A stretch of DNA of 64,000 nt from Flavisolibacter nicotianae (GTDB lineage Bacteria > Bacteroidota > Bacteroidia > Chitinophagales > Chitinophagaceae), in assembly GCF_003628535.1 (NCBI RefSeq), contig NZ_RBCI01000003.1, positions 620,001 to 684,000 on the forward strand, given 5' to 3'. Below the pieces are notes generated by a model. It was not told where the DNA came from. It did not search any database and saw nothing but the letters and a program-made list of their open reading frames with translations. Both the position numbers and the translations under genes were made by a program. This document shows positions 1 through 64,000 of this stretch, one piece after another (the first letter of the stretch is position 1; each line of letters starts with the position of its first letter).

Positions 1-1
1 A

Positions 2-2014
2 ACCACAGTAGCGCCTATCATCAACGCTTTGCCTGCTGGTATTTCAAACCTGGCCTTAACTGAATGCAGTTCCAGTGTGGTTGAAGGCGAAGCACTGGTG
101 GTTGTATTTAACGATGCTGCTGCTACGGAAAAGACGATTGTGATCATGCTGGGGGCTATGAACCCTTCAGGCGACAACTTTTCTGTAACGCTGGCACAGG
201 CGATCAATCCCAGCCAGCCTGGTGCCCTGCTGGATATGGGCCTTGGAATTGGGTATAGTTACCAGGCCAATGGAAGCAACCAGGCTTCCCAGGTATCGGT
301 TAACGACCAAAGGCTCACCTCGTCTGCTGGTGGAGAAGACGACGGACAATCTACCAATGGTGCCCTAATTACAGTGGGGGGTATTGGGGACGCAAACGAT
401 AACCCGGCTGACCCGATGGCCAACCCAACCAATCCCCGTTCGGACGATGAATTGTACAACATTTTGCCTTTCATCAACAGTTCGACAACCAGCCTGACAA
501 TCCATACGTCCAACCCCTCACTGGATGACAATATCTTCCTGGCCTATTTTGCTTTGTCGGGAGCGGCTGTTATCGGTGAAGGAATCCTGTTGTCGCAAAC
601 AACAAACTCAGGAACCGTAGGCACCAATCATACGGTTAAAGCATCTGTTGTAAACTCGCTTGGCCAACCAATCGCTAATCGCCAGGTCACTTTCCAGATC
701 ACGTCCGGGCCAAATGCTGGCAACACATTTTCTGTTAACACCGATGTAAATGGCGTGGCAGAATATACCTATACAGGTTCCGGAGGTGCTGGTACAGACA
801 ATATCCAGGCCTGCTTTACCAACAGCCAAAGCACGCAAAGCTGTTCCAACACCCTTTCTTTCCAATGGGTTTCAGACAATAATAACACGTGTACTACACC
901 GCCAACGTTCCTCAACGATATGACGATCGTGCTTGACGCCAGTACCTGCGGTAATGATGGTTTGATCACCATTATTCCGACGTCAGGCACGGCACCATTC
1001 ATGTACTCGATCGATGGTGGGGCCACTTATGTGGAAGGTCCGGCTACCGGCTATTCCTTCCAGGGCCTGGCTGCCGGCATGTATCAGCTTCGACTGAAAG
1101 ACGCCAATGGATGTCAATCAGAAGTCATCTCCAGAGAAGTGAAAGCTTTGTATCCATGTCCAACCACATGCACACCGCCGACCTTCCTCAATGACCTGAC
1201 AATTGTACTCGATGCAAGCGAGTGCGGTAATGATGGTTTGATCACCATTATTCCGACGTCAGGCACAGCACCGTTTATGTACTCGATCGATGGTGGGGCC
1301 ACTTATGTGGAAGGTCCTGCGACCGGCTATTCCTTCCAGGGCCTGGCTGCCGGCATGTATCAGCTTCGACTGAAAGACGCCAAAGGTTGCGAATCCGCAG
1401 TGGTAACAAGAGAAGTCAGGGTATTGTTCCCCTGTCCGGCTAAGTGTACGAAACCAACTTTCCGGAACGACAACACCATTGTGCTTGATGCATCCTGCCA
1501 GGGCAATGACGGTAACATCTCCATCATCCCGACGTCCGGTACCGCGCCGTTCATGTATTCGATCGATGGTGGTATGACTTACGTGGAAGGTCCGGCTACC
1601 GGCTACACATTCATGAATCTTGCCGCCGGCACGTACCAACTGCGGCTGAAGGATTCGAAAGGTTGTGAATCCGAAGTCGTTACCAGAGAAGTGAAGCCCG
1701 ATGCCTTTGGTCCATGTAATGTCACAACGGTCTCTCCGCGTCAACGTGTGCAAAACCTGGCCTCACTTGCCGAGGTGACGGCTTATCCAAATCCGAGCAG
1801 CGGCCAGTTCCAGGTGCAGCTGAAGCGCTTTGGTGCACAAACTGTGCAGGTTCAGATCCTTGACAGCCGCGGTGTTGTGGTTGAACAGCGCCGGGTGAAT
1901 GCCGAGCAAAGCACCACCTTGCCGATCAACCTGTCTAACAGGGCGAAAGGTCTCTACCTGATCCGCGTGGCGAGCAGCAACGGTGTGCAATCCACCAAGG
2001 TCAACGTCCAGTAG
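2..2014 (+). CDS. Repetitive T9SS-secreted surface protein, 5'-truncated by window edge
   Basis: The reading frame is open from base 2, so the real start lies upstream; the TTG at 29 is only an internal codon. About 670 residues are visible. An early stretch of unknown fold is followed by a Big-1/Ig-like region (roughly residues 190-280 counted from the TTG). Next come three near-identical 92-residue modules with a TSGTAPFMYSIDGG core, resembling the SprB-type repeats of Bacteroidota adhesins. The last 75 or so residues form a type A T9SS sorting domain (AYPNPSSGQF, then GLYLIRVASSNG, ending KVNVQ). Known biology: such domains direct export across the outer membrane by the type IX system, then cleavage and anchoring or release. 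Inference: a secreted adhesin-like or cell-surface protein. A terminator follows the stop directly. Confidence 0.85.
   Translation, partial: TTVAPIINALPAGISNLALTECSSSVVEGEALVVVFNDAAATEKTIVIMLGAMNPSGDNFSVTLAQAINPSQPGALLDMGLGIGYSYQANGSNQASQVSVNDQRLTSSAGGEDDGQSTNGALITVGGIGDANDNPADPMANPTNPRSDDELYNILPFINSSTTSLTIHTSNPSLDDNIFLAYFALSGAAVIGEGILLSQTTNSGTVGTNHTVKASVVNSLGQPIANRQVTFQITSGPNAGNTFSVNTDVNGVAEYTYTGSGGAGTDNIQACFTNSQSTQSCSNTLSFQWVSDNNNTCTTPPTFLNDMTIVLDASTCGNDGLITIIPTSGTAPFMYSIDGGATYVEGPATGYSFQGLAAGMYQLRLKDANGCQSEVISREVKALYPCPTTCTPPTFLNDLTIVLDASECGNDGLITIIPTSGTAPFMYSIDGGATYVEGPATGYSFQGLAAGMYQLRLKDAKGCESAVVTREVRVLFPCPAKCTKPTFRNDNTIVLDASCQGNDGNISIIPTSGTAPFMYSIDGGMTYVEGPATGYTFMNLAAGTYQLRLKDSKGCESEVVTREVKPDAFGPCNVTTVSPRQRVQNLASLAEVTAYPNPSSGQFQVQLKRFGAQTVQVQILDSRGVVVEQRRVNAEQSTTLPINLSNRAKGLYLIRVASSNGVQSTKVNVQ
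899..1726 (+). repeat. Three in-frame tandem repeats of 276 bp
   Basis: The TTC codon of the module start lies at 908, 1184 and 1460, so the period is exactly 276 bp (92 codons) between all copies. Copies 1 and 2 are almost identical over long stretches (for example the segment encoding EGPATGYSFQGLAAG). Copy 3 is more diverged. Each copy carries paired cysteines near its ends. The high nucleotide identity suggests recent duplication or gene conversion inside the T9SS protein gene. Confidence 0.9.
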
Positions 2015-2038
2015 TTTACTTGCTTACTTCCATAACTC

Positions 2039-2074
2039 AACTCCCGGCGTAGCTGCCGGGAGTTTTCATTTTTG
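2039..2074 (+). terminator. Rho-independent terminator after the T9SS protein gene
   Basis: AACTCCCGGC (2039-2048) pairs with GCCGGGAGTT (2055-2064) around a six-base loop, and a T-rich tail follows. It starts 25 bases after the stop codon. Confidence 0.85.
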
Positions 2075-2176
2075 AACCCTACTTATTTTTCCATGCATTG
2101 CCGGATGCGTTTTCAAGAACAGCCCGTCTTTGTCATTGCCGGTACCAAACCGATTTCAGCCTGGAAAGCTTTTATT

Positions 2177-2199
2177 TGATGGCAGATGACGGAAGACAG
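2177..2199 (+). repeat. Dispersed 23-base intergenic repeat, copy 1
   Basis: It contains TGATG, three variable bases and then GATGACGGAAGACAG. The copy at 63966-63988 has the same 5 + 15 bases. A third, more diverged copy lies at 58700-58722 (19 of 23 identical to this one). All three are intergenic. Confidence 0.6.
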
Positions 2200-2263
2200 G
2201 AGGGAGGATGCTTAGCTTTCCCGCGGAGATTTGTTTCATTTGCAGGTGGTGGATTATAAAATA

Positions 2264-2293
2264 GAAAAAGCTGCCCGGTTAAGGACAGCTTTT
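2264..2293 (-). terminator. Hairpin terminator for the minus-strand gene at 2399-2818
   Basis: AAAAGCTG (2266-2273) pairs with CAGCTTTT (2286-2293). T-rich tracts flank it on both strands, so it may stop transcripts from both sides. Confidence 0.6.
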
Positions 2294-2398
2294 GTTTTCA
2301 TTTGCCTCCGCAGCTTTTTGCAGGGCTCTATTTTACAACAGGATAAAACGATTCCGGCTTATCCGTTAATAGGGTTGGAACGATTCGTTCTTTGACGA

Positions 2399-2818
2399 TT
2401 AGTGTTTTTTGATCACCACGTCCTGAACAGTACGCACCTGTGAGTTGACTTCAAACACCTGTGCTTTCTTGCTTTTTTCACCGGTAACAGTGAAAATCAG
2501 CTTGGATGCATTGTGGTCGGCGTTGTTCCACTCGAATTTTTTGGAGAAAACTTTCTTGGCGATTTTTTCGCGGTACAAAACTGTACCGTCTTCTTCCTGG
2601 ATAGTCAGGAGATAAGCTTCTTCGTTGTCGTTCAGAAGGTCAAACTGGAACTGTGCTCTTTGATCTGCCAGGCCTACATACTTCACATCTACAAAAGGCT
2701 CGTCACCTTTGTTGGGAGTAGCGGCATAGCCTTTGGTCAGGCTCATGAAAAGAAGAATGGCGGCGCTAAAACGGATCATTGAAGATTTTGTGCTGTTGCT
2801 AATCAATTGCTTTTTCAT
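2399..2818 (-). CDS. Small secreted hypothetical protein, 139 aa
   Basis: A signal peptide is visible: basic and polar N-terminus, hydrophobic SAAILLFMSL core, AxA-type site near residues 31-33 (GYAA). The mature part of about 105 residues alternates polar and hydrophobic residues (AQFQFDLLNDNEEAYLLTI, FTVTGEKSKKAQVFEV) as in a small beta-sandwich, and ends in a basic IKKH. Similar short exported proteins occur in Chitinophagaceae, but I know of no assigned function. The nearest plus-strand gene is more than 900 bases upstream of its start, so it is probably transcribed alone. The function is unknown; the exported location is fairly sure. Confidence 0.7.
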   Translation of the reverse strand: MKKQLISNSTKSSMIRFSAAILLFMSLTKGYAATPNKGDEPFVDVKYVGLADQRAQFQFDLLNDNEEAYLLTIQEEDGTVLYREKIAKKVFSKKFEWNNADHNASKLIFTVTGEKSKKAQVFEVNSQVRTVQDVVIKKH

Positions 2819-3762
2819 AACATTAACTTTTTAACTTTTTACAAATACTCTTTCCCTATCGCAAACCCAATCGAGAGCAGCAAGCAAATTTTCTGGTGCA
2901 CCTTGAAAAGAACTGTTGAACATTTCTTGGTACGAATTCTGGAACAAAAATAGGGGCTTAAAAAAGCGGTTTACAATGCAAGTTTCCCTGCGGTTTCGTA
3001 TAACGAAAAGACAAAAAAAAACGTTAAAACCAGCTGCTGGCAAGGGTTTCGGCTAAAAGCAAATCACACGTCCAACGTGTATTTCTTGTTGGTAAAAGCG
3101 TTGTAATTCGTGTGTTTGCTTACATATCCTTAACAAACATCGCCGAAATAATGAATTCAACCTGGAACAGAATTGCCTTTCGGTACCTGCGAGTGATGTG
3201 CTGGCTGATAATTCCAGAAAGCGCTTTAGCCGATCGCCACCGCTTTCCGTCGTTTACACAGCGAAGTGCAGAAGAATCCTATTAATGATCCCGGTTAGCG
3301 GGTAAAAGCCAGTTGTCCTCGGCAACCGGCGTTCTTCACTATTTGATTCCATCGGCTTTTCCCCGTGATTTGATGGCTTTGCTCACTATCCGGCTTGTGC
3401 TTGTTGCAAAACGGCGAATCAATGCCGTTTCAGATCACGACGTATGTGGTTAAAAAATCAGGACTGATGCCGTCATCACCATATCCATCGAAAATGGCTG
3501 TGCGAAAAAAGATGAGATAATGCCTCTTCCGATTCAGGATATGGAAACACAAAAGATTTGTAGAGAATTCAGCAATTACCGCCGTATTTGCAAATGTGCG
3601 TTGCCGGAAGTAATTTGGCGGCCGAATCATCCTGGATGGTTCATTGTCGCTTTGACAACCTAAACCCTCTGGCGACAACAGGCCCCTGCTTTTGCGGGGG
3701 CTTTGTTTTGGTGAAATGTATGGATTTCCCTGTTTAATATTGCGCCTTAATTCCCTTGTTGC
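2819..3762. other. 944-base gap without a recognisable gene
   Basis: This is the longest gene-free stretch in the window. The short ORFs on both strands have no recognisable domain or signal peptide. The one clear signal is a plus-strand terminator-like hairpin at 3682-3710, preceded by a TTGTCGC/GCGACAA inverted repeat (about 3645-3679). A plus-strand transcript could end there although no gene precedes it. Confidence 0.5.
3682..3710 (+). terminator. Orphan plus-strand terminator hairpin
   Basis: GCCCCTGC pairs with GCGGGGGC (one G-T wobble) around a TTTT loop, followed by TTTGTTTT. No coding gene lies upstream on this strand for more than 1 kb, so it may end a small RNA. It sits 50 bases before the M14 peptidase gene. 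Confidence 0.55.
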
Positions 3763-6273
3763 ATGAGACGTTACTTTCTCGCTTCTTTTCTTTTGATCAC
3801 AGTTTTTACCATTGCGCAAGTGCCTTCGCCTGAGCAGTTTTTGGGCTATAAAATTGGCACCCGCTTTACGCCGCATTTCCGTATCGTTGACTATTACAAG
3901 GCGGTTGCTGCCGCATCTCCCTCCACAGTGAAACTGCAGCAGTATGGAACCACCAACGAGGGCCGGCCGCTGCTGGTTGCGTTTGTGTCGTCGGCCGGTA
4001 ATCTTGCCAACCTGGAAACAATTCGGACCAACAACCTTGCCGTGGTTAACAAGACGGGGACGTATCCTGCCGGCCAGCCGGCGATCGTATGGCTTAGCTA
4101 TAATGTGCACGGTAACGAGCCGTCGTCTTCGGAAGCGGCCATGCTGACCCTGTATGCTTTGGTCGATCCGTCGAATGCACAAACCAAACAATACCTGCAA
4201 AATACCGTGGCCGTACTGGATCCCTGCATCAACCCCGATGGGAGAGACCGGTATGTAAACTGGTATAATTCGGTCGTTGGCAAAACCTACGATCCATCGC
4301 CGATTGCCCGTGAGCACAACGAACCCTGGCCAAGAGGCAGGGCCAACCACTACAATTTTGACCTGAACCGCGACTGGGCCTGGCAAACGCAAAAGGAGAG
4401 CCAGCAGCGCCTTGCATTTTACAACCAGTGGCTGCCGCAAGTGCACGTGGACTTTCACGAGCAGGGCTACAATCAACCCTATTATTTTGCGCCGGCTGCC
4501 GAACCCTTTCACGAGGTTATTACCAAATGGCAGCGGGATTTCCAATCGACGATTGGCCGCAACCACGCAAAATATTTCGACGAGAAAGGCTGGCTGTATT
4601 TTACCAAAGAACGCTTCGATCTCCTATATCCTTCGTATGGCGACACCTACCCGCTTTACAACGGTGCCATCGGCATGACCTATGAACAGGGTGGAATTGG
4701 GGCCGGTTTGGGTGTGCTGCTTGATAATGGCGATACCCTGACCCTTGTTGACAGGGCGCAGCACCATTTCACCACGGGCGTCAGCACGATCGAAGTAGTA
4801 TCAAAAAATGTAGAGCGCCTGAAAAAGGAATTTGCAGATTATTTCACCGCCGCCAACCAGGGGGTGGGCGACTACAAAGCCTTTGTGCTGAAACCCGGGC
4901 GGGAAGACTCGGCCCGGCTGTCCGCCCTGTTGCAATTGCTCGACCGAAACAAGATCCATTATTTCTATGGCCGCCCTGGCACTGCCCGCGGGTTGAACTA
5001 TCATACCAATAAGGAAGAAAGTTTTGCCATTGGCAGCACCGATATCGTGGTGCCATCGGCGCAGCCCAAAAGCAATCTGCTAAAAGTGCTGTTTGAGCCC
5101 GTGACCAAGCTGACGGACTCAGCGACCTACGACATTACCGCCTGGGCCTTGCCCTATGTATACGGTGTTCCAACCTTTGCGGTTAAATCAGCGGTTGCCC
5201 TCGGCCAGCAGGTGAATGGAATTGACGAGGGAAGGAAGACAGCCAACGTGTCTGCCGGCGTCGATCCCTATGCGTATGTCATTCCCTGGAACGGCATTCC
5301 GTCGGTTAAGTTGGTAGGTGCGCTTTTGCAAAAAGGCATAAAGCTTCGGTTTGCAACGACACCATTCGAGTCCAGTGGCCGTCAATTTGACCGCGGCTCT
5401 GTAATTGTGCTGAAGACCGGTAACCAATACACGGCAAACCTGTGGCAAATGGTGCGGACCCTGGCCAACGAAAATGGTGTGCAATTGGCGAGTGTGGCCA
5501 GTGGATTTGTCGACAAAGGACTTGATTTTGGTAGCAGCAGTGTGTTGCCTGTCAAGGCCCGGAAGGTGGCTTTGCTGACCGGTGATGGTGTCAGCAGTTT
5601 GGCTGCCGGGGAAGTATGGCATTACTTCGAACAGGTGATCAACTACCCGGTTACATTGATCAATGCTACCGACGCCGGCCGCATGACGTGGAGCGATTAC
5701 GACGTTGTAATCATGCCCGATGGCGCCTATCGTTTCCTGACGGACAAAGCATCGGGCGATGCGTTTAAAACCTGGATCAATAACGGCGGACATGTCGTTG
5801 CGCTGGAAGGCGCGGTGGCCCAGTTGAGCAAGCTCGATTGGAGCCTGAAGACAAAAAAGGCCGACGATGCGGAGCCCAAAGAACTGGCAGATTATATTCA
5901 CCGGTACGAGGCAAGGGAGCGGGACGCATTATCTGGCTCAACACCGGGTTCTATCTTCCGTGTGCAACTGGACAACACGCATCCGCTGGCCTTTGGCTAT
6001 CCTGATTATTACTATACGCTGAAGCAGGATGCTGCTATCTACGATTTTATCAAAGAAGACGGGTGGAATGTGGGTGTGCTGCGAAAAGACAAACCGGTAG
6101 CCGGTTTTGTGGGTACATCACTTGCCCGGCGCTTGCAAAACGGGTTGCTATTTGGTGTGCAGGATATCGGCCGAGGCTCGGTTACCTACCTGACGGATGA
6201 CGTGCTGTTTCGTAGTTTTTGGGAAAACGGCAAGCTGCTTTTCGCCAATGCTGTTTTCTTTGTAGGGCAATAA
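3763..6273 (+). CDS. Secreted M14 family zinc carboxypeptidase-like protein with C-terminal amidotransferase-like domain
   Basis: 836 residues with a signal peptide (RRYFLASFLLITVFTIAQ). The M14 catalytic domain spans about residues 40-330. Zinc ligands are the H116-x-x-E119 pair in NVHGNEP and probably H232 in VDFHEQG; NPDGRDR and FDLNRDW are further family motifs. The M14 family removes C-terminal residues from peptides; large exported members of this kind are common in Bacteroidota. The last 240 or so residues (from KVALLTGDG, with DYDVVIMPDGAYRFL and NNGGHVVALEG) look like a class I glutamine-amidotransferase fold without an obvious catalytic Cys. The downstream deacetylase gene starts 109 bases later behind its own promoter-like box. 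Exact substrate unknown. Confidence 0.85.
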   Translation: MRRYFLASFLLITVFTIAQVPSPEQFLGYKIGTRFTPHFRIVDYYKAVAAASPSTVKLQQYGTTNEGRPLLVAFVSSAGNLANLETIRTNNLAVVNKTGTYPAGQPAIVWLSYNVHGNEPSSSEAAMLTLYALVDPSNAQTKQYLQNTVAVLDPCINPDGRDRYVNWYNSVVGKTYDPSPIAREHNEPWPRGRANHYNFDLNRDWAWQTQKESQQRLAFYNQWLPQVHVDFHEQGYNQPYYFAPAAEPFHEVITKWQRDFQSTIGRNHAKYFDEKGWLYFTKERFDLLYPSYGDTYPLYNGAIGMTYEQGGIGAGLGVLLDNGDTLTLVDRAQHHFTTGVSTIEVVSKNVERLKKEFADYFTAANQGVGDYKAFVLKPGREDSARLSALLQLLDRNKIHYFYGRPGTARGLNYHTNKEESFAIGSTDIVVPSAQPKSNLLKVLFEPVTKLTDSATYDITAWALPYVYGVPTFAVKSAVALGQQVNGIDEGRKTANVSAGVDPYAYVIPWNGIPSVKLVGALLQKGIKLRFATTPFESSGRQFDRGSVIVLKTGNQYTANLWQMVRTLANENGVQLASVASGFVDKGLDFGSSSVLPVKARKVALLTGDGVSSLAAGEVWHYFEQVINYPVTLINATDAGRMTWSDYDVVIMPDGAYRFLTDKASGDAFKTWINNGGHVVALEGAVAQLSKLDWSLKTKKADDAEPKELADYIHRYEARERDALSGSTPGSIFRVQLDNTHPLAFGYPDYYYTLKQDAAIYDFIKEDGWNVGVLRKDKPVAGFVGTSLARRLQNGLLFGVQDIGRGSVTYLTDDVLFRSFWENGKLLFANAVFFVGQ

Positions 6274-6281
6274 TTTTTTAG

Positions 6282-6343
6282 GTCAAAATCCAAACGGAAA
6301 AAAACCGGATCTTTTGCATCCATTTTCAGTTTTGGATTTTGAC
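6282..6343. repeat. 13-bp-arm inverted repeat between M14 and PIG-L genes
   Basis: GTCAAAATCCAAA (6282-6294) is matched by TTTGGATTTTGAC (6331-6343). The right arm is followed by a T-rich run, so it could terminate the M14 transcript. A related but longer hairpin lies at 21710-21763. The promoter-like box of the next gene begins five bases after the right arm. Confidence 0.6.
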
Positions 6344-6347
6344 TTTT

Positions 6348-6355
6348 TACTTTTG
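6348..6355 (+). promoter_or_regulatory. -7 promoter box of the PIG-L operon
   Basis: TACTTTTG fits the Bacteroidota TAnnTTTG consensus and lies 26 bases before the ATG at 6382. A TTTG at 6331-6334 is closer than the usual -33 spacing. Confidence 0.45.
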
Positions 6356-6381
6356 AATTTTCTGTAAGACAACACAGGCGC

Positions 6382-8880
6382 ATGAAAAAACTCCTTCTCT
6401 GCTGTTCGGCTTTGCTTGCCATCACGTCCTTTGCCCAAACGCCGGCGTTTCCAACCTCCGGCGATATTTACCTGGGTATTAAAAAACTGAATGTTCTGGG
6501 CAGCGTGTTGTACCTCGCTGCACACCCCGACGACGAAAACACACGGCTGCTCACCTATTTTTCGAAAGAGAAATTATACCGGACCGGTTATCTTTCGTTG
6601 ACGCGAGGCGATGGGGGGCAAAACCTGATTGGCGAGGAGCAGGGCGTCGAGTTGGGATTGATCCGCACACAGGAGCTGCTGGCCGCAAGGCGAATCGACG
6701 GGGCCGAGCAGTTTTTTTCACGGGCTTTCGATTTCGGCTATTCCAAATCGCCGGAAGAAACGTTTACCAAATGGGACCGCGAAAAGATCCTGAGTGATGT
6801 GGTGTGGGTGATCCGCAAATTTCAGCCCGATGTGATCATCACCCGTTTCCCGACAACAGGCGAAGGCGGGCACGGGCAACATACCGCTTCCGCCATTCTC
6901 GCTGTGGAAGCCTTTCGTGCAGCGGCTGATCCAAAGCGTTTTCCCGAACAGTTGAAATGGGTGCAGCCGTGGCAGGCAAGGCGCCTTTTATGGAACACCT
7001 TCAACTTCGGTTCGGCTAATACAACGGGTCCAGGCCAGTTTACACTCGATGCCGGGGACTACAATCCTGTGCTGGGAAAAAGCTATGGCGAGATTGCCGC
7101 CGAAAGCCGTAGCCAGCACAAAAGCCAGGGTTTTGGTGTGCCGCGTGGCAGGGGAGAAGCCATTGAATATTTTAAGACGATCGGAGGCGATGAACCACAT
7201 ACCGATTTGCACGAAGGGATTAATACGACATGGTCGAAAGCCCTGAACGGCGCATCCTTGCAAACCGTGCAGAAGCAAGTAACCGACCTGTTGGCAGGTT
7301 TTGATTTTTCTGCACCGCAAAAATCGGTACCCCAACTGGCGGCGCTTTACCAGGCTTTGTCTGCCGAAGCTGCCGGCAATGTTTGGGTGGCGCAAAAAGC
7401 AAAAGAAGTGAAAGACCTGTTGGTTGCAGCCAGTGGCTTGTGGCTCGAGGCGGTCACCAGCCAGTCGGCTGTAGTGAAGGGAGATTCGCTGCAGTTTTCT
7501 GTGATTGCCAACGATCGTTTGGGCTACGGCATGCAACTGAAGCGAATTCAAATGGAAGGATTTGATACCAGTTTGTCGGCAGCGCTTCAGAAAAACAAAA
7601 ACGTTTCCATTACCAAAAAGGTGAGGGTTTCACCCAAGAAAGAATTGACGCAGCCTTACTGGTTGCGGGAAACCATGCACGAAGGTTATTTTGAAGTGAA
7701 AGACCAGAACCTGATCGGGCAACCCGACGTCGAGAAGGCTTTCCCGGTAACCGTGACTCTGTCTCTAAACGGCCAGGATATTTCGGTGACGCGGCCCCTG
7801 CAGTACAAATATTCCGACCAGGTGAAAGGAGAAGTGTACCAGCCGTTTTTTGTGTTGCCGCCGGCAACCGTTTCGCTCAATCCGCCGGTTTTGCTTCTCA
7901 ATAAAAATACCAACCAGCCAAAAGACCTGACGGTTTTCCTCATCGCACAAAAACAGTTGAACGGCACCGCCGAAGCCCATGTCCGTTCCCGTTCTATCGA
8001 CTCTACCAAACCACCCGAGCCCCTCGTGCTGGCACCACGTACTGCCCATCCCTATTTGTTCTCCCTTTCCAGCAAAAGCCTGCAAAACCGCAAGGATGAC
8101 AATCTTTTTGGCTCCGTGTCCATCCACGAAAAACAGGACACGGCAACGGCCTACCTGAGTATGCGGACGATTAGTTACGATCACATTCCGTCGATCCTGT
8201 ACTTCTTTGGAAGCACCATTAAACTGGTCAACCTTGACTTGAAAACGGAGGGGAAGAAGATCGGCTACATTGTCGGCGCAGGCGATAAGGTGCCCGAAGC
8301 GCTGGAGCAAATGGGCTACGAGGTGACGCTGCTTACGGCCAAAGAACTGGAGCGGAACAACCTGCAGCAATACGATGCCATCATTTCCGGCGTGCGGGCC
8401 TTTAATGCGAACGATTGGATGGGCCGGTTTTACGACAAGTTGATGGCCTACGTGGAAGGCGGTGGCAACTACATTGTGCAGTATTCGCAGAACAATAATA
8501 TCCGCGGGAAAATCGGGCCGTACAACTTTACGGTGTCCAACCGTCGCATCACCGATGAAAATGCTGCCGTTACATTCCTGTCGCCGCAGCACCCCGCCTT
8601 GAATTTTCCAAACAAGATCACGCAGGACGATTTTAAAGGTTGGATCCAGGAACGAAGCATTTACCACGCCGATGGCTGGGATCCGCATTTCGAACCGATT
8701 CTCAGCATGAACGACCCGGGCGAACAGGCGCACAACGGTAGCCTGATTGTTACCCGGTACGGGAAGGGATTTTTTACCTACACCGGCCTGGTTTTCTTTC
8801 GCGAATTGCCGGCAGGCGTGCCGGGCGCCTACCGGCTGCTGGCCAACCTGATTGCGTTGAACAAATTAAAAGGAATGTAA
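6382..8880 (+). CDS. Secreted PIG-L (LmbE-like) family deacetylase with C-terminal amidotransferase-like domain
   Basis: 832 residues starting with a clear signal peptide (KKLLLCCSALLAITSFAQ). The PIG-L domain holds the zinc motif AHPDDE (residues 47-52) and the distal GHGQHTAS. The family removes N-acetyl groups from sugars or sugar-linked compounds; the substrate here is unknown. The middle looks beta-rich. The last 220 or so residues (KKIGYIVGAGDKVPEAL, YDAIISGVRAFN, GGGNYIVQYSQ) resemble a class I glutamine-amidotransferase or ThuA-type fold, again without an obvious Cys nucleophile. The stop overlaps the start of a small membrane-protein ORF (GTAATG), and a symporter follows. One possibility is that the enzyme releases a compound the symporter imports. 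Confidence 0.85.
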   Translation: MKKLLLCCSALLAITSFAQTPAFPTSGDIYLGIKKLNVLGSVLYLAAHPDDENTRLLTYFSKEKLYRTGYLSLTRGDGGQNLIGEEQGVELGLIRTQELLAARRIDGAEQFFSRAFDFGYSKSPEETFTKWDREKILSDVVWVIRKFQPDVIITRFPTTGEGGHGQHTASAILAVEAFRAAADPKRFPEQLKWVQPWQARRLLWNTFNFGSANTTGPGQFTLDAGDYNPVLGKSYGEIAAESRSQHKSQGFGVPRGRGEAIEYFKTIGGDEPHTDLHEGINTTWSKALNGASLQTVQKQVTDLLAGFDFSAPQKSVPQLAALYQALSAEAAGNVWVAQKAKEVKDLLVAASGLWLEAVTSQSAVVKGDSLQFSVIANDRLGYGMQLKRIQMEGFDTSLSAALQKNKNVSITKKVRVSPKKELTQPYWLRETMHEGYFEVKDQNLIGQPDVEKAFPVTVTLSLNGQDISVTRPLQYKYSDQVKGEVYQPFFVLPPATVSLNPPVLLLNKNTNQPKDLTVFLIAQKQLNGTAEAHVRSRSIDSTKPPEPLVLAPRTAHPYLFSLSSKSLQNRKDDNLFGSVSIHEKQDTATAYLSMRTISYDHIPSILYFFGSTIKLVNLDLKTEGKKIGYIVGAGDKVPEALEQMGYEVTLLTAKELERNNLQQYDAIISGVRAFNANDWMGRFYDKLMAYVEGGGNYIVQYSQNNNIRGKIGPYNFTVSNRRITDENAAVTFLSPQHPALNFPNKITQDDFKGWIQERSIYHADGWDPHFEPILSMNDPGEQAHNGSLIVTRYGKGFFTYTGLVFFRELPAGVPGAYRLLANLIALNKLKGM

Positions 8881-9041
8881 TGGCAGAAAGAAAGCCGGAC
8901 ACCAACCGTGGCTATATCGCATTTGCGTTTGTGATTGTGCTGGGATATATCATTGGTATTTTTTTGAAAAAGGTAACGCTGGGATTGATCATTGGATTGA
9001 TGTTGGGTCTACTTGGGTCCGGCTTCCTGCGAAGAAGATAA
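8880..9041 (+). CDS. Small two-helix membrane protein, 53 aa
   Basis: The ATG overlaps the deacetylase stop codon by one base (TAATG), so translation is probably coupled. After a polar start (MAERKPDTNRGY) there are two hydrophobic segments, about residues 12-29 (IAFAFVIVLGYIIGIFL) and 32-49 (VTLGLIIGLMLGLLGSGF), joined by KK and closed by a basic RRR tail. That fits a tight helical hairpin in the inner membrane. Function unknown; its position between the exported deacetylase and the symporter suggests an accessory membrane role. Confidence 0.7.
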   Translation: MAERKPDTNRGYIAFAFVIVLGYIIGIFLKKVTLGLIIGLMLGLLGSGFLRRR

Positions 9042-9043
9042 AC

Positions 9044-9113
9044 GGCCGGATTGTGAGCCGGCCCGCCATTTAGGGAACTGCCTTTCGGGTAGGTAAGAGG
9101 TTCCCAATTTTTT
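9044..9113 (+). promoter_or_regulatory. Two stacked hairpins inside the deacetylase-symporter operon
   Basis: GGCCGG (9044-9049) pairs with CCGGCC (9058-9063). GGGAAC (9073-9078) pairs with GTTCCC (9100-9105), with further partial pairing inside and AATTTTTT directly after. The second hairpin resembles a terminator, yet the operon seems to continue. It may act as an attenuator or an RNA stability element. Inference from sequence only. Confidence 0.4.
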
Positions 9114-9119
9114 CAGAGT

Positions 9120-9242
9120 ATGAAACAGAACCAAGATAAACCACCGCTGTTCAAAGGCTGGAGCGCCTGGTACATAATTGTGATTCTTTTTCTTTTATTG
9201 CTCCTATTTTTATTCTACCGCTTTACCAAAACCTTTTCATGA
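9120..9242 (+). CDS. Single-helix small membrane protein, 40 aa
   Basis: It begins MKQNQDKPPLFKGW and has one strongly hydrophobic stretch at about residues 17-33 (YIIVILFLLLLLFLFY), ending in RFTKTFS. The stop overlaps the symporter start as ATGA, a typical coupling arrangement. The length, single helix and fixed place just before a transporter fit a small accessory subunit, as seen for some sodium:solute symporters. No homologue is recognised, so the role is inferred from context. Confidence 0.65.
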   Translation: MKQNQDKPPLFKGWSAWYIIVILFLLLLLFLFYRFTKTFS

Positions 9243-10987
9243 CCGCTACCGATTGGCTTGTGATCATTGCCGTGCTCCTTGGGATCGTTTTGTATGGTCT
9301 GTACAAGAGCCGCACCACCAAAAACCTGGAAGGTTATTTTCTTTCCAATCGCGACCTGCCCTGGTATATCGTGCTGTTAAGTATCATGGGAACGCAAGCC
9401 AGTGCAATCACCTTTCTTTCCGGCCCGGGACAAGCCTTTGCCGACGGGATGCGCTTTGTGCAATATTATTTTGGTTTACCGCTGGCGATGGTGGTTATCT
9501 GCATCACCTTCGTTCCGATCTTCAACCGGTTGAAAGTCTACACCGCCTACGAGTTTCTCGAAAAACGGTTCGATAACAAAACGCGAACGCTGACATCGTT
9601 TTTGTTTTTACTGCAGCGCGGACTGTCCACAGGAATCAGCATTTATGCGCCATCCATTATTGTCTCCTCGCTGTTTGGCTGGCCGGTGTTCTGGGTCAAC
9701 ATGGTGATGGGCGGACTGCTGATCATCTACACGGTGAGCGGTGGTGCCAGGGCCGTTGCGCATACGCAAAAAATACAACTGCTCCTCATCTTCGCAGCCA
9801 TGGCGGCAGCCGGTTACATGGTTGTTCACCTGATGCCACCCGGTGTGGGTTTGACCGAAGCCTTGCACCTGAGCGGAAAGGCAGGAAAGACGGCCGTGAT
9901 CACGTCGGGGGTAACGCAAGACGGTTTCAACTGGAACGACCGCTACAACATCTGGAGCGGACTGATTGGCGGCTTTTTCCTGGCCCTCTCTTATTTCGGT
10001 ACCGATCACTCGCAGGTGGGTCGTTATCTAACGGCTCAAAACAACCGTGAAAGCCGCCTGGGCCTGCTGATGAATGGCTTGGTGAAGGTGCCCATGCAGT
10101 TTTGCATTTTGCTGATTGGTGTGCTTGTTTTTGCGTTTTACCAGTTTGCGCCGATGCCGCTTTCGTTCGACGAAACCCTCGTGAATGATGTCGCGGCATC
10201 GCCGTACCGCGACTCCCTGCAGCAGTTGCAAAAGCAGTATGCCGACGTGAATGTGCAAAAGCAGGCAGCGGCGCAGGACTATGTTCGTGCGTTGCAAAGA
10301 AAAGAAAGTAACGACACAGGTATAGTTCGCTTTCAACAACTGACCGCCCAAAGCGAAAGCTACCGCCAGTCGTTTCGGCAACTGGCGCAAAAGGCAGTGG
10401 ATCGAAAAGGCGAGGATGCCAATTTTGTTTTTCTTTCTTTCGTCAAAAATTACTTGCCCAAAGGGTTGAAAGGCCTGCTGATCGCAATTATTTTCCTCGC
10501 ATCCTGGGGTTCGATTGCTGCTGCCCTGAATTCGCTGGCAGCAAGCACAGTAGTGGATTTTCAGCAACGGTTTGGGCGGCAGAGCCAGCCGGTGGATGAA
10601 TACCGGATTGCAAAATGGTACACGTTTGCCTGGGGCGCTTTTTCGGTGCTGGTGGCTGAATTTGCCCACAATCTTGGACAAAGCCTGATCGAGACCGTCA
10701 ATATACTCGGGTCTCTTTTTTACGGTGTGATCCTGGGAATTTTTTTAGTGGCCTTTTACCTGAAAACTGTAAAGGGCACGGCTACGTTCGTGGCGGCGCT
10801 GCTGGTCGAAGCTTTTGTCGTCGCGCTGTTTTTCAAAAACAGTATCGGGCCTTTGCGTCAACTTCCGGACATTAGTTTTTTATGGCTGAACGCGATCGGC
10901 GCCATTGGTGTGGTCCTTCTTTCCGTTTTGCTGCAGGTTTTGCTTCAACCGGGTGCGTTGCGCCGGAAAACAGTAACGGTATCATAA
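9239..10987 (+). CDS. Sodium:solute symporter (SSS family)
   Basis: 582 residues with about 13 hydrophobic segments. The first helix (DWLVIIAVLLGIVLYGLY) is followed by SRTTKNLEGYFLSNRDLPWYI, then GTQASAITFLSGPGQAFADG, typical of SSS transporters that use the sodium gradient to import sugars, vitamins or amino acids. A charged insert of about 100 residues (around 305-400, QQLQKQYADVNVQKQ) separates helices, as in several Bacteroidota members. The start is coupled by ATGA to the 40-residue ORF. The operon with a secreted PIG-L deacetylase suggests import of the deacetylation product, for instance an amino sugar derivative. Substrate not determinable from sequence. Confidence 0.88.
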   Translation: MTATDWLVIIAVLLGIVLYGLYKSRTTKNLEGYFLSNRDLPWYIVLLSIMGTQASAITFLSGPGQAFADGMRFVQYYFGLPLAMVVICITFVPIFNRLKVYTAYEFLEKRFDNKTRTLTSFLFLLQRGLSTGISIYAPSIIVSSLFGWPVFWVNMVMGGLLIIYTVSGGARAVAHTQKIQLLLIFAAMAAAGYMVVHLMPPGVGLTEALHLSGKAGKTAVITSGVTQDGFNWNDRYNIWSGLIGGFFLALSYFGTDHSQVGRYLTAQNNRESRLGLLMNGLVKVPMQFCILLIGVLVFAFYQFAPMPLSFDETLVNDVAASPYRDSLQQLQKQYADVNVQKQAAAQDYVRALQRKESNDTGIVRFQQLTAQSESYRQSFRQLAQKAVDRKGEDANFVFLSFVKNYLPKGLKGLLIAIIFLASWGSIAAALNSLAASTVVDFQQRFGRQSQPVDEYRIAKWYTFAWGAFSVLVAEFAHNLGQSLIETVNILGSLFYGVILGIFLVAFYLKTVKGTATFVAALLVEAFVVALFFKNSIGPLRQLPDISFLWLNAIGAIGVVLLSVLLQVLLQPGALRRKTVTVS

Positions 10988-11046
10988 CCGACTTACGATG
11001 CTATACCGGCAACGTTTCATTTTTTTTCGGTGAATGCCTTGAATGG

Positions 11047-11077
11047 AAAAGGTGATGCAGATGCATCACCTTTTTTC
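11047..11077. terminator. Bidirectional terminator between convergent genes
   Basis: A perfect 12-bp stem, AAAAGGTGATGC (11047-11058) with GCATCACCTTTT (11063-11074), and a four-base loop. T runs flank it on both strands. It separates the symporter operon from the ferritin-like operon. Confidence 0.85.
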
Positions 11078-11097
11078 ATAGATCAATATTGTGTGCA

Positions 11098-11988
11098 TTA
11101 ACCCACTAAAAACGGATTGACAATTGCGGTGATCTCGGCTTTTGTCAACGGCTCGTCAAATGCTTCCGACGCCTCGTTGGCAGCGATCATTTGTCCGCCG
11201 ATGTTCGTGATGGGAACGCTGGCCTGCGTGGTGGCATTCTCGCCGTTGTAGCTAAGCTGGATCGCTGCATTGACGCTGGAATTCCCCGCGTCGATCCCGC
11301 TTTGCGCCTGCGTAATCCAGGGCTGAAGCAGCACGCCGGCTGGAATCAGTTGCCCTAGGTTACGACGCATCTGGCGAATGTGCGAAGCATGGCGGGCTTC
11401 CACCGAATGAATTTGCAAGGCGGCCTGCAATACATCGTTGTTGTTGATCAGCCGCGGTGCCTGTCCTTTGTAGGCGCGGACACCTGTGTCTTCAAAGGTT
11501 TGTGCAACTGCCAGCAGCACTGCATAATTATTGGTAAATGCCGTGGCAAAAGGTCCCGTGCCGGAACCCTTGCCACCGGAGAAGTCGAACGATGCGGCAG
11601 TGTACGTTGGTGGTGTCACGCCGAGTGATGTCAGGACAGATTTCAGGAAGTTAACGTGTGCAACTTCGTGGTCACGTATGGTGGTCATGGCGCCTTGTGC
11701 AGCACCAGCAGGTACGCCGTTGGTGGCAAACGTGGAAACTACCCGCTTGTAAAATTCCGCTTCGAGGTTTTCGAGCAGGTAAGCGAAGAGGAGAACGTCT
11801 TTAACGTCATCGGTGGTTTGTCCATAGGCCTTATTCAGCATCGAGCCCAGTGCTGTGGGCACGGCGGCAAGAGCCAGTGTTTTCCCGATAAACGAAAAGC
11901 GTTTCATGATATGCCGGCGGCTATCCAACCGCTCGTAAACCTCCGGATCAACGTTTTCAATTTCAGAGATAATATTTTGAATATTCAT
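11098..11988 (-). CDS. Ferritin-like domain protein, 296 aa
   Basis: The start at MNIQNIISEI avoids overlap with the upstream gene. The export signal seems to be SRRHIMKRFSFIGKTLALAAVP, a degenerate Tat-like segment. The mature protein is a four-helix ferritin-like domain (Ferritin_2 type). Presumed diiron ligands are visible in order: ENLEAEF, DHEVAH, TFEDTG and VEARH. The domain family contains diiron proteins of mostly unknown activity, often in the periplasm. It lies 31 bases downstream of a paralogue with the same ligands, so the two are probably cotranscribed. A terminator follows. Likely role in oxidative stress or metal handling; not proven. Confidence 0.8.
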   Translation of the reverse strand: MNIQNIISEIENVDPEVYERLDSRRHIMKRFSFIGKTLALAAVPTALGSMLNKAYGQTTDDVKDVLLFAYLLENLEAEFYKRVVSTFATNGVPAGAAQGAMTTIRDHEVAHVNFLKSVLTSLGVTPPTYTAASFDFSGGKGSGTGPFATAFTNNYAVLLAVAQTFEDTGVRAYKGQAPRLINNNDVLQAALQIHSVEARHASHIRQMRRNLGQLIPAGVLLQPWITQAQSGIDAGNSSVNAAIQLSYNGENATTQASVPITNIGGQMIAANEASEAFDEPLTKAEITAIVNPFLVG

Positions 11989-12019
11989 TGTTTCGTGTTT
12001 AGATGTTGAAGAAAAGGGA

Positions 12020-12766
12020 TTAGGAGGTGGGCAAATTGCTGGCGTTGATTTTTGTTTTAATATAGCTGGAAGCGGCTGCCAGCACATCCGGCGGGTTCAG
12101 TGCCGCGTCGAGTCCTTTGGCGTTGTCGGCACCCAGCGGCTGCAGCGAGGTCAAGTCTGCAAACGAACCATTGCTGAGGAGGTCGCGGAACAGGGCCGCA
12201 TGGCGTGCCTCCACCGAAACGATCTTGCCGGCGATGGTCAGGTAATCCGTACTTACCAATAATTTGCCGGCACCGTTGTACGCTGCTACACCCAGATCTT
12301 CAAATGTTTTGGCTGTTGTCAGCACACTGCTTCGGTTGGAAAAATCAATGCTTGAAAAATCGACTTCCAGTGCCTGGATGGCATTGCTGCCGAGGGCCGC
12401 TTTGAAAAATTCGCGGTGGGCAATTTCATGGTCGCGTACGTCTTTGATGTACTCCTGTTCCAGGGCGCTAAAGTTGGTTGTGAAACTTCCATTTGCCACC
12501 ACCTGGGTGTAAAAAGCAGCTTCCAGTTGCTCCAGCGCATACGCATAATTCAGGATGCCTACATCGCCGCTGCCTAAGTTGGTACCGTTACTGCTGCTGT
12601 CGTCGTCTTTTTTGCAGCCTGTTAATCCGGCGCCGCCAACCACTACGGCCGATGCACCGACAAGGCCCGAAAAACGGAGGAATTTTCTGCGGGAGAGTTC
12701 TTGTTGCGACAAGTCGCTGAGGAGGGAATGCTCATCCTGTTTTTCTGAGCGTTTCAAAATGTCCAT
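12020..12766 (-). CDS. Ferritin-like domain Tat lipoprotein, 248 aa
   Basis: The N-terminus has a twin-arginine motif, SRRKFLRFS (residues 25-33), then a hydrophobic core and a lipobox ending LTGC with Cys51, followed by a flexible DDDSSSNG linker. This indicates folding in the cytoplasm, Tat export and lipid anchoring. The ferritin-like domain keeps all expected ligands: EQLEAAF, DHEIAH, TFEDLG and VEARH. Tat export fits a protein that receives its metal before crossing the membrane. First gene of a two-gene operon with the paralogue 31 bases downstream. The 24 residues before the Tat motif are unusually long and polar. Confidence 0.83.
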   Translation of the reverse strand: MDILKRSEKQDEHSLLSDLSQQELSRRKFLRFSGLVGASAVVVGGAGLTGCKKDDDSSSNGTNLGSGDVGILNYAYALEQLEAAFYTQVVANGSFTTNFSALEQEYIKDVRDHEIAHREFFKAALGSNAIQALEVDFSSIDFSNRSSVLTTAKTFEDLGVAAYNGAGKLLVSTDYLTIAGKIVSVEARHAALFRDLLSNGSFADLTSLQPLGADNAKGLDAALNPPDVLAAASSYIKTKINASNLPTS

Positions 12767-12975
12767 ACTGTCTGTTTAAGGGTGAAAAAAAAGTTTCCGT
12801 GGTGAGGGACTGTTTGCCTGTAGCCAATCATTTCAAAGAGTTACGAAAAGAGTCATGCCGCTGGATTTACAGAGTCAAAAAAAAGTTCTTGTGGCATGAT
12901 TGATTCCGCAAAATGATAAAGCTTAAACAACGTCTAGCTGTGTTCGTTAGCAACTGTAGAAAGTTTGGCGCAAAA

Positions 12976-13005
12976 AAAAAGAACACTGTTGGAAGTGTTC
13001 TTTTT
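12976..13005 (-). terminator. Terminator of the DUF2911 gene
   Basis: AAAAAGAACACT (12976-12987) pairs with AGTGTTCTTTTT (12994-13005) around GTTGGA. On the minus strand it follows the stop at 13024 by 18 bases. Confidence 0.8.
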
Positions 13006-13023
13006 AAAAAGGTTGTTGACCGG

Positions 13024-13857
13024 TTATTTCAAGCGTTCCAAAAGCTTTTCATTCAGTTTTACATAGTCGTCGTTCTTTTGTGCTTTGGCCAGTTCCATTG
13101 ATTTGGCAGCAGTCTGCCGGGCTTCGTCTTTCTTTCCCAGTTTGGCCAGGGCATTCGCTTTCTGGTGATAGATCCAGTAGGCGTTTGGATTTTGCTCAAT
13201 TGCTTTGTTGAACCAGCTAACAGCCTGGTTCAGGTCTTTTCCTGATTCCATATAATACATGGCCGCATTGAAGTAAGGGCGGTTGTCCTTGTTCATCAGG
13301 TTGTCGATCTGTGCCATCACCTTGCTGTCGATATCGGTGGTAATGGGTACAGCTACGGCCGTTTTCTCCCACATTATTTTCAGTTCTGCTGAAGCTGGTT
13401 TAACATTATCAAACTGCATGGTAAAGGTTTCTACAGGGTCGTTCAGTTTGAGGGATTTAACCTTTGTGCGCAACAGGTCGTCTTCCTGTTTGTATTCGGT
13501 GCCCCAGTTGGCAGAACCCTTGTTGATGATCACTTCCCATTCGTTTTCGCCGGGGATGGTATAGAGTGCATATTCGCCGGCCTTGAGGGGCTGCCCGCCG
13601 ATCAGCACATCATCGTTGAATTTGATGCGGGTGGCGGCGTTTGCGCCGGTACGCCATACTTTCCCAAACGGCACCAGGTCGCCGAAAATCTTACGGCCTT
13701 TCATGCCGGGACGGGAATAGATCAATTGCATGGACGAAATGCCAAAATCTTGTTGAATGGTTTGCGTGGGACTGGGAGCGGGTGTTCGAAGTTGTTGTGC
13801 TTCTGTCGCTGAAAGAAAGGCGCAGCATAGCAAAGCGAGAGTCAATTTCCGGATCAT
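13024..13857 (-). CDS. Exported DUF2911 domain protein with C-terminal TPR-like repeats
   Basis: 277 residues from the chosen start. The signal peptide is MIRKLTLALLCCAFLSATEA. The DUF2911 region (residues about 30-170) shows the conserved stretch YSRPGMKGRKIFGDLVPFGK and then VWRTGANAATRIKF and AGEYALYTIPG. The C-terminal 90 residues have TPR-like helices (YFNAAMYYMESGKDL, AVSWFNKAIEQNPNAYWIYH). DUF2911 proteins are widespread secreted proteins of unknown activity in Bacteroidota. Two upstream ATGs (13887, 13899) were rejected because a perfect TATCTTTG promoter box at 13876-13883 would put transcription initiation downstream of them. The lipoprotein gene upstream ends 66 bases earlier. Confidence 0.82.
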   Translation of the reverse strand: MIRKLTLALLCCAFLSATEAQQLRTPAPSPTQTIQQDFGISSMQLIYSRPGMKGRKIFGDLVPFGKVWRTGANAATRIKFNDDVLIGGQPLKAGEYALYTIPGENEWEVIINKGSANWGTEYKQEDDLLRTKVKSLKLNDPVETFTMQFDNVKPASAELKIMWEKTAVAVPITTDIDSKVMAQIDNLMNKDNRPYFNAAMYYMESGKDLNQAVSWFNKAIEQNPNAYWIYHQKANALAKLGKKDEARQTAAKSMELAKAQKNDDYVKLNEKLLERLK

Positions 13858-13875
13858 ATGATTGAAAGATTTTTT

Positions 13876-13883
13876 CAAAGATA
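13876..13883 (-). promoter_or_regulatory. -7 promoter box of the DUF2911 gene
   Basis: On the minus strand it reads TATCTTTG, an exact TAnnTTTG match. A TTTC about 18 bases upstream could serve as the -33 element. It fixes the start codon at 13857. Confidence 0.6.
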
Positions 13884-13923
13884 ACATTGTGTTGTTCATC
13901 TGAAAGTTTGTGAGAAGCGGGCC

Positions 13924-14469
13924 TTATTCTTCGCTGCTTGCTGCCAGGTGCAAACGGTAGCTTCCCCGTACGTCTCCGGTTCCGTTTTTGTCCCACACCC
14001 TGTAGCGCACAAGATAGGATTGGGTATCCGAACGTGGTTGGGTGATGACTGCTTTCAACTGCACATGCCCCGCCTGCGATTCGCCGACTTTTGTACCGTT
14101 AAAAAGATCGGGTGAAGAGAGAACCGGCTCGCCCTGACCGGTCACGATGGATTGACGGGCGCCCAACGCCACCTGGCCGTTTTCCGCGATCCATCCCTGT
14201 GCAACAACAAGGTTCAGGCAAACCGTATCGCCGCCGGCGACCGTGTTGCCGGCAGGAAGTAAATTACCATTGGCATTGGAGAGATAAGCCCGGGCGATGG
14301 TCAGGCCGCCGGCTTCGTGTACAATGATGCCATTCAGGATGGTTGCCTTGCTGTTGGTCTGCAGATTCGGAAAAGAATCCAGCGGTTCGCCGGATGGTGC
14401 AGAAGGCGAGTGGCAGCCGGCAAGGAAAATTGAAAAGGTGCACGAAAAAACAAGAGAGCTCCAACGCAT
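13924..14469 (-). CDS. Lipoprotein of unknown function, 181 aa
   Basis: The start at MRWSSLVFSC gives a standard lipoprotein signal: hydrophobic core and lipobox FLAGC, with Cys near residue 19. The mature part (EAGGLTIARAYLSNANGNLLPAG, GDTVCLNLVVAQGW, SYLVRYRVWDKNG) looks like a beta-rich domain. An earlier in-frame ATG (14517) would add 16 residues with their own Cys and is less likely. It lies just upstream of the DUF2911 gene on the same strand, but that gene seems to have its own promoter. No family recognised. Confidence 0.65.
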   Translation of the reverse strand: MRWSSLVFSCTFSIFLAGCHSPSAPSGEPLDSFPNLQTNSKATILNGIIVHEAGGLTIARAYLSNANGNLLPAGNTVAGGDTVCLNLVVAQGWIAENGQVALGARQSIVTGQGEPVLSSPDLFNGTKVGESQAGHVQLKAVITQPRSDTQSYLVRYRVWDKNGTGDVRGSYRLHLAASSEE

Positions 14470-14761
14470 GCGAAAAGGTAACGAGCAGGCGGGTTGTCCC
14501 CAAATAAAAACCCGCAAAAAGGAAGTGATGCCGTGAATCTGCCAATGGCCAAGGGGCCTTTTCAGGTGTCAGATGGCACGTATTTTCCAGTTCTGCGGGC
14601 CGGGAATGAATCGTATGGTCAGAGAAACCAGTCGTTCCAATAAAGAGGCAGGGAGCCTGAACAAAATCGTTTTACACCAATAGAATAGCGTACGGATTAG
14701 GCATTCAGCCGGGAATTGGATTTTATTCGGTCCCTGCTTTTATTGGAGTGTGTTTAAAAAT

Positions 14762-15706
14762 TTAAAATTTGGGGCAGCGCATTTGCATCGGCGTTGACGA
14801 TTCGTTCGGCAGGCGCCAGCCAAAGCGCACGAGCGTCGAAAAGAACGAGTCGTTGTTTCGCTGCTGGCCACGCTGTTCGCCGTTGTCGGGACGGGAATTG
14901 GAGCTATAGCCGCGGTAATAAACCTGCTTTGCTACCGTAGCGTTTTCCGGCGTCAGGTATTTGTCAAACAAAGCGGGATCGATGTAGGTCGAGCTCACAT
15001 CATCGATATAGTCGGTAAAGGTTTTGCGGTGAAGCACTTCGAGGCCGATATACATCTGGTCAGTCAGGTAGTACTTGGCACCAAAACCCATGGGCACTTC
15101 TCTTTGTGTAAGACTGTACGGTGTCCGCCCGGCGTATTCAGCCATTCCCTGGCCTTCGGTGTGCAGGGGCTGAAGGTCTACCCAGCGTTGCGTGCCGTTG
15201 GGTGCGTAGTATACTGCCTGCGGATTGAATTTGAAAAATCCTATACCAATCAGCCCATAAGGGCGAAGCTTGCCGGCAAGCCCGTCGTATTGCTCCATGA
15301 AAACCGTCGGGTAAAGTTCGATGGCGGCGTATCCTTCTGTCATTGTGGAGCGGAAATGCAAATTCCGTGCTTTCCGGAATGTTTCAAAACCGCCTTTATC
15401 GCTGATCAGGCTGTCGGCACCTTCCAGCTGTCCCGAGTTAAAGGCAAGGCGAAAGCCGAACCAGTCGACGGGGTAATAATTCAGGTAAAAGCCTTTGCAA
15501 AGCTTGGTCAGCGAGAGGTTCACGTCTTTCACCAATGTCGTTCCCTTTCCGTAGTTGCCACCCAGGTCGCCAAGAAAAAATAGCGGGCCGAGGCCAACGC
15601 CGACCTCCACATTGCGATAGGCGACCGATTGTGCATTGGACAAAAAGGAAAAGGAAACAAAGGTTATGAGGAAGACTGTACGGATTGCGTGTACAATTGT
15701 TCTCAT
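14762..15706 (-). CDS. Outer-membrane beta-barrel protein, 314 aa
   Basis: A signal peptide (TVFLITFVSFSFLSNAQ) is followed by alternating amphipathic strands (VEVGVGLGPLFFLGDLGGNYG, LRPYGLIGIGFFKFNP, MGFGAKYYLTDQMYIGLEV). This and the loop RPDNGEQRGQQRNNDSFF before a last strand (TLVRFGWRL) resemble DUF6089-type barrel proteins of Bacteroidota. Barrels of this kind sit in the outer membrane; no substrate is known. The protein ends PMQMRCPKF, so the barrel does not end on the usual aromatic residue. A TTACTTTC box at 15738-15745 (minus strand) is a weak promoter candidate. Confidence 0.75.
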   Translation of the reverse strand: MRTIVHAIRTVFLITFVSFSFLSNAQSVAYRNVEVGVGLGPLFFLGDLGGNYGKGTTLVKDVNLSLTKLCKGFYLNYYPVDWFGFRLAFNSGQLEGADSLISDKGGFETFRKARNLHFRSTMTEGYAAIELYPTVFMEQYDGLAGKLRPYGLIGIGFFKFNPQAVYYAPNGTQRWVDLQPLHTEGQGMAEYAGRTPYSLTQREVPMGFGAKYYLTDQMYIGLEVLHRKTFTDYIDDVSSTYIDPALFDKYLTPENATVAKQVYYRGYSSNSRPDNGEQRGQQRNNDSFFSTLVRFGWRLPNESSTPMQMRCPKF

Positions 15707-15815
15707 GGGATTTGGATTTTCGTTTGGATTACTAAACGAAAGTAACCGCCCACTAATTAATTTACAAGCAACTCGTAAAGAATCATTGAATTCTCAGTAC
15801 TTGTGCGTCGTAGAT

Positions 15816-16271
15816 CTACGATGGTTGTTTTAGCATGTAAATGTGCTCGATACCATCTTCCAGGTAAACCTCGCTGACCTGCTGAAAGCCGAATGACTCG
15901 TAAAAGCGTTTGAGGTAAAGTTGCGCCCCGATCCTGATCGGCCCCTGGCCAAATAACCGGTAGCAGGTATCGATGGACGTTGTCATCAGTTCGCGGCCGG
16001 CGCCATGGCGGCGCACAGCCGGTGAAGTAACAACCCTTCCGATGGAAATTTCAGGGTAAATGACACCGGGAGGCACCAACCGTGTGTAGGCGACAAGTTT
16101 GTTGCCGGTCATTCCCATCAGGTGGTAGCACACCTGGTCTTTATCATCGGCGTCCTGGAAAACGCAGTTCTGCTCCACCACGAAAACTTCGTTTCGAAGC
16201 TGCAGGATGGCATAGAGCTCAAACGGAGTCAATACCTCAAATTTTTTTAAGATCCAATCGGTATGCATCAT
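15816..16271 (-). CDS. elaA: GNAT acetyltransferase, ElaA type
   Basis: 151 residues, the full length expected of ElaA-like GNAT proteins. Visible features: LYAILQLRNEVFVVEQNC near the N-terminus, the beta strand LVAYTRLVPPG, and the acetyl-CoA loop region IGRVVTSPAVRRHGAGRELM (residues about 78-97), closing with RFYESFGFQQVSE. ElaA is an uncharacterised acetyltransferase of the GNAT superfamily. The gene starts eight bases after the stop of the M28 peptidase gene, so the two are probably cotranscribed; a functional link is unclear. Confidence 0.8.
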   Translation of the reverse strand: MMHTDWILKKFEVLTPFELYAILQLRNEVFVVEQNCVFQDADDKDQVCYHLMGMTGNKLVAYTRLVPPGVIYPEISIGRVVTSPAVRRHGAGRELMTTSIDTCYRLFGQGPIRIGAQLYLKRFYESFGFQQVSEVYLEDGIEHIYMLKQPS

Positions 16272-16279
16272 AAACTGGA

Positions 16280-17632
16280 TTAACGGCTTGGTGCCGGAAC
16301 AACCGGCAGGCTTTCGTTGCCGGTTTCATTCACCGTCTGCACAGCAAAAAAATAGTTGTCTTTTGAGTAGGGCAGTTGCGCCTGTGTCTCGGTGGTAAAA
16401 ATTTTCTTTTGCCAGACAGGGCTGGTCGTTTCCCGCATCAAAATATAATAGCCTTTCGCCTTCCCTGTTTTGGGTGCCTGCCAGCTGAGGACCGTATAGT
16501 TTGTCAGGTTTTTTACGTCCACTTTTACGTCCTGCGGCATGGATGGCGCCTTGGCCAAATTGGCAAGATTGCTCAGGTTCATCGCCGTGTTTTTGCGCAG
16601 GTATTCAAAGTCCATGAACTGCGGCAGGTCGCCATATTGAATGCCGTTTTCCATCCGAACATTCTGGTGCTGGTGATAATAATTTTCATTCATTTCGGTG
16701 ATGCGCACAGCGGCATAGCCATTCTCGACATAGGGAGTGTGATCGCCGCCGCGCAGAAACCGGTCGTTGCGATAGATCATCACCACCTGCAGGTTGTCAA
16801 CATAGCGTTCGCCCACTTCTTTCACGTAGCGGGCCAGTTGCCTTGCCTTCCCGTCATTTTCCAGTCCCAGTTGCCGGATCGCCTTGCCGGCCTTGTCCAG
16901 TTCAAATGCCGGCAGGCCCTCACTGAACACACGAATCCGGGTGTTGTCTATAATGTTGGTTTGGCTGGAATTATTGCTGCCCATGATATCATTGTTCAGC
17001 ACAGCCTCGATGTTCCAGGCCTCTTTTTTTGCCTTGTTTGCCATGAAATTTGCTCCCAGCAGCCCCTGCTCTTCGCCACTGACAGCGACGAAAATCACCG
17101 TTGCCGGGAAACTGTGACGGCTCATCACACGGGCACATTCCAGCACGGCGGCTGTGCCGCTGCCATCGTCGTTGGCGCCGGGTGCATCGCCGGTTCTATC
17201 CATTACACTGGTGCGCATGTTGTCCAGATGACCACTGATGATAAAAATGCGGTTGTCGGCAGGGTCGGTGCCTTTCAACGTAGCTACCACGTTTCCGAGG
17301 TTAATGGCAGAATCAACCCGCTTGCCGTCGGGACCATAGGTCGTTGTATCGATCAGGGCAGTTAAGCGGCCATTCGATGTTTTGGCAAACTGGCTGAAGC
17401 GGCTCAATACCCAGTTTCTGGCTGCACCAATTCCCCGTTTGGAATCTTTTTGGGTGCTCAACGTATTTCGTGTGCCGAAAGCAACCAGCGTTTTGATGTA
17501 GGATTGCAGCGAGTCGGCCGACACTTCTTTGACCATGTTTTCAATTTCCGGGTCTCGTTGCACAACTGTTTGCCCCAAAGCAGTAACAGCGAATCCATGG
17601 ACGGCAATAACGAACACCAACAGTTTTCTCAT
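16280..17632 (-). CDS. Secreted M28 family zinc aminopeptidase
   Basis: 450 residues with a signal peptide (RKLLVFVIAVHGFAVTALGQ). The M28 metal ligands are visible in order: H135 in SGHLDN, D155 in GANDDGSG, E187/E188 in SGEEQGL, D215 in NNDIMG, and a distal His in ENYYHQHQN. The family cleaves N-terminal residues from peptides with two zinc ions. The C-terminal 90 residues (PQDVKVDVKNLTNYTVLSW, KGYYILMRETT, NYFFAVQTVNETGNES) form a fibronectin type III-like module, useful for substrate or surface binding. A TAATTTTA box lies 19-26 bases upstream of the start. ElaA follows in the same operon. Confidence 0.9.
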   Translation of the reverse strand: MRKLLVFVIAVHGFAVTALGQTVVQRDPEIENMVKEVSADSLQSYIKTLVAFGTRNTLSTQKDSKRGIGAARNWVLSRFSQFAKTSNGRLTALIDTTTYGPDGKRVDSAINLGNVVATLKGTDPADNRIFIISGHLDNMRTSVMDRTGDAPGANDDGSGTAAVLECARVMSRHSFPATVIFVAVSGEEQGLLGANFMANKAKKEAWNIEAVLNNDIMGSNNSSQTNIIDNTRIRVFSEGLPAFELDKAGKAIRQLGLENDGKARQLARYVKEVGERYVDNLQVVMIYRNDRFLRGGDHTPYVENGYAAVRITEMNENYYHQHQNVRMENGIQYGDLPQFMDFEYLRKNTAMNLSNLANLAKAPSMPQDVKVDVKNLTNYTVLSWQAPKTGKAKGYYILMRETTSPVWQKKIFTTETQAQLPYSKDNYFFAVQTVNETGNESLPVVPAPSR

Positions 17633-17650
17633 GCGTAAATTTTAGGGTGC

Positions 17651-17658
17651 TAAAATTA
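17651..17658 (-). promoter_or_regulatory. -7-like box of the M28 gene
   Basis: The minus strand reads TAATTTTA, a one-base variant of TAnnTTTG, 19 bases upstream of the start codon. Confidence 0.35.
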
Positions 17659-17719
17659 AGGACTCGCTGCCTTTGGCGCTTTTCTTCTATTTTTAATTTT
17701 AAACTTTTGCAGATCCCTG

Positions 17720-18781
17720 ATGAGACAGTCTTTTTTACTTGCCCTTCTTTGCCTTGCTCTTTCGCCATTTGCGCAAAAGAGACCGGAAAGCATCGCCATT
17801 GTCGGTGTGGGCGATGTGATGCTGGGCACGACATACCCCGGCAATTCCCTGCCCCCCGGCGACGGCCAGGGTGTATTGACAGCCGTGACACCCTACCTTA
17901 AAAAGGCCAACCTGACCTTTGGCAATTACGAAGGGGCTTTGTTCGACGGTACCGGCGTGCCGAAAACCTGTGCCGACACAACGCGGTGTTTTGCGTTTAA
18001 AACACCGGAACGATACGCCGCCCACCTGCAAAGTGCCGGCTTTTCGGTGATGAGCGTGGCCAATAACCACAGCGGTGATTTTGGTGAGGAAGGACGGGTG
18101 CGAACCGTGGCCGCCTTGCAAAAAGCGGGCATTGCCGCCTGCGGCACCGTAAAGCAGCCCTACACGATCGTGGAAAAAAACGGCGTGAAATACGGCATTG
18201 CGGCCTTTGCACCCAACAAGGGCACACAGGATATCAACGACTATAAATCGGCAGGTAGGATCGTCGCGACACTGAGCCGCCTTTGCGACATCGTGGTGGT
18301 TTCGTTTCACGGTGGTGCCGAAGGCGCGGACAAGCAGCATGTGCCCCGGCAACCCGAGTGGTTTTTGGGCGAAAACAGGGGGGATGTGTACCGCTTTGCG
18401 AGGGTAGTGATCGACTCCGGCGCCGACGTCGTGTTTGGTCACGGGCCGCATGTGTCGCGGGCCATAGACCTGTACAAGGGTCGGTTCATTGCATACAGCA
18501 TGGGCAATTTTGCCACCTATGGCAAGTTTAGTTTGAAAGGCGATGCCGGTATTGCGCCGATCGTGAAAGTTTATGTCGACAAAAAAGGACAGTTCCTAAA
18601 GGGGCAGATCATTCCGATCCGGCAGGTTGGCGCCGGCCGGCCGCGGCTGGATTCGTCCGGGGCCGTTGTGCAAAGAATCAGGGCGTTGACGGCGCAGGAT
18701 TTTCCCGAATCGTCGCTGGTCATTCATTCAGACGGTGCCATCAGGCACAGGCCAAAAAAGAAAGAGAAACAGGCAACATGA
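17720..18781 (+). CDS. CapA family exported protein (poly-gamma-glutamate synthesis type)
   Basis: 353 residues; signal peptide RQSFLLALLCLALSPFAQ. The CapA/metallophosphatase-like fold begins at SIAIVGVGDVMLGTT, followed by LTFGNYEGALF, MSVANNHSGDFG, VVVSFHGGAEG, VVFGHGPHVSRAI and FIAYSMGNFATYG. These match the metal-binding D, N/E, NNH, H and GHGPH positions of the family. CapA proteins belong to poly-gamma-glutamate capsule systems, but most Bacteroidota members have no known substrate. The stop overlaps the next start as ATGA, so the following glycosyltransferase-like gene is translationally coupled. No CapB/CapC genes are seen nearby. Confidence 0.82.
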   Translation: MRQSFLLALLCLALSPFAQKRPESIAIVGVGDVMLGTTYPGNSLPPGDGQGVLTAVTPYLKKANLTFGNYEGALFDGTGVPKTCADTTRCFAFKTPERYAAHLQSAGFSVMSVANNHSGDFGEEGRVRTVAALQKAGIAACGTVKQPYTIVEKNGVKYGIAAFAPNKGTQDINDYKSAGRIVATLSRLCDIVVVSFHGGAEGADKQHVPRQPEWFLGENRGDVYRFARVVIDSGADVVFGHGPHVSRAIDLYKGRFIAYSMGNFATYGKFSLKGDAGIAPIVKVYVDKKGQFLKGQIIPIRQVGAGRPRLDSSGAVVQRIRALTAQDFPESSLVIHSDGAIRHRPKKKEKQAT

Positions 18782-19494
18782 CGATTCCCCCTACCGCTAT
18801 TGCCACTATTACCTGGGCCAGGAACCCTGCAGAAGAAGTCCTGTTGCTTTCGGCGATCAGGGAGCTAACAGCTTTCGGGTTGCCCCTGTTCGTGACCGAC
18901 GGTGGTTCTTCCGGTGCATTTACCCGGGAGTTGCGATCGATGCCGCAGGTCCAGGTAAGCCAGTCAAAAGGGTTGTGGCCGCAGGTGAAGAACAGCGTAA
19001 CGAAGGCCGTACGGTCCGGCGCTCAAACCATATTTTATACCGAGCCGGATAAACTTGCTTTTTTCCGTAACCATTTGCCGCAACTGCTGGCAACAAAACA
19101 AGCGGGGGAGAAGACAGGTGTCGTGCTGGCATCGCGTACGCCCCAGGCGCTGTCGACATTTCCTCCTTTCCAGCAAATGACGGAAACGACAATCAACAAC
19201 TGCTGCGCAGAGATTACAGGGAACGTAACTGATTATTGCTACGGGCCCTTCCTTTTTTCCAGTCGCCTTCTTTCCTGTCTCGATGCCCTGCCGGAAAATT
19301 GCGGTTGGGGATGGCGACCCTTCCTGTTTGTCATGGCTCATCGCCTTGGGATGGAGATTGACCTGTTTCAGGGCGACTTTGTTTGTCCGCCCGATCAGCG
19401 GGAGGATGATGCCACTGAACGGATCTACCGCATGAAGCAACTTTCGCAAAACATCGACGGGATTGTACTGGCAACGTCCCAACTGTTGGTCTAA
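18778..19494 (+). CDS. Glycosyltransferase-like (nucleotide-diphospho-sugar transferase fold) protein, 238 aa
   Basis: No signal peptide, so cytoplasmic. The order of elements (AIATITWARNPAEEVLLLSAI, then LPLFVTDGGSS, then TIFYTEPDK, then a central YCYGPFLFSSRLLSCL and GWGWRPFLFVMAHRLG) recalls a GT-A fold, with TEPDK possibly in the place of the acidic DxD-type motif. This assignment is tentative. ATGA coupling to the CapA gene suggests both act on the same cell-surface or small-molecule product. The gene ends exactly against the stop of the convergent GNAT gene. Confidence 0.6.
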   Translation: MTIPPTAIATITWARNPAEEVLLLSAIRELTAFGLPLFVTDGGSSGAFTRELRSMPQVQVSQSKGLWPQVKNSVTKAVRSGAQTIFYTEPDKLAFFRNHLPQLLATKQAGEKTGVVLASRTPQALSTFPPFQQMTETTINNCCAEITGNVTDYCYGPFLFSSRLLSCLDALPENCGWGWRPFLFVMAHRLGMEIDLFQGDFVCPPDQREDDATERIYRMKQLSQNIDGIVLATSQLLV

Positions 19495-20070
19495 TCATCT
19501 GCCATCGCTGGCCAGTAGCTTCCAGTTCCAGGCGACCATGACCCACTCAATGCCATCCGGCGCAGTATAGTGGTGGATGTCGGTAAAACCGATCCGCTCG
19601 TGTGCACGAAGCGAACGAAGATTGGTGGCGGCAATTTCCGTGACCGCAAAATCGTAGCGGCCTTGCAGCGATTTTCGGTAATACGCGTAACATGCGTCAA
19701 GAACGCCTTTGCCCCTGTATGGCCTGGACACGCAGGCCTGACCCACAACCACATAGTGAAAATCGGAAACCGTCCTGCCGGCAAAAGGTACATGACCGAA
19801 CAGCTCAAACATCGGTTGCAGGATTGGAATTTCATTTGCGGACTCCGCTGTCATGACGAGGAGGTAAGCGATCACGTAGTCGTCATCTTTTGCGATGATG
19901 TGCGGTTCAATTTCATTCAGCGTCTTCAACTGTGCTTCGCTGTGTTCAACGGTTACAAAGCCCTGTGCGCTTTTTTCTTCCCTGCTGAGTGCCGACGGCA
20001 AATTCTCCCGTTGCAATTGCAAAATGGCTTTCAGTTCTTCGTCCGATTCAGCACGTTTATAATGGACCAT
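19495..20070 (-). CDS. GNAT family N-acetyltransferase, 191 aa
   Basis: Typical GNAT pattern: an N-terminal helix with DEELKAILQLQRENLP, strand DDYVIAYLLVM, then YVVVGQACVSRPYRGKGVLDACYAYY, which contains the acetyl-CoA loop (RPYRGKG), and the late strand LRSLRAHERIGFTDIH. The acceptor is unknown. It starts 21 bases after rarA on the same strand and probably shares its transcript. Its stop codon abuts that of the CapA-linked gene on the other strand, leaving no intergenic terminator. Confidence 0.8.
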   Translation of the reverse strand: MVHYKRAESDEELKAILQLQRENLPSALSREEKSAQGFVTVEHSEAQLKTLNEIEPHIIAKDDDYVIAYLLVMTAESANEIPILQPMFELFGHVPFAGRTVSDFHYVVVGQACVSRPYRGKGVLDACYAYYRKSLQGRYDFAVTEIAATNLRSLRAHERIGFTDIHHYTAPDGIEWVMVAWNWKLLASDGR

Positions 20071-20091
20071 GGCTTGTACAAAATGAAAGGG

Positions 20092-21360
20092 TCAGTAGCC
20101 GTATTTGTTGTTCCAAAGGCTTTTTAAAAAGCGACGCAGCTCGTCTTCCCGCGGGTTTTTGCCCGGATCGTAAAAAGTAGTGCCTTTGATTGCGTCGGGT
20201 AAAAATTCCTGCTCGGTAAAATTCTTTTCATAGCTATGGGCATACTTGTAGTTCTTGCCATAGCCCATTCGCTTCATGAGTCCCGTCGGCGCATTGCGGA
20301 TGTGCAGCGGTACCGGCAAATCACCCTGCTTTCTGACCATGTCCAATGCTTCTTCAATGGCCATGTAGGATGCATTGCTTTTGTGGGAGGAGGCCAGGTA
20401 AGTAGCACATTGCGCAAGGATGATCCTCGACTCGGGGTAGCCGATCTTGTTCACCGCTTCGAAACAGGAGTTGGCAAGAACCAGAGCGGTGGGATTGGCG
20501 TTGCCGATGTCTTCGGCAGCAAAGATCACCATGCGCCGTGCAATGAATTTTACGTCTTCACCGCCCTCTATCATGCGGGCCAGCCAGTAGATGGCGCCGT
20601 TTGGATCGGAGCCCCGCATGGACTTGATAAAAGCCGAAATGATGTCGTAGTGCTGCTCGCCGCTTTTGTCGTAAAGGGCAATGCGCTGCTGGGCGATTTT
20701 CAACACGTCCTCATCGGTTATGATAATTGTTGCATCTTCTGGTTGGGCGTCAACAACAATTTCAAACAAGTTCAACAGCTTTCGTGCATCACCGCCGGAC
20801 AAGCGGATGAGTGCTTCGGTTTCCCTGAGCTCGATCTTTTTTGTGCGCAGCCACTCGTCCTTTTCCATTGCCTGGTGAAGAAGCTGCACGAGGTCGTCCA
20901 CTTCCAGCGGCTTCAGCACGTATACCTGGCAGCGGCTTAATAAGGCGCTGTTGACTTCAAAAGAAGGGTTTTCCGTGGTTGCACCGATCAGGGTAACAAT
21001 TCCTTTTTCAACAGCCCCTAACAATGCATCCTGCTGGCCCTTGTTAAAGCGGTGAATTTCGTCGATAAACAGGATGGTGCCTTTTTCTTCCTGGGCTGCT
21101 GCAATGGCCTCCCGAACGTCTTTTACGCCGGAACTGATGGCGCTGAGCTGGATAAACGGAACGTTCAGCGTGTGGGCGATGATGTTGGCAATGGTGGTTT
21201 TGCCCGTACCCGGCGGACCCCATAAAATAAGCGACGGGATTTTGCCTCTCTCGATCGCCGACCGCAAAATACTGCCTTTGCCGGTGAGGTGCTGCTGGCC
21301 TACCAGTTCATCAAGGGTTTGCGGACGCATGCGTTCCGCCAGGGGAGCTGCTGTTTGCAT
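20092..21360 (-). CDS. rarA: Replication-associated recombination protein A (AAA+ ATPase)
   Basis: 422 residues, normal length for RarA/MgsA. Walker A is GPPGTGKTT (residues about 48-56), Walker B is [12 protein letters not shown], and sensor 1 is [12 protein letters not shown]. The C-terminal half contains the family stretches [25 protein letters not shown] and [11 protein letters not shown], then [10 protein letters not shown]. RarA acts at stalled replication forks and is related to clamp loaders and Holliday-junction helicases. A perfect minus-strand TACCTTTG box lies at 21380-21387, 20 bases upstream. A GNAT gene follows at 21 bases. Confidence 0.95.
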
Positions 21361-21379
21361 ATGTAAAAAATTCGAAGGT

Positions 21380-21387
21380 CAAAGGTA
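21380..21387 (-). promoter_or_regulatory. -7 promoter box of rarA
   Basis: The minus strand reads TACCTTTG, an exact TAnnTTTG match, 19 bases upstream of the rarA start. Confidence 0.55.
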
Positions 21388-21454
21388 AAGTGGGCTCTCG
21401 TGAAGCAGGAATGGTTCTGCATATTACGGATTTGCCCGGAAGATGCGCTTGCAT

Positions 21455-21462
21455 TTACTTTG
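21455..21462 (+). promoter_or_regulatory. -7-like box of the 74-residue protein gene
   Basis: TTACTTTG differs from TAnnTTTG at one base. It lies 18 bases before the ATG at 21481 and would exclude the earlier in-frame ATG at 21400. Confidence 0.4.
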
Positions 21463-21480
21463 CGCTCTTCATACGACTTT

Positions 21481-21705
21481 ATGAACGATTATACCATCAA
21501 TGTGGCACAGGTTGAAGAATTGCAGACCATCCGCAATGTCGATGAACTGGAAACAATCTTTACCCGTGCAAAAAGCGCTGTCGTCAACGGCGCAAAAGTG
21601 ATCCTGGTAAGAAAAGAGGCCTCCGGCAAGATCAATAAATTCGATGCAATGGATACACTGGAAGACCTGGAAAAATACCGCGAACGTGTTTTTCGCTACC
21701 TGTAA
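21481..21705 (+). CDS. Small conserved hypothetical protein, 74 aa
   Basis: Start MNDYTINVAQVEELQTI was chosen over an ATG 27 codons upstream, because a promoter-like box lies between them and the upstream residues look non-coding. The protein is compact and charged with no signal peptide: VDELETIFTRAKSAVVNGAKVILVRK, then a lysine- and aspartate-rich end EDLEKYRERVFRYL. The predicted pattern is helix, strand, helix. I recognise it as a type of small cytoplasmic protein seen in this family, but no function is known. It is convergent with htpG, separated by a long hairpin. Confidence 0.65.
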   Translation: MNDYTINVAQVEELQTIRNVDELETIFTRAKSAVVNGAKVILVRKEASGKINKFDAMDTLEDLEKYRERVFRYL

Positions 21706-21709
21706 AAAA

Positions 21710-21763
21710 CAAACGTCAAAATTCAAAAGCTTCCCTGTGTTTAGCTTTGAATTTTGACGTTTG
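21710..21763. terminator. Long AT-rich hairpin between convergent genes
   Basis: Perfect 18-bp arms: 21710-21727 (CAAACGTCAAAATTCAAA) and 21746-21763. It lies directly after the stop at 21705 and 22 bases beyond the htpG stop. It probably terminates or shields both transcripts. The arm core GTCAAAATTCAAA differs by one base from the arm at 6282-6294. Confidence 0.7.
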
Positions 21764-21785
21764 AATTTGCCTTTGTCAGATTTCC

Positions 21786-23678
21786 TTACTCAGAAAAAAC
21801 CTTTACACTCCGCTCGACAAATGCCGTCAGGTCGGCGCCTTTCAGCATGCCTTGCGAAAGAAGCGCCAAATCAAAGGCCTGCTTTGCTAGTTGCGTGGCG
21901 TGTGCTTCATCGCTCTGGAGAATCTTTGTTACCAGTTTGTGATTGGCGTTGATGGTAACCTTGTAGCTGTCGGGCAGGTTGCCGTAGAAGCCCATACCGC
22001 CACCGCCCATACGGGCCATGTCTTTCATGCGGCGCATCCACTCTTCCATGGTAATGGTCACCGGCATTTCTTCGGACGAAAGGCTTTCCACTTCTACCTT
22101 CATGTGACCGTTGCCGATCGCCTTCTCAAAAACTTCTTTCACCTTTTTGGTTTCGTCTTCCGTGAGCTGGTGCGTTTGTGCATCGTCTTTTTCGATCAGC
22201 TTGTCCATTACGTCGGCATCCACCCGCTTGAAGGAAACTTTTTCCAGCTTCATTTCCAGTTGCTGCATTAAGTGGTTGTCGAGCGGCATGTCCATCACCA
22301 GCACATCGTAATTGCGCTTTTCGGCCGTAACGATGTAGCTGTGCTGCTTTTCCGCGTCGATGGTGTAGAGATAGATGGCTGTGCCGTTTTTGTCGGTTTG
22401 AAAATCCTTCACTTTGGCGTTGTATTCTTCGAGGGTAAAATGTTCGCCTTTGGTGTTGGTGAGGAGCGCAAAGTCCTTTGCCTTTTCGTAAAACTTCTCC
22501 TCGGTGATCATGCCGTACTTCACAAACAAGCCAATGTCTTTCCATTTTTCCTCATAAGCCTTGCGGTCTTTTCGGAAGAGTTCGTTGAGCTTGTCGGCCA
22601 CCTTGCGGGTGATATAGCTGTTGATCTTTTTCACGTTGCTGTCGGCCTGCAAAAAGGAACGGCTGACGTTCAGCGGAATGTCCGGTGAGTCAATCACACC
22701 GTGCAGCAGCATTAAGAATTCCGGCACGATATCCTTGACTTCGTCGGTAATGAAGACCTGGCGGGAGAAAAGTTTGATCTTGTTTTTTTGCAGCTCAAAA
22801 TCATTCTTCACCTTGGGGAAGTAAAGTACGCCGGTCAGATGGAAAGGGTAATCAACGTTCAGGTGAATCCAGAACAGCGGCTCTTCCGACATCGGATAGA
22901 GTTCGCGGTAAAATTTCAGGTAGTCTTCATCTTTTAATTCAGAAGGCTGCCTGGTCCAGATGGGCGTGGTGTCGTTGATGATGTTGTCCACTTCCACATC
23001 CCTGAACTTCGTCTTTCCTTCTTCGTCTACGCCATCTTCTTCGTGTTCTGTCTTGGTGCCGAACTTGATGGGCACAGGCATGAACTTGCAGTATTTCTCG
23101 AGGATGCCCTGCAGCTTCCATTTGTCGAGGAACTCTTCGTTTTCGCTATTGATGTACAGGATGACATCGGTGCCCCTTTCTGTTCTGTTGCCCTCGGTAA
23201 TCTCAAACTCGGTGCTGCCATCGCAAACCCAGCGGGCCGGCTCGGCGCCTTCCTGGTAGGAGAGGGTTTGGATCTCCACTTTATCCGCTACCATAAAAGC
23301 GGAATAAAAACCAAGACCAAAACGGCCGATGATCTCATTGGCGTCTTTGGCTTCCTTGAATTTTTCCATGAACTCCGTCGCGCCGGAAAACGCAATCTGG
23401 TTGATGTACTTTTTGATCTCTTCGGCTGTCATTCCAATTCCACGGTCAGACACCGTGATGGTTTTGGCTGTTTCGTCCAGCGAAATTTCAATCTGCAGGT
23501 TTCCCAGCTCCTTGTTGTATTGCCCGAGAGAAGAGAGACGCTTTACTTTTTGCGTGGCATCAACGGCATTGCTTACCAGTTCCCGCAAAAAAATCTCGTG
23601 ATCGGAGTAAAGAAATTTTTTAATGATGGGAAAAATATTCTCCGTGTGAATGGATATCGTTCCTTTTTCCTGTACCAT
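21786..23678 (-). CDS. htpG: Molecular chaperone HtpG (Hsp90)
   Basis: 630 residues, full length. The N-terminal GHKL ATPase has FLRELVSNAVDATQKV (the E and N that contact nucleotide-Mg), SDRGIGMT and GRFGLGFYSAFMVAD. The middle domain contains NVSRSFLQAD with the catalytic-loop Arg. The C-terminal part is the dimerisation domain with YGNLPDSYKVTINANHKLV and DLALLSQGML. HtpG is a cytosolic ATP-dependent chaperone for stress-damaged proteins. A minus-strand TACCTTTA box at 23741-23748 with a TTTG 16 bases upstream (23765-23768) looks like its promoter, leaving a leader of about 55 bases. Confidence 0.97.
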   Translation of the reverse strand: MVQEKGTISIHTENIFPIIKKFLYSDHEIFLRELVSNAVDATQKVKRLSSLGQYNKELGNLQIEISLDETAKTITVSDRGIGMTAEEIKKYINQIAFSGATEFMEKFKEAKDANEIIGRFGLGFYSAFMVADKVEIQTLSYQEGAEPARWVCDGSTEFEITEGNRTERGTDVILYINSENEEFLDKWKLQGILEKYCKFMPVPIKFGTKTEHEEDGVDEEGKTKFRDVEVDNIINDTTPIWTRQPSELKDEDYLKFYRELYPMSEEPLFWIHLNVDYPFHLTGVLYFPKVKNDFELQKNKIKLFSRQVFITDEVKDIVPEFLMLLHGVIDSPDIPLNVSRSFLQADSNVKKINSYITRKVADKLNELFRKDRKAYEEKWKDIGLFVKYGMITEEKFYEKAKDFALLTNTKGEHFTLEEYNAKVKDFQTDKNGTAIYLYTIDAEKQHSYIVTAEKRNYDVLVMDMPLDNHLMQQLEMKLEKVSFKRVDADVMDKLIEKDDAQTHQLTEDETKKVKEVFEKAIGNGHMKVEVESLSSEEMPVTITMEEWMRRMKDMARMGGGGMGFYGNLPDSYKVTINANHKLVTKILQSDEAHATQLAKQAFDLALLSQGMLKGADLTAFVERSVKVFSE

Positions 23679-23740
23679 AATAGATTATTTGTAAAAATGA
23701 TTTTTGAACAGCCTTTCCACTATCAATGCCTGTTCCAGTG

Positions 23741-23748
23741 TAAAGGTA
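23741..23748 (-). promoter_or_regulatory. -7 box of htpG with -33 partner
   Basis: The minus strand reads TACCTTTA; TTTG lies at 23765-23768, a 16-base spacer. This is one of the few places where both elements of the Bacteroidota promoter are visible. Confidence 0.5.
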
Positions 23749-23971
23749 ATTGCCACATTGACAGCAAAAGGGCTTTTTCGCTTGTTTTTCAGTCACCTGC
23801 GAAACAAACCGGCAGTCGGAAAACCGCCACAGAACGACAGCGACCTGAACAAATTGCAGTTAATTTTTCTAAAAAAAATTTTCTATACAAATCGACTTCT
23901 GGCATTTGTGGGCATACTAGTTGCATTGGAGAACGTGAAATTTTTTCATTGCTAACAAAAAAACACGAAAT

Positions 23972-25048
23972 ATGAAAAAGACGTTTCTGGCGATGCTCCT
24001 GGTAGGAGGTACTATGTCGGTGTTTGCGCAAAACACGCAGACCAATCCGACAAATCAAAGCACAACAAATCCCACTACGGCTCCGACAACAACGCAGCCG
24101 ACAACTACACAACCGACTTCAACACCCACTGATCCATCTACAACAACGAGCAGCATGGCCACTGACACTGTCCGGCCCACAGGGGCGCCTTCTGCAACAG
24201 GCAACTGGAACGGCGTTAGTGCCAGCACTTCCTGGACTCCGGAAACAGCACCGGCTTATAGCTGGAACAACTACGGTAACTGGCAGAACATGGGCAGTGT
24301 GTATCCCACTGGCAACGCAAATCTGAACAACAGCAGCAACATGAACAATACAGCTGCCAATGGCGCCCTGAATTCAACTGGTTCTTACAGTGCTTATGGT
24401 GGCACGGCCGTTGCCAACCTGCCTGCCAATGTTCAAATGCGTTTCAACCAGGATTTTCCAACTGGAGCCAACAACCAGTTTAGCTGGAACCAATACGGCG
24501 ACTGGTTCCATACGCATTACTTGAGCAATGGCCGCCTCTGGCAATACTATTACAGCAAACGCGGTGATGGTTATGCGCTGGTACTGCCGGTTGTTCATAC
24601 CTATGTGCCGGAAAACATCATTAACAATGCAATCCAGAAGTATGGTACCAACCTGTATTCAATTGGTATGGTAAAAACCAACAGCGGTAACAGTGCTTAC
24701 CAGGTAGGTTTGATCCAGAATGGACAATTGAACATGCAATACCTGGATGATAACGGTGCGACCGTAGCGGATGTTTGGAGAACAGAAGACAGCACCGGCA
24801 TGAACTCCATGCAGAACAATGCAGCCATGGATAGCAGTGGCTCCATGAATGCACAGCCCTCAACCGGTAATGAAACCATGAGCAGCAGCACGGACTCTAA
24901 CATGAACAATAGCGATGCGAACAAGGAAAAAACAAAAGTAAAAGTGAAGCATGCCGACGGCTCGATTGACAAGATCAAGACCAAGAATGGCCAGTTGAAA
25001 GTGAAGTCAAAGCCTTCAACAGACAATACGAATAACGAACAGCAATAA
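23972..25048 (+). CDS. Secreted low-complexity protein with central PepSY-like region, 358 aa
   Basis: Signal peptide KKTFLAMLLVGGTMSVFAQ. Residues about 20-65 are almost only T, P, Q, N and S (TTTQPTTTQPTSTPTDPS). A central region of about 130 residues has NLPANVQMRFNQDFP and VPENIINNAIQKYGTNLYSIG, then AYQVGLIQNGQLNMQYLDD, the pattern of PepSY-like or beta-lactamase-inhibitor-like domains. The C-terminal tail is Ser/Met/Asn-rich and then Lys-rich (KEKTKVKVKHADGSIDKIK). No family is certain; an exported, partly disordered surface or periplasmic protein is the best guess. A strong terminator follows the stop. Confidence 0.7.
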   Translation: MKKTFLAMLLVGGTMSVFAQNTQTNPTNQSTTNPTTAPTTTQPTTTQPTSTPTDPSTTTSSMATDTVRPTGAPSATGNWNGVSASTSWTPETAPAYSWNNYGNWQNMGSVYPTGNANLNNSSNMNNTAANGALNSTGSYSAYGGTAVANLPANVQMRFNQDFPTGANNQFSWNQYGDWFHTHYLSNGRLWQYYYSKRGDGYALVLPVVHTYVPENIINNAIQKYGTNLYSIGMVKTNSGNSAYQVGLIQNGQLNMQYLDDNGATVADVWRTEDSTGMNSMQNNAAMDSSGSMNAQPSTGNETMSSSTDSNMNNSDANKEKTKVKVKHADGSIDKIKTKNGQLKVKSKPSTDNTNNEQQ

Positions 25049-25061
25049 GAATTCGTTTTAC

Positions 25062-25096
25062 AAAAAAGAACCCGGCGGATGCTGGGTTCTTTTTTT
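25062..25096 (+). terminator. Terminator after the low-complexity protein gene
   Basis: AAAAAAGAACCC (25062-25073) pairs with GGGTTCTTTTTT (25084-25095), and a T run continues after it. Confidence 0.85.
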
Positions 25097-25171
25097 CATG
25101 GTTGTACAATACAGTAGGGGACTGACCGTGTATTGTATTGTTTCAAAAATTTGGTGACCGGAAAAAAATAA

Positions 25172-25381
25172 ATGATGGACAAAAACATTGACAGGCATTT
25201 GGATGTGCCGGCGGAAGCCAACCGCGATAAACACATGAATTATTTGGATGAAGAAAGCAGGGATGAAAACCATTCAGGTGACGAACGCACGAGCCATACA
25301 AAGGAAGAGCAGGATCGCCGCAGGGAGTGGGAAGAAGGATTGAAAGAAGGCCGACAGGCCGCATCCAAAAACAACGACTGA
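25172..25381 (+). CDS. Small highly charged hydrophilic protein, 69 aa
   Basis: MMDKNIDRHLDVPAEANRDK... consists mainly of D, E, K, R, H and N with almost no hydrophobic core, so it is probably disordered or a simple helix; EEQDRRREWEEGLKEG near the end looks helical. A second ATG three bases on (25175) is an equal start candidate. The stop shares one base with the next ATG (TGATG), so it is coupled to the zinc-ribbon gene. Such small hydrophilic proteins often accompany stress responses, but that is inference. Confidence 0.65.
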   Translation: MMDKNIDRHLDVPAEANRDKHMNYLDEESRDENHSGDERTSHTKEEQDRRREWEEGLKEGRQAASKNND

Positions 25382-25608
25382 TGTTACCGGAATACAAAGA
25401 ATCCACGTTTGAAGAGCAGGATCTCCATTGCCCTAATTGCCAGTGGAAAGGAAAGGGCTATGATGCCGTGGTGATTGACTTTTTCGGCGTTGTTGGTAAC
25501 AAAGAAGTTCATTGTCCCAACTGCGACGAAACCATCGGCATCATCCTGAAAGACGAACATGAGTCACCGGGTGAAAGTACCGATGACGTCAATATACAAG
25601 CCGACTAG
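25381..25608 (+). CDS. Small zinc-ribbon protein, 75 aa
   Basis: Start MLPEYKESTFEEQDL was chosen because it overlaps the preceding stop (TGATG); an earlier in-frame ATG at 25327 lies inside the upstream gene. Two CPNC motifs (LHCPNCQWKGKG and VHCPNCDETIG) about 30 residues apart form a four-cysteine zinc ribbon, with DAVVIDFFGVVG between them. The tail is acidic (DEHESPGESTDD). It might bind nucleic acid or a protein partner; no family name is recognised. It overlaps tail-to-tail with the thioredoxin gene by four bases. Confidence 0.72.
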   Translation: MLPEYKESTFEEQDLHCPNCQWKGKGYDAVVIDFFGVVGNKEVHCPNCDETIGIILKDEHESPGESTDDVNIQAD

Positions 25609-25979
25609 CTTTCTTTACCTGCCGTTGTAAGGAGTCTTTCTTCGATAACCTGTTGAAACGTCTTTTTTGGTATCGCACCTTTCTGCATCATCGGCGCACC
25701 TTCCATGGGAATGAACAGGAGTGTCGGAATACTTTGGATTCCGAATAACATGGATAATTCTGATTCCTTGTCGGTGTCGATTTTGTAAATTAGTACCCGT
25801 CCTTCGTATTCCTTCGACAACTCTTCCAGTACAGGGGCAACGGCCTTGCAGGGCCCACACCAGTCGGCATAAAAATCAATGATGGCCGGAAGTGTGCCCT
25901 TGTATTTCCAGTTTTCTTCTTTCGCGTAATCAAAGATGTTCTCTTTAAATCCGTCGGCTGTTAATTGAATTGTGGCCAT
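25605..25979 (-). CDS. trxA: Thioredoxin
   Basis: 124 residues from MATIQLTADGF. The redox motif is WCGPC in AIIDFYADWCGPCKAVAP, followed by VLIYKIDTDKE and the conserved cis-proline loop IQSIPTLLFIP. No signal peptide, so it is a cytoplasmic disulfide reductase. The open frame extends 50 codons further upstream, but that part lacks thioredoxin similarity and overlaps the divergent M61 promoter region; the shorter start is preferred. The last four bases overlap the zinc-ribbon gene on the other strand. Confidence 0.92.
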   Translation of the reverse strand: MATIQLTADGFKENIFDYAKEENWKYKGTLPAIIDFYADWCGPCKAVAPVLEELSKEYEGRVLIYKIDTDKESELSMLFGIQSIPTLLFIPMEGAPMMQKGAIPKKTFQQVIEERLLTTAGKES

Positions 25980-26074
25980 TCTTTTCTTTTTTCCTGTACC
26001 AGAATCAGGCCAGTGAAATTCCATGAGCGGCAACCTCTTCGTTTCAGCGAAGCCGGAAAACAGTTCGATGCTGT

Positions 26075-26082
26075 TAAGTTTG
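26075..26082 (+). promoter_or_regulatory. -7 promoter box of the M61 gene
   Basis: TAAGTTTG is an exact TAnnTTTG match 18 bases upstream of the ATG at 26101. It excludes the in-frame ATGs at 26023 and 26068, which would precede the transcript start. Confidence 0.6.
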
Positions 26083-26100
26083 CACAAATTTATCTGCACA

Positions 26101-28434
26101 ATGTTTTCGCAATTTTTCTTCAGAGCCATTTTGGTGCCTTTCCTGCTTTTTACCGGCCTGGCTAATGCCCAGGACAGTTACCGGTACAGCGTCGATCTGA
26201 ACAAGCTGACCGATGATAAATTACAGGTGGAGTTGCTGACGCCCCGGGTAAAAGGCGCAACGGCTGTTTTTGCTTTCCCAAAGATCATTCCCGGTACCTA
26301 CGCCATCAGCGATTACGGGAAATTTATCAGCAATGTAAAAGCGTTCGACAAAGCGGGTAAAGCGCTGGCCGTAACCAAACAGGGCGAAAACCAGTGGAAG
26401 ATCAGCGGCGCAGCAGCCCTGGCAAGGATTAGCTATACAGTTGAAGATATTTTCGATACACGCCAGAAACACAACGTGTACCCGATGGCCGCCACCGACT
26501 TTGAAAAAGACAGTGTGTACGTGTTGCATACACCGGGTGTATTCGGCTTTATCGATGGACTCAATAAATTGCCGTTTGAGGTCACTGTACAAAAGCCCTC
26601 GCAGTTTTATGGCGCTACGGCGCTGGTGCCGCAACACACGACGCCGTCGCAGGATGTCTTCCGCGTAGACAACCTGGACGAGCTTTACGACTCGCCAATC
26701 ATGTATACCCGGCCCGATACGGCGACCGTGCAGGTTGGCAATGCGCAGGTATTGGTTTCGGTATTTTCACCCAACCATAAGCTCCACGCCAAAGAGATGG
26801 CCGGCTGGATGAACGACCTGCTGCTGGCCGCCAAAAATTACCTCGGTGGGAAATTGCCCACGGATCGCTACGCTTTTCTTTTTTACTTCCGCGACAGGGC
26901 TGCCAATCACTCGTTTCCTTACGGACTGGGTGGTGCACTGGAACACAACACGTCTTCGTTTTACTACCTTTTCGAGGCAGAGCCGGCGCAGATGAAAGAC
27001 AGGCTCGTCGACATCGCTGCGCATGAATTTTTTCACATCATTACGCCGCTGACCATCTCGTCGAAGGAAGTCAAAGAATTTAATTTTAATGAAGCTGTGT
27101 TGTCCAAACACCTCTGGCTTTACGAAGGCGTTACCGAATACACGGCTCACCACGTACAGGTAAAATACGGTCTCAACACGCCGCAGCAATTCCTTGACAA
27201 GCTTTCGGAAAAAATTACAAATTCGCGAACGCAATTCAACGACACGCTTTCGTTCACCACGATGAGCAAGGAAAGCGCCGGTAAATACAAGGACGAATAC
27301 AACAACGTGTATGAAAAAGGCGCTCTTATTGCGGCGGTGCTCGACGTCTACCTGCTGCACCTGTCGGATGGAAACTACGGTCTTCGCAACCTTACTTACG
27401 ATCTTGGCATCCGGTTTGGCAAGGAGCGCTATTTCAACGATGATTCCCTGTTCGATGAAATCGGCAAACTGACCTACCCGGAGATCAAGGCGTTTTTACT
27501 GAAGCATGTACACGGCGGCGAGCCCATTCCCTACGACTACTACTTTGGCCTGGCCGGCGTGAAATTCTCACCCGTATCGGAAAATAAAACCATGAGTTTC
27601 GGTGGCTTCTCGGCCGACGTTAATGACAAAGGACAATTGGTCGTTGGCAAGTCTTCGAAACTGAATGAGTTTGGACAGAAATTGGGGTATCACACCGGCG
27701 ATGTTTTATATGCGTTCAACGGGGCATCCATCACCCCAACCAACTTTGGCCTTGTGATAGACAGCCTGCGCAAGGTGCTGAAAGAAGGCGAGCCTTTCGA
27801 AGTAAAAGTGGGACGACTGAATGCCGAAGGAAAAGAAGAACCGATGACCTTGCGCGGAGTGGTAACCATGGTCACAACCACGGAAAAAAATAAACTGGAA
27901 TTCATCCCGTCACCGTCCAAAAAACAGGAGCTGGTGCGCAAAGCCTGGCTGACACCAGCCAAGCCGGAATTGGCAGCAACCTACGAAGCCAATTCAGCCG
28001 ATGTGGCCTCGATCGACGCCTTGCTCAAAGCAACGTACGAGGTCATCAGCGGCCCGGCCGGTGCCCGCAACTGGCAACGTTTTTACAGCTTGTTTTTACC
28101 CGAAGCACGGATGGGTGCCTCGATGCAGCGACCCAATGGCACGACGGTGTTCCGTTCGTTTACGCCGGCCGAATACCAGCGCAACAATGCGCCCCATTTT
28201 TTACAACAGGGTTTTTACGAGGAAGAACTCGGCAGGGATGTTACCGAGTTTGGCAACTTGGCACATGTGCGGTCGGCCTATCAATACCGCTTTGCTCCGG
28301 GAGCGAAGGTGGAGCAACGCGGTATCAACTATTTTACCTTGGTGAAGGCCGAGGGCCGTTGGTGGATTTCGCAATTGGTTTGGCAGAACGAAGGAAAGGA
28401 AACGCCAATTCCTTCCACGATGATCAAAAAATAA
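26101..28434 (+). CDS. Exported M61 family glycyl aminopeptidase-like protein with PDZ and extra C-terminal domain
   Basis: 777 residues from MFSQFFFRAIL, whose next residues form the signal peptide ending ANAQ. The M61 domain carries the zinc motif HEFFH (H308, E309, H312) and the distal Glu in LYEGVTEY (E342). A PDZ domain follows at about 500-590 (LGYHTGDVLYAFNGASI). Residues about 635-777 (ARNWQRFYSLFLPEARMG, then NYFTLVKAEGRWWISQLVWQ) look like a SnoaL/NTF2-like alpha+beta domain, which is not part of the usual M61 layout. M61 enzymes release N-terminal residues, preferring glycine or alanine. Located in the periplasm or on the surface. Terminator follows. Confidence 0.87.
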   Translation: MFSQFFFRAILVPFLLFTGLANAQDSYRYSVDLNKLTDDKLQVELLTPRVKGATAVFAFPKIIPGTYAISDYGKFISNVKAFDKAGKALAVTKQGENQWKISGAAALARISYTVEDIFDTRQKHNVYPMAATDFEKDSVYVLHTPGVFGFIDGLNKLPFEVTVQKPSQFYGATALVPQHTTPSQDVFRVDNLDELYDSPIMYTRPDTATVQVGNAQVLVSVFSPNHKLHAKEMAGWMNDLLLAAKNYLGGKLPTDRYAFLFYFRDRAANHSFPYGLGGALEHNTSSFYYLFEAEPAQMKDRLVDIAAHEFFHIITPLTISSKEVKEFNFNEAVLSKHLWLYEGVTEYTAHHVQVKYGLNTPQQFLDKLSEKITNSRTQFNDTLSFTTMSKESAGKYKDEYNNVYEKGALIAAVLDVYLLHLSDGNYGLRNLTYDLGIRFGKERYFNDDSLFDEIGKLTYPEIKAFLLKHVHGGEPIPYDYYFGLAGVKFSPVSENKTMSFGGFSADVNDKGQLVVGKSSKLNEFGQKLGYHTGDVLYAFNGASITPTNFGLVIDSLRKVLKEGEPFEVKVGRLNAEGKEEPMTLRGVVTMVTTTEKNKLEFIPSPSKKQELVRKAWLTPAKPELAATYEANSADVASIDALLKATYEVISGPAGARNWQRFYSLFLPEARMGASMQRPNGTTVFRSFTPAEYQRNNAPHFLQQGFYEEELGRDVTEFGNLAHVRSAYQYRFAPGAKVEQRGINYFTLVKAEGRWWISQLVWQNEGKETPIPSTMIKK

Positions 28435-28451
28435 AAACGATTTGAATAATT

Positions 28452-28481
28452 AAAAAGCCCGGTGTGATTACCGGGCTTTTT
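28452..28481. terminator. Bidirectional terminator between M61 and hydrolase genes
   Basis: AAAAAGCCCGGT (28452-28463) pairs with ACCGGGCTTTTT (28470-28481) around GTGATT. It separates convergent genes, lying 17 bases after one stop and six bases before the other. Confidence 0.85.
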
Positions 28482-28487
28482 ATGTTT

Positions 28488-29372
28488 TTACAGGGAAGTG
28501 GTTTGCGACCGTGTTACGCCGGTTGTCGCATTGGCGTTTTCGAGACTGAATGCAATCAGGTCTTCGTTCAATTTTTTGCGGTGGGTGTAAAACAGTCCAT
28601 GCGGTGCGCCTTCATATACCTTGTACTGGGCGTTCGGAATCATTTCTGCCGTGCGATGGCTGCTGGCTTCAATGGGCACGGATTGGTCGGCATCACCATG
28701 AATGATCAGCGTGGGAAGCGTGATGCGTTCCACGTCTGCCCGAAAATCGGTATTGGCAAACGACAGGGCGCATTGTTGTGTGGCCCTCGGCAAGGCAACA
28801 GCGGCAAGGCTGCGGTAGTAGTCCAGCAAGGGTGCGCTGACTGGTTTGCTCAGCAGGGTTACCCCAAAGAATTTTTTGCCGAAATCATCCAAAAAGGCGA
28901 TCCTGTCTTCTGTCATCTGCTCCATCATTTCTGCAAAGATCGACTGGTCCACACCGTCCGGGTTGTCGTTGGCTTTTGCCAGGTAAGGCAAGACGGAACT
29001 GACCAAAACAATTTTGGAAACCCGGTCGGTTCCGTAGCGACTAATGTAACGTGCCACTTCACCGCCTCCCATGGAAAAGCCAACAAGCACGGCATTGCGT
29101 AAATCCAGGCTCTCCATTAAAGCATGGAGGTCTTCTGTCAGCGTGTCGTAGTCATAACCATCCCAGGGTTTGTCGCTTTTACCAAAGCCACGGCGGTCGT
29201 ATTTAATCACCCGCAGGCCGGCATTGACGAGGTCATCGATCTGGTATTCCCACATGTCTTTACTAAGTGGCCAGCCGTGAATGAGAACGACGGGCCGGCC
29301 CTTGCCGTAATCTTTATAGGAAATCTGCACGTCTTCGCCTGTAGCGGAATCTTTTGCTGTAATGTATTTCAT
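28488..29372 (-). CDS. Alpha/beta hydrolase, non-haem chloroperoxidase-like
   Basis: 294 residues from MKYITAKDSATG; a first ATG seven codons upstream is possible. The oxyanion stretch is VVLIHGWPLSKDMWEYQ, the nucleophile elbow GFSMGGGEV (Ser at about 97), the acid Asp in IIHGDADQSVP and the catalytic His in GAPHGLFYTH. This order and the PLSKDMW motif match the perhydrolase/non-haem chloroperoxidase group of esterases. No signal peptide, so cytoplasmic. The real substrate is unknown; names of this group are often misleading. Between it and the haemoglobin gene lie about 155 gene-free bases. Confidence 0.87.
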   Translation of the reverse strand: MKYITAKDSATGEDVQISYKDYGKGRPVVLIHGWPLSKDMWEYQIDDLVNAGLRVIKYDRRGFGKSDKPWDGYDYDTLTEDLHALMESLDLRNAVLVGFSMGGGEVARYISRYGTDRVSKIVLVSSVLPYLAKANDNPDGVDQSIFAEMMEQMTEDRIAFLDDFGKKFFGVTLLSKPVSAPLLDYYRSLAAVALPRATQQCALSFANTDFRADVERITLPTLIIHGDADQSVPIEASSHRTAEMIPNAQYKVYEGAPHGLFYTHRKKLNEDLIAFSLENANATTGVTRSQTTSL

Positions 29373-29528
29373 CGTTTTCGTTTTTGCGATCAATACGTCA
29401 GGCAGCGAAAATTATTCCGTAGGCAAAGCAGGAACTTTGTTTACCGTTTACACAAGAAGGCAAGGGCCGATTTTGAACAGTCCTCTTGCTGAGTTCTATA
29501 ATTTGAGAAAGAAAAAGGGCACACCTTA

Positions 29529-29897
29529 TCAGGCACGAAGCGAATCGATTTTAAAATTCATGATCTGCGCAATCGACCGGGCCCGCTGTTTTGCTTCTTC
29601 TGCTTTGGGCCCGCTGAAGTTTTCGTCGATGGTTGCCCGGAAAAGTGCCAGCCATTGCGAGAAATGCTTTTCTTCAATCGGCAGCGACAAATGCTTTTGC
29701 ATGGGATTGCCGTCGAATCCCCGTTCGGCAAAAAGGATGGCATTCCAGAAGGCATACATCCGTTGCAGGTGAGCGGGCCAGGCTGCAGCAGGAATTTTTG
29801 AATCAAACACCGGCGAAAGCAGGTTATCGTTCCGCACTTTCCCGTAAAAGGCATCGACAAATGTGCGAATGTCATCCAGGTTTTCTATGTCTCTCAT
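29529..29897 (-). CDS. Group III truncated haemoglobin
   Basis: 122 residues. The group III pattern is visible: an N-terminal helix IENLDDIRTFVDAFYGKV, then LLSPVFDSKIPAAAWPAHLQRMYAFWNAILF, the proximal His in EKHFSQWLALFRATIDENF, and a last helix AEEAKQRARSIAQIM. These small globins bind haem in the cytoplasm; their role (oxygen or NO chemistry) is unclear in most species. GGAGGA occurs upstream of the start, although at a wide spacing. It is divergent from the membrane oxidoreductase gene, with 221 bases between. Confidence 0.9.
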   Translation of the reverse strand: MRDIENLDDIRTFVDAFYGKVRNDNLLSPVFDSKIPAAAWPAHLQRMYAFWNAILFAERGFDGNPMQKHLSLPIEEKHFSQWLALFRATIDENFSGPKAEEAKQRARSIAQIMNFKIDSLRA

Positions 29898-30049
29898 GCG
29901 TGGGTATCCTCCAAAGCGGGCAAATCTGCACCCTTTCGCTCAAACTATACGTGATTGTTGTCAGGTTGGACAAATTTTGACGAAAACCTAACAGCTGCGT
30001 TGTGCGAAACTTCTTCCGGTAAAGGATGGCCGTTTCGCTGAATAAAATT

Positions 30050-30057
30050 TATATTTA
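30050..30057 (+). promoter_or_regulatory. -7-like box upstream of the GMC oxidoreductase gene
   Basis: TATATTTA is a one-base variant of TAnnTTTG and would give a leader of about 55 bases. No clear -33 element. Confidence 0.3.
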
Positions 30058-30118
30058 ATCTGTCTATCCCTTGTGAAAACCGGCGCACCCTTGAGGCCTT
30101 TTGTAAACACTTCAATTC

Positions 30119-32641
30119 ATGCTCATGGCTTCGCAAAAACACTTTCTGCTAACCGCACAGGAACGAAACCTGAAATCTTACCTGCGACTTCTGTTTTTTA
30201 TTTATGTGGGCGGCGTGCTGGTTTACCTGCTGCCGGCCATCGGTCTTTTGCCCGCTTTTTTAAAACCCTATCCTTTCCTTATCGACCCGGCTTTTGCCAA
30301 CAACTCCGTGATTAAAATGGGACTGTTTGCCGCCCTTTGCTTTGTGGCGGCCGGGGACGTGCGGCGCTTTCTTGTGACGGTGGAAGCCATCATGGTGGTG
30401 ATGTGCCTGGCTGTTGTGTCGGGTGTTATCCTGATCCTGACTGCAAAAAACAACTACGTCATGCAGGTGGGCAATAGCACCCTTTCCATTAAAACCATGT
30501 TGTTGTATTCGTCGCTTTTCGATGCGGTCTTGAACGGGATCCTGATCGTCCTGTACAACAAGGCGCAAAAAGCCCGGTACGGCCTGCAATTTTTTACGCC
30601 TATGCAGTTCCGCACCTTGCAGGCTCTTTCGGATGTACTCATTGAGGGCGACGAGGAGCTGATCACGGATCGCGAAGTGGCCCTGAACGTCGATCGTTAC
30701 ATGAGTTCCTTTTTGGGCAAAACAAAATGGGTGAGCAAACTGTCGCTGGTTGGAATTGAACTTTACCCGCTTTTCTTTCTGAAACCGGCAACGTCGTACA
30801 TGCGGCCGGAAGACCGGAAAGCGTTTCTTGAACGGCATTTTTACCAGGACGTGGCCCTGCGGATGGCGCCACCCGTTTTGCGCATGTTGGTGCAGGCCAT
30901 GATCCGGATGGGAAAACAGCTTTGCTTCATGGGATATTACAACGACCCGCGGGTGCATGCCTCTATCGGCTATGAGCCGTTTTCGCAACGGGCCGACTCC
31001 AAAAAGCGGCTGGAAGATTTGCCATACCAAAACAATCAGCCCCTGCAAGTGCTTGCAGAAAAGGACGTGGAAACTGATACCCTCGACTGGGATGGCGTCG
31101 TGATCGTTGGTACCGGGCCGGGGGCATCGGTGATGGCGAAAGGACTGGCTGAGCAAAACGTGCCGGTGCTGCTGATCGAACGTGGCGAACACACCGATCC
31201 CTCGCAGTTCAACGAAGACGAAATCGACATGGTATCACGCCTGTACGCCGATGGGGCCCTGCAGCTGGCGGCCGACTTCCGGTTCCAGGTGATCCAGGGC
31301 AGTGCCGTGGGTGGCTCCAGTGTGGTGAACAACGCCGTCTGTTTTGATACGCCGGATAGTGTGCTGGACCGCTGGAATGACCGCGGCGGCATCGATGCCG
31401 GGCTGGACCTTTTGCGTTACAAACAGTGCAATCAGCACGTGAATGAAATGATCGGCGTGAGCCGGATCGACAACACACCCAACACCATGTCGCGGGAAGA
31501 ATACCTGAACCCCGGCGGAAAAAAATTCATCGAAGGCATTCACAATCTCGGGCTGGATGCGGCGCCCAATGTTGCCAATTCGGTTTCGGCCAACATCCGG
31601 CAATGTGTGGGCTGCGGCTATTGCAATATCGGTTGCCGGTGGGGGAAAAAGCTGTCGATGCTTAGCAACATCCTTCCCCAGGCACAAAAGCTTGCCGGCG
31701 CCGATAAGTTCCGGATCATCGCCGGGTGCGAAGTGATCAGGCTGAAAGCAAGAGGGGGAAAAATTACGTCGCTCATCGGGCGGTTCCGCAACGGAAGAAA
31801 GATTGACGTGCGGGGCAAAACCTTTGTCGTGGCGGCCGGTGCTGTTTCTTCGAGCATTCTTTTGCAGCGGTCGGGAATCGCCGCAGGACGGGCCGGCAAA
31901 CGCCTTTCCTTCAACGTTGGCTCACCCATGACGGCCGTCTTTCCAAAAGGACAGATCATCAACTCCTACAAGGGGCTGCAGATCTCGCATTACCTGCAAG
32001 TCGATCCCAGCCGCGGTTTTATTTTCGAAACCTGGTTTAACCCGCCGATGTTCCAGAGTACCATCATGCCGGGCTGGTGGGAAGACCACTGGAAGAATAT
32101 GCACCGTTACAACCGCATGGCCTGTACCGGTGTACTGGTTGGCAGCGACTCCAATGCGGAGGTGCGCATCGCCGGCCTTACGGCAAGAGAAGTGCGTTAC
32201 CAGCCAACACAAAAAGACTTCGATACCCTGCTGGACGGGCTGCAACTGGCCGGGGAAATATACCTGGCAGCCGGTGCGGAAGCGGTCATGCCCAACACCT
32301 TCCGTTACCACGAGTATGCGACGGGCGAAGACCTGAAGCGGATGAAATACGACATCAAAGACAACAGTGACATTACCCTTGGTACGGGGCACCCGCAGGG
32401 AGGCAATATTCTCAGCCGCGACAAGAGTATTGGCGTTGTGGACGAACAGCTAAAAGTGTATGGATACGAAAACCTGTTCATCGCCGATGCATCGGTTTTC
32501 CCAACGGCTGTGGGTGTAAATCCGCAGATCACGGTGATGACCTTTGCCGACTACGCCGTGCCGTTTGTGGCCGAAAACGCCGGTGCCGGCGCCGGTGGTG
32601 TAAAAGTCATTACACCCGAACGCGAACCGGTGAAAGATTAA
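30119..32641 (+). CDS. Membrane-anchored GMC oxidoreductase with cysteine-rich motif
   Basis: 840 residues. Residues about 21-147 contain four hydrophobic segments (FFIYVGGVLVYLLPAIGLL, AALCFVAAGD, EAIMVVMCLAVVSGVILIL, YSSLFDAVLNGILIVLY). Then comes a soluble helical part, about 155-290, resembling the N-terminal region of fatty-alcohol-oxidase-type proteins. From residue 327 the FAD-binding GMC core starts (VVIVGTGPGASVMAKGLAE) and ends near PTAVGVNPQITVMTFADYA. A CxxCxxCxxxC motif occupies 496-506 (QCVGCGYCNIGCRWG), as in some long-chain alcohol and cholesterol oxidase relatives; it could hold an iron-sulfur cluster. The next gene, 24 bases downstream, encodes a multi-helix membrane protein. 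Likely a membrane oxidase or dehydrogenase of a hydrophobic alcohol; substrate unknown. Confidence 0.82.
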   Translation: MLMASQKHFLLTAQERNLKSYLRLLFFIYVGGVLVYLLPAIGLLPAFLKPYPFLIDPAFANNSVIKMGLFAALCFVAAGDVRRFLVTVEAIMVVMCLAVVSGVILILTAKNNYVMQVGNSTLSIKTMLLYSSLFDAVLNGILIVLYNKAQKARYGLQFFTPMQFRTLQALSDVLIEGDEELITDREVALNVDRYMSSFLGKTKWVSKLSLVGIELYPLFFLKPATSYMRPEDRKAFLERHFYQDVALRMAPPVLRMLVQAMIRMGKQLCFMGYYNDPRVHASIGYEPFSQRADSKKRLEDLPYQNNQPLQVLAEKDVETDTLDWDGVVIVGTGPGASVMAKGLAEQNVPVLLIERGEHTDPSQFNEDEIDMVSRLYADGALQLAADFRFQVIQGSAVGGSSVVNNAVCFDTPDSVLDRWNDRGGIDAGLDLLRYKQCNQHVNEMIGVSRIDNTPNTMSREEYLNPGGKKFIEGIHNLGLDAAPNVANSVSANIRQCVGCGYCNIGCRWGKKLSMLSNILPQAQKLAGADKFRIIAGCEVIRLKARGGKITSLIGRFRNGRKIDVRGKTFVVAAGAVSSSILLQRSGIAAGRAGKRLSFNVGSPMTAVFPKGQIINSYKGLQISHYLQVDPSRGFIFETWFNPPMFQSTIMPGWWEDHWKNMHRYNRMACTGVLVGSDSNAEVRIAGLTAREVRYQPTQKDFDTLLDGLQLAGEIYLAAGAEAVMPNTFRYHEYATGEDLKRMKYDIKDNSDITLGTGHPQGGNILSRDKSIGVVDEQLKVYGYENLFIADASVFPTAVGVNPQITVMTFADYAVPFVAENAGAGAGGVKVITPEREPVKD

Positions 32642-32665
32642 TCACTGAAACCAAAACTCTTTTTT

Positions 32666-33190
32666 ATGAACGACATCCTTGGTGCCAACAATTCGCTGCT
32701 CGATTATGCGCTAGTGGTATTGCTATACGGCCTGATGTTTCTGCTGATCCGCTATCCCCGGCCGCATCTCGAACTGAATTACCGGACGAACTATTTTTTC
32801 CTGGTGATTCTCTGGGCCTTTCTCATGTTCACCGGCAATTACCTCTTTTACCGGCTCGGGGTCATGACGTTTTTGCCCTGGCTGAATAACCTGCTTCATT
32901 CCTGTGTATGGGTTGGCCTTTGTCTTGGTTGGTTATATTACTGTGCCCATGAACGGCCGTTGTGGGAGCAGTTTATTCTTTTCGCCTTTACCTCGTTTTT
33001 GGTGAAGATGGCCGAACATGCCGTGCTGGGGAGCTGGGCCCGCGACAGTTACCTGGGCATTCGAAACCCTTATGCCTACCTGGTGGTCATGAGCATCGTC
33101 GATGGTTTTTATCCCATCATTTCGCAATGGATCATCCAGGCGCTTGGCCGGAAGTCGACGTTTGGAATTTATGCACCGCGATTAGCCTGA
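32666..33190 (+). CDS. Integral membrane protein downstream of GMC oxidoreductase, 174 aa
   Basis: About five hydrophobic segments: near residues 12-28 (LDYALVVLLYGLMFLLI), 42-60 (NYFFLVILWAFLMFTGNYL), 72-93 (WLNNLLHSCVWVGLCLGWLY), 100-118 and 138-158. No cofactor motif is certain, although His79, His95 and His117 lie in or beside helices. It starts 24 bases after the oxidoreductase stop and shares its terminator, so the two are probably one operon. It may anchor the oxidoreductase or carry its electrons; this is inference. Confidence 0.7.
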   Translation: MNDILGANNSLLDYALVVLLYGLMFLLIRYPRPHLELNYRTNYFFLVILWAFLMFTGNYLFYRLGVMTFLPWLNNLLHSCVWVGLCLGWLYYCAHERPLWEQFILFAFTSFLVKMAEHAVLGSWARDSYLGIRNPYAYLVVMSIVDGFYPIISQWIIQALGRKSTFGIYAPRLA

Positions 33191-33218
33191 GACAGCAGGC
33201 CCTCGATCAACCGCTTTA

Positions 33219-33258
33219 AAAAGGAGAGCCGTTCGCACTGAACGGCTCTCCTTTTGAC
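33219..33258. terminator. Strong bidirectional terminator, 16-bp perfect stem
   Basis: 33219-33234 (AAAAGGAGAGCCGTTC) is exactly complementary to 33240-33255 around GCACT. T runs lie on both strands. It ends the GMC operon; the convergent lipoprotein gene stops at 33377. Confidence 0.88.
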
Positions 33259-33376
33259 TGACCTGACTGTCGCTATCTGCTATAAGTCCTGTTCAGATGC
33301 GTTTGCAAAAGCGGTAGTGACGCACTAGGGGTTTATTCACCGCTCTTGGGGAACAAATTCAGTCAGGATCTCCTGC

Positions 33377-34324
33377 TTAATTTTTATTCTGCAGTATGGC
33401 GGCTTTCTTGGCCTGCCAGTTCTCCCTGCTTTCTTTGCCCAGGAGCCCGTTCTTTTCCAGCACCTTTCGCAGACCGGGTTCCACACCGGCAACAATGGCC
33501 TTTTCCTTGATGTTGGACGTCAGTGTATCGTACGCCTGCTGGTCGGGGAGGGCATGAATTTGCGACGCAAGAACTGACGTCATTTTCGCATACTTTTCTT
33601 TCAGCCGCCAGATCACGACAATGATCACGACCGCGATCACGCCCAGCACAATTAAAAGCGTCGTGGCGTTTCGTTGAATGAAGGAAAGGTTGTCCTGCAG
33701 TGAAGGATTGATGTCGTGCTTCATGCGGTAGGCAATGGCCACCATCGCGGTATCGACAATGCTTTTGATCGCGGCGTTGGTCTTATCGTTCAGCAGGCTG
33801 TCACGTAAGGCACTGACGTTGTTTCGCAAAGGCAATCCGGTCATTTCGTCGCGCAAGCGGGCAACGGCCAGTTGCAATTTCTCACCTGTGACCTCGTTCA
33901 GCGCCGTGGCAACGAGCAGGCGTACACGTTCCCGGTTTCCCGGGCCCAGAATGCCGGCGACCGATTCCTGCAGGTCGGTCGTAATCGAGTCCACATTACT
34001 ACGTAATTTTTTGCCGGTAGCTTCTTCCACCATCCTTGCCGTATAGGCAATCAGCTTTTCTGATAACAGCGAATCGACCAGCATCCGGGCCGACCTGTTG
34101 GCGCTGAAGCCGGCTGTACTTACCAGGGAATCCACCAGGTGATAGAGGTTCTGTTTGAAAGCGGGATCACTCAACCCTTTGTTAACGCCGGCCATCAGGT
34201 TACTGGCAATCGACTGCGTGTTTTCGTTAAAGCCCTTCCCGGTGTCTCTACCGATTTTTTGAAAATTGCACTGGGTAAACAGAACAAGAAGGAGCGTGGC
34301 GGCGGGTAAAATTGTGTTTTTCAT
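33377..34324 (-). CDS. Lipoprotein with long helical repeats and one membrane helix, 315 aa
   Basis: The signal ends in a lipobox, FTQC (Cys19). Residues about 25-205 are amphipathic helices in a repeating pattern of roughly 45-50 residues (LVDSLLSEKLIAYTARMVEE, LLVATALNEVTGEKL), recalling apolipoprotein-like coiled helices. A transmembrane helix follows at about 225-245 (TTLLIVLGVIAVVIIVVIWRL), then a charged C-terminal domain with LRKVLEKNGLLGKE. The combination of a lipid anchor and a later membrane helix is odd. Its ATG overlaps the phosphoesterase stop as ATGA, so both are coupled. Function unknown. Confidence 0.68.
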   Translation of the reverse strand: MKNTILPAATLLLVLFTQCNFQKIGRDTGKGFNENTQSIASNLMAGVNKGLSDPAFKQNLYHLVDSLVSTAGFSANRSARMLVDSLLSEKLIAYTARMVEEATGKKLRSNVDSITTDLQESVAGILGPGNRERVRLLVATALNEVTGEKLQLAVARLRDEMTGLPLRNNVSALRDSLLNDKTNAAIKSIVDTAMVAIAYRMKHDINPSLQDNLSFIQRNATTLLIVLGVIAVVIIVVIWRLKEKYAKMTSVLASQIHALPDQQAYDTLTSNIKEKAIVAGVEPGLRKVLEKNGLLGKESRENWQAKKAAILQNKN

Positions 34325-35790
34325 TTTTTCTTCTTTTTGTCGTTTAACAGCATGGGATCAACGCGGCCAGCATCATCGTTCCACCGTTGCAGCCGTTCCT
34401 TGCACGGGTCTTTTTCGGTCAGATCGATGGTAATGAACGTGTAGGTTTTGTCGAAACGCACGTCGGCCGAAGACGTTTCAAAAACCGGTATCCACGTGCC
34501 GGTATTGAAATAGCGTTGTTTTTTTGTGCCGGCATTTTCGCCGTCAGCGAAAGGGGTCGTTTGTTCGGGATCGTGGGTGTGTCCAAACAGTACGGCATCG
34601 AGTGTGGGGTTGTCTTTTAAAATCCGTTTGGCTTCTTCGGAAAAAGGAGGCTCCCGTTTCAGCAACAGCGATAAAAAAAACCGACCCAGTAAATGCGTGA
34701 GGAAATACACCAACGCACAAAGGAGGAGGTGCTCGATGGTCAAACCCTCGACAAAGGGGAGCGTTTGGCCCTTGCTTCTGTTTAGGCGGAAATACGTCGT
34801 GATTGCTGCCGCAACCGGGAGCAACACCAACAGCAATAAGGGAACAAGATACTGCAGCGAATACTTGATATACTGGCCCGGAATGCGTCGCAATGCCGCC
34901 GGCAACTCCCAGGTAATTACCCGCAGGGCCTTGCCAAAATTTTCTTTCAGCAGTACATTCAGGATGTTGGGCGTCGGTCTTACATTATCGAGGAAAGGAT
35001 ATGAAAGTTCAAATTGGTTGATCAGGTAGCGGTTGATGAAAGAGCCAAAAGGAAGATTCAGTTCTGTGCCGTTGTTGAGCACCGGGCCGCCGACGGGAAA
35101 GGTGATTTTTTCGTAACGATGCCCATGTTCGATGTACACTCTTCCGTCGAGCACAAGGCTATCGTCGAAAAAACGAATGCGGGCTTTCATTGAACGGCAG
35201 ACGGTTTCACCGGCTCCGCCTTCAACGCAATACCTTTCCAGTGCCACACGCAGGTAGGCCTGTACAGCGGGCCAGTGCCATTCCAGGTCATGATTGCCCT
35301 GTACGACGAGCAATTCATTCCCGTCTGCTACCCAACGGGCCAGCCGGCGAAAAAAAGCCTTGTGTCCGCGGATGCAGCAATAGAGTTTCCACACCGACTT
35401 GTAATCGTGGGTCTTCAGCCCAAATTCTTTTTCCTTTGGTAGAATGGAGCTTTCCAGCTCCGCTAGCTCTTTTTGTATCCCCACCTGTTCCAGGACTTCT
35501 TTCCAGCAACGGAAATCATCAGGTGTTTCAGGAATTGTGCAGATGCGCAAAAAGTCGATGAAGTCGCCGTTGATGACCAGCAGTGCACCTTTACCGTCTG
35601 CCTGCTGTTGCAAATGGTCGAGGAAGCGAACAAAGGACTGATCGGCATAAAAATTCTCGGTGCCTTCGTAATTGCCGTCAGTATTGAGGCCGGCTGCCAT
35701 GTGGAGGTCCGAAAGCACATAGACTTTTCGTCCTTTGGTATCGACCATTACCGGTTGGGTGCTTTCTCCTGTCGTTTTGGATGGGTTCAT
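34321..35790 (-). CDS. Metallophosphoesterase with inserted membrane helices, 489 aa
   Basis: All calcineurin-like metal motifs are present in order: SDLH (D28, H30), NGDFID, QGNHDLEW, EHGHR and FGHTHDPE. Between EHGHR and FGHTH is an insert of about 170 residues with two hydrophobic segments (QYLVPLLLLVLLPVAAAITTYF and IEHLLLCALVYFLTHLLGRFF), so the catalytic domain is interrupted by a membrane hairpin. There is no N-terminal signal peptide, so the catalytic parts are likely cytoplasmic at the inner membrane. Substrate unknown. The downstream lipoprotein-like gene is coupled by ATGA. Lysine-rich C-terminus (DKKKKK). Confidence 0.8.
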   Translation of the reverse strand: MNPSKTTGESTQPVMVDTKGRKVYVLSDLHMAAGLNTDGNYEGTENFYADQSFVRFLDHLQQQADGKGALLVINGDFIDFLRICTIPETPDDFRCWKEVLEQVGIQKELAELESSILPKEKEFGLKTHDYKSVWKLYCCIRGHKAFFRRLARWVADGNELLVVQGNHDLEWHWPAVQAYLRVALERYCVEGGAGETVCRSMKARIRFFDDSLVLDGRVYIEHGHRYEKITFPVGGPVLNNGTELNLPFGSFINRYLINQFELSYPFLDNVRPTPNILNVLLKENFGKALRVITWELPAALRRIPGQYIKYSLQYLVPLLLLVLLPVAAAITTYFRLNRSKGQTLPFVEGLTIEHLLLCALVYFLTHLLGRFFLSLLLKREPPFSEEAKRILKDNPTLDAVLFGHTHDPEQTTPFADGENAGTKKQRYFNTGTWIPVFETSSADVRFDKTYTFITIDLTEKDPCKERLQRWNDDAGRVDPMLLNDKKKKK

Positions 35791-36011
35791 GGAGTTGCTT
35801 TTGTTTCGGCGCCAATGGTTGCGCCGGGCTGTTTTTCTTCAAAGGGAGGAAGCCGAATTCCAAGGGTCTGGGGAGAGTTGGTTGCGGGTAGGCCTGGTTA
35901 AATTTACCGCCATTTACCAGCAACTGCAACAACGCTTTGGAGGTTGTTGATAATTTATCTTCTTCGGCCTGCAAAACAAATGGCTAAGAGGTTACAACGA
36001 ACAGCGCTACA

Positions 36012-36040
36012 GAGCAATTCAATTTGCGATGGAATTGCTC
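36012..36040. repeat. Perfect 9-bp inverted repeat around the acyltransferase start codon
   Basis: GAGCAATTC (36012-36020) and GAATTGCTC (36032-36040) are exact complements; the 11-base loop holds the ATG at 36029-36031. It could control initiation as RNA or bind a protein as DNA. Alternatively the true start is further downstream. Confidence 0.5.
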
Positions 36041-37078
36041 GCATGCAATGTGGACAACGATGCGAATCGGCTTGGATCGGAAATCCACAAACGTTCGGTC
36101 AGAGTTCTTATCTTCCGCTCCGTGTGGTTCCCCCTTTTAAAGGCGTATGCAAAGCTGGCCCTTCGGATTTACTGCCGGAAGGTCGTTGTGAACAAGCCCG
36201 GATGGCTGAAGGCGAAAGGGCCCTTGCTGCTGGCCTGCAATCATCCCAATTCTTTTCTTGATGGCATGATCCTGACATCGCTTTTTCACGAAGATGTGTA
36301 CTCACTTGCACGGGGCGATGCCTTTCGGAAGACGTGGCATGGAAACGTTCTGCGCTGGATGAATCTTCTGCCGGTCTACCGGACCAGTGAGGGCGTTGAA
36401 AACCTGGAACACAACTACACCACGTTCGAAGCCTGCCGCGACGTGTTCCGGCGCAATGGGATCGTTGTTATTTTTAGCGAAGGACGCTGCATCAACGAAT
36501 GGCATTTGCGACCGCTGCGGAAAGGCACGGCACGGCTGGCAACAAAAAGCTGGGAGGATGGCCTTCCGCTGACCGTGCTGCCGGTTGGACTCAACTACAA
36601 TCCCTTTCGCAATTTTGGCAAGAATGTTTTTGTCAATTTTGGCCAGCCGCTCAACAGCGAAGACGTCATGCTGCACCAAACAGACGGACGGATGTTTCTC
36701 ACCTTCAACGATCAACTCCGCACCGAATTGCAAAAGCAGGTGTATGAAATTGCGCTTTGCGATAACAAAACGCAGGCGCAGAAACTGGCCATTCCCGTGC
36801 CTGCCTGGAAAAAAACCGTGTTGGCCCTCCCGGCGGCTGCAGGCTTTTTATTTCATGCGCCGCTTTACTTTGCCGGCAAGCATCTGACAAAAATTTATTT
36901 CAACAACGATCATTTCGATAGTGCGCTGGTGGGCATCCTGTGCCTGGCCTATCCCTTTTATTTGCTTTTGTGGTCTATAATTTCCGGTATGCTTCTCGGC
37001 TGGTTGGCCGCGCTGTTGGTTTTCTTCGCATTGCCGTTTTGCGCCTGGAGTTGTGTGCAGTTGAAACCGCAGGTCTGA
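36029..37078 (+). CDS. PlsC-type lysophospholipid/glycerol-phosphate acyltransferase with two C-terminal helices
   Basis: 349 residues. The acyltransferase block I is CNHPNSFLDG (H then D six residues on, as often in Bacteroidota), block III is IFSEGRCINEW, followed by RPLRKGTARLA and LPLTVLPVGLNY. This family transfers fatty acyl chains to glycerol-phosphate backbones at the inner membrane. The C-terminal 90 residues contain two or three hydrophobic segments (AAAGFLFHAPLYFA, LLLWSIISGMLLGWLAALLVFFALPF). The start codon is uncertain: the first ATG sits in a hairpin loop, and the domain proper begins near residue 25. The gene is divergent from the phosphoesterase. Confidence 0.82.
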   Translation: MELLACNVDNDANRLGSEIHKRSVRVLIFRSVWFPLLKAYAKLALRIYCRKVVVNKPGWLKAKGPLLLACNHPNSFLDGMILTSLFHEDVYSLARGDAFRKTWHGNVLRWMNLLPVYRTSEGVENLEHNYTTFEACRDVFRRNGIVVIFSEGRCINEWHLRPLRKGTARLATKSWEDGLPLTVLPVGLNYNPFRNFGKNVFVNFGQPLNSEDVMLHQTDGRMFLTFNDQLRTELQKQVYEIALCDNKTQAQKLAIPVPAWKKTVLALPAAAGFLFHAPLYFAGKHLTKIYFNNDHFDSALVGILCLAYPFYLLLWSIISGMLLGWLAALLVFFALPFCAWSCVQLKPQV

Positions 37079-37133
37079 TGGCAAATTCGTTTTAATTCCG
37101 TTCATACTTATTCAACTGCTGCAAAGCCGGCGC

Positions 37134-37241
37134 AATAAAAAAACCCACTGTGGAAACAGCGGGTTGATCTAACGATTGCTTGCTATATGAACTTTCTTAA
37201 AATTTCAATCAAATGCGGCAGCACGTATATGCTTTCCCGCT
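37134..37241 (-). ncRNA. Candidate small RNA between promoter-like box and terminator
   Basis: On the minus strand a TATCTTTA box (37247-37254) predicts a transcript starting near 37241. About 75 bases later AACCCGCTGT and ACAGTGGGTT form a hairpin followed by seven T, a standard terminator. No ATG-led ORF with a good context lies in between, so a roughly 105-base RNA is possible. Alternatively the hairpin is a bidirectional terminator of the plus-strand acyltransferase gene, although its plus-strand T tract is missing. Confidence 0.3.
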
Positions 37242-37712
37242 TTTCTTAAAGATAGCATACAACTGTTTGCAGGCGATTGCTGAATTTCACGGCAGAATAC
37301 AATGCAAAATCCAGGACGGGTTCGGTAAAACCCTTTCCTGTGGCTGTTTTCAGGCTATTTTTACTACGATGTCCAACCGGTTTGTTGGTTGCTTTGTTTC
37401 TACTGATCGCTTCGCTTGAGGAGGTGTAAAAACGAAGCTTTATCCCTTTACACCAAGGAGATTTTTCTAAACGAAGTCCGGCAGGGAAGTCGCCTTCCCC
37501 GCCTATCGAACATTGCCGGTCTGCAAGAAGGCTGTGTCGGGGCAAAAAAAGAAAGGCAAAAATGCAATTTTTTTTTGATGGGCGGAAAGGCTTGGAGATC
37601 GTTTTCCGGAATGGTTGAAACGCAGTCCTGGCAAGGCTTTTAACGGGTTTATAAGAGTTTTCTCGTAGGATAAATTGGTGGAAATTATGCATATGTTGGC
37701 GTAAAACCGGCG

Positions 37713-37720
37713 TAGGTTTG
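37713..37720 (+). promoter_or_regulatory. -7 promoter box of the 63-residue protein gene
   Basis: TAGGTTTG is an exact TAnnTTTG match 41 bases before the ATG at 37762. The earlier in-frame ATG at 37720 overlaps this box and is therefore unlikely. Confidence 0.55.
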
Positions 37721-37761
37721 TGTTGTCGAAATCAGTTCTTCAACCTTCAAATTTTCTTGCA

Positions 37762-37953
37762 ATGACCACTAAAAACGCCAATCAAACCACTGTCAGTACC
37801 GCCTACGTTGTCAATCCTGCAAAGGGTGAAATCAAATTGGTAATGACAACCAGTAAAGAAAAAGAAGTAAAAACTCCGGTGGACGCACAGCCGAAGTATG
37901 TGAAGACGTATTATTCCATTGATACAAATGGTGGCGGTTACGCCGGTCTGTAG
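37762..37953 (+). CDS. Small protein with glycine-rich C-terminus, 63 aa
   Basis: It begins MTTKNANQTTVSTAYVV, has two short strand-like parts (GEIKLVMTT, VKTYYSID) and ends NGGGYAGL. No signal peptide, cysteine or known family. A perfect promoter box precedes it and the gene stands alone, facing a secreted protein gene two bases away. Its charged N-terminal two thirds and glycine-rich tail vaguely recall peptide precursors, but no modification enzyme lies nearby, so that is speculation. Coding status rests on the promoter and a plausible start. Confidence 0.5.
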   Translation: MTTKNANQTTVSTAYVVNPAKGEIKLVMTTSKEKEVKTPVDAQPKYVKTYYSIDTNGGGYAGL

Positions 37954-37955
37954 AT

Positions 37956-38774
37956 CTATTTTTTGCCAAAGGCCGGCTGGTTTTTGCCTGCCTCCTTATC
38001 ATAGACGAAGCGCAGTTTTGCGCTTTTTTCTTTTGTTGAACTCATGTAAAGCCGGTGATAAAGATTGGGCGCCGTCACGATCAGCAAGGCTGTATTTGGG
38101 GGAATCGTGCCTTCATTATCGGCCACCATTTCCACCACCACCACCGGTGTTTCCAGGGTAATCCGGACAGTGGTCGTTACCGGCTTGCCGCCCAGTTTCT
38201 CGTGAGAAAGAACCACCTGCTTGTTCACTTTTACCGTAATGGAGTCGCCGTCGATGGTGCCGTTGTCATAAAAGGAAAGCTTTACTTCACCGGTATCGAC
38301 CCGGATGACGGGGACGGTTTCATCTTTAAATGTTGGGGTTACAATCCGGGAAAGGGTAATGGTGCCACCGGTGCCGCAATCGATGTTGGTGCCTTGGAGT
38401 TTACCGGTCCAATAGCCTTCCAGGTACTCGGTTGTTCCATCCTTATGGTAAGTAAGATTAAACCGCTTGACGCAAATGCTGCAGCGGTCTACCAGTGCCT
38501 GTTCGGTGACAGCGCCTTCCTGCACGAGTAATTTTTTTGTTTCGGGATCATAGGACCCGCTAATCTCTTTGCGGATGAAATTTTTGGTGTCCATGTAATG
38601 ATAGGAATCGCCGTAGAGTCCGTCGCCCACCATCTTAATCTGTAACTCGATATTGTTTTGTGCAAAACAGCCGCCGGCAAATGTGAGGGTGCCTTTCCAA
38701 AAACCGCCAACTTCCTGCGCAGACACAAGTAGACATTGACACACGAAAAGGGTGAGGAGGAGGCGTAATTTCAC
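37956..38774 (-). CDS. Secreted hypothetical protein with conserved C-terminal domain, 272 aa
   Basis: Signal peptide KLRLLLTLFVCQCLLVSAQ. The N-terminal domain starts GGFWKGTLTFAGGC and contains YLEGYWTGK; its eight-stranded look resembles a lipocalin-like or related barrel. Cysteines at CFAQ, CSIC and IDCG may form disulfides. The C-terminal domain (VKLSFYDNGTIDGDSITV, VVLSHEKLGGKP, ADNEGTIPPNTALLIV) is a conserved beta-domain I associate with Bacteroidota exported proteins, without known function. Its stop lies two bases from the stop of the convergent 63-residue gene. Confidence 0.7.
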   Translation of the reverse strand: MKLRLLLTLFVCQCLLVSAQEVGGFWKGTLTFAGGCFAQNNIELQIKMVGDGLYGDSYHYMDTKNFIRKEISGSYDPETKKLLVQEGAVTEQALVDRCSICVKRFNLTYHKDGTTEYLEGYWTGKLQGTNIDCGTGGTITLSRIVTPTFKDETVPVIRVDTGEVKLSFYDNGTIDGDSITVKVNKQVVLSHEKLGGKPVTTTVRITLETPVVVVEMVADNEGTIPPNTALLIVTAPNLYHRLYMSSTKEKSAKLRFVYDKEAGKNQPAFGKK

Positions 38775-38870
38775 TAAAGGAAATTAGGAACAAATTCGCA
38801 ACTTCCGATCAAGAGGTTGTTAAAGCAAGCCCGGGAATTATTGAAAAGCGCTCCAGTCTCCATGAGCGGC

Positions 38871-38903
38871 AAAAAAAATGGCGAACCCGAAGCGGTCCGC
38901 CAT
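38871..38903 (-). terminator. Terminator of the OsmC gene
   Basis: On the minus strand ATGGCG pairs with CGCCAT, extended by an ACC/GGT pairing, and eight T follow. It lies 20 bases after the OsmC stop. Confidence 0.75.
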
Positions 38904-38923
38904 CTCAACAGCTTTCCTGCTTA

Positions 38924-39334
38924 TTATGATAGGGTGGCTTCTGAAGAAATTTCTGCTTTCAAAAGTTTGGAAATTGGGCAGTTTTGTTCGGCATTTTTTA
39001 CGGCTTCCTGCCATTTCTCCTGGCTGATGCCGGGTACGCGACCGTTGACTTTCAAATGCGATTTGGTAACAGTGCCATTTTCAAAGGTGATCTGGCATTC
39101 GGTTTCCAGGCTGTCGGGTGTAAATCCTGCTTCACCAAGGACAAACGTCAGCTTCATGGTAAAACAGCCGGCGTGTGCGGCAGCTACCAGTTCTTCAGGA
39201 TTGGTGCCGACGCCTTCCGCAAAACGGGAGTTGTACGAATACTGGGTGTCCTTCAAAACGGTGCTTTGGGTCGATAACTTTCCGTTGCCTTCTTTTCCGG
39301 AGCCGTTCCATACGGCTGTTGCATGTCTGATCAT
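38924..39334 (-). CDS. OsmC family peroxiredoxin
   Basis: 136 residues, full length. The two redox cysteines lie in AAAHAGCFTMKLTF (residue about 57) and EQNCPISKLL (about 119), as in the OsmC/Ohr superfamily of thiol peroxidases that remove organic or inorganic hydroperoxides. VGTNPEELVAAAHAGC matches the OsmC subgroup. Cytoplasmic. A perfect minus-strand TATCTTTG box at 39357-39364 lies 22 bases upstream of the start, and a terminator follows, so the gene is probably monocistronic. Confidence 0.92.
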   Translation of the reverse strand: MIRHATAVWNGSGKEGNGKLSTQSTVLKDTQYSYNSRFAEGVGTNPEELVAAAHAGCFTMKLTFVLGEAGFTPDSLETECQITFENGTVTKSHLKVNGRVPGISQEKWQEAVKNAEQNCPISKLLKAEISSEATLS

Positions 39335-39356
39335 ATTTCCGATTTTTTTAGGATAA

Positions 39357-39364
39357 CAAAGATA
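39357..39364 (-). promoter_or_regulatory. -7 promoter box of the OsmC gene
   Basis: The minus strand reads TATCTTTG, the same octamer as upstream of the DUF2911 and carboxylase genes. Confidence 0.6.
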
Positions 39365-39554
39365 GGAGAGAGTTTGGGGTTTGAAGTTTTGCGTACCTGT
39401 TTACCTGCTCTCTTTTTTCCTTTTACGGGTGGTTTTAGCAGTGGGTCTTACAGGATCAAGCGCACCGATGCCCGGACGTTTTTAAGCAGTAAAAACAAAC
39501 GTGCAGGCTGCCCGGGGAAACTTTCTCCGGCCTCAGCAGCCTCAAACGCCAAGC

Positions 39555-40466
39555 TCATTTCATCCACTTTGCCCACCAGGGCAGGCGGTTCAGGCGAACC
39601 GCCGCATATTTTTCTTCGCGGGCACCAAACGAGCTGTAAAAGAAAGCAAGGTTGCGGATATCGCTTCCTTCAAAATCGAGCAGCAATTCCCGGTTTGCAT
39701 GGTCCTGAATAAACGCGTCGATGAGTGCATGTGAAGCTCCAAGGGTGCGGCCGTTCGGATGATTGCCCACCAGGATATAGTAGGCGCGCCGGTGTGAAAA
39801 CAAAAACGCCGCAGAGGCCAGCAGGTTTCCGTCCTTTCCCCTGATGCCATACGTCTCACCTTTTCCCTGTTGATGCAAATGCGCAAACAGGTTTTTGAAC
39901 GACTGCGCTTCCCGGTCGCTGATCGTTGCCGGCTGGAAACGGGTGAGTTCGAAAATCGAATCAAGCGAAACGTTCCGGGCAACTGTACAGCCGTAGTCGC
40001 GGCTTTTTTTTATGTTGCGACGGATGTTTTCCCGGTAGCCGTTTTCAATGACTTCATACGGCCGGTTGAGGGAAAGTACATAATTCATCCGTTCGTACAA
40101 TGGGTACCCGGTACCGGCAAACAGGTTCTGGTGGTTGAGCGAAAAATCCCAGTATCGAAAGCTCCTTGGAATCGCTGCCATGAATGAGGTAATTATGTCT
40201 GCTGAAAGGCGGTTGCCAAAAACGCCCAGTTGTGCCGTAAGGAAGGGCTGGTAGAGATAGGCAATGCCCCATTTTTTTCGCCAGGGCAGGGGCATTACGG
40301 TTTCGTAATCGTTCCGGACCAGTGCGTCCCAATTGCCGGCCATCGCATCGAGGTAAAAACTGTATGCGTAGACCAGCCCATTACCCGACCGGCTGATGCA
40401 ATTGTCCCATTTCGAAAGGTCAATCTCCCGCTGTTTGATATACCGTATCTGTCCTGCTCCTGTCAT
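39555..40466 (-). CDS. FemAB/GNAT-like acyltransferase, 303 aa
   Basis: The protein has the double-GNAT look of FemAB-type or BioF2-like acetyltransferases: IDLSKWDNCISRSGNGLVYAYSFYLDAM near the start, RENIRRNIKKSRDYGCTV in the middle (basic helix), and IRGKDGNLLASAAFLFSHRRAYYILVGNHPNGRTLGASH, then LLDFEGSDIRNLAFFYSSFGA at the end. Such enzymes add amino acids or acyl groups to peptidoglycan or other cell-surface molecules. The ATG shares one base with the stop of the M1 peptidase gene (TGATG), so the two are coupled; a functional link is not obvious. Confidence 0.75.
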   Translation of the reverse strand: MTGAGQIRYIKQREIDLSKWDNCISRSGNGLVYAYSFYLDAMAGNWDALVRNDYETVMPLPWRKKWGIAYLYQPFLTAQLGVFGNRLSADIITSFMAAIPRSFRYWDFSLNHQNLFAGTGYPLYERMNYVLSLNRPYEVIENGYRENIRRNIKKSRDYGCTVARNVSLDSIFELTRFQPATISDREAQSFKNLFAHLHQQGKGETYGIRGKDGNLLASAAFLFSHRRAYYILVGNHPNGRTLGASHALIDAFIQDHANRELLLDFEGSDIRNLAFFYSSFGAREEKYAAVRLNRLPWWAKWMK

Positions 40467-43321
40467 CAGAAATCACCTTCCTGTTTTAGCTTCTTCAGTG
40501 TTTTGTTGTTGATGTCGATGCTGAATGAAATGGTTTTTAAAAAACGATTGTGGGTAATGGTCGATTTGAAATAGGTGCTGTACACACGGCTGTATAAAAG
40601 CGGAACATAGAGGTTGACTGTTTCGTGCAGCAGGGATACCTGCAGGCCTGCGTCGAAAAGAAAACGGTCAGCATCATTGGCCCTGTCCCAGGCTTCGGCA
40701 TAGGTGCCAACATCCGCAAAAATGCGTAGTGGAATTTGAACAGGCAATACGGAAAGGGGATTGAGCTTCGCCGGCACCGTGGTAACAAAGTTGACCGCTG
40801 CCAGCCAGTTATCGGTTTTTCCAACCTTGTTGGCCAGTAAATCGGTCCGGACTTTAAAAGCCCCGTCCCGGATCATGAGCTGCTGACTTGGCAAGCCATC
40901 GAAGCGATTGCGGCCCAAAAAATAATCACTGTAGGTGTAGTCCTCGTACCCGTTTGGACCCGTAAGGTTAAGTGCATACCGGTCGTTGTTAAACTGCTTT
41001 TGGATGGTCTTGCCATGGAGGTAGCTGAACTTGCCTGCAAACAGCCGCACCGACAAGCCCCCACCTTTTGCGTAGTTGAAAAAATAATTGCCTGTAAATG
41101 TTGTGCGGACAAAATCCTGCGCCTGCTCTGCCTGCAAGGTCAGGTCAAACGGGTAGAGGACACGGGTATTTTGATAGCCCAATTGCAGTTGGTTGAGATA
41201 CCGGCTGCTTCGCGGTGTGCTGTACCGGTAGACAACCGTCGTGTCGGCCGGCCGAAAAATACTATCGACACCAACTTTTAGTGATTGTTCACCGATCAAA
41301 AAGGTTTTCCATTGAAGAAACCGGCTGGCGGTACTGCGGGGATTTTTTTCCCGGAGTGTGAGTCGGAACCCCGGTACCAGCCTGGTAAAACGCATCCGGA
41401 GATCCGTTTCGTTTGTCTGATCCCTAAAGTCGTCCATGTGAAAGCTCGACGCGTTGAAGAAAAAATCGGTCTTGCGAATAGCGCCTTCCGAATAGCGTGC
41501 ATAATTGATTTTTGCCAGGCCGGTTAGGCTTTTGCTGCCGGTGGCATAAAGCGGTATTGCCAGGAAGGTCAGCCGAGCGGTCGGCGAGGCGTAATTGGTA
41601 AAAATGGCACCAGGCATTAACCGGTCGTATACATTGTACCCCGCAACAGGCGAAAGAAACAAAAGCGTCCTGGTTGGCGATTGCATGTAATTCCTGATCG
41701 CATTTTTTTGAAACGGCGTAAGAAGCGTCTTCCCTTTCCACTGATTGGTTGGAAGAATTCCTTTGGCGGAAAGTTGTGCAAATAGCTGCGGCGTTTTGCT
41801 GCCCAAGTAGCCACGTGCAACTTCCGCAAAATCTTCCGGCTGCGGGTGTTTCATTTTCCATGTTTCGAAATATCGGCGCATCATTTGGCGAAACGCTTCC
41901 GACCCCAGTTCCTTTTCCAGTTCCCTCATCCATTCGGCTGTTTTGTGGTAGGCCGACAACCCATAATTCGTTGCGCTGAAGTCTTCCGAAGACGTGGCAA
42001 TGGGCTGGTCAGTTTTTCTTGTGGCTTTGTACTGGAAGTACCATTCTTCCCATTGTTCCTGCCTGCCATATTTCCGTTCGATGTACTTGTTTTCGTAAAA
42101 CGAATTCATGCCTTCGTCCATCCAGGGGTGTTTGCGTTCGTTGCTGGCGAGCATGCCGTAGAACCAGTTGTGGCCCAATTCGTGGGCAATGGTGGCGTCC
42201 AGTTCCTGGGTGTCCTGTAGGGGAGAAATAAGCGTGATAGTAGGATACTCCATCCCGCCGCCAAAACTGGCCGGTCCCTGCACAACCGTTGCTACATTGT
42301 ACGGATAGTCGCCTACTTCGGCGGAATAAAAACGGAGAGCCTCTTTGGCCGACGCAATGCTTTGCTGCCAGAGGGCTTTTTCTTTCCGGGTGTAAAAAGA
42401 CGAGACATTGACCACGTGGCCCGAAGGCAATAAAAGCGTATCACTGTTAACGAGAAAATTTTTATCGGCAAACCAGGCAAAGTCGTGAACATTGTCTTGC
42501 ATGTACCGGAGAGTCTTTGTGCTCTGTGTAAGCTCCGGTGCCGGAGATGATTTGCGTGGGCTGCTATTCTTTGTGCGGGTGTTTTTTCGGTTGATCGGTT
42601 GCTTTAGAGGCTTTGGCACTTCAGGCACCAATTCGTCGGTGCGGCTTTTCAGCCATTCTTTTTCAGCGGCATTTTGCAACTCTCCCGTGGCGGCAACGAC
42701 GTAGTTCTTTGGAACAGTGATGCGAACATCGTACGAGCCAAATTCACTGTAAAATTCTCCCTGGTCCAGGTAGGGCATTTCGTGCCAGCCATTTTTATCA
42801 TACACGGCCGGCTTGGGGTACCATTGCGTTGCCTGGATGCTTTGGCCGTCGTATCCGCCACGGGAAACGTCAAACGGCAGCTTGACATGAAACGGCGTTG
42901 TGATGGCGATGCTTCCATTTGGCGGCAGGGGCCTGGGAAGAATCAGTTTGATGATATCGATGTGTTGCGGGTGGTCTTCGGTTTTTGCCGTGGCGCCGTC
43001 GACTTTAAAGGTCAGCCGGTTGATGTAGCCCCGCTCGTCTTTGTTTTCAAAATAAAACCGGGTATTACCGTTTTCCAGCAATTGATCGCTAAACGCGGTA
43101 CGGTCGTTTTTATAGGCATTCGGCCACAGGTGAAACCAGATGAAATGCAGGGTGTCCGGTGAATTGTTTGTATAGACCAGTTTTTCAAATGCATCCAGCG
43201 ATTTTTCTTTTTCGTTCAGCGAAACATCAATGGTGTAAGCGATTTGCTGCTGCCAGGATGTTTGCGCATAGGAGAGGGAGGACAGGCAGGCGGCCAGGAA
43301 AACAAAAGACAGTTTTTTCAC
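40466..43321 (-). CDS. M1 family metallopeptidase fused to a barrel-like C-terminal domain, 951 aa
   Basis: Signal peptide KKLSFVFLAACLSSLSYAQ. The M1 region covers about residues 20-530: substrate motif GGGMEYPTITL, zinc motif HELGHNW (H380, E381, H384) and E403 in WMDEGMNSF, 19 residues after the second His as in M1 enzymes. There is a low-complexity insert (NRKNTRTKNSSPRKSSPAP) near 245. From about 560 the sequence turns into long amphipathic strands (ARLTFLAIPLYATGSKSL, FLKTISFSIDINNKT) like an outer-membrane barrel. M1 enzymes are aminopeptidases; here the active domain would be attached to the outer membrane. A FemAB-like gene is coupled downstream. Confidence 0.82.
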   Translation of the reverse strand: MKKLSFVFLAACLSSLSYAQTSWQQQIAYTIDVSLNEKEKSLDAFEKLVYTNNSPDTLHFIWFHLWPNAYKNDRTAFSDQLLENGNTRFYFENKDERGYINRLTFKVDGATAKTEDHPQHIDIIKLILPRPLPPNGSIAITTPFHVKLPFDVSRGGYDGQSIQATQWYPKPAVYDKNGWHEMPYLDQGEFYSEFGSYDVRITVPKNYVVAATGELQNAAEKEWLKSRTDELVPEVPKPLKQPINRKNTRTKNSSPRKSSPAPELTQSTKTLRYMQDNVHDFAWFADKNFLVNSDTLLLPSGHVVNVSSFYTRKEKALWQQSIASAKEALRFYSAEVGDYPYNVATVVQGPASFGGGMEYPTITLISPLQDTQELDATIAHELGHNWFYGMLASNERKHPWMDEGMNSFYENKYIERKYGRQEQWEEWYFQYKATRKTDQPIATSSEDFSATNYGLSAYHKTAEWMRELEKELGSEAFRQMMRRYFETWKMKHPQPEDFAEVARGYLGSKTPQLFAQLSAKGILPTNQWKGKTLLTPFQKNAIRNYMQSPTRTLLFLSPVAGYNVYDRLMPGAIFTNYASPTARLTFLAIPLYATGSKSLTGLAKINYARYSEGAIRKTDFFFNASSFHMDDFRDQTNETDLRMRFTRLVPGFRLTLREKNPRSTASRFLQWKTFLIGEQSLKVGVDSIFRPADTTVVYRYSTPRSSRYLNQLQLGYQNTRVLYPFDLTLQAEQAQDFVRTTFTGNYFFNYAKGGGLSVRLFAGKFSYLHGKTIQKQFNNDRYALNLTGPNGYEDYTYSDYFLGRNRFDGLPSQQLMIRDGAFKVRTDLLANKVGKTDNWLAAVNFVTTVPAKLNPLSVLPVQIPLRIFADVGTYAEAWDRANDADRFLFDAGLQVSLLHETVNLYVPLLYSRVYSTYFKSTITHNRFLKTISFSIDINNKTLKKLKQEGDF

Positions 43322-43495
43322 GGCTACAAAATAGGAAATAATCGGTAGGTCGTCTTCCGCAAAGGATCAGGCAAAAAGCTTAGCTTCTTGCAAAACCTCC
43401 TTGCACAATAGCGAAACGGGCAATCTTTTACCGGGAAAAGAAATTCAACTTACCGTTGACGGCCATCCAATCTTTTCTTTTCACTACATGGGTGC

Positions 43496-45091
43496 CTACA
43501 CCTGGAAGACGCCGGTTTTGAATTCTGCCATCACCGGCTGGTGATTGGCGGCATGGATGGCTTCCGAAATCACTTTCCGTGTGTCCACTGGATCGATGAT
43601 CTCGTCAACCCACAACCGGGCCGCGGCATAATAGGGTGTTGTTTGTTTTTCGTACCGGTCTTTGATCTTGTTGAGCAGTGCAGCTTCATCTTCCGGCGTA
43701 ATCGTCTGGCCTTTTGCTTTCAGTGCTGCAACCTGGATTTGCAGCAACGTTTTGGCCGCCTGCTCGCCACCCATCACCGCGATCTTGGCCGTTGGCCAGG
43801 CATAAATAAACCGGGGATCATAAGCCTTTCCGCACATGGCATAATTGCCGGCGCCGTAGCTGTTGCCAACAACGATGGTGATCTTCGGCACGACCGAATT
43901 GGCAACGGCATTCACCATTTTTGCGCCGTCTTTGATGATGCCCGCATGCTCGCTGCGGCTGCCCACCATAAAGCCCGTCACGTCCTGCAAAAAAACCAGC
44001 GGAATTTTCTTTTGGTTGCAATTGAGAATGAAGCGTGCGGCCTTGTCGGCGCTGTCGTTGTAAATGACCCCTCCCATCTGCATCTCGCCTTTTTTTGTTT
44101 TGACGATCTTGCGCTGGTTGGCCACAATGCCCACGGCCCAACCGTCGATGCGTGCATAGCCGCAAAGAATGGTTTTGCCATACTCTTCTTTGTATTGATC
44201 AAAAGAGGACTGGTCCACGATGCGTTCGATGACCTCCAGCATATCGTAAGGCCTGGCACCTTCCATTGGAAAAATCGTCAGCAGTTCAGCAGCATTTTTT
44301 GCAGGCGCCTGCGGTTCGATTCGGTCGAAACCGGCCTTTTCTTTTTCCCCCATTTTATCAACGATGCGTTTGATCTGGTCGAGGCATTCCTGCTCGGTTT
44401 TGCATTTGTAATCGGCAATGCCGGAGATCTCGGTATGCGTTTCTGCGCCACCTAGTGTTTCCATGTCGATGTCTTCGCCGATGGCTGCTTTCACCAGGTA
44501 AGGGCCTGCCAGGAAAATGGAACCCTGGCCTTCCACGATCAGGGTTTCATCGCTCATGATGGGGAGGTAGGCACCACCAGCCACACAGGCCCCCATTACC
44601 GCCGCAATCTGCACGATGCCTTTGGCGCTCATCTGTGCATTGTTGTAAAAAATGCGGCCGAAATGTTCTTTATCGGGAAAGATTTCGTCCTGCATGGGCA
44701 GAAATACACCGGCACTGTCCACCAGGTAAATAATCGGAAGGTTGTTTTGCAAGGCAATTTCCTGCATGCGGAGATTTTTCTTGCCTGTAATCGGAAACCA
44801 GGCACCGGCCTTTACCGTTTGATCATTGGCGACAATGACACATTGCCGGCCGCTGACATAACCAAGGCCGGCAACCGTACCGCCGGCAGGGCATCCGCCT
44901 TGCTCCTCGTACATTTCCCAACCGGCAAATGCGCCGATCTCCATAAAGGTTGAAGCGGGATCGATCAGGTACTGGATTCGTTCACGGGCGGTGAGTTTGC
45001 CTTTTTCCTTTTGTTTGGCATTTGCCTTGGGTCCGCCGCCTTCATGCACTTTTTGCAATCGCTGGTTTAGCTCTTCGAGGATGGGTAGCAT
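43496..45091 (-). CDS. Acyl-CoA carboxylase beta (carboxyltransferase) subunit
   Basis: 531 residues, typical of propionyl-/methylcrotonyl-type beta subunits. Motifs include KLTARERIQYLIDPAS, LVDSAGVFLPMQDEIFPD, GACVAGGAYLPIMSDETLIV in the N-half and VVGNSYGAGNYAMCGKAYDP with PTAKIAVMGGEQAA in the C-half, the two oxyanion-type acyl-CoA/biotin sites. The subunit moves carboxyl from biotin to an acyl-CoA. VFLPMQDEIFPD fits methylcrotonyl-CoA carboxylase (leucine breakdown), but specificity cannot be settled here. The biotin-carrying alpha subunit is not in the window. A perfect TATCTTTG box lies at 45126-45133, divergent from the photoreceptor operon. Confidence 0.9.
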   Translation of the reverse strand: MLPILEELNQRLQKVHEGGGPKANAKQKEKGKLTARERIQYLIDPASTFMEIGAFAGWEMYEEQGGCPAGGTVAGLGYVSGRQCVIVANDQTVKAGAWFPITGKKNLRMQEIALQNNLPIIYLVDSAGVFLPMQDEIFPDKEHFGRIFYNNAQMSAKGIVQIAAVMGACVAGGAYLPIMSDETLIVEGQGSIFLAGPYLVKAAIGEDIDMETLGGAETHTEISGIADYKCKTEQECLDQIKRIVDKMGEKEKAGFDRIEPQAPAKNAAELLTIFPMEGARPYDMLEVIERIVDQSSFDQYKEEYGKTILCGYARIDGWAVGIVANQRKIVKTKKGEMQMGGVIYNDSADKAARFILNCNQKKIPLVFLQDVTGFMVGSRSEHAGIIKDGAKMVNAVANSVVPKITIVVGNSYGAGNYAMCGKAYDPRFIYAWPTAKIAVMGGEQAAKTLLQIQVAALKAKGQTITPEDEAALLNKIKDRYEKQTTPYYAAARLWVDEIIDPVDTRKVISEAIHAANHQPVMAEFKTGVFQV

Positions 45092-45125
45092 AGCATTCGT
45101 TGATTAAACTCACTTTCGATGCGGC

Positions 45126-45133
45126 CAAAGATA
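45126..45133 (-). promoter_or_regulatory. -7 promoter box of the carboxylase gene
   Basis: The minus strand reads TATCTTTG, an exact match, giving a leader of about 27 bases before 45091. Confidence 0.6.
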
Positions 45134-45185
45134 ACAGAAGGGATCGTTAAGCGGAGAAACTTTACGCTAATTAGCCGCCGGCCCT

Positions 45186-45193
45186 TAATTTTA
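45186..45193 (+). promoter_or_regulatory. -7-like box of the photoreceptor operon
   Basis: TAATTTTA is a one-base variant of TAnnTTTG. Transcription would start near 45199, which favours the second ATG (45210) of the haem oxygenase gene over the first (45198). Confidence 0.4.
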
Positions 45194-45197
45194 CCCA

Positions 45198-45788
45198 ATG
45201 TCCCTAACCATGAGTTTGCCGCAGATAGCTGCGGTGATAAAAGAAACCACCCGGACGTTGCACGAAGAGGTTGAGCAACTGCTCCTACCGCAACTGACAA
45301 CCATCAAAAATCCCGGCGATTACGGCAGCATCCTGAAAATGTTTTATGGCTACTTCCAGCCACTGGAAAACCTCATTCACCAGTATATTACGAAGGAGGA
45401 ACTCCCCGACATTGCAGACCGGAGAAAAGCGGCCGCGATCCGCAACGATCTGAACGCAATTGGCGACAGCGAAATAGCATGGCAGTCTTGCACGCATCTT
45501 CCCCGTCTTCAGAATACAGCCCAGGCTTTTGGTGCATTGTATGTGCTGGAAGGTTCAACGCTTGGCGGGAAAATGATCGCCAAAATGTTGCTGAAAAATG
45601 CTGCGTTTTCCACATGTGAAAATGCCCTGACGTTTTTCTCCGGTTATGGTGAAGACACGGGGAATAAATGGAAAACATTCCTGGACGTTCTCAACCGGCA
45701 GGAAAACGCGGGTGACGTCGTGCATGGCGCCAATGAAACATTTCTTTATCTCAAACGCTGGATGCAGCACTGTTTTTCGCATGAGTAA
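45198..45788 (+). CDS. bphO: Biliverdin-producing haem oxygenase
   Basis: 196 residues; an alternative start at 45210 removes four. The proximal haem-ligand His lies in RTLHEEVEQLL (about residue 22), and the distal helix has the bacterial signature ALYVLEGSTLGGKMIA (about 115-130). Haem oxygenase opens haem to biliverdin, CO and iron. The stop overlaps the following bacteriophytochrome gene by eight bases; such BphO-BphP pairs supply the photoreceptor with its bilin chromophore. Cytoplasmic. It is the first gene of a likely three-gene operon. Confidence 0.92.
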   Translation: MSLTMSLPQIAAVIKETTRTLHEEVEQLLLPQLTTIKNPGDYGSILKMFYGYFQPLENLIHQYITKEELPDIADRRKAAAIRNDLNAIGDSEIAWQSCTHLPRLQNTAQAFGALYVLEGSTLGGKMIAKMLLKNAAFSTCENALTFFSGYGEDTGNKWKTFLDVLNRQENAGDVVHGANETFLYLKRWMQHCFSHE

Positions 45789-47292
45789 GATCCGGAATTT
45801 CGACGCGGAGTTCTGCGGCAAGGTGCCGTTGAACCAAACAAACCTAATACAGCCGCACGGCGTTTTGCTGGTGATCAAAAAGGACGACCTCTCCATTTTG
45901 CAGGCAAGTGAAAATGCCGACTCTGTCTTTGGACAACCGGCCGACGAAATCGTGAAAAGGAAATGGAATGATTTCCTTTCCGATGCCGAATCAACGCAGT
46001 TCGCCCATCTTTTCCAGGGAACCGTCTCTGGTAAGCTGCCCTTTCTTTTCCGGGTCAACAACCAGTTATTCCTTTCGTTGGTAGAACAGCAGGAATTGTT
46101 TTATCTCCTTGAGATCGAAAAAACACCCCACGAAGAAGGCGCCAATACATCGTTTGTCACCATTTACCAGGATGTCAAAAAAGTGATGGCGTCGATCGAC
46201 TCAACGACGACCACCGAAGAAACCTGCAAGGTGGTGGCAAAAGAACTGAAAGCAGTATCCGGATTCGACAAGGTGATGGTCTACTGTTTCGACAAAGGCT
46301 GGAACGGTGATGTAGTTGCCGAGGAAAGGGAACCCGAAATGGAAAGCTATCTAGGGCTCAAGTTTCCTGCGTCGGACATTCCAAAGCAGGCCCGTGACAT
46401 GTACAAGCGGTCGCCTTACCGACTGATCCCTACCACGGAGTACGAAGGCGTACGCCTGTACCCGATTCTCAACCCGCTGACCAATGGCTTCACTGACCTG
46501 ACCTTTTGCAACCTTCGCAGCGTGGCACAGGTGCACCTGGAATATTTGCGGAACATGAAGGTGTGTGCGTCGATGTCGACCCGCATTTTAAAGGATGGTG
46601 AATTGTGGGGACTCATTTCCTGTCACCACCGCGAGCCAAAATATTTGTCGTACGAAATGTGTTCAGTATTTGAATTGCTTTCCGATGTCATTACGACCAA
46701 GATCTCGGCTGTGCAAAACCGTGACAGCTTTCAATATAAATCGCACAAGCAGGACTTGCAAACAAAAGTGATCGGTGCGGTTTTGACGGAAGGTGTTCTC
46801 GGAAAAGAAAAGGAAACCGTCCGTCAGTTACTCGACGCCGATGGCGTAGCTATTGTGAGCAACCAGTCGGTGGAAACCGCCGGCGCCACACCCGGTTTGC
46901 AGGAACTGGAAGACCTGGTCTTTTGGCTGCAGGCCAATAACATCACCGGCCTGTATCACCAGACCTCACTACCCGCCGTATACGAAGCGGCGGAAACCTA
47001 TGCGGGCAGCGGCAGCGGGTTGCTGGCTTTGCCTATCGAGCCGGAAAAAGGTGACTTTTTACTGGCCTTCCGTGGCGAAGCCGTACAGAAGATTGACTGG
47101 GGCGGCAATCCAAACGAAGTGCTCCAGTTTGAAAGCGATGGCAAAAAGTACCATCCCCGGGCTTCTTTCGGGATTTGGAAACAAACCGTGAAAGCAACTG
47201 CGCAACCGTGGAAAAAGGAAACACTTGAAATCGCCGAAGGACTGCGAAATTTTCTTGTGGAGAGCAGGCTTAACAAAAAATATTTTGGATAG
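45781..47292 (+). CDS. bphP: Bacteriophytochrome photosensory module (PAS-GAF-PHY) without output domain
   Basis: 503 residues from MSKIRNFDAEF. The bilin-binding Cys12 lies in FCGKVPLNQTNLIQPHG, the usual place in bacteriophytochromes. The GAF domain has FPASDIPKQARDMYKRSPYRLIPT (the PASDIP motif contacting the chromophore) and LRSVAQVHLEYLRNMKV. The PHY tongue keeps WGGNP and HPRASFGIWKQ. The protein ends after the PHY domain (SRLNKKYFG), with no histidine kinase, so it must signal to a partner. The start lies eight bases inside the haem oxygenase gene. The natural partner is the CheB-CheR-kinase protein 30 bases downstream. Senses red/far-red light by family. Confidence 0.9.
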   Translation: MSKIRNFDAEFCGKVPLNQTNLIQPHGVLLVIKKDDLSILQASENADSVFGQPADEIVKRKWNDFLSDAESTQFAHLFQGTVSGKLPFLFRVNNQLFLSLVEQQELFYLLEIEKTPHEEGANTSFVTIYQDVKKVMASIDSTTTTEETCKVVAKELKAVSGFDKVMVYCFDKGWNGDVVAEEREPEMESYLGLKFPASDIPKQARDMYKRSPYRLIPTTEYEGVRLYPILNPLTNGFTDLTFCNLRSVAQVHLEYLRNMKVCASMSTRILKDGELWGLISCHHREPKYLSYEMCSVFELLSDVITTKISAVQNRDSFQYKSHKQDLQTKVIGAVLTEGVLGKEKETVRQLLDADGVAIVSNQSVETAGATPGLQELEDLVFWLQANNITGLYHQTSLPAVYEAAETYAGSGSGLLALPIEPEKGDFLLAFRGEAVQKIDWGGNPNEVLQFESDGKKYHPRASFGIWKQTVKATAQPWKKETLEIAEGLRNFLVESRLNKKYFG

Positions 47293-47322
47293 TTTTATAA
47301 TTTACTGATTTAATTCTTTCCC

Positions 47323-50300
47323 GTGGTATCATCACCCGAAGCGAAATCCAGGAATACATCTCTTTCTGCCAATGACCATTTCGTAGTGGCCATTGGCGCA
47401 TCGGCTGGTGGCCTCGAAGCGATCCAGGAATTTTTCGACAACATGCCGTCGAACGGCAACCTCTCTTTCATCATCATTCAGCACCTGTCGCCGGACTACA
47501 AAAGCCTGTTGGTAGAGCTGATTTCGAAGCATACATTCATGAAAGTGCGGGAGGCCGCACACAACATGCCGGTCGAAAAAAATTGCGTCTACGTCATTCC
47601 AAACGACAAGCTGCTCACCATCCGTAATGGCGATTTACAATTGACGGAAAAGAAAATTGAAAAGGCACCCAATACGGCCATCGATACGTTTTTAAAATCC
47701 CTGGCGGAAGACCAGGGTAACAAAGCCATCGCCGTCATCCTTTCGGGCACGGGCACGGATGGATCCAAAGGCATTCAAACGATCCAGCATGCCGGGGGTA
47801 TGGTGTTGGTGCAGGACCCGATCTCCGCAAAATTCGACGGAATGCCCAACAGCGCCATCGCATCGGGATTTGCCGATTACATTCTTTCGCCGGAGTTGAT
47901 GCCGGAGGAAATATTCAACTATATCAAGGAACGGCCGGTGCGCCTGACAACGGATGGGCGACCCGACGAATCTTACCTCCCGGAGGTGCTGAAGCTGATT
48001 GAAAAAAGTTGCACCTACGATTTTACCAATTACAAAACACCAACGATCCTCCGCCGTATCGGCCGGCGCATGACCCAGTTGGGATACCGCAAGTTCACCG
48101 ACTATCTGGAATTTCTACGCACCTCTTCGGAAGAGTGCAAGCTGCTGGGAAAGGAATTTTTGATCGGCGTAACCAAATTTTTTCGCGACAAAGCTGCCTT
48201 CGACAGCCTGCGCAACGACGTGTTGAATGAAATCGTACAGTCGAAAAAGGACGGAGATATCATCAAAGTGTGGGGCACAGCCTGCAGCACCGGTGAAGAA
48301 GCGTACTCGATTGCCATTCTGCTCAACGAGATCGTGCAAAGCAGTGAAAAGGATATCGAGATAAAAGTCTTTGCTACCGATATCGACATCGATGCCATAG
48401 AATTTGCTTCTAAAGGCACCTACCCGGCGCAAAGCGTGGCCGAACTGGATGAGCACCTGGTGCGCCGGTATTTCACGCAGCAGGACGGTACGGTTACCGT
48501 CATTCCAGCCCTACGCAAACAAATCGTCTTTGCCCGCCACAACATCCTCAAGGACCCGCCCTTTATCAAAAACGACCTCATTACCTGCCGGAACATGCTG
48601 ATCTACATGAACAATATTTTGCAGCGCAAAGTTTGTTCAACCCTGCAGTTCTCGCTCAATACCGGCGGTTATCTTTTCCTCGGACCCAGCGAAATCCCTG
48701 CCTCCGCGAGGGATAGTTTCCAGGAGATTAACAGCAAGTGGAAGATCTACCGCAAAACAGGGAACGATCTGGCGTATAACCCGGAGCGGTTCCCGTCCAC
48801 GCAGGCCTACAAAAGCCAGCGGGAGCTGCGGTTTGTCGGAGGAAAGGAAAATACGCTGGCGAAAGAACTGGCCGAAGATTTTAAATCGCTGCTGACCGAG
48901 GAGTATGGTTTTGCTGCCGTTTATATCGACAGGAATTTTGATGTGCGGGAAGCCGTTGGCGACTACAAAAAATATTTATCGCTGCCGTCGAAATCCATCA
49001 ACCTCCAGTTGCTGAAGATGGTGCGCCCCGAAGTGTCGGCGGCCTTGAATACGGCACTTCGTCGTGTGACAAAAGATGGAGAAAAAATAAGCTTGCACAA
49101 TGTGCGGATTCGTGGCGACGAAGGCGACCGCGGAGTCAATATTTTTATTAAAGCCGCTGGCCGCGACGGCTACATCATGGTGAGCTTCTCGGACAATCAA
49201 GAGACGCTGACCAAAACGGTGCACGAATACCCGCAGCATCCCACCTCCGAAACGGCCGCCTACATTTCCGAGCTGGAAGATGAGCTGAAGGAGACGCGGA
49301 ACAACCTGCAGATGGCCATCGAAAGCCTGGAGACGGCCAACGAAGAATTGCAGTCGAGCAATGAGGAATTGCTTTCCGCCAATGAAGAACTGCAGTCGAG
49401 CAACGAAGAGCTGCAATCCCTGAACGAGGAGCTTCATACCCTCAATACGGAGCACCAGTTGCGCATCAAAGAGTTGGTGGAGCTGAATGATGACCTGAAC
49501 AACTATTTCCGGAGCACCGAAATTGCACAGGTCTTTGTCGACCGAAACCTGCGGATCCGCAAGTTCAACCCGTCGGCGGTGCAGATGATCAACCTGATTG
49601 AAACGGACATCGGCCGTCCCATCGAACACATCTCCACCAATATTCGCGATTACAATTTGTACAGCGATATCCTGGAGGTGATGAAGAAAAGCTCTGTGCT
49701 GGAAAAAGAAGTGCAACTGGGGAATGGACGTACATCGCTCATGCGCATTTTGCCTTACCTGCGCCAGGACAGAACCACTGATGGCGTCGTGATTTCGTTC
49801 ATCGATATTTCGAACCTAAAGCAACGCGACAACATCCTAAAGGGCGTTTTCAATGCATCGCCCAATGCCATCCTTGCCTTCGATGCATCGCGGAAAGAAG
49901 AGCAGATAAATGGCTTTACAATTCTCCGGGCCAATTATGCCGCCGAAGCCTTGTTGGGAAAGGAAGAAAAAGGCTACAAAGGAAAAAACATCAGGGAAAT
50001 TTATCCAGACCTGCTGAAACGCATTTCGTTTGAGCAAATGGTGTCCATCGTGGAAACGGAGCGGCCCTTGCAGGCGGAGATCTTGCTGCCGACAAAGAAT
50101 GGCCAGGAAGAATGGTTTTTTACGATTGCCACCAAAATGGGCGACGGCATTGCGATGAGCCTTACCAACATCAATGAAAAGAAACTTGCCGAAGAAAAGT
50201 TCCGCCGCAACTACCACGAGTTGCTGAAAGCAAAAGAAAACTACCGCAGGCTGAATGTGGAACTTGAAGAAAAAGTGCGGGAGCGGACATTCGAATTATC

Positions 50301-51876
50301 GGAAAGCGAGGAACGTTTCCGCCTGATTGCCAATGCTACCTCGGATGCAATCTGGGACTGGGACCTGGTGCAAAATAAAGTGTGGTGGAGCGACAGCTTC
50401 TACAGCCGATTTGGTTTCGAGGATGCCGAAGCGGTCAACAACAGTTCTTTCTGGCTCACCCGCATTCATCCCGATGACCGGGAAGCGGTGAACCAGTCCT
50501 TGCAAAACGCAATCAATAACGGCGTAAAGGATTGGATGGCCCGTTTTCGTTTGCAAAAAGCCGACGGTTCCTATGCTGTGATCATGGATAAGGGAACCGT
50601 CCTTGTCGACAGCAATGGCACGCCTTACCGCATGGTTGGTGCCATGATGGATATTACAGAAACGGAAAGGGCATCGCAACTGCTGCAGGGCAAAAATGAC
50701 GAACTGGAGGCGCTGATCCAGGAGTTCGAATTCGTGACGGATTTTATGCCGCAGATGGTGTGGGCCACTCGTCCCGACGGCTACCACGATTTTTACAACA
50801 AGCAGTGGTACGATTACACGGGGCTGAATTTCGAACAGACAAAAAACAAAGGCTGGTCGCTGGTACTGCACCCCGACGACTACGAACGCACCTGGAAAGT
50901 ATGGCAGCATTCGCTGCAGACCGGTGAAGTGTATGAAACCGAGTACCGCATGCGCCGCCACGACGGGCAGTTCCGCTGGTTCCTGGCAAGAGCACTGCCC
51001 ATGCGTGACGAAAATGGAAAAATCCTGAAATGGTTCGGCACCTGCACCGATATCCACGACCAGAAAATGGCGGCCGACATTTTGGAGCAAAAGGTCCGCG
51101 AACGCACCGGTGAACTGCAGAAAGCCAATGCAGAACTGGAAGCCAGCAATACGGAATTGCTGCAGTTTGCCTCCGTAGCCAGCCATGACCTGAAAGAGCC
51201 GCTGCGCAAGATTCATATGTTTGGCAACCTGCTGAAAGACCGTTTCCTCACGGGGAACGACGCGGCCGCCGAGTATATGCAACGCATCATTACGTCTTCG
51301 GCACGGATGACAAGGCTGATCAACGACCTGCTCGACTTTACCCGCCTTTCTGTCAATGCGGAATTCGAACTCACCGATTTGAATCTGGTGGCGGAAGAAG
51401 TGCTGAGCGATCTTGAAATTGCCATCCGTGAAAAGCAGGCCATTATCGAAGTGGATACGTTGCCGCAGGCAGAAGTGATCCCGGGTCAAATCCGGCAGGT
51501 ATTGCAAAACCTGGTGAGCAATGCGCTGAAATTTTCAAAGCAGGATTGCCAGCCACAGATCCGCATTTTCGCCGAAAGTGTGGATACACTGGATATCGAT
51601 GCGCCGCCTTCGGAAAACGGGCCTTATGTGCGCCTCTGGATCACCGATAACGGCATTGGCTTCGACAACCAGTATGCCGAGAAAATTTTTACCATTTTCC
51701 AGCGCCTGCACTCACGGGAGAAATACGAGGGAACGGGCATCGGTTTATCCATTACAAAGAAAATTGTCGAACGGCACAATGGCCTGATCGCCGCCAACAG
51801 CGTAGAAGGAGAGGGCACCCGGTTTGTGCTGGTCCTGCCCAAAAAACAAACCGGGCAAACATCATCTGCCGACTAG
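47323..51876 (+). CDS. CheB-CheR-PAS-histidine kinase fusion protein, 1517 aa
   Basis: GTG start; no nearby ATG. Order of domains: CheB methylesterase at about 18-200 (catalytic Ser in IGASAGG, His in IIQHLSP, Asp in SGTGTDGSKG); CheR methyltransferase at about 215-480 (WGTACSTGEEAYS, DIDIDAIEFAS, then DLITCRNMLIYM); a heptad coiled coil near 650-720 with repeated EELQSSN; a PAS10-type domain; at least three further PAS domains (about 840-1240); HisKA with His1288 in ASHDLKEPL; and HATPase with NALKFSK, DNGIGF and GTGIGLS. No receiver domain and no membrane helix, so a soluble kinase. It follows the phytochrome by 30 bases and is its probable signalling partner. Confidence 0.92.
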   Translation: MVSSPEAKSRNTSLSANDHFVVAIGASAGGLEAIQEFFDNMPSNGNLSFIIIQHLSPDYKSLLVELISKHTFMKVREAAHNMPVEKNCVYVIPNDKLLTIRNGDLQLTEKKIEKAPNTAIDTFLKSLAEDQGNKAIAVILSGTGTDGSKGIQTIQHAGGMVLVQDPISAKFDGMPNSAIASGFADYILSPELMPEEIFNYIKERPVRLTTDGRPDESYLPEVLKLIEKSCTYDFTNYKTPTILRRIGRRMTQLGYRKFTDYLEFLRTSSEECKLLGKEFLIGVTKFFRDKAAFDSLRNDVLNEIVQSKKDGDIIKVWGTACSTGEEAYSIAILLNEIVQSSEKDIEIKVFATDIDIDAIEFASKGTYPAQSVAELDEHLVRRYFTQQDGTVTVIPALRKQIVFARHNILKDPPFIKNDLITCRNMLIYMNNILQRKVCSTLQFSLNTGGYLFLGPSEIPASARDSFQEINSKWKIYRKTGNDLAYNPERFPSTQAYKSQRELRFVGGKENTLAKELAEDFKSLLTEEYGFAAVYIDRNFDVREAVGDYKKYLSLPSKSINLQLLKMVRPEVSAALNTALRRVTKDGEKISLHNVRIRGDEGDRGVNIFIKAAGRDGYIMVSFSDNQETLTKTVHEYPQHPTSETAAYISELEDELKETRNNLQMAIESLETANEELQSSNEELLSANEELQSSNEELQSLNEELHTLNTEHQLRIKELVELNDDLNNYFRSTEIAQVFVDRNLRIRKFNPSAVQMINLIETDIGRPIEHISTNIRDYNLYSDILEVMKKSSVLEKEVQLGNGRTSLMRILPYLRQDRTTDGVVISFIDISNLKQRDNILKGVFNASPNAILAFDASRKEEQINGFTILRANYAAEALLGKEEKGYKGKNIREIYPDLLKRISFEQMVSIVETERPLQAEILLPTKNGQEEWFFTIATKMGDGIAMSLTNINEKKLAEEKFRRNYHELLKAKENYRRLNVELEEKVRERTFELSESEERFRLIANATSDAIWDWDLVQNKVWWSDSFYSRFGFEDAEAVNNSSFWLTRIHPDDREAVNQSLQNAINNGVKDWMARFRLQKADGSYAVIMDKGTVLVDSNGTPYRMVGAMMDITETERASQLLQGKNDELEALIQEFEFVTDFMPQMVWATRPDGYHDFYNKQWYDYTGLNFEQTKNKGWSLVLHPDDYERTWKVWQHSLQTGEVYETEYRMRRHDGQFRWFLARALPMRDENGKILKWFGTCTDIHDQKMAADILEQKVRERTGELQKANAELEASNTELLQFASVASHDLKEPLRKIHMFGNLLKDRFLTGNDAAAEYMQRIITSSARMTRLINDLLDFTRLSVNAEFELTDLNLVAEEVLSDLEIAIREKQAIIEVDTLPQAEVIPGQIRQVLQNLVSNALKFSKQDCQPQIRIFAESVDTLDIDAPPSENGPYVRLWITDNGIGFDNQYAEKIFTIFQRLHSREKYEGTGIGLSITKKIVERHNGLIAANSVEGEGTRFVLVLPKKQTGQTSSAD
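49270..49490 (+). repeat. In-frame heptad-coding repeat in the coiled coil
   Basis: The 21-base units encode EELQSSN-like heptads (ELQSSN, ELLSAN, ELQSSN, ELQSLN, ELHTLN) in a row, forming the signalling helix between CheR and the first PAS domain. This helix is typical of CheBR-PAS proteins; phase between heptads is kept without breaks. Confidence 0.75.
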
Positions 51877-52055
51877 CAATTTCATCGGCCACAACCGGCA
51901 GATTTCATGGCTAATATTTTTTTGGGACCGTGTTTAGGCCGCCGGCAGCCAGATGTGCTGCAGGCGTAAGGCCGTGTTTTTGACATTCGGAACAGCGTAC
52001 TGGTTTATTATTTGCATTTATAGCGACGAAGTGAAACCCGCTAACCAGAATTCGC

Positions 52056-55000
52056 ATGACAACGCACCTGAAAATTGGTCTCTTTTTTCTGTTGATCCTT
52101 CTCTTTTTTCAACACCAATCCTCTTTTGCACAATACTTCGGACGAAACAAAGTCCTCTACCAGAATTTTGATTTCCGTGTGTTGCAAACACCGCATTTTG
52201 AAATCTACACCTACCTGCAGGATAGGGAAAAGCGGAACCGCTTCACCGAACGTACAGAGCAGTGGTACAGTATGCATCGACGCCTTTTACAGGATACGTT
52301 TAAAGAACGTAACCCCCTGATCGTTTACAACAGCCATGCGCATTTTCAGCAAACACGTGCCATTGAAGGACAGATCGACGTGGGCACAGGCGGTGTGACC
52401 GAAGGGTTAAAGAACCGTGTAGTGATGCCGTTTATGGAAACCAACGCACAAACCGATCATGTGCTGGGGCACGAGCTGGTGCATGCGTTTCAATACCATC
52501 TCGTAAAAGATTCACTCACACTGAATGCACTGAACAACCTGCCGCTCTGGATGGTGGAAGGCATGGCCGAATATGTTTCTACAGGCTATCGCGATGCCAA
52601 CACGGCGATGTGGTTGCGAAGCGGTGTGGCGGCCGATAAGCTGCCCACATTGAAAGACCTGACCAACCGCCCCGACCTTTATTTTCCTTATCGCTGGGGC
52701 GAAGCGTTTTGGGCTTATGTAACCGGCCGTTTTGGTGATGAAGTTGTCAAACGCGTGTTTATGGAAACGGCACGAAGGGGCTACAACGAAGCCCTGAAAC
52801 GGGTATTGAAAATGGACGAAAAAGAATTCAGCCGGCATTGGCAGGAGGCCATTCGTGCAGCGTATGAACCTTACCGGGCAAAAACGTCCGCTACGCCCCC
52901 GGGCCAGCGCCTGGTGAGTAAGAGCGAGGGTGGGCGGCTCAATCTTGTTCCTTCTATCAGTCCCGATGGAAAGCACATGGCCTTTTGGTCGGAGAAGAAT
53001 TTGTTTTCCATGGACCTCTTCCTTGCCGACGCACAAACAGGTAAAATTCTGAAACGAATCACACGCAATTCGTTCAACTCGCATGTGGACCAATACAGCT
53101 CCTTCGAGTCATCGATCACCTGGTCGCCGGACAGCCATCAACTGGCATTTGTTGCATTTGCCGAAGGGCGCAATCGCCTGCTGATTGCAACCGTGGAAGG
53201 CAGGATCGAACAGCAGCTGGATATTCCCGGGGTAAACAGTTTTTCCAACCCCGCCTGGTCGCCGGATGGAAGCACGATCGTCGTTAACGGCCTGGTAGAA
53301 GGCCAGAGCGACCTGTATGCGTTTATACTGCAAAACAAAATCGTCAGGCAACTCACCAATGATGCCTATTCGGATTTTCAGCCGCAGTATTCTCCCGATG
53401 GAAAATGGATTGTGTTTGCAACGGACCGGCTGTCACTTGGCAACAACCTGTTGCAGCACGACTATTGGCACAACCTGGCGCTTTACAACCTGGCCACCGG
53501 TACTCTTACCAACCTTGATCTTTTCCCGGGTGCAAACAACCTCAACCCGGTTTTTGGCGTAGACAATGAGACCCTCTTTTTTTTATCGGACAGGGACGGT
53601 CTGCGCAATTTGTACAGCTATAACATAGCCTCCCGCCAGTTGAACCAACTGACGAATTTGTTTACCGGCATCGCCGGTATTACGATCTTTTCACCTGCAC
53701 TGAGCCTGGCCCGTAAAACGGGAGAGGTGGTTTACAGCTATTATGCTAACAATGAATACTCCATCAACAAAGCAAGAGACAAGGACTTCCAGCACCACAA
53801 TGTTTCTCCGGCCGATGTGGCCATGCAGGCGGCCGTTATGCCGCCTTTTACCCGGAATGGAGTAGACATTGTGCAAGCGAATATTTCCCGGCCTCCTGCA
53901 GTAACATCGGCGCAGGCAACTTCGGCAGAAGTGCCCTACCGTCCGAAATTCCAGCTCGACTACATTGGCAGCACCGGCGTGGGTGTGCAAACGGGCGGAC
54001 CTTTTGGGACCGGCCTGGCCGGCGGGGTAAATGCAATTTTTAGCGACATGCTTGGCAACAACCAGCTTTTTGGTGCGGTGTCGCTCAATGGCGAGATCTA
54101 TGACCTTGCCGGTCAGTTCGGCTATTTGAATCAAAAGAACCGGCTGAACTGGGGTGCCGGTATTTCCCATATTCCCTACCTCTCGGGTGCGCAGTACCAA
54201 TACCTTGACTCAATGCAAACGAAGAACGGCGATAAGGTGCAAGTCGTTAACAATTCACTCGACCTGCTGCGCACCTTCCAGGACCAGGTTTCCTTGTATG
54301 CTTCCTACCCGTTTTCAACCATTCGGCGCGTTGAAGCCGGTGGCTCTTTTGCCCGGTATTATTACCGGCTCGACCGCTACACCGAATACTACGACCCTGC
54401 CAACTATACCTACCTCGGAGGGAAAAAAGAAAAGCAACCTACGCCGTCGGGTTTCAATTTCGGCCAGGTATACACGGCACTGATTGGCGACAATTCATCG
54501 TTTGGCGTTGCATCGCCGTTGGTCGGCAGTCGCTACCGGCTGGAGGGAGCGCAGTATTTCGGAGTGGTAAATCTGACCAACGTGACGGCCGATTACCGGA
54601 AGTATTTCCGGTTTCAGCCGTTTACGTTTGCTACCCGCAACATGTATATCGGCCGCTTCGGGAGAGATGCGGAAAGCGGTGTGCTGCCACCGCTTTATCT
54701 TGGTTATCCTTTCCTGGTGCGGGGCTATGAAGCGTTGGCTTATGCCAACAACACCAGCCAGACCGCTGTTTCCATCAACGACCTGGTTGGAAGCCGCATC
54801 TATGTGACCAATGCCGAGTTGCGCCTGCCCTTTACCGGGCCAGAGCGCCTGTCGGCGATCAAATCGGGTTTTTTGTTGACGGAGCTAAACCTGTTTACCG
54901 ACGGCGGTATTGCCTGGGGCAATCGCAACCTGTTGTCGGAACAGGATAAAACAGGAGAGGTGCAACGGGCCTCCCGGTTTATTGTAAGCAGCGGCGTTTC

Positions 55001-55115
55001 GATACGGGTAAACCTGTTTGGGGCGCTGGTTGTCGAGCCGTATTATGCAATCCCGTGGCAGAACGGCGGCTTTGCGAATGCGTCGTTTGGATTGAACTTT
55101 ACACCGGGATTTTAG
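52056..55115 (+). CDS. HExxH peptidase-like domain with TolB-type propeller and C-terminal outer-membrane barrel, 1019 aa
   Basis: Signal peptide ending SSFAQ. The first 260 residues are a gluzincin-like domain with H139, E140 and H143 in HELVHAFQYH and the Glu in WMVEGMAEY (E168, 25 residues after the second His). Next come beta-propeller repeats of TolB/WD40 type (AWSPDGSTIV, QYSPDGKWIVFATDR, LFFLSDRDG), to about residue 610. From about 640 the sequence has strand patterns and ends in a barrel-like strand (GGFANASFGLNFTPGF), as in BamA-type surface antigens. Probably a surface-bound peptidase; its physiological substrate is unknown. No close neighbour on the same strand. Confidence 0.78.
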   Translation: MTTHLKIGLFFLLILLFFQHQSSFAQYFGRNKVLYQNFDFRVLQTPHFEIYTYLQDREKRNRFTERTEQWYSMHRRLLQDTFKERNPLIVYNSHAHFQQTRAIEGQIDVGTGGVTEGLKNRVVMPFMETNAQTDHVLGHELVHAFQYHLVKDSLTLNALNNLPLWMVEGMAEYVSTGYRDANTAMWLRSGVAADKLPTLKDLTNRPDLYFPYRWGEAFWAYVTGRFGDEVVKRVFMETARRGYNEALKRVLKMDEKEFSRHWQEAIRAAYEPYRAKTSATPPGQRLVSKSEGGRLNLVPSISPDGKHMAFWSEKNLFSMDLFLADAQTGKILKRITRNSFNSHVDQYSSFESSITWSPDSHQLAFVAFAEGRNRLLIATVEGRIEQQLDIPGVNSFSNPAWSPDGSTIVVNGLVEGQSDLYAFILQNKIVRQLTNDAYSDFQPQYSPDGKWIVFATDRLSLGNNLLQHDYWHNLALYNLATGTLTNLDLFPGANNLNPVFGVDNETLFFLSDRDGLRNLYSYNIASRQLNQLTNLFTGIAGITIFSPALSLARKTGEVVYSYYANNEYSINKARDKDFQHHNVSPADVAMQAAVMPPFTRNGVDIVQANISRPPAVTSAQATSAEVPYRPKFQLDYIGSTGVGVQTGGPFGTGLAGGVNAIFSDMLGNNQLFGAVSLNGEIYDLAGQFGYLNQKNRLNWGAGISHIPYLSGAQYQYLDSMQTKNGDKVQVVNNSLDLLRTFQDQVSLYASYPFSTIRRVEAGGSFARYYYRLDRYTEYYDPANYTYLGGKKEKQPTPSGFNFGQVYTALIGDNSSFGVASPLVGSRYRLEGAQYFGVVNLTNVTADYRKYFRFQPFTFATRNMYIGRFGRDAESGVLPPLYLGYPFLVRGYEALAYANNTSQTAVSINDLVGSRIYVTNAELRLPFTGPERLSAIKSGFLLTELNLFTDGGIAWGNRNLLSEQDKTGEVQRASRFIVSSGVSIRVNLFGALVVEPYYAIPWQNGGFANASFGLNFTPGF

Positions 55116-55331
55116 CGTGTTGCCGGGCCCGGGGAAACAATGAATTAATATTAGGTTCAGATTACGAGCAGGATGTTTGGACCAGGCAGGCGGAGGTGAA
55201 ACGGCTAATCGCTACCCGTTTGCTTCGCATCGTTTTTTGAAAAATTTTGATTGAATAGAATCACCGGACGTGCCTGTATGCGATGCTACCATTGCTGATC
55301 GGTGCACGGCCGGCGGTAAAAAAAATAAACC

Positions 55332-55562
55332 ATGACAAAGAAAGATTTCGAAACCAGCGAGAACATCGATCACGAAAAAAAAGAACACGATGTTCAAAAG
55401 CAAGAATCAGCCGGTGATCAAAAGGAGCAGGACGCAATTCGCACGACCAAAACCGAGGTGAAAAACGCCCATGCTTCCGGCGACGGCAGCTTTGGCAGCA
55501 ACGAGGGAAGATTACCCGATGAGGAAGAGCCGGAACAGTCTGTTGGCAACAACGTGTATTGA
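55332..55562 (+). CDS. Small hydrophilic protein, 76 aa
   Basis: MTKKDFETSENIDHEKKEHD... is rich in K, E, D, Q and S and lacks any hydrophobic core, probably disordered. The end is acidic and short (DEEEPEQSVGNNVY). It resembles in composition the small protein at 25172, though not in alignable order. Proteins of this type occur widely in Chitinophagaceae with unknown role. The stop faces that of uvsE with two bases between. Confidence 0.6.
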   Translation: MTKKDFETSENIDHEKKEHDVQKQESAGDQKEQDAIRTTKTEVKNAHASGDGSFGSNEGRLPDEEEPEQSVGNNVY

Positions 55563-55564
55563 TT

Positions 55565-56488
55565 TCAGGCCGCGAATTTTGCGAGCGGCGGGTCGCCGGC
55601 CTCCGGTTTGCCAAGCAGGCCTGCACGGTAGCGCAGCAGCGACAGGTCCTTCATTTTTGTTTCCAGCATGATGTCGACATCTTTTCCGTAGGTAGCGATC
55701 TTTTCGTGCACCCAGTCGGAGTGTGCTTCTTTTTTGGCCTCCGGGTTTTCGTTTTCCCTTCGCGAACTGGAGTAATGAAAGGTCGGCTTCACCATCCAGG
55801 TTTTATACGCAGTGTGAAAGGCTTCTTCTTCGGTCTGGCTGCCGGGGTGCAGCTTGTGATGGAAATAGTCGAACACGATGGGGATGCCGCTTGCCTCGTG
55901 AACCTGTTCGAGATCTTTCACGGTGTACAGGCCAGGCTTGTCGTCGTTTTCCACGGTAAGCCTAGCCTGCAGGTTGGGGGAAAGCAACCGGATATTTTTA
56001 GCAAAGCGCTTCAGTGTTTCGGCTTTGTTGCCATAGGCGCCGCCCACGTGAATATTGATCTTGTTCCAGGCCGAAGCCTGCAATCCCATCAGGTCGAAAA
56101 TTTCGGAATGCAATTCGAGGTCTTTGATGGTGTTTTGCAACGTAGCGCCTTCGCCGGCCAGTTTGTTGAACGGCCCGGGATGGCTGCTGACCCGGACCGG
56201 CAGTTTGCCAATGGCTTCGAGGATTTCTTTGATCCCGCTGAAATGCGGCAGGTCTTGCAGGCGGTATTCCGAAGCCCACGGAAACAGCTCCGACGTTACC
56301 CGGAAAACGGAAATGCCATTGGCGACATTCCATTGCATGATTTTATGAAAGGCCTGCACATTTTGAAAAGCAAGTTCCGACGCATAGGCCATCCCTTTTT
56401 CCAGGAATGTTTTCCGGATCATGCTCCGGTTGGTGGTGATGCCTTCATCGGCCAGAGTCAGATTGATGCATGCGTAGCCCAGGTTCAT
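55565..56488 (-). CDS. uvsE: UV damage endonuclease UvsE
   Basis: 307 residues, the usual length. The UVDE TIM barrel is visible from MNLGYACINLTL, then WNVANGISVFRVTSELFPWAS, VSSHPGPFN, NIHVGGAYGNK, LTVENDD, VFDYFHHKLHP and FHYSSSR, with metal-binding His, Glu and Asp in those motifs. It nicks DNA 5' of UV dimers and other lesions, an alternative to nucleotide excision repair. No signal peptide. Co-occurrence with a light-sensing operon 4 kb away is suggestive but not an operon link. Confidence 0.92.
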   Translation of the reverse strand: MNLGYACINLTLADEGITTNRSMIRKTFLEKGMAYASELAFQNVQAFHKIMQWNVANGISVFRVTSELFPWASEYRLQDLPHFSGIKEILEAIGKLPVRVSSHPGPFNKLAGEGATLQNTIKDLELHSEIFDLMGLQASAWNKINIHVGGAYGNKAETLKRFAKNIRLLSPNLQARLTVENDDKPGLYTVKDLEQVHEASGIPIVFDYFHHKLHPGSQTEEEAFHTAYKTWMVKPTFHYSSSRRENENPEAKKEAHSDWVHEKIATYGKDVDIMLETKMKDLSLLRYRAGLLGKPEAGDPPLAKFAA

Positions 56489-56675
56489 ACGTTAGAAACT
56501 TTTTCCAGCCAAGTTGGTTCAATTTTGACGCCAGAAGTTTTTGACAGAATTTTTGCCAAGACGCGGGAAAGCCAGGCAGGCCGCGTCTTTTGGCAGTTTC
56601 GGCCCCGGCCGGTTTCCTAACATTTTTTTCTGAAAAAGTACAGCCCGGCAAGTGCCACGGTAACCGGTTCTGTCC

Positions 56676-56683
56676 TATCTTTA
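56676..56683 (+). promoter_or_regulatory. -7-like box of the small ORF unit
   Basis: TATCTTTA differs from TAnnTTTG at one base; transcription would begin about 20 bases before the ATG at 56711. Confidence 0.4.
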
Positions 56684-56710
56684 GGCCTCACCAAAAAAAA
56701 GGAGGTATTC

Positions 56711-56758
56711 ATGAGTCTACAGAATATTCATGGGAAACCTTCGGTTGGTATCGCCTAA
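56711..56758 (+). CDS. Fifteen-residue peptide ORF with strong ribosome binding site
   Basis: The ORF encodes MSLQNIHGKPSVGIA. An unusually strong Shine-Dalgarno, AAGGAGG (56699-56705), sits five bases before the ATG, rare among the genes in this window. A promoter-like box lies upstream and a GC-rich terminator 45 bases downstream, with a TGCGC/GCGCA hairpin between. There is no run of one amino acid, so a classical attenuator leader is not indicated. It may be a tiny protein, a leader peptide or part of a structured RNA. Confidence 0.45.
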   Translation: MSLQNIHGKPSVGIA

Positions 56759-56802
56759 CCGGGTTGCTCCCATTCAAATATCTGATGCGCTAAAGGCGCA
56801 GG

Positions 56803-56831
56803 AAAATCCCGCTCTGGCGGGATTTCTTTTT
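56803..56831 (+). terminator. Terminator after the 15-codon ORF
   Basis: AAATCCCGC (56804-56812) pairs with GCGGGATTT (56817-56825) around TCTG, then CTTTTTC. It lies upstream of the transglutaminase gene. Confidence 0.8.
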
Positions 56832-56835
56832 CATC

Positions 56836-56843
56836 TAACTTTA
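56836..56843 (+). promoter_or_regulatory. -7-like box of the transglutaminase-like gene
   Basis: TAACTTTA lies 20-29 bases before the two candidate ATGs (56863, 56872) and directly after the preceding terminator. Confidence 0.4.
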
Positions 56844-56862
56844 GTAGAGCGTTGGTTTTTCA

Positions 56863-57885
56863 ATGGTTGTTATGAAACGGTGTGCAGGCCTCCTGATCTT
56901 TTTTTGGGCACTGGGTGCGCAGGCGCAAAAGCCTACGGCAAATTTTTTTGCCATTGACACCTATGTGCAGTCGGTGCAGGAAGCCAACCTCGATACACTC
57001 GCCGGTAAACTTATCTTCCCTTACACAACGGAGCTGGAAAAAGTGCGGGCCATCTATAGCTGGATCTGCCAGAACATCCGCTACAATGCCGACATCTACA
57101 AACCGCTTGCCCTGCGTGCCCGCTTCCGGCAGGAACCCCTCGATACAACAACGGAATGGAAGTCGGCCGATGAAATGGTAGCGCAAAAAGTACTGCGCCG
57201 GCGGCTGGCGGTTTGCGATGGGTATTCGCGGCTCTTCAAGGTTCTTTGCCAGTATGCCGGTGTGGAAGCTGTTGTGTTGAACGGCTATGTGCGGACTGAT
57301 TTTGACCGGGCTCCAGAACGCTTCCGCACCAACCACACCTGGAACGCCGTTCGGATCGACAGTGCCTGGCACCTGGTCGATGCTACCTGGGGCGCCGGCT
57401 ATATGACCTATGGCGATGAATTTGTACAAAAGCAAAACGACTTTTATTTTCTTACGCCACCCGACGAACTGATCCGCGATCATTATCCCGAAGACCTGCG
57501 CTGGACGCTGCTGGCAGCACCGCCGTCGCTGGCGGAGTTTCGCAAAATGCCCTTCAAAAGCAAGGCTTATGTGAAGTACGGGATCCATTCATACTTTCCA
57601 GCCTATGGACTGGTCGATGCGGAGCCGGGAGATACGCTGGTCTTTTCCATTCGCCTGAACGACGTAAAAAAGGCCCGGGCCATTTCACCGGATCCCTTTC
57701 TTGATACGGCCAGTTTTTCCCTGTCGCCGGCCAGTGTTTTTATTCGGCCCGAGAAAGAAGCCGGCGATTCGGTCTATTACCGTTTCGCGGTGGATGGGTC
57801 TACCCAATGGGTGCACCTGCTGTTCAACGATGACGTCATTCTTCGCTACCAGGTTCGCCGACGGCCTTCACTGGCAAGCAACTGA
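56863..57885 (+). CDS. Exported transglutaminase-like domain protein, 340 aa
   Basis: Signal peptide MKRCAGLLIFFWALGAQAQ begins at a second ATG (56872), which may be the real start. The papain-like core is visible: VRAIYSWICQNIRYNADIY, then the catalytic Cys in RRRLAVCDGYSRLFKVLCQYAG, His in RTNHTWNAVRID and Asp in WHLVDATWGAG. In bacteria these domains are usually peptidases or act on cell-wall peptides. The C-terminal 120 residues form a beta-domain (YGLVDAEPGDTLVFSIRL, VYYRFAVDGSTQWVHLLF). The 3' end overlaps the convergent Mut7-C gene by 18 bases. Confidence 0.83.
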   Translation: MVVMKRCAGLLIFFWALGAQAQKPTANFFAIDTYVQSVQEANLDTLAGKLIFPYTTELEKVRAIYSWICQNIRYNADIYKPLALRARFRQEPLDTTTEWKSADEMVAQKVLRRRLAVCDGYSRLFKVLCQYAGVEAVVLNGYVRTDFDRAPERFRTNHTWNAVRIDSAWHLVDATWGAGYMTYGDEFVQKQNDFYFLTPPDELIRDHYPEDLRWTLLAAPPSLAEFRKMPFKSKAYVKYGIHSYFPAYGLVDAEPGDTLVFSIRLNDVKKARAISPDPFLDTASFSLSPASVFIRPEKEAGDSVYYRFAVDGSTQWVHLLFNDDVILRYQVRRRPSLASN

Positions 57886-58599
57886 GCGGATACGTTCCAC
57901 AGAACGCAGCATGTCCTGGTAGTGTGAACCTTTCCAGTAAATTTTCCCGCAAGCGGTGCACCGGTAAAACTCTTCAAAGAAAAGCCGGGTCTTTTCCGGC
58001 AGCAATTCCACGATTTCATTTTTTGCAACAGTGGCAAGCAGGCCGTTGCAGGCAATGCACCGCATGAATGGTTGCAAATAATTGCATAGCGAAAAGCGAC
58101 TGATCACCTCCAACAGTTGTTCTTCGCTTTGCTGCGAACGAAGCCAGTAGCCCCACTGCAGCAGTTTGTGTTTAAGCAGGCCAACATCCCGGGTCAGCAC
58201 CACCCTGTTTTCTGTTGTGGCAATGGCTATGATTTCAGGGTCGTGCAGGTCGTTGCGGTAAATGGTGTCAATGCCCAGCATCCGGAGGCGTCTTGCCAGC
58301 CCGCCCAGGTGAACGTCGAGCACAAACCTCGCAGGCGACCCTGCCGGTAACTGCCGTTCATACGGAAAGACGTCGATTTCGTCGCCGGGCTGCAAGAGGT
58401 AATCAAACGGTTTTTCTTTCCCGTTCACAACGATCTTCCCCACTTCCACGTGTGGAACGCCATTGGCTTCGATGGCATCCTTGACTGACGAAGAAAAGCG
58501 GCAGGGAAAATCCAGCCGCGTATTTTTTTGCCGGGTACGCAGGAAATCATTCAGGCTGCCGTGAAACAGAAAACCGGTATGGAAGAACGGCGGTTGCAT
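57868..58599 (-). CDS. Mut7-C RNase domain protein with N-terminal ubiquitin-like domain
   Basis: 243 residues from MQPPFFHTGFLF. Residues about 5-80 form the ubiquitin-like part (FHGSLNDFLR, VEVGKIVVNGKEKPFDYLLQPGDEIDVFP). The rest is a PIN-like Mut7-C domain with DVHLGGLARRLRMLGIDT, VVLTRDVGLL and a four-cysteine zinc site split as MRCIACNG and YRCTACGKIYWKG. Mut7-C domains are predicted ribonucleases, by relation to PIN nucleases; their RNA targets are unknown. An upstream in-frame ATG (58647) would add 16 residues without domain similarity. It overlaps the transglutaminase-like gene tail-to-tail. Confidence 0.85.
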   Translation of the reverse strand: MQPPFFHTGFLFHGSLNDFLRTRQKNTRLDFPCRFSSSVKDAIEANGVPHVEVGKIVVNGKEKPFDYLLQPGDEIDVFPYERQLPAGSPARFVLDVHLGGLARRLRMLGIDTIYRNDLHDPEIIAIATTENRVVLTRDVGLLKHKLLQWGYWLRSQQSEEQLLEVISRFSLCNYLQPFMRCIACNGLLATVAKNEIVELLPEKTRLFFEEFYRCTACGKIYWKGSHYQDMLRSVERIRSVACQ

Positions 58600-58699
58600 G
58601 ATGTTGCGGTGTGTAGGTATTTGAATGGTCCGGTTATAACGCAGCAATTCATTTACCAGTATACTGAACGGTGATATTCCTTTTTAAAAAGGTTCTGTC

Positions 58700-58722
58700 T
58701 GATGGCGAACGACGGACGACAG
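58700..58722 (+). repeat. Dispersed 23-base intergenic repeat, copy 2 (diverged)
   Basis: It shares 19 of 23 bases with the copy at 2177-2199, including TGATGGC, GACGGA and GACAG. Located between Mut7-C and S9 genes. Confidence 0.5.
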
Positions 58723-58777
58723 TCGGAGAAACGGCTTGCTTTAATCCCGCTTCCATCAGTGGCGGCCGGCTATCATA

Positions 58778-58806
58778 AAAAAAGGAGCTGAAAAAGCTCC
58801 TTTTCA
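58778..58806 (-). terminator. Terminator of the first S9 peptidase gene
   Basis: AAAAGGAGCT pairs with AGCTCCTTTT (58795-58804) around a short A-rich loop; T run on the minus strand. It lies just past the stop at 58827. Confidence 0.8.
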
Positions 58807-58826
58807 AAATTGTTGGCAATGACCTT

Positions 58827-60992
58827 CTACCTGATCCAACGCTGGAAAAATTCGTAGGTCCGCAACATCTGGTCGATGCGCTGGCGGTTGTCGCCGCTGC
58901 GGGTGAGCTCGTGCGTGGCACCCGGGTGGCGTACATATTCTACCGGCCGCCCAAGCACCTTCAGGCTGCGGTACATCATTTCGCCCTGCACAAAGCCGGT
59001 ACGGCGGTCGTTGTCGCCGTGAAAAATGATGTAAGGCGTGGTGATATTCTGTACATAGTTGATCGGCGATTCCCGCTCAAGGACTTCCTTCACTTTCGGT
59101 TCCCAGGGATAGCCGCCAAAATAACGCGGCACGAGGCGCCAGGCATTGCCTTCGCCGAAAAACGTCGCCAGGTCGTAAACGCCGCGTTGCGAGCAGGCGG
59201 CCTTAAACCGGTTGTCGTGCGAAATGATCCATGCCGTGAGATAGCCTGCATAGGAGCCACCTGTTACCATTAGTTTGGTGGTGTCGGCCCAGCCTTCAGC
59301 AACCGCTTGATCCAGTGCCGTCAGTACATCCGACGTGGGCCCGGCGCCCCAGTCGTTAACGTTAGCGCGGAGAAAATCCACACCATAGCCACCCGATCCC
59401 CTGGGATTGCTGTATACCACACCATATCCCTTTGAAGCGAAGTACTGGAACTCGTGCCACATGCTGGCTTCGCCCGGTCCCCACATGGCGCTGGGACCGC
59501 CGTGGATCTCCAGCAGCAGCGGGTACTTTTTCCCGGCTTGAAAATTGGTCGGCTTCATCACCCAGTATTCCACCGTTTGGCCCTTGTTGTTGACAAAGGT
59601 TTTTTTCTCCGGCAGGGAAAGTTTTTTGTCTTTCACCCATTCGTTGAAATGACTCAGTTGCGAAATATTTTTCAGCGCGGCATCTTTTGCGGTCATGTCG
59701 GCAATGAAAATGTCCGAAGGTGTCGTGACTTCCGTCTTTGCGAAGATCACTTTGTCTCTGCCCACCCCGAAAGAGGTGATACCGGCGTTAAAATCCGATA
59801 ACTGCTCCACTTTTTTGGTCAGCATGTTGACGCGGTAAAGCGGGGCACCGCCATTGCTTTGCGCAACGAAGTAGAGATATTTTTCATCGGGACTCCACAC
59901 CAGGTTTCCCTTTGACCTGTCCATCGGGATGACGATCGGGTCTGTCGACCGTTCGCCAAACGGCATGAGGGCCAGGGCCGGAATGTCGCCATCGACGGGG
60001 CCGTAAAAATAGGCCAGCCATTTGCCTGTCGGCGACAGGCGTGCACTGTTGAAGCTCTGGCCTTTTTGCCCCAGGAACAACCTGATATGTTTGCCATTGG
60101 AGTCGGCTACGTAGATCTCGCTTTCGAGGGAACGGTCGGGATGTTCCAGCGAATCGATATCAGCCGTGATCAGCAGTTTTTTGCCATCGGGAGTAAATTC
60201 CACGGAACCATAGCGCGAAAAGCCCGTGAGGATGGGTGTTGATTCGGCCTGTGGCCTGGCATCGACCACAAAGAACTGTGTAAAGCTCATGTTTCCCGAA
60301 ATATTGGATTCGTCCTGGAAGTTCAGTTTGTTCAGCACCGTGGCCTTGCCATCGGCTTCGTTGTTCAAAAGGTAGGCCCTGATCTCGTCGATGCTGCCAT
60401 TGGGGTTTGGTCTTGCTTTGGCGGCTCGCTGCAATTCCGCATTGCTGATTCCCGGTTTTTCCGAAGGCCAAACGGGGTAGGAGCGGGTGGGGTTTAAAAC
60501 CGAATCTTTCAGGAGGTCTTTCATCTGCACCGAAGCCGAATAAATGATGCGGGTGCCATCCGGCGACCATTTGGGGTTGAAGGCACCTGAAGTGCTTTTC
60601 GTCAACTGCCAGGCTTCACCACCGCCGAGCGGTAAAATAAAAACCTGCGGCTTGCCATCGACGGCCCTCACGAAAGCAATGCGTTTGCCGTCGGGACTCC
60701 AGGCGGGGGCGGAGGAGCTTTCTTTGGCGTAGGTCAGTTGAACCGGTGTTGCGCCGGCGGCCATGTCCACGGCGTAAAGCTGGTTCACGTATTTGTAGTC
60801 CTGTTTCGAACGTTCATCGGGTTCGATGGTGGTAAGTGTAAAGACGGCTTTGCTTCCATCGTTGGCGACCGCCACGTTACCGGCGGTTTTCATCTTCAGC
60901 AGGTCGGTGACTTCCATCAGGCTGTTGCCGTTTTGGGCAAAGGCAAGGGTTATCCAAATACTGCAGAAAAAAAGAAGGGTTGTTTTTTTCAT
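58827..60992 (-). CDS. Secreted S9 family serine peptidase (dipeptidyl/acylaminoacyl peptidase type), 721 aa
   Basis: Signal peptide KKTTLLFFCSIWITLAFAQ. The N-terminal beta-propeller shows repeated WSPDGKRIAFVR-type blades (SSAPAWSPDG, FNPKWSPDGTRII). The C-terminal alpha/beta hydrolase has PLLLEIHGGPSAMWG, the nucleophile S580 in GGSYAGYL, Asp in IIFHGDNDRRTG and His in PGATHELTR. This is the S9 prolyl-oligopeptidase family, cleaving short peptides that fit through the propeller. A TATCTTTA box lies at 61020-61027. A second S9 gene lies upstream on the same strand, but a terminator lies between. Confidence 0.92.
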   Translation of the reverse strand: MKKTTLLFFCSIWITLAFAQNGNSLMEVTDLLKMKTAGNVAVANDGSKAVFTLTTIEPDERSKQDYKYVNQLYAVDMAAGATPVQLTYAKESSSAPAWSPDGKRIAFVRAVDGKPQVFILPLGGGEAWQLTKSTSGAFNPKWSPDGTRIIYSASVQMKDLLKDSVLNPTRSYPVWPSEKPGISNAELQRAAKARPNPNGSIDEIRAYLLNNEADGKATVLNKLNFQDESNISGNMSFTQFFVVDARPQAESTPILTGFSRYGSVEFTPDGKKLLITADIDSLEHPDRSLESEIYVADSNGKHIRLFLGQKGQSFNSARLSPTGKWLAYFYGPVDGDIPALALMPFGERSTDPIVIPMDRSKGNLVWSPDEKYLYFVAQSNGGAPLYRVNMLTKKVEQLSDFNAGITSFGVGRDKVIFAKTEVTTPSDIFIADMTAKDAALKNISQLSHFNEWVKDKKLSLPEKKTFVNNKGQTVEYWVMKPTNFQAGKKYPLLLEIHGGPSAMWGPGEASMWHEFQYFASKGYGVVYSNPRGSGGYGVDFLRANVNDWGAGPTSDVLTALDQAVAEGWADTTKLMVTGGSYAGYLTAWIISHDNRFKAACSQRGVYDLATFFGEGNAWRLVPRYFGGYPWEPKVKEVLERESPINYVQNITTPYIIFHGDNDRRTGFVQGEMMYRSLKVLGRPVEYVRHPGATHELTRSGDNRQRIDQMLRTYEFFQRWIR

Positions 60993-61019
60993 GAAGGGAT
61001 TTCATTTTTTGAGAAGGAC

Positions 61020-61027
61020 TAAAGATA
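61020..61027 (-). promoter_or_regulatory. -7-like box of the first S9 gene
   Basis: The minus strand reads TATCTTTA, 28 bases upstream of the start codon at 60992 and downstream of the terminator of the preceding gene. Confidence 0.45.
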
Positions 61028-61055
61028 CTGTACAAACCTGCCGCAAAAACAAAGA

Positions 61056-61083
61056 AAAAGCCCTGTGGAGAGTACAGGGCTTC
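61056..61083 (-). terminator. Terminator of the second S9 peptidase gene
   Basis: AAGCCCTGT and ACAGGGCTT pair; on the minus strand TTTTTC follows. It lies 20 bases past the stop at 61104 and separates the two S9 genes. Confidence 0.8.
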
Positions 61084-61103
61084 AGGAAAAAAATGTGTCA
61101 ATT

Positions 61104-63023
61104 TTAGAACGACTTCCCGTTCAGTGTTTCGTTCAGCCATCCAAAAAATTCCCGTTGCCATACCAGGGCATTTTGCGGCTTCAGCACCCAGTGGTTTTCG
61201 TCGGGGAAATAAAGCAGTTTGCTTTTGATGCCTCTTGCCTGGGCGGCATGAAAGGCCATCAATCCCTGTTCGATGGGCACGCGGTAATCTTTGCCTCCCT
61301 GCACAATGAGGATCGGCGTGTTCCATTTGTCCACGTGACTGATCGGGTTGAAATCGTTGAATGATTTCTGCGCTGTTTTGTTGTTCTTGTCCCAATAATT
61401 ACCGCCGAATTCCCAGTTGGTAAACCACAGTTCTTCCGTGGTTCCTGACATACTGCGGATGTCGTAAATGCCGTCGTGCGCAATGAATGTTTTGAAACGG
61501 TTTTGGTGGATGCCGGCAAGGTAATAGGCGGAGTATCCTCCATACGATGCACCCACACAGCCGCGGCGGTCTTTGTCCACAAAGGGCTCTTTGCTGATTT
61601 CGTCAATCGCTGTGAGGTAGTCCTTCATCACCTGTCCACCCCAGTCTTTGCTGATTTGCTCGTTCCAGTCCTGGCCATGCCCGTACATGCCACGGCGGTT
61701 CGGCGCAACAACGATGTAGCCATTGGCCGCCATGAGCTGGAAATTCCAACGGAATGAATAGGACTGGGTCAGCGGGGATTGCGGTCCTCCCTGGCAATAA
61801 AGCAACGTGGGATATTTTTTCGACGGGTCGAAGCCGGGCGGGTAGATCACCCACACCGTCAGCTTTTTTTTGTCGGTGGTTGTCAGCAGTCGTTTTTCGA
61901 TTTTGCTCATCCCGATCTTGGCATAGATTGCGTCATTCACATGCGTGACCTGCTCCATCTTGCCCGACGAAAGATCAACCGTGTAAAGCTCCGCCGCATG
62001 GTTCATATCGGTACGGCTGACGACCAGGGCGTTTCCGCTTTGTCCCACAATTTCCGCAATGTCAAAATCGCCGTGCGTGAGTTGTTGAATGGAGGGCTTT
62101 GCCGAAAAAACCTTATCGATCACGAACAGGTGTTTGGCGCCACCGATGGCCCCGTTGAAGTAGATCGACTGGCCGTCGGCACTCCATACAAAACCGTCTA
62201 CGGAGTTGTCCCAACCCGCCGTGAGGTTGACAATCCCCTTTGCAGTTTTTACCACGATATCCTGCTTGTCGGCTTCATAGCCATTGCGCTTCATGCTCAA
62301 CCAGGCCAACGTGCCGGCGGGTGAAAAAACCGGGTGGGTATCATATCCCATCATGCCTTTGGACAGGTTGGTGGTTTTACCGCTGGCAAGATCGTATTGA
62401 AAGATTTCGGTGTTGGTGCTGACGGCGTATTGCGTACCGTAGGCCGGCTTGGTAACATATACAATGGATTTGCTGTCCGGCGACCAGATGTAGTCTTCTT
62501 CACCACCAAACGGCTTTTGCGGACAGTCGTATGGCAGGTCTTTCATGATGTCGACGCCTTCGCCGGGTTTGCCGTCAACGAGTGGCTGCAGGAACACGTG
62601 GCTGTATTCGCCGTCTTCCCATTCGTCCCAATGACGGTAGCCGAGACCATCGTAGATCTGCACGTTCGATTTTGGCAGGTCGGGATAGACGTCCTTGCCA
62701 AAGACCTTGCGCAACTTGACCTCTTTTGCTGCCAGCAGGTATTTGCCGTCGGGTGAAATTCGACTGTTGCGTACCAGTTTTTCCGTGTCGGAAACGGCCC
62801 TGGCCATACCGTTTGCCAGCGAAATGACATAGGATTTTTTGTTGCTTTTGTTCGCTTCCATATCGGGTGTACTGACACTGTACACGACGCTTTTGCTGTC
62901 CCGTGTGAGTCCAACGGCCGAAACTCTTCCGAGTTTCCAAAGGGTTTCCGGTGTCATCCTGTCTTGTGCTTGCAGCATACTAAGCTGCGTAATAAAAACG
63001 GTGATCAAAAGAGCTTGCTTCAT
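61104..63023 (-). CDS. Secreted S9 family serine peptidase, 639 aa
   Basis: Signal peptide KQALLITVFITQLSMLQAQ. Propeller blades include RISPDGKYLLAAKEV, YIWSPDSKSIVYVTKP and FVWSADGQSIYFNG. The hydrolase domain has PTLLYCQGGPQSP, the nucleophile S493 in VGASYGGYSAYY, Asp in LIVQGGKDYRVP and His in FPDENHWVLKPQN. Compared with the neighbour at 58827 it is shorter and clearly a different S9 subgroup. Both are likely periplasmic or surface enzymes that finish peptides cut by other exported peptidases. A TACCTTTC box lies 19 bases upstream of the start (63042-63049). Confidence 0.92.
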   Translation of the reverse strand: MKQALLITVFITQLSMLQAQDRMTPETLWKLGRVSAVGLTRDSKSVVYSVSTPDMEANKSNKKSYVISLANGMARAVSDTEKLVRNSRISPDGKYLLAAKEVKLRKVFGKDVYPDLPKSNVQIYDGLGYRHWDEWEDGEYSHVFLQPLVDGKPGEGVDIMKDLPYDCPQKPFGGEEDYIWSPDSKSIVYVTKPAYGTQYAVSTNTEIFQYDLASGKTTNLSKGMMGYDTHPVFSPAGTLAWLSMKRNGYEADKQDIVVKTAKGIVNLTAGWDNSVDGFVWSADGQSIYFNGAIGGAKHLFVIDKVFSAKPSIQQLTHGDFDIAEIVGQSGNALVVSRTDMNHAAELYTVDLSSGKMEQVTHVNDAIYAKIGMSKIEKRLLTTTDKKKLTVWVIYPPGFDPSKKYPTLLYCQGGPQSPLTQSYSFRWNFQLMAANGYIVVAPNRRGMYGHGQDWNEQISKDWGGQVMKDYLTAIDEISKEPFVDKDRRGCVGASYGGYSAYYLAGIHQNRFKTFIAHDGIYDIRSMSGTTEELWFTNWEFGGNYWDKNNKTAQKSFNDFNPISHVDKWNTPILIVQGGKDYRVPIEQGLMAFHAAQARGIKSKLLYFPDENHWVLKPQNALVWQREFFGWLNETLNGKSF

Positions 63024-63041
63024 AACAATTACATTGGTGCC

Positions 63042-63049
63042 GAAAGGTA
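63042..63049 (-). promoter_or_regulatory. -7-like box of the second S9 gene
   Basis: The minus strand reads TACCTTTC, one mismatch from TAnnTTTG, 19 bases before the start at 63023. Confidence 0.35.
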
Positions 63050-63081
63050 GGCAAATTCGACCTCAGCAAGGCTGGACAAGC

Positions 63082-63110
63082 AAAAAGCCACGAGGTTCCC
63101 GTGGCTTTTT
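63082..63110. terminator. Bidirectional hairpin terminator
   Basis: AAAAAGCCACG (63082-63092) pairs with CGTGGCTTTTT (63100-63110). On the minus strand it ends the 115-residue membrane-protein gene that stops at 63131. Confidence 0.82.
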
Positions 63111-63130
63111 CGTTGACAGATCCCGCCTTG

Positions 63131-63478
63131 TTAGACATCCGGATCACGATCCCGTTCTACGGTCTTGGTAACCCGTACCCTGTCGGTTGTGCTGACGCTA
63201 TCGCGGCCACGGTTGCTCAGCAGGGCAACGAGTAATAAGATGAACACAGCGGCACCGACCACCCAGACCCAGGGCGATGTGTACCAGGCGGTGTTGCCTG
63301 TGCTGTCGTTAGAGGTGACGTTGATACTCGTTTTCTTTTCCGTTGTGGAAGTGGAACTGCTTTCGCTGCCGCCACTACCGCTTCCCTGCTCCTGGCTCCA
63401 GACGGCAAGGCTAAAGATGCTCAGGAAAAAAACCAGCAATAGCGATCGTCGTGCAAAGAGATTTGTCGCGTGTTTCAT
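63131..63478 (-). CDS. Small exported single-pass membrane protein, 115 aa
   Basis: The start MKHATNLFARRSLLLVFF gives a proper signal peptide with an AVWSQ cleavage region; the frame stays open 30 codons further but without such a signal. After it comes a Gly/Ser/Thr-rich linker (QGSGSGGSESSSTSTTEK), then a membrane helix (VWVVGAAVFILLLVALLS) and a basic/acidic tail (RVRVTKTVERDRDPDV). The linker would be in the periplasm and the tail in the cytoplasm. No family is recognised. A terminator follows; the promoter was not identified. Confidence 0.65.
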   Translation of the reverse strand: MKHATNLFARRSLLLVFFLSIFSLAVWSQEQGSGSGGSESSSTSTTEKKTSINVTSNDSTGNTAWYTSPWVWVVGAAVFILLLVALLSNRGRDSVSTTDRVRVTKTVERDRDPDV

Positions 63479-63675
63479 ATTGTTTGTTTTAAGGATCCTG
63501 TTTTTTGTTCTGTTTGTTTCAACAATTGCGCCACCCATTCTTGATGCCCAACGGCTTGCCATTGGCAAATAAAAACAAACCCGGCAGACTACTGCAAATC
63601 TGCAGCCGCGCCGGGATGGGTTTGGCAGGAAAGTTGGAGAAATGTAAGTCTCATTAAACCAAATGGAGGATTTTT

Positions 63676-63948
63676 ATGGCAACACAAGGGGATACCATCA
63701 AAACGGTAAGAACAGGAAGAAAAAATCCTGAACACAAAGAAGGTCCTGTCGCAGCTTCGATTGAAGAGCAAACTGCGAAGCTTCCTTCCGATTTGTTTTT
63801 ATGGCTGGGAGTGGGGTCAATGATTGTTTCTGCGGCATTCCAGATTGCCGGTCAGAAAAAGGTCAGCAATTTTATCGGACACTGGCCTGTGAATTTCCTG
63901 GTGCTTGGCTTGTACAACAAGCTGGTCAAACTGGAAGGACACGATTAA
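63676..63948 (+). CDS. Small membrane protein with strong ribosome binding site, 90 aa
   Basis: MATQGDTIKTVRTGRKNPEH has a polar, basic N-terminus of about 40 residues and then two hydrophobic segments: LFLWLGVGSMIVSAAFQIAG (about 41-60) and WPVNFLVLGLYNKL (about 70-83). GGAGGA lies five bases before the ATG, an unusually good Shine-Dalgarno for this genome. The protein probably sits in the inner membrane as a hairpin. Similar short proteins exist in Chitinophagaceae without known function. A copy of the dispersed repeat follows 18 bases after the stop. Confidence 0.72.
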   Translation: MATQGDTIKTVRTGRKNPEHKEGPVAASIEEQTAKLPSDLFLWLGVGSMIVSAAFQIAGQKKVSNFIGHWPVNFLVLGLYNKLVKLEGHD

Positions 63949-63965
63949 TTTTTGAAAACAATGGC

Positions 63966-63988
63966 TGATGATCGATGACGGAAGACAG
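63966..63988 (+). repeat. Dispersed 23-base intergenic repeat, copy 3
   Basis: TGATG plus GATGACGGAAGACAG as in the copy at 2177-2199, with three differing bases between. It sits just downstream of the small membrane-protein gene, at the window edge. Confidence 0.6.
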
Positions 63989-64000
63989 CCCATTCAGAAC

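Follow-up and report, generated by a model that had tools for sequence, protein, structure and literature searches.

Three genes lie in series on the forward strand of the window, the 64-kb (64,000-nucleotide) stretch of the Flavisolibacter nicotianae genome that was analysed. The first, at 45198..45788, encodes a 196 aa heme oxygenase (PF01126, E 3e-10), the predicted biliverdin supplier, with its ATG at 45198 and its stop codon at 45786-45788. The ATG of the second gene is at 45781, giving an overlap of 8 bp (45781-45788), and its stop codon ends at 47292; this gene (45781..47292) encodes a 503 aa output-less bacteriophytochrome with a PAS-GAF-PHY architecture. After a gap of 30 bp (47293-47322) the third gene starts with a GTG codon at 47323 and runs to 51876, encoding a 1517 aa partner kinase. 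The earlier note, which set the start of the locus at 45186, 12 bp 5' of the heme oxygenase ATG, had described this order of heme oxygenase, phytochrome and CheB-CheR-PAS-kinase, and the frames, the overlap and the gap were all confirmed. The flanking genes identified by Pfam scan were a carboxyltransferase on the reverse strand (43496-45091) and a WD40-like/peptidase-like protein on the forward strand (52056-55115), in line with the claim that neither a response regulator nor a chemoreceptor is adjacent. No cognate regulator was found in the 64-kb window.

The phytochrome was assigned using Pfam, PDB sequence matches and an AF2 model searched with Foldseek. Pfam detected PAS_2, GAF and PHY, with PHY extending to residue 501 of a scanned stretch of 505 residues that starts two codons ahead of the ATG, and the protein does end without a kinase of its own as had been proposed. 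Its score against the NCBIfam model for bacteriophytochrome histidine kinases (NF041576) was 294.5 bits, below the cut-off of 1040, and the covalent C-terminal kinase is absent. Solved photosensory modules in the PDB were matched by sequence with a best E of 7.5e-94. The AF2 model (mean pLDDT 86.3), in which the last helix (479-502) lies at the C-terminus, retrieved phytochrome photosensory modules with a best E of 4.2e-45. Bilin-binding residues were found at Cys12, Asp199, His252 and His282 and at Arg460/Ser462 of the tongue (PRASF); the bilin-binding roles of the N-terminal Cys, the DIP Asp, the GAF His pair and the PHY tongue PRxSF are those we take from the BphP literature. The checked bilin residues were kept in 26/26 members of the phytochrome clade described below, with variants of the DIP region in five members (AADIP once, SSDIP once and ASDVP three times). 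This phytochrome is the only PHY match in the 6.09-Mb genome and shares 68% identity with the F. longurius protein. In another genome of the same genus (G104) the last 480 residues of the phytochrome are identical to those of F. ginsengisoli DSM 18119.

Pfam matches in the third protein were CheB, CheR_N, CheR, PAS_10, other PAS families, HisKA and HATPase, with no GAF or PHY, which agrees with its description as a kinase that has PAS domains and no bilin-binding part. Using Pfam, clade membership and adjacency, its architecture was assigned as CheB-CheR-coil-PAS10-PAS2-coil-PAS3-PAS4-HisKA-HATPase, with all domains on the forward strand. The CheB methylesterase domain (PF01339; Ser27, His54, Asp146) at 47386..47913 is followed by the CheR_N and CheR methyltransferase domains (PF03705, PF01739 and motifs) at 47986..48744 and by a coiled coil, predicted from its heptad pattern, at 49243..49464. 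PAS10 (PF13596 and HMM) occupies 49465..49815, PAS2 (HMM) 49828..50217, PAS3 (residues 1008-1121, HMM presence or absence) 50344..50685 and PAS4 (HMM) 50719..51072, and the HisKA (His1288) and HATPase module (PF00512, PF02518 and trees) lies at 51103..51873. The CheB triad, the CheR motifs, the HisKA His and the HATPase are intact.

Relatives of the phytochrome were collected in two sets. In a family sample of 294 genomes, 47 had a PHY protein, and the neighbourhoods of their 50 matches split cleanly into two groups, 28 phytochromes of 728-901 aa with a kinase and 22 without output, of about 500-560 aa. Another family of the same class contributed a 23rd output-less phytochrome (L114, genome G546). 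Among these 23, 21 were directly followed by a CheB-CheR-PAS kinase, L064 was directly followed by a PAS2-PAS3-PAS4-kinase without CheB/CheR, and L035 had intact bilin residues and no adjoining kinase. Genome contigs were also scanned. A scan with the single phytochrome sequence found no relative, and a profile (alignment) scan provided the best 80 of 205 relatives ranked by likeness to output-less phytochromes, making the 78 output-less proteins among them a product of selection and not a frequency. A CheB-CheR gene directly followed the phytochrome in 77/78 of this profile-scan set, the remaining one being the genome of L064 with its CheB/CheR-less kinase; 71 of the 77 partner kinases were complete through the kinase module, five run off the end of a contig and L312 is divided between two ORFs. 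The two sets share 10 output-less proteins, and counting phytochromes as distinct when their last 480 residues were not identical gave 91 distinct output-less phytochromes. A CheB-CheR kinase follows 89 of them (21 + 77 - 9), a kinase without CheB/CheR follows one, and the last has no kinase beside it. Because the phytochrome-kinase order recurs in 89/91 distinct cases, chance adjacency is excluded. The same 91 distinct short proteins, together with the start of a CheB-bearing gene only 30 bp after the phytochrome, led us to reject a recent frameshift or assembly error as the reason for its length, an explanation with next to no probability.

The median phytochrome-kinase gap in the profile-scan set was 10 bp and the genes overlapped in 18/78 loci, taking starts as the first possible codon. 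Conservation of the three-gene order in relatives held for the phytochrome-kinase pair but only in part for heme oxygenase, which was directly upstream on the same strand in 31/78 profile-scan output-less loci and among the neighbouring genes in 35/78. The heme oxygenase link is looser than the phytochrome-kinase link. Hosts included Flavisolibacter, Chitinophaga, Niastella, Pedobacter, Mucilaginibacter, Pontibacter, Rufibacter and Adhaeribacter, genera that span three orders. Across 395 genomes sampled from the phylum, most PHY matches carried a kinase, and above the cut-off an output-less frame length was seen only in the window genome, in G004 and in one of two matches in G546; the split form was a minority in this sample. 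No description of a split phytochrome-CheB/CheR kinase pair was present among the matches listed in the open-access literature, judged by titles and abstract openings; this literature leaves subscription papers mostly uncovered and an earlier description is possible.

Phylogenies of both proteins were compared. The 23 output-less proteins in a 62-phytochrome tree all fell into one clade of 26 with support of 100/100; its other three members, L034, L076 and L070, are fused phytochrome-kinases nested inside it, for which re-fusion is the best reading. From 78 CheB-CheR segments (21 partners and 57 others sampled from the family) a second tree gave a partner clade of 23 with support of 100/99; L178 and L186, which had no CheB match, were outside this tree and were included in the domain-profile scan, for which 59 regions of non-partner CheR-fusion kinases (a part of all such regions) were fetched from the matches listed. 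The partner clade also holds L156 (genome G179) and L173 (G085), and no PHY was found in either genome. Since both kinases are nested in the partner clade, the phytochrome was probably lost in these two lineages. A kinase without the phytochrome in relatives had been named as evidence against the pair, and was found in 2/23 clade members, which are best read as later losses. A different HisKA-HATPase module was found in three of the 21 partner kinases (L055, L079 and L114), and kinase modules are therefore exchanged. The kinase modules of L034 and L076 fell among the partner kinases in the bootstrapped tree (95/77) and just outside them in quick trees, and the long-branched module of L070 fell among them in quick trees. 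The bootstrapped kinase tree leaves out 11 rows, namely long branches including L070 and those three partners whose kinase module differs.

Together these data suggest that the locus encodes a split bacteriophytochrome two-component system that signals in trans to the kinase of the adjacent gene, a reading based on sequence comparison to which we give a probability of about 0.72. In outline, heme oxygenase would make biliverdin, and the PAS-GAF-PHY protein, judging by its conserved residues, would bind it at Cys12 and switch with red/far-red light. As the phytochrome has no covalent kinase it would then signal in trans to the kinase encoded next door. The two proteins could instead be co-transcribed and act separately, with the phytochrome on another target, as presumed for short LOV proteins, and the kinase sensing ligands of its own PAS domains. 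This fits the finding that the family commonly has CheB-CheR-PAS kinases with no phytochrome beside them (57 in the tree, 55 of them outside the partner clade), the persistence of L156 and L173 without a phytochrome and of L035 without a kinase, and a mirror-tree signal that is not specific to PAS3 (see below). However, adjacency in 89/91 cases across many genera is hard to explain by shared transcription alone, and clade-to-clade co-inheritance and the fusion of clade phytochromes to related kinase modules also count against separate action, which we consider unlikely. Light is apparently sensed by one protein and signalled by another, the two being inherited together. The earlier interpretation is supported in part: its photosensor and kinase split in two and signalling in trans gained comparative support from the adjacency, the single clade formed by each partner, the nested fusions and the gain and loss of domains.

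The distribution of kinase domains pointed to a candidate receiver of the phytochrome signal. Like the linked kinases, other CheB-CheR-PAS-histidine kinases of the family have a CheB-CheR-Glu coil-PAS-HK architecture, and a sister clade (L135, L136, L137, L148, L149, L153 and L185) shares PAS10-PAS2-HK with them; unlike these kinases, the linked clade has PAS3, often PAS4 and an adjacent phytochrome. Domain HMMs were built from the 21 partner kinases of the family/class set. PAS3 scored at least 154 bits in 21/21 of these partners, which also built the HMM, 119 bits in L064 and at least 114.9 bits in 71/71 complete profile-scan partners. The HMM scan did not detect PAS3 in 7/7 sister kinases, in L173 or in the three fused forms, where L034 and L076 have the order PHY-PAS4-kinase and L070 has PHY-kinase. 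Only one of the 59 non-linked CheR kinases fetched from the matches listed exceeded 60 bits for PAS3, namely L156 (115 bits), which is nested in the partner clade. PAS3 was kept where PAS4 was lost (6/21 partners) or where the kinase module differs (3/21). PAS4 exceeded 60 bits in 26/71 complete profile-scan kinases, and it is not needed for linkage.

Our inference is that PAS3 receives the phytochrome signal in trans. No complete linked kinase that was scored lacks this domain, and it persists where CheB/CheR or PAS4 has been lost or the kinase module swapped. It is missing from the fused forms, whose phytochrome and kinase are covalently joined, and from one of the two kinases that lost their phytochrome. 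By this pattern of domain gain and loss the phytochrome would most likely contact the PAS3 segment of the kinase dimer and alter the coil that drives HisKA. The retention of PAS3 in the phytochrome-less L156 is a point against this reading. Mirror-tree analysis (distance matrices, 71 pairs) gave partial correlations with the phytochrome of 0.35 for CheR, 0.29 for PAS2, 0.21 for coil2 and 0.19 for PAS3, and PAS3 was not singled out over these 71 pairs. PAS3 of L156 diverges faster than its other domains (ratio 0.685, interval 0.57-0.80, versus 0.918). We considered this decay as evidence for the receiver role, but it was weakened by two Flaviaesturariibacter that retain the phytochrome and also have a diverged PAS3.

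The coiled coil between CheR and PAS10 carries five Glu-Glu heptads (674/675, 681/682, 688/689, 695/696 and 702/703) and is a candidate cis substrate of CheR/CheB. Each of its ten Glu residues was invariant in 71/71 complete profile-scan kinases, as were the checked CheB/CheR catalytic residues, apart from a CheR position that is E in 61 and Q in 10. NEEL-type motifs were found in 57/57 sampled non-partner CheB-CheR kinases (2 to 8 each, whole protein), whereas none of 39 fused phytochromes had more than one. The chemoreceptor signal domain PF00015 had 0 matches in the window genome in a search that matched 7/14 control genomes, and chemoreceptors were missing from 23/24 clade genomes, with G288 alone having any. 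Because the genome has no chemoreceptors, the Glu-Glu coil of the kinase itself may serve as a cis substrate of CheR/CheB, which would probably methylate and demethylate it and so reset sensitivity; this is the simplest reading of the sequences. At somewhat less than even odds, CheR/CheB could instead act on the phytochrome or a non-chemoreceptor partner, or form a scaffold, an alternative that concerns the methylation step only and is compatible with signalling in trans. In favour of this alternative, the full chemoreceptor methylation consensus was missing from 54/71 kinases, CheR had the highest partial correlation with the phytochrome, and the linked kinase L064 is without CheB/CheR. The intact catalytic residues, the invariant coil Glu residues and the distribution of NEEL-type motifs argue for methylation of the coil and against another substrate or a scaffold. 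The suggestion in the earlier note that CheB/CheR may serve as adaptation domains fits their conserved catalytic residues but is made less certain by the genome without chemoreceptors and by L064.

The target of the kinase is open in the window genome, as previously noted, with no adjacent regulator. The kinase would phosphorylate a single-domain CheY-like regulator, encoded next door in some relatives and elsewhere in the window genome. A receiver-domain gene was next on the same strand in 12/21 family/class partner loci and 23/78 profile-scan loci; ten of the 12 adjacent regulators were of one type (the operon regulator), and L071 and L079 carry others. The locus has no such receiver-domain gene, of any type, in the window genome or in its genus-mates G004, G104 and G227. 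Among 73 receiver matches in the window genome, the closest to the operon regulator from G209 was on contig C3 (G000:C3:128373-128747). In the reverse search the operon regulator was the best match in 9/10 genomes with that type and the second in G209 (among the matches listed). The C3 regulator forms the end of a kaiC-kaiB-kaiB-PAS kinase-regulator cluster; the reverse search had made it look like an orthologue of the operon regulator, but given this neighbourhood we treat it as the closest paralogue. KaiC scored 748.5 bits against a cut-off of 408 (PRK09302) and 357.8 against 546.25 (TIGR02655), and the two KaiBs scored 102.3 and 88 bits against a cut-off of 110 and 97.1 and 86.5 against 145.3.

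In a quick tree, ten operon regulators and five Kai-cluster regulators formed one clade (SH-aLRT 94), which held none of 24 other own-genome rows (22 distinct; 24 of 29 own-genome regulator loci were entered, with two identical pairs) and none of 24 regulators adjoining fused phytochromes. In the bootstrapped kinase tree, eight Kai-cluster kinases grouped with exactly the ten partner kinases having that regulator (99/99). The regulator clade and the matching kinase clade suggest that the Kai-cluster and phytochrome kinase-regulator pairs share ancestry as a pair. The own-genome kinase closest to the Kai kinase was the window kinase (258.1 bits), followed by one at 254.5. Kai-type regulators were found in 7/11 output-less family genomes without the operon-type regulator versus 1/10 with it (among the matches listed; Fisher 0.024, kinship ignored), with G546 left out (it has none; 7/12 if included) and G108 outside the search. 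KaiB matched in 19/47 PHY genomes versus 18/247 others (Fisher 5e-8, genome size and kinship ignored), with no clear preference for output-less genomes (10/22 versus 9/25). Counts for the Fisher tests were tallied by hand from search results and neighbourhoods. In a further reading that we consider unlikely, the kinases of the phytochrome operon and of the Kai cluster could converge on one regulator in this genus, where the Kai-cluster regulator is found and the operon regulator is not; light would then feed into a Kai timer in a bacterium that does not photosynthesise. Two points speak against a shared regulator here: the 18-member clade does not include the kinase module of the window genus, and the Kai regulator already comes with a kinase. 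Phosphotransfer-specificity positions showed only mild similarity and were set aside. The relationship between phytochromes and Kai proteins is called unexplored in non-photosynthetic prokaryotes in the abstract of one paper (PMC11832031).

Several known systems resemble parts of this one. DrBphP and Agp1 are bacteriophytochrome histidine kinases with a cognate response regulator (PMC8292422). The system described here shares with them PAS-GAF-PHY with an N-terminal Cys, a histidine kinase and, in some relatives, a single-domain regulator; it differs in placing the photosensor and the kinase on two proteins, in the additional CheB, CheR and four PAS domains of the kinase, and in having no adjacent regulator here. 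Short LOV proteins have no effector and presumably act in trans (PMC6798134), and are likewise photosensors without a covalent effector, whereas the present sensor is of the bilin type for red light and has one conserved, genetically linked kinase partner. Ppr of Rhodocista centenaria also ties a bilin-type photosensor to chemotaxis proteins, but as a single fused protein whose kinase domain binds CheW (PMC2993699); chemoreceptors are absent here and CheB/CheR lie inside the kinase. In the sensory rhodopsin-Htr systems a separate photosensor is bound to a transducer, and CheR/CheB methylation is proposed to tune the transducer (PMC5812497, PMC6798134). The separate photosensor and transducer and the proposed CheR/CheB tuning are alike, while here phytochrome and kinase are soluble, CheR/CheB are fused to the kinase and there is no chemoreceptor.

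We conclude that this is a conserved split bacteriophytochrome system in Bacteroidota, with a mechanism that we infer. As a phytochrome split by nature, present in many genera of Bacteroidota and with its partner known, it makes the passage of a signal without a covalent helix directly testable. Nature also supplies a deletion series, with members that have no CheB/CheR, no PAS4, another kinase module, a fused kinase or a lost phytochrome. The system would further allow one to ask which role CheB/CheR play where chemoreceptors are missing, and whether bacteria that do not photosynthesise connect phytochromes with Kai proteins.

The kinase gene directly following the output-less phytochrome (a PAS-GAF-PHY protein ending after PHY) differed in domain content between loci. 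At locus L064 (genome G111; also L279) the linked kinase (9823-12210, local to the locus) lacked CheB, CheR and PAS10 and retained PAS2-PAS3-PAS4-kinase. At L312, from a Mucilaginibacter MAG, the assembly carried the partner kinase as two ORFs, a 600-aa CheB-CheR followed by PAS10-PAS2-PAS3, which may reflect a genuine division of the gene or an assembly error.

Phytochrome and kinase were also found apart. A kinase of the partner clade was encoded at L173:4570-8355 in genome G085, which has no phytochrome, and both PAS3 and PAS4 were absent from this protein. Downstream of it lay a gene pair of 275 and 583 aa, resembling in length the pair of 277 and 582 aa at L060, a locus with the phytochrome kept. 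In genome G108 an output-less phytochrome with intact bilin residues (L035:8045-9541) had neither a kinase nor a heme oxygenase among its nearest genes.

In the Flavisolibacter nicotianae genome, which has no chemoreceptors, region C7:51302-67054 contained histidine kinase and receiver matches and, amid these, a stand-alone CheB with an open frame of 226 aa. A more distant, third KaiB-like match was located at C6:162697-162957 (E 2.5e-11). This genome also carried a kaiC-kaiB-kaiB-PAS kinase-regulator cluster at C3:128359-132401 (L124:5359-9401). One or both kaiB genes were masked by overlapping ORFs in the gene calls of some clusters and were recovered by KaiB search. The same cluster type was present in G004, G104, G227, G209, G288, G293 and G259.
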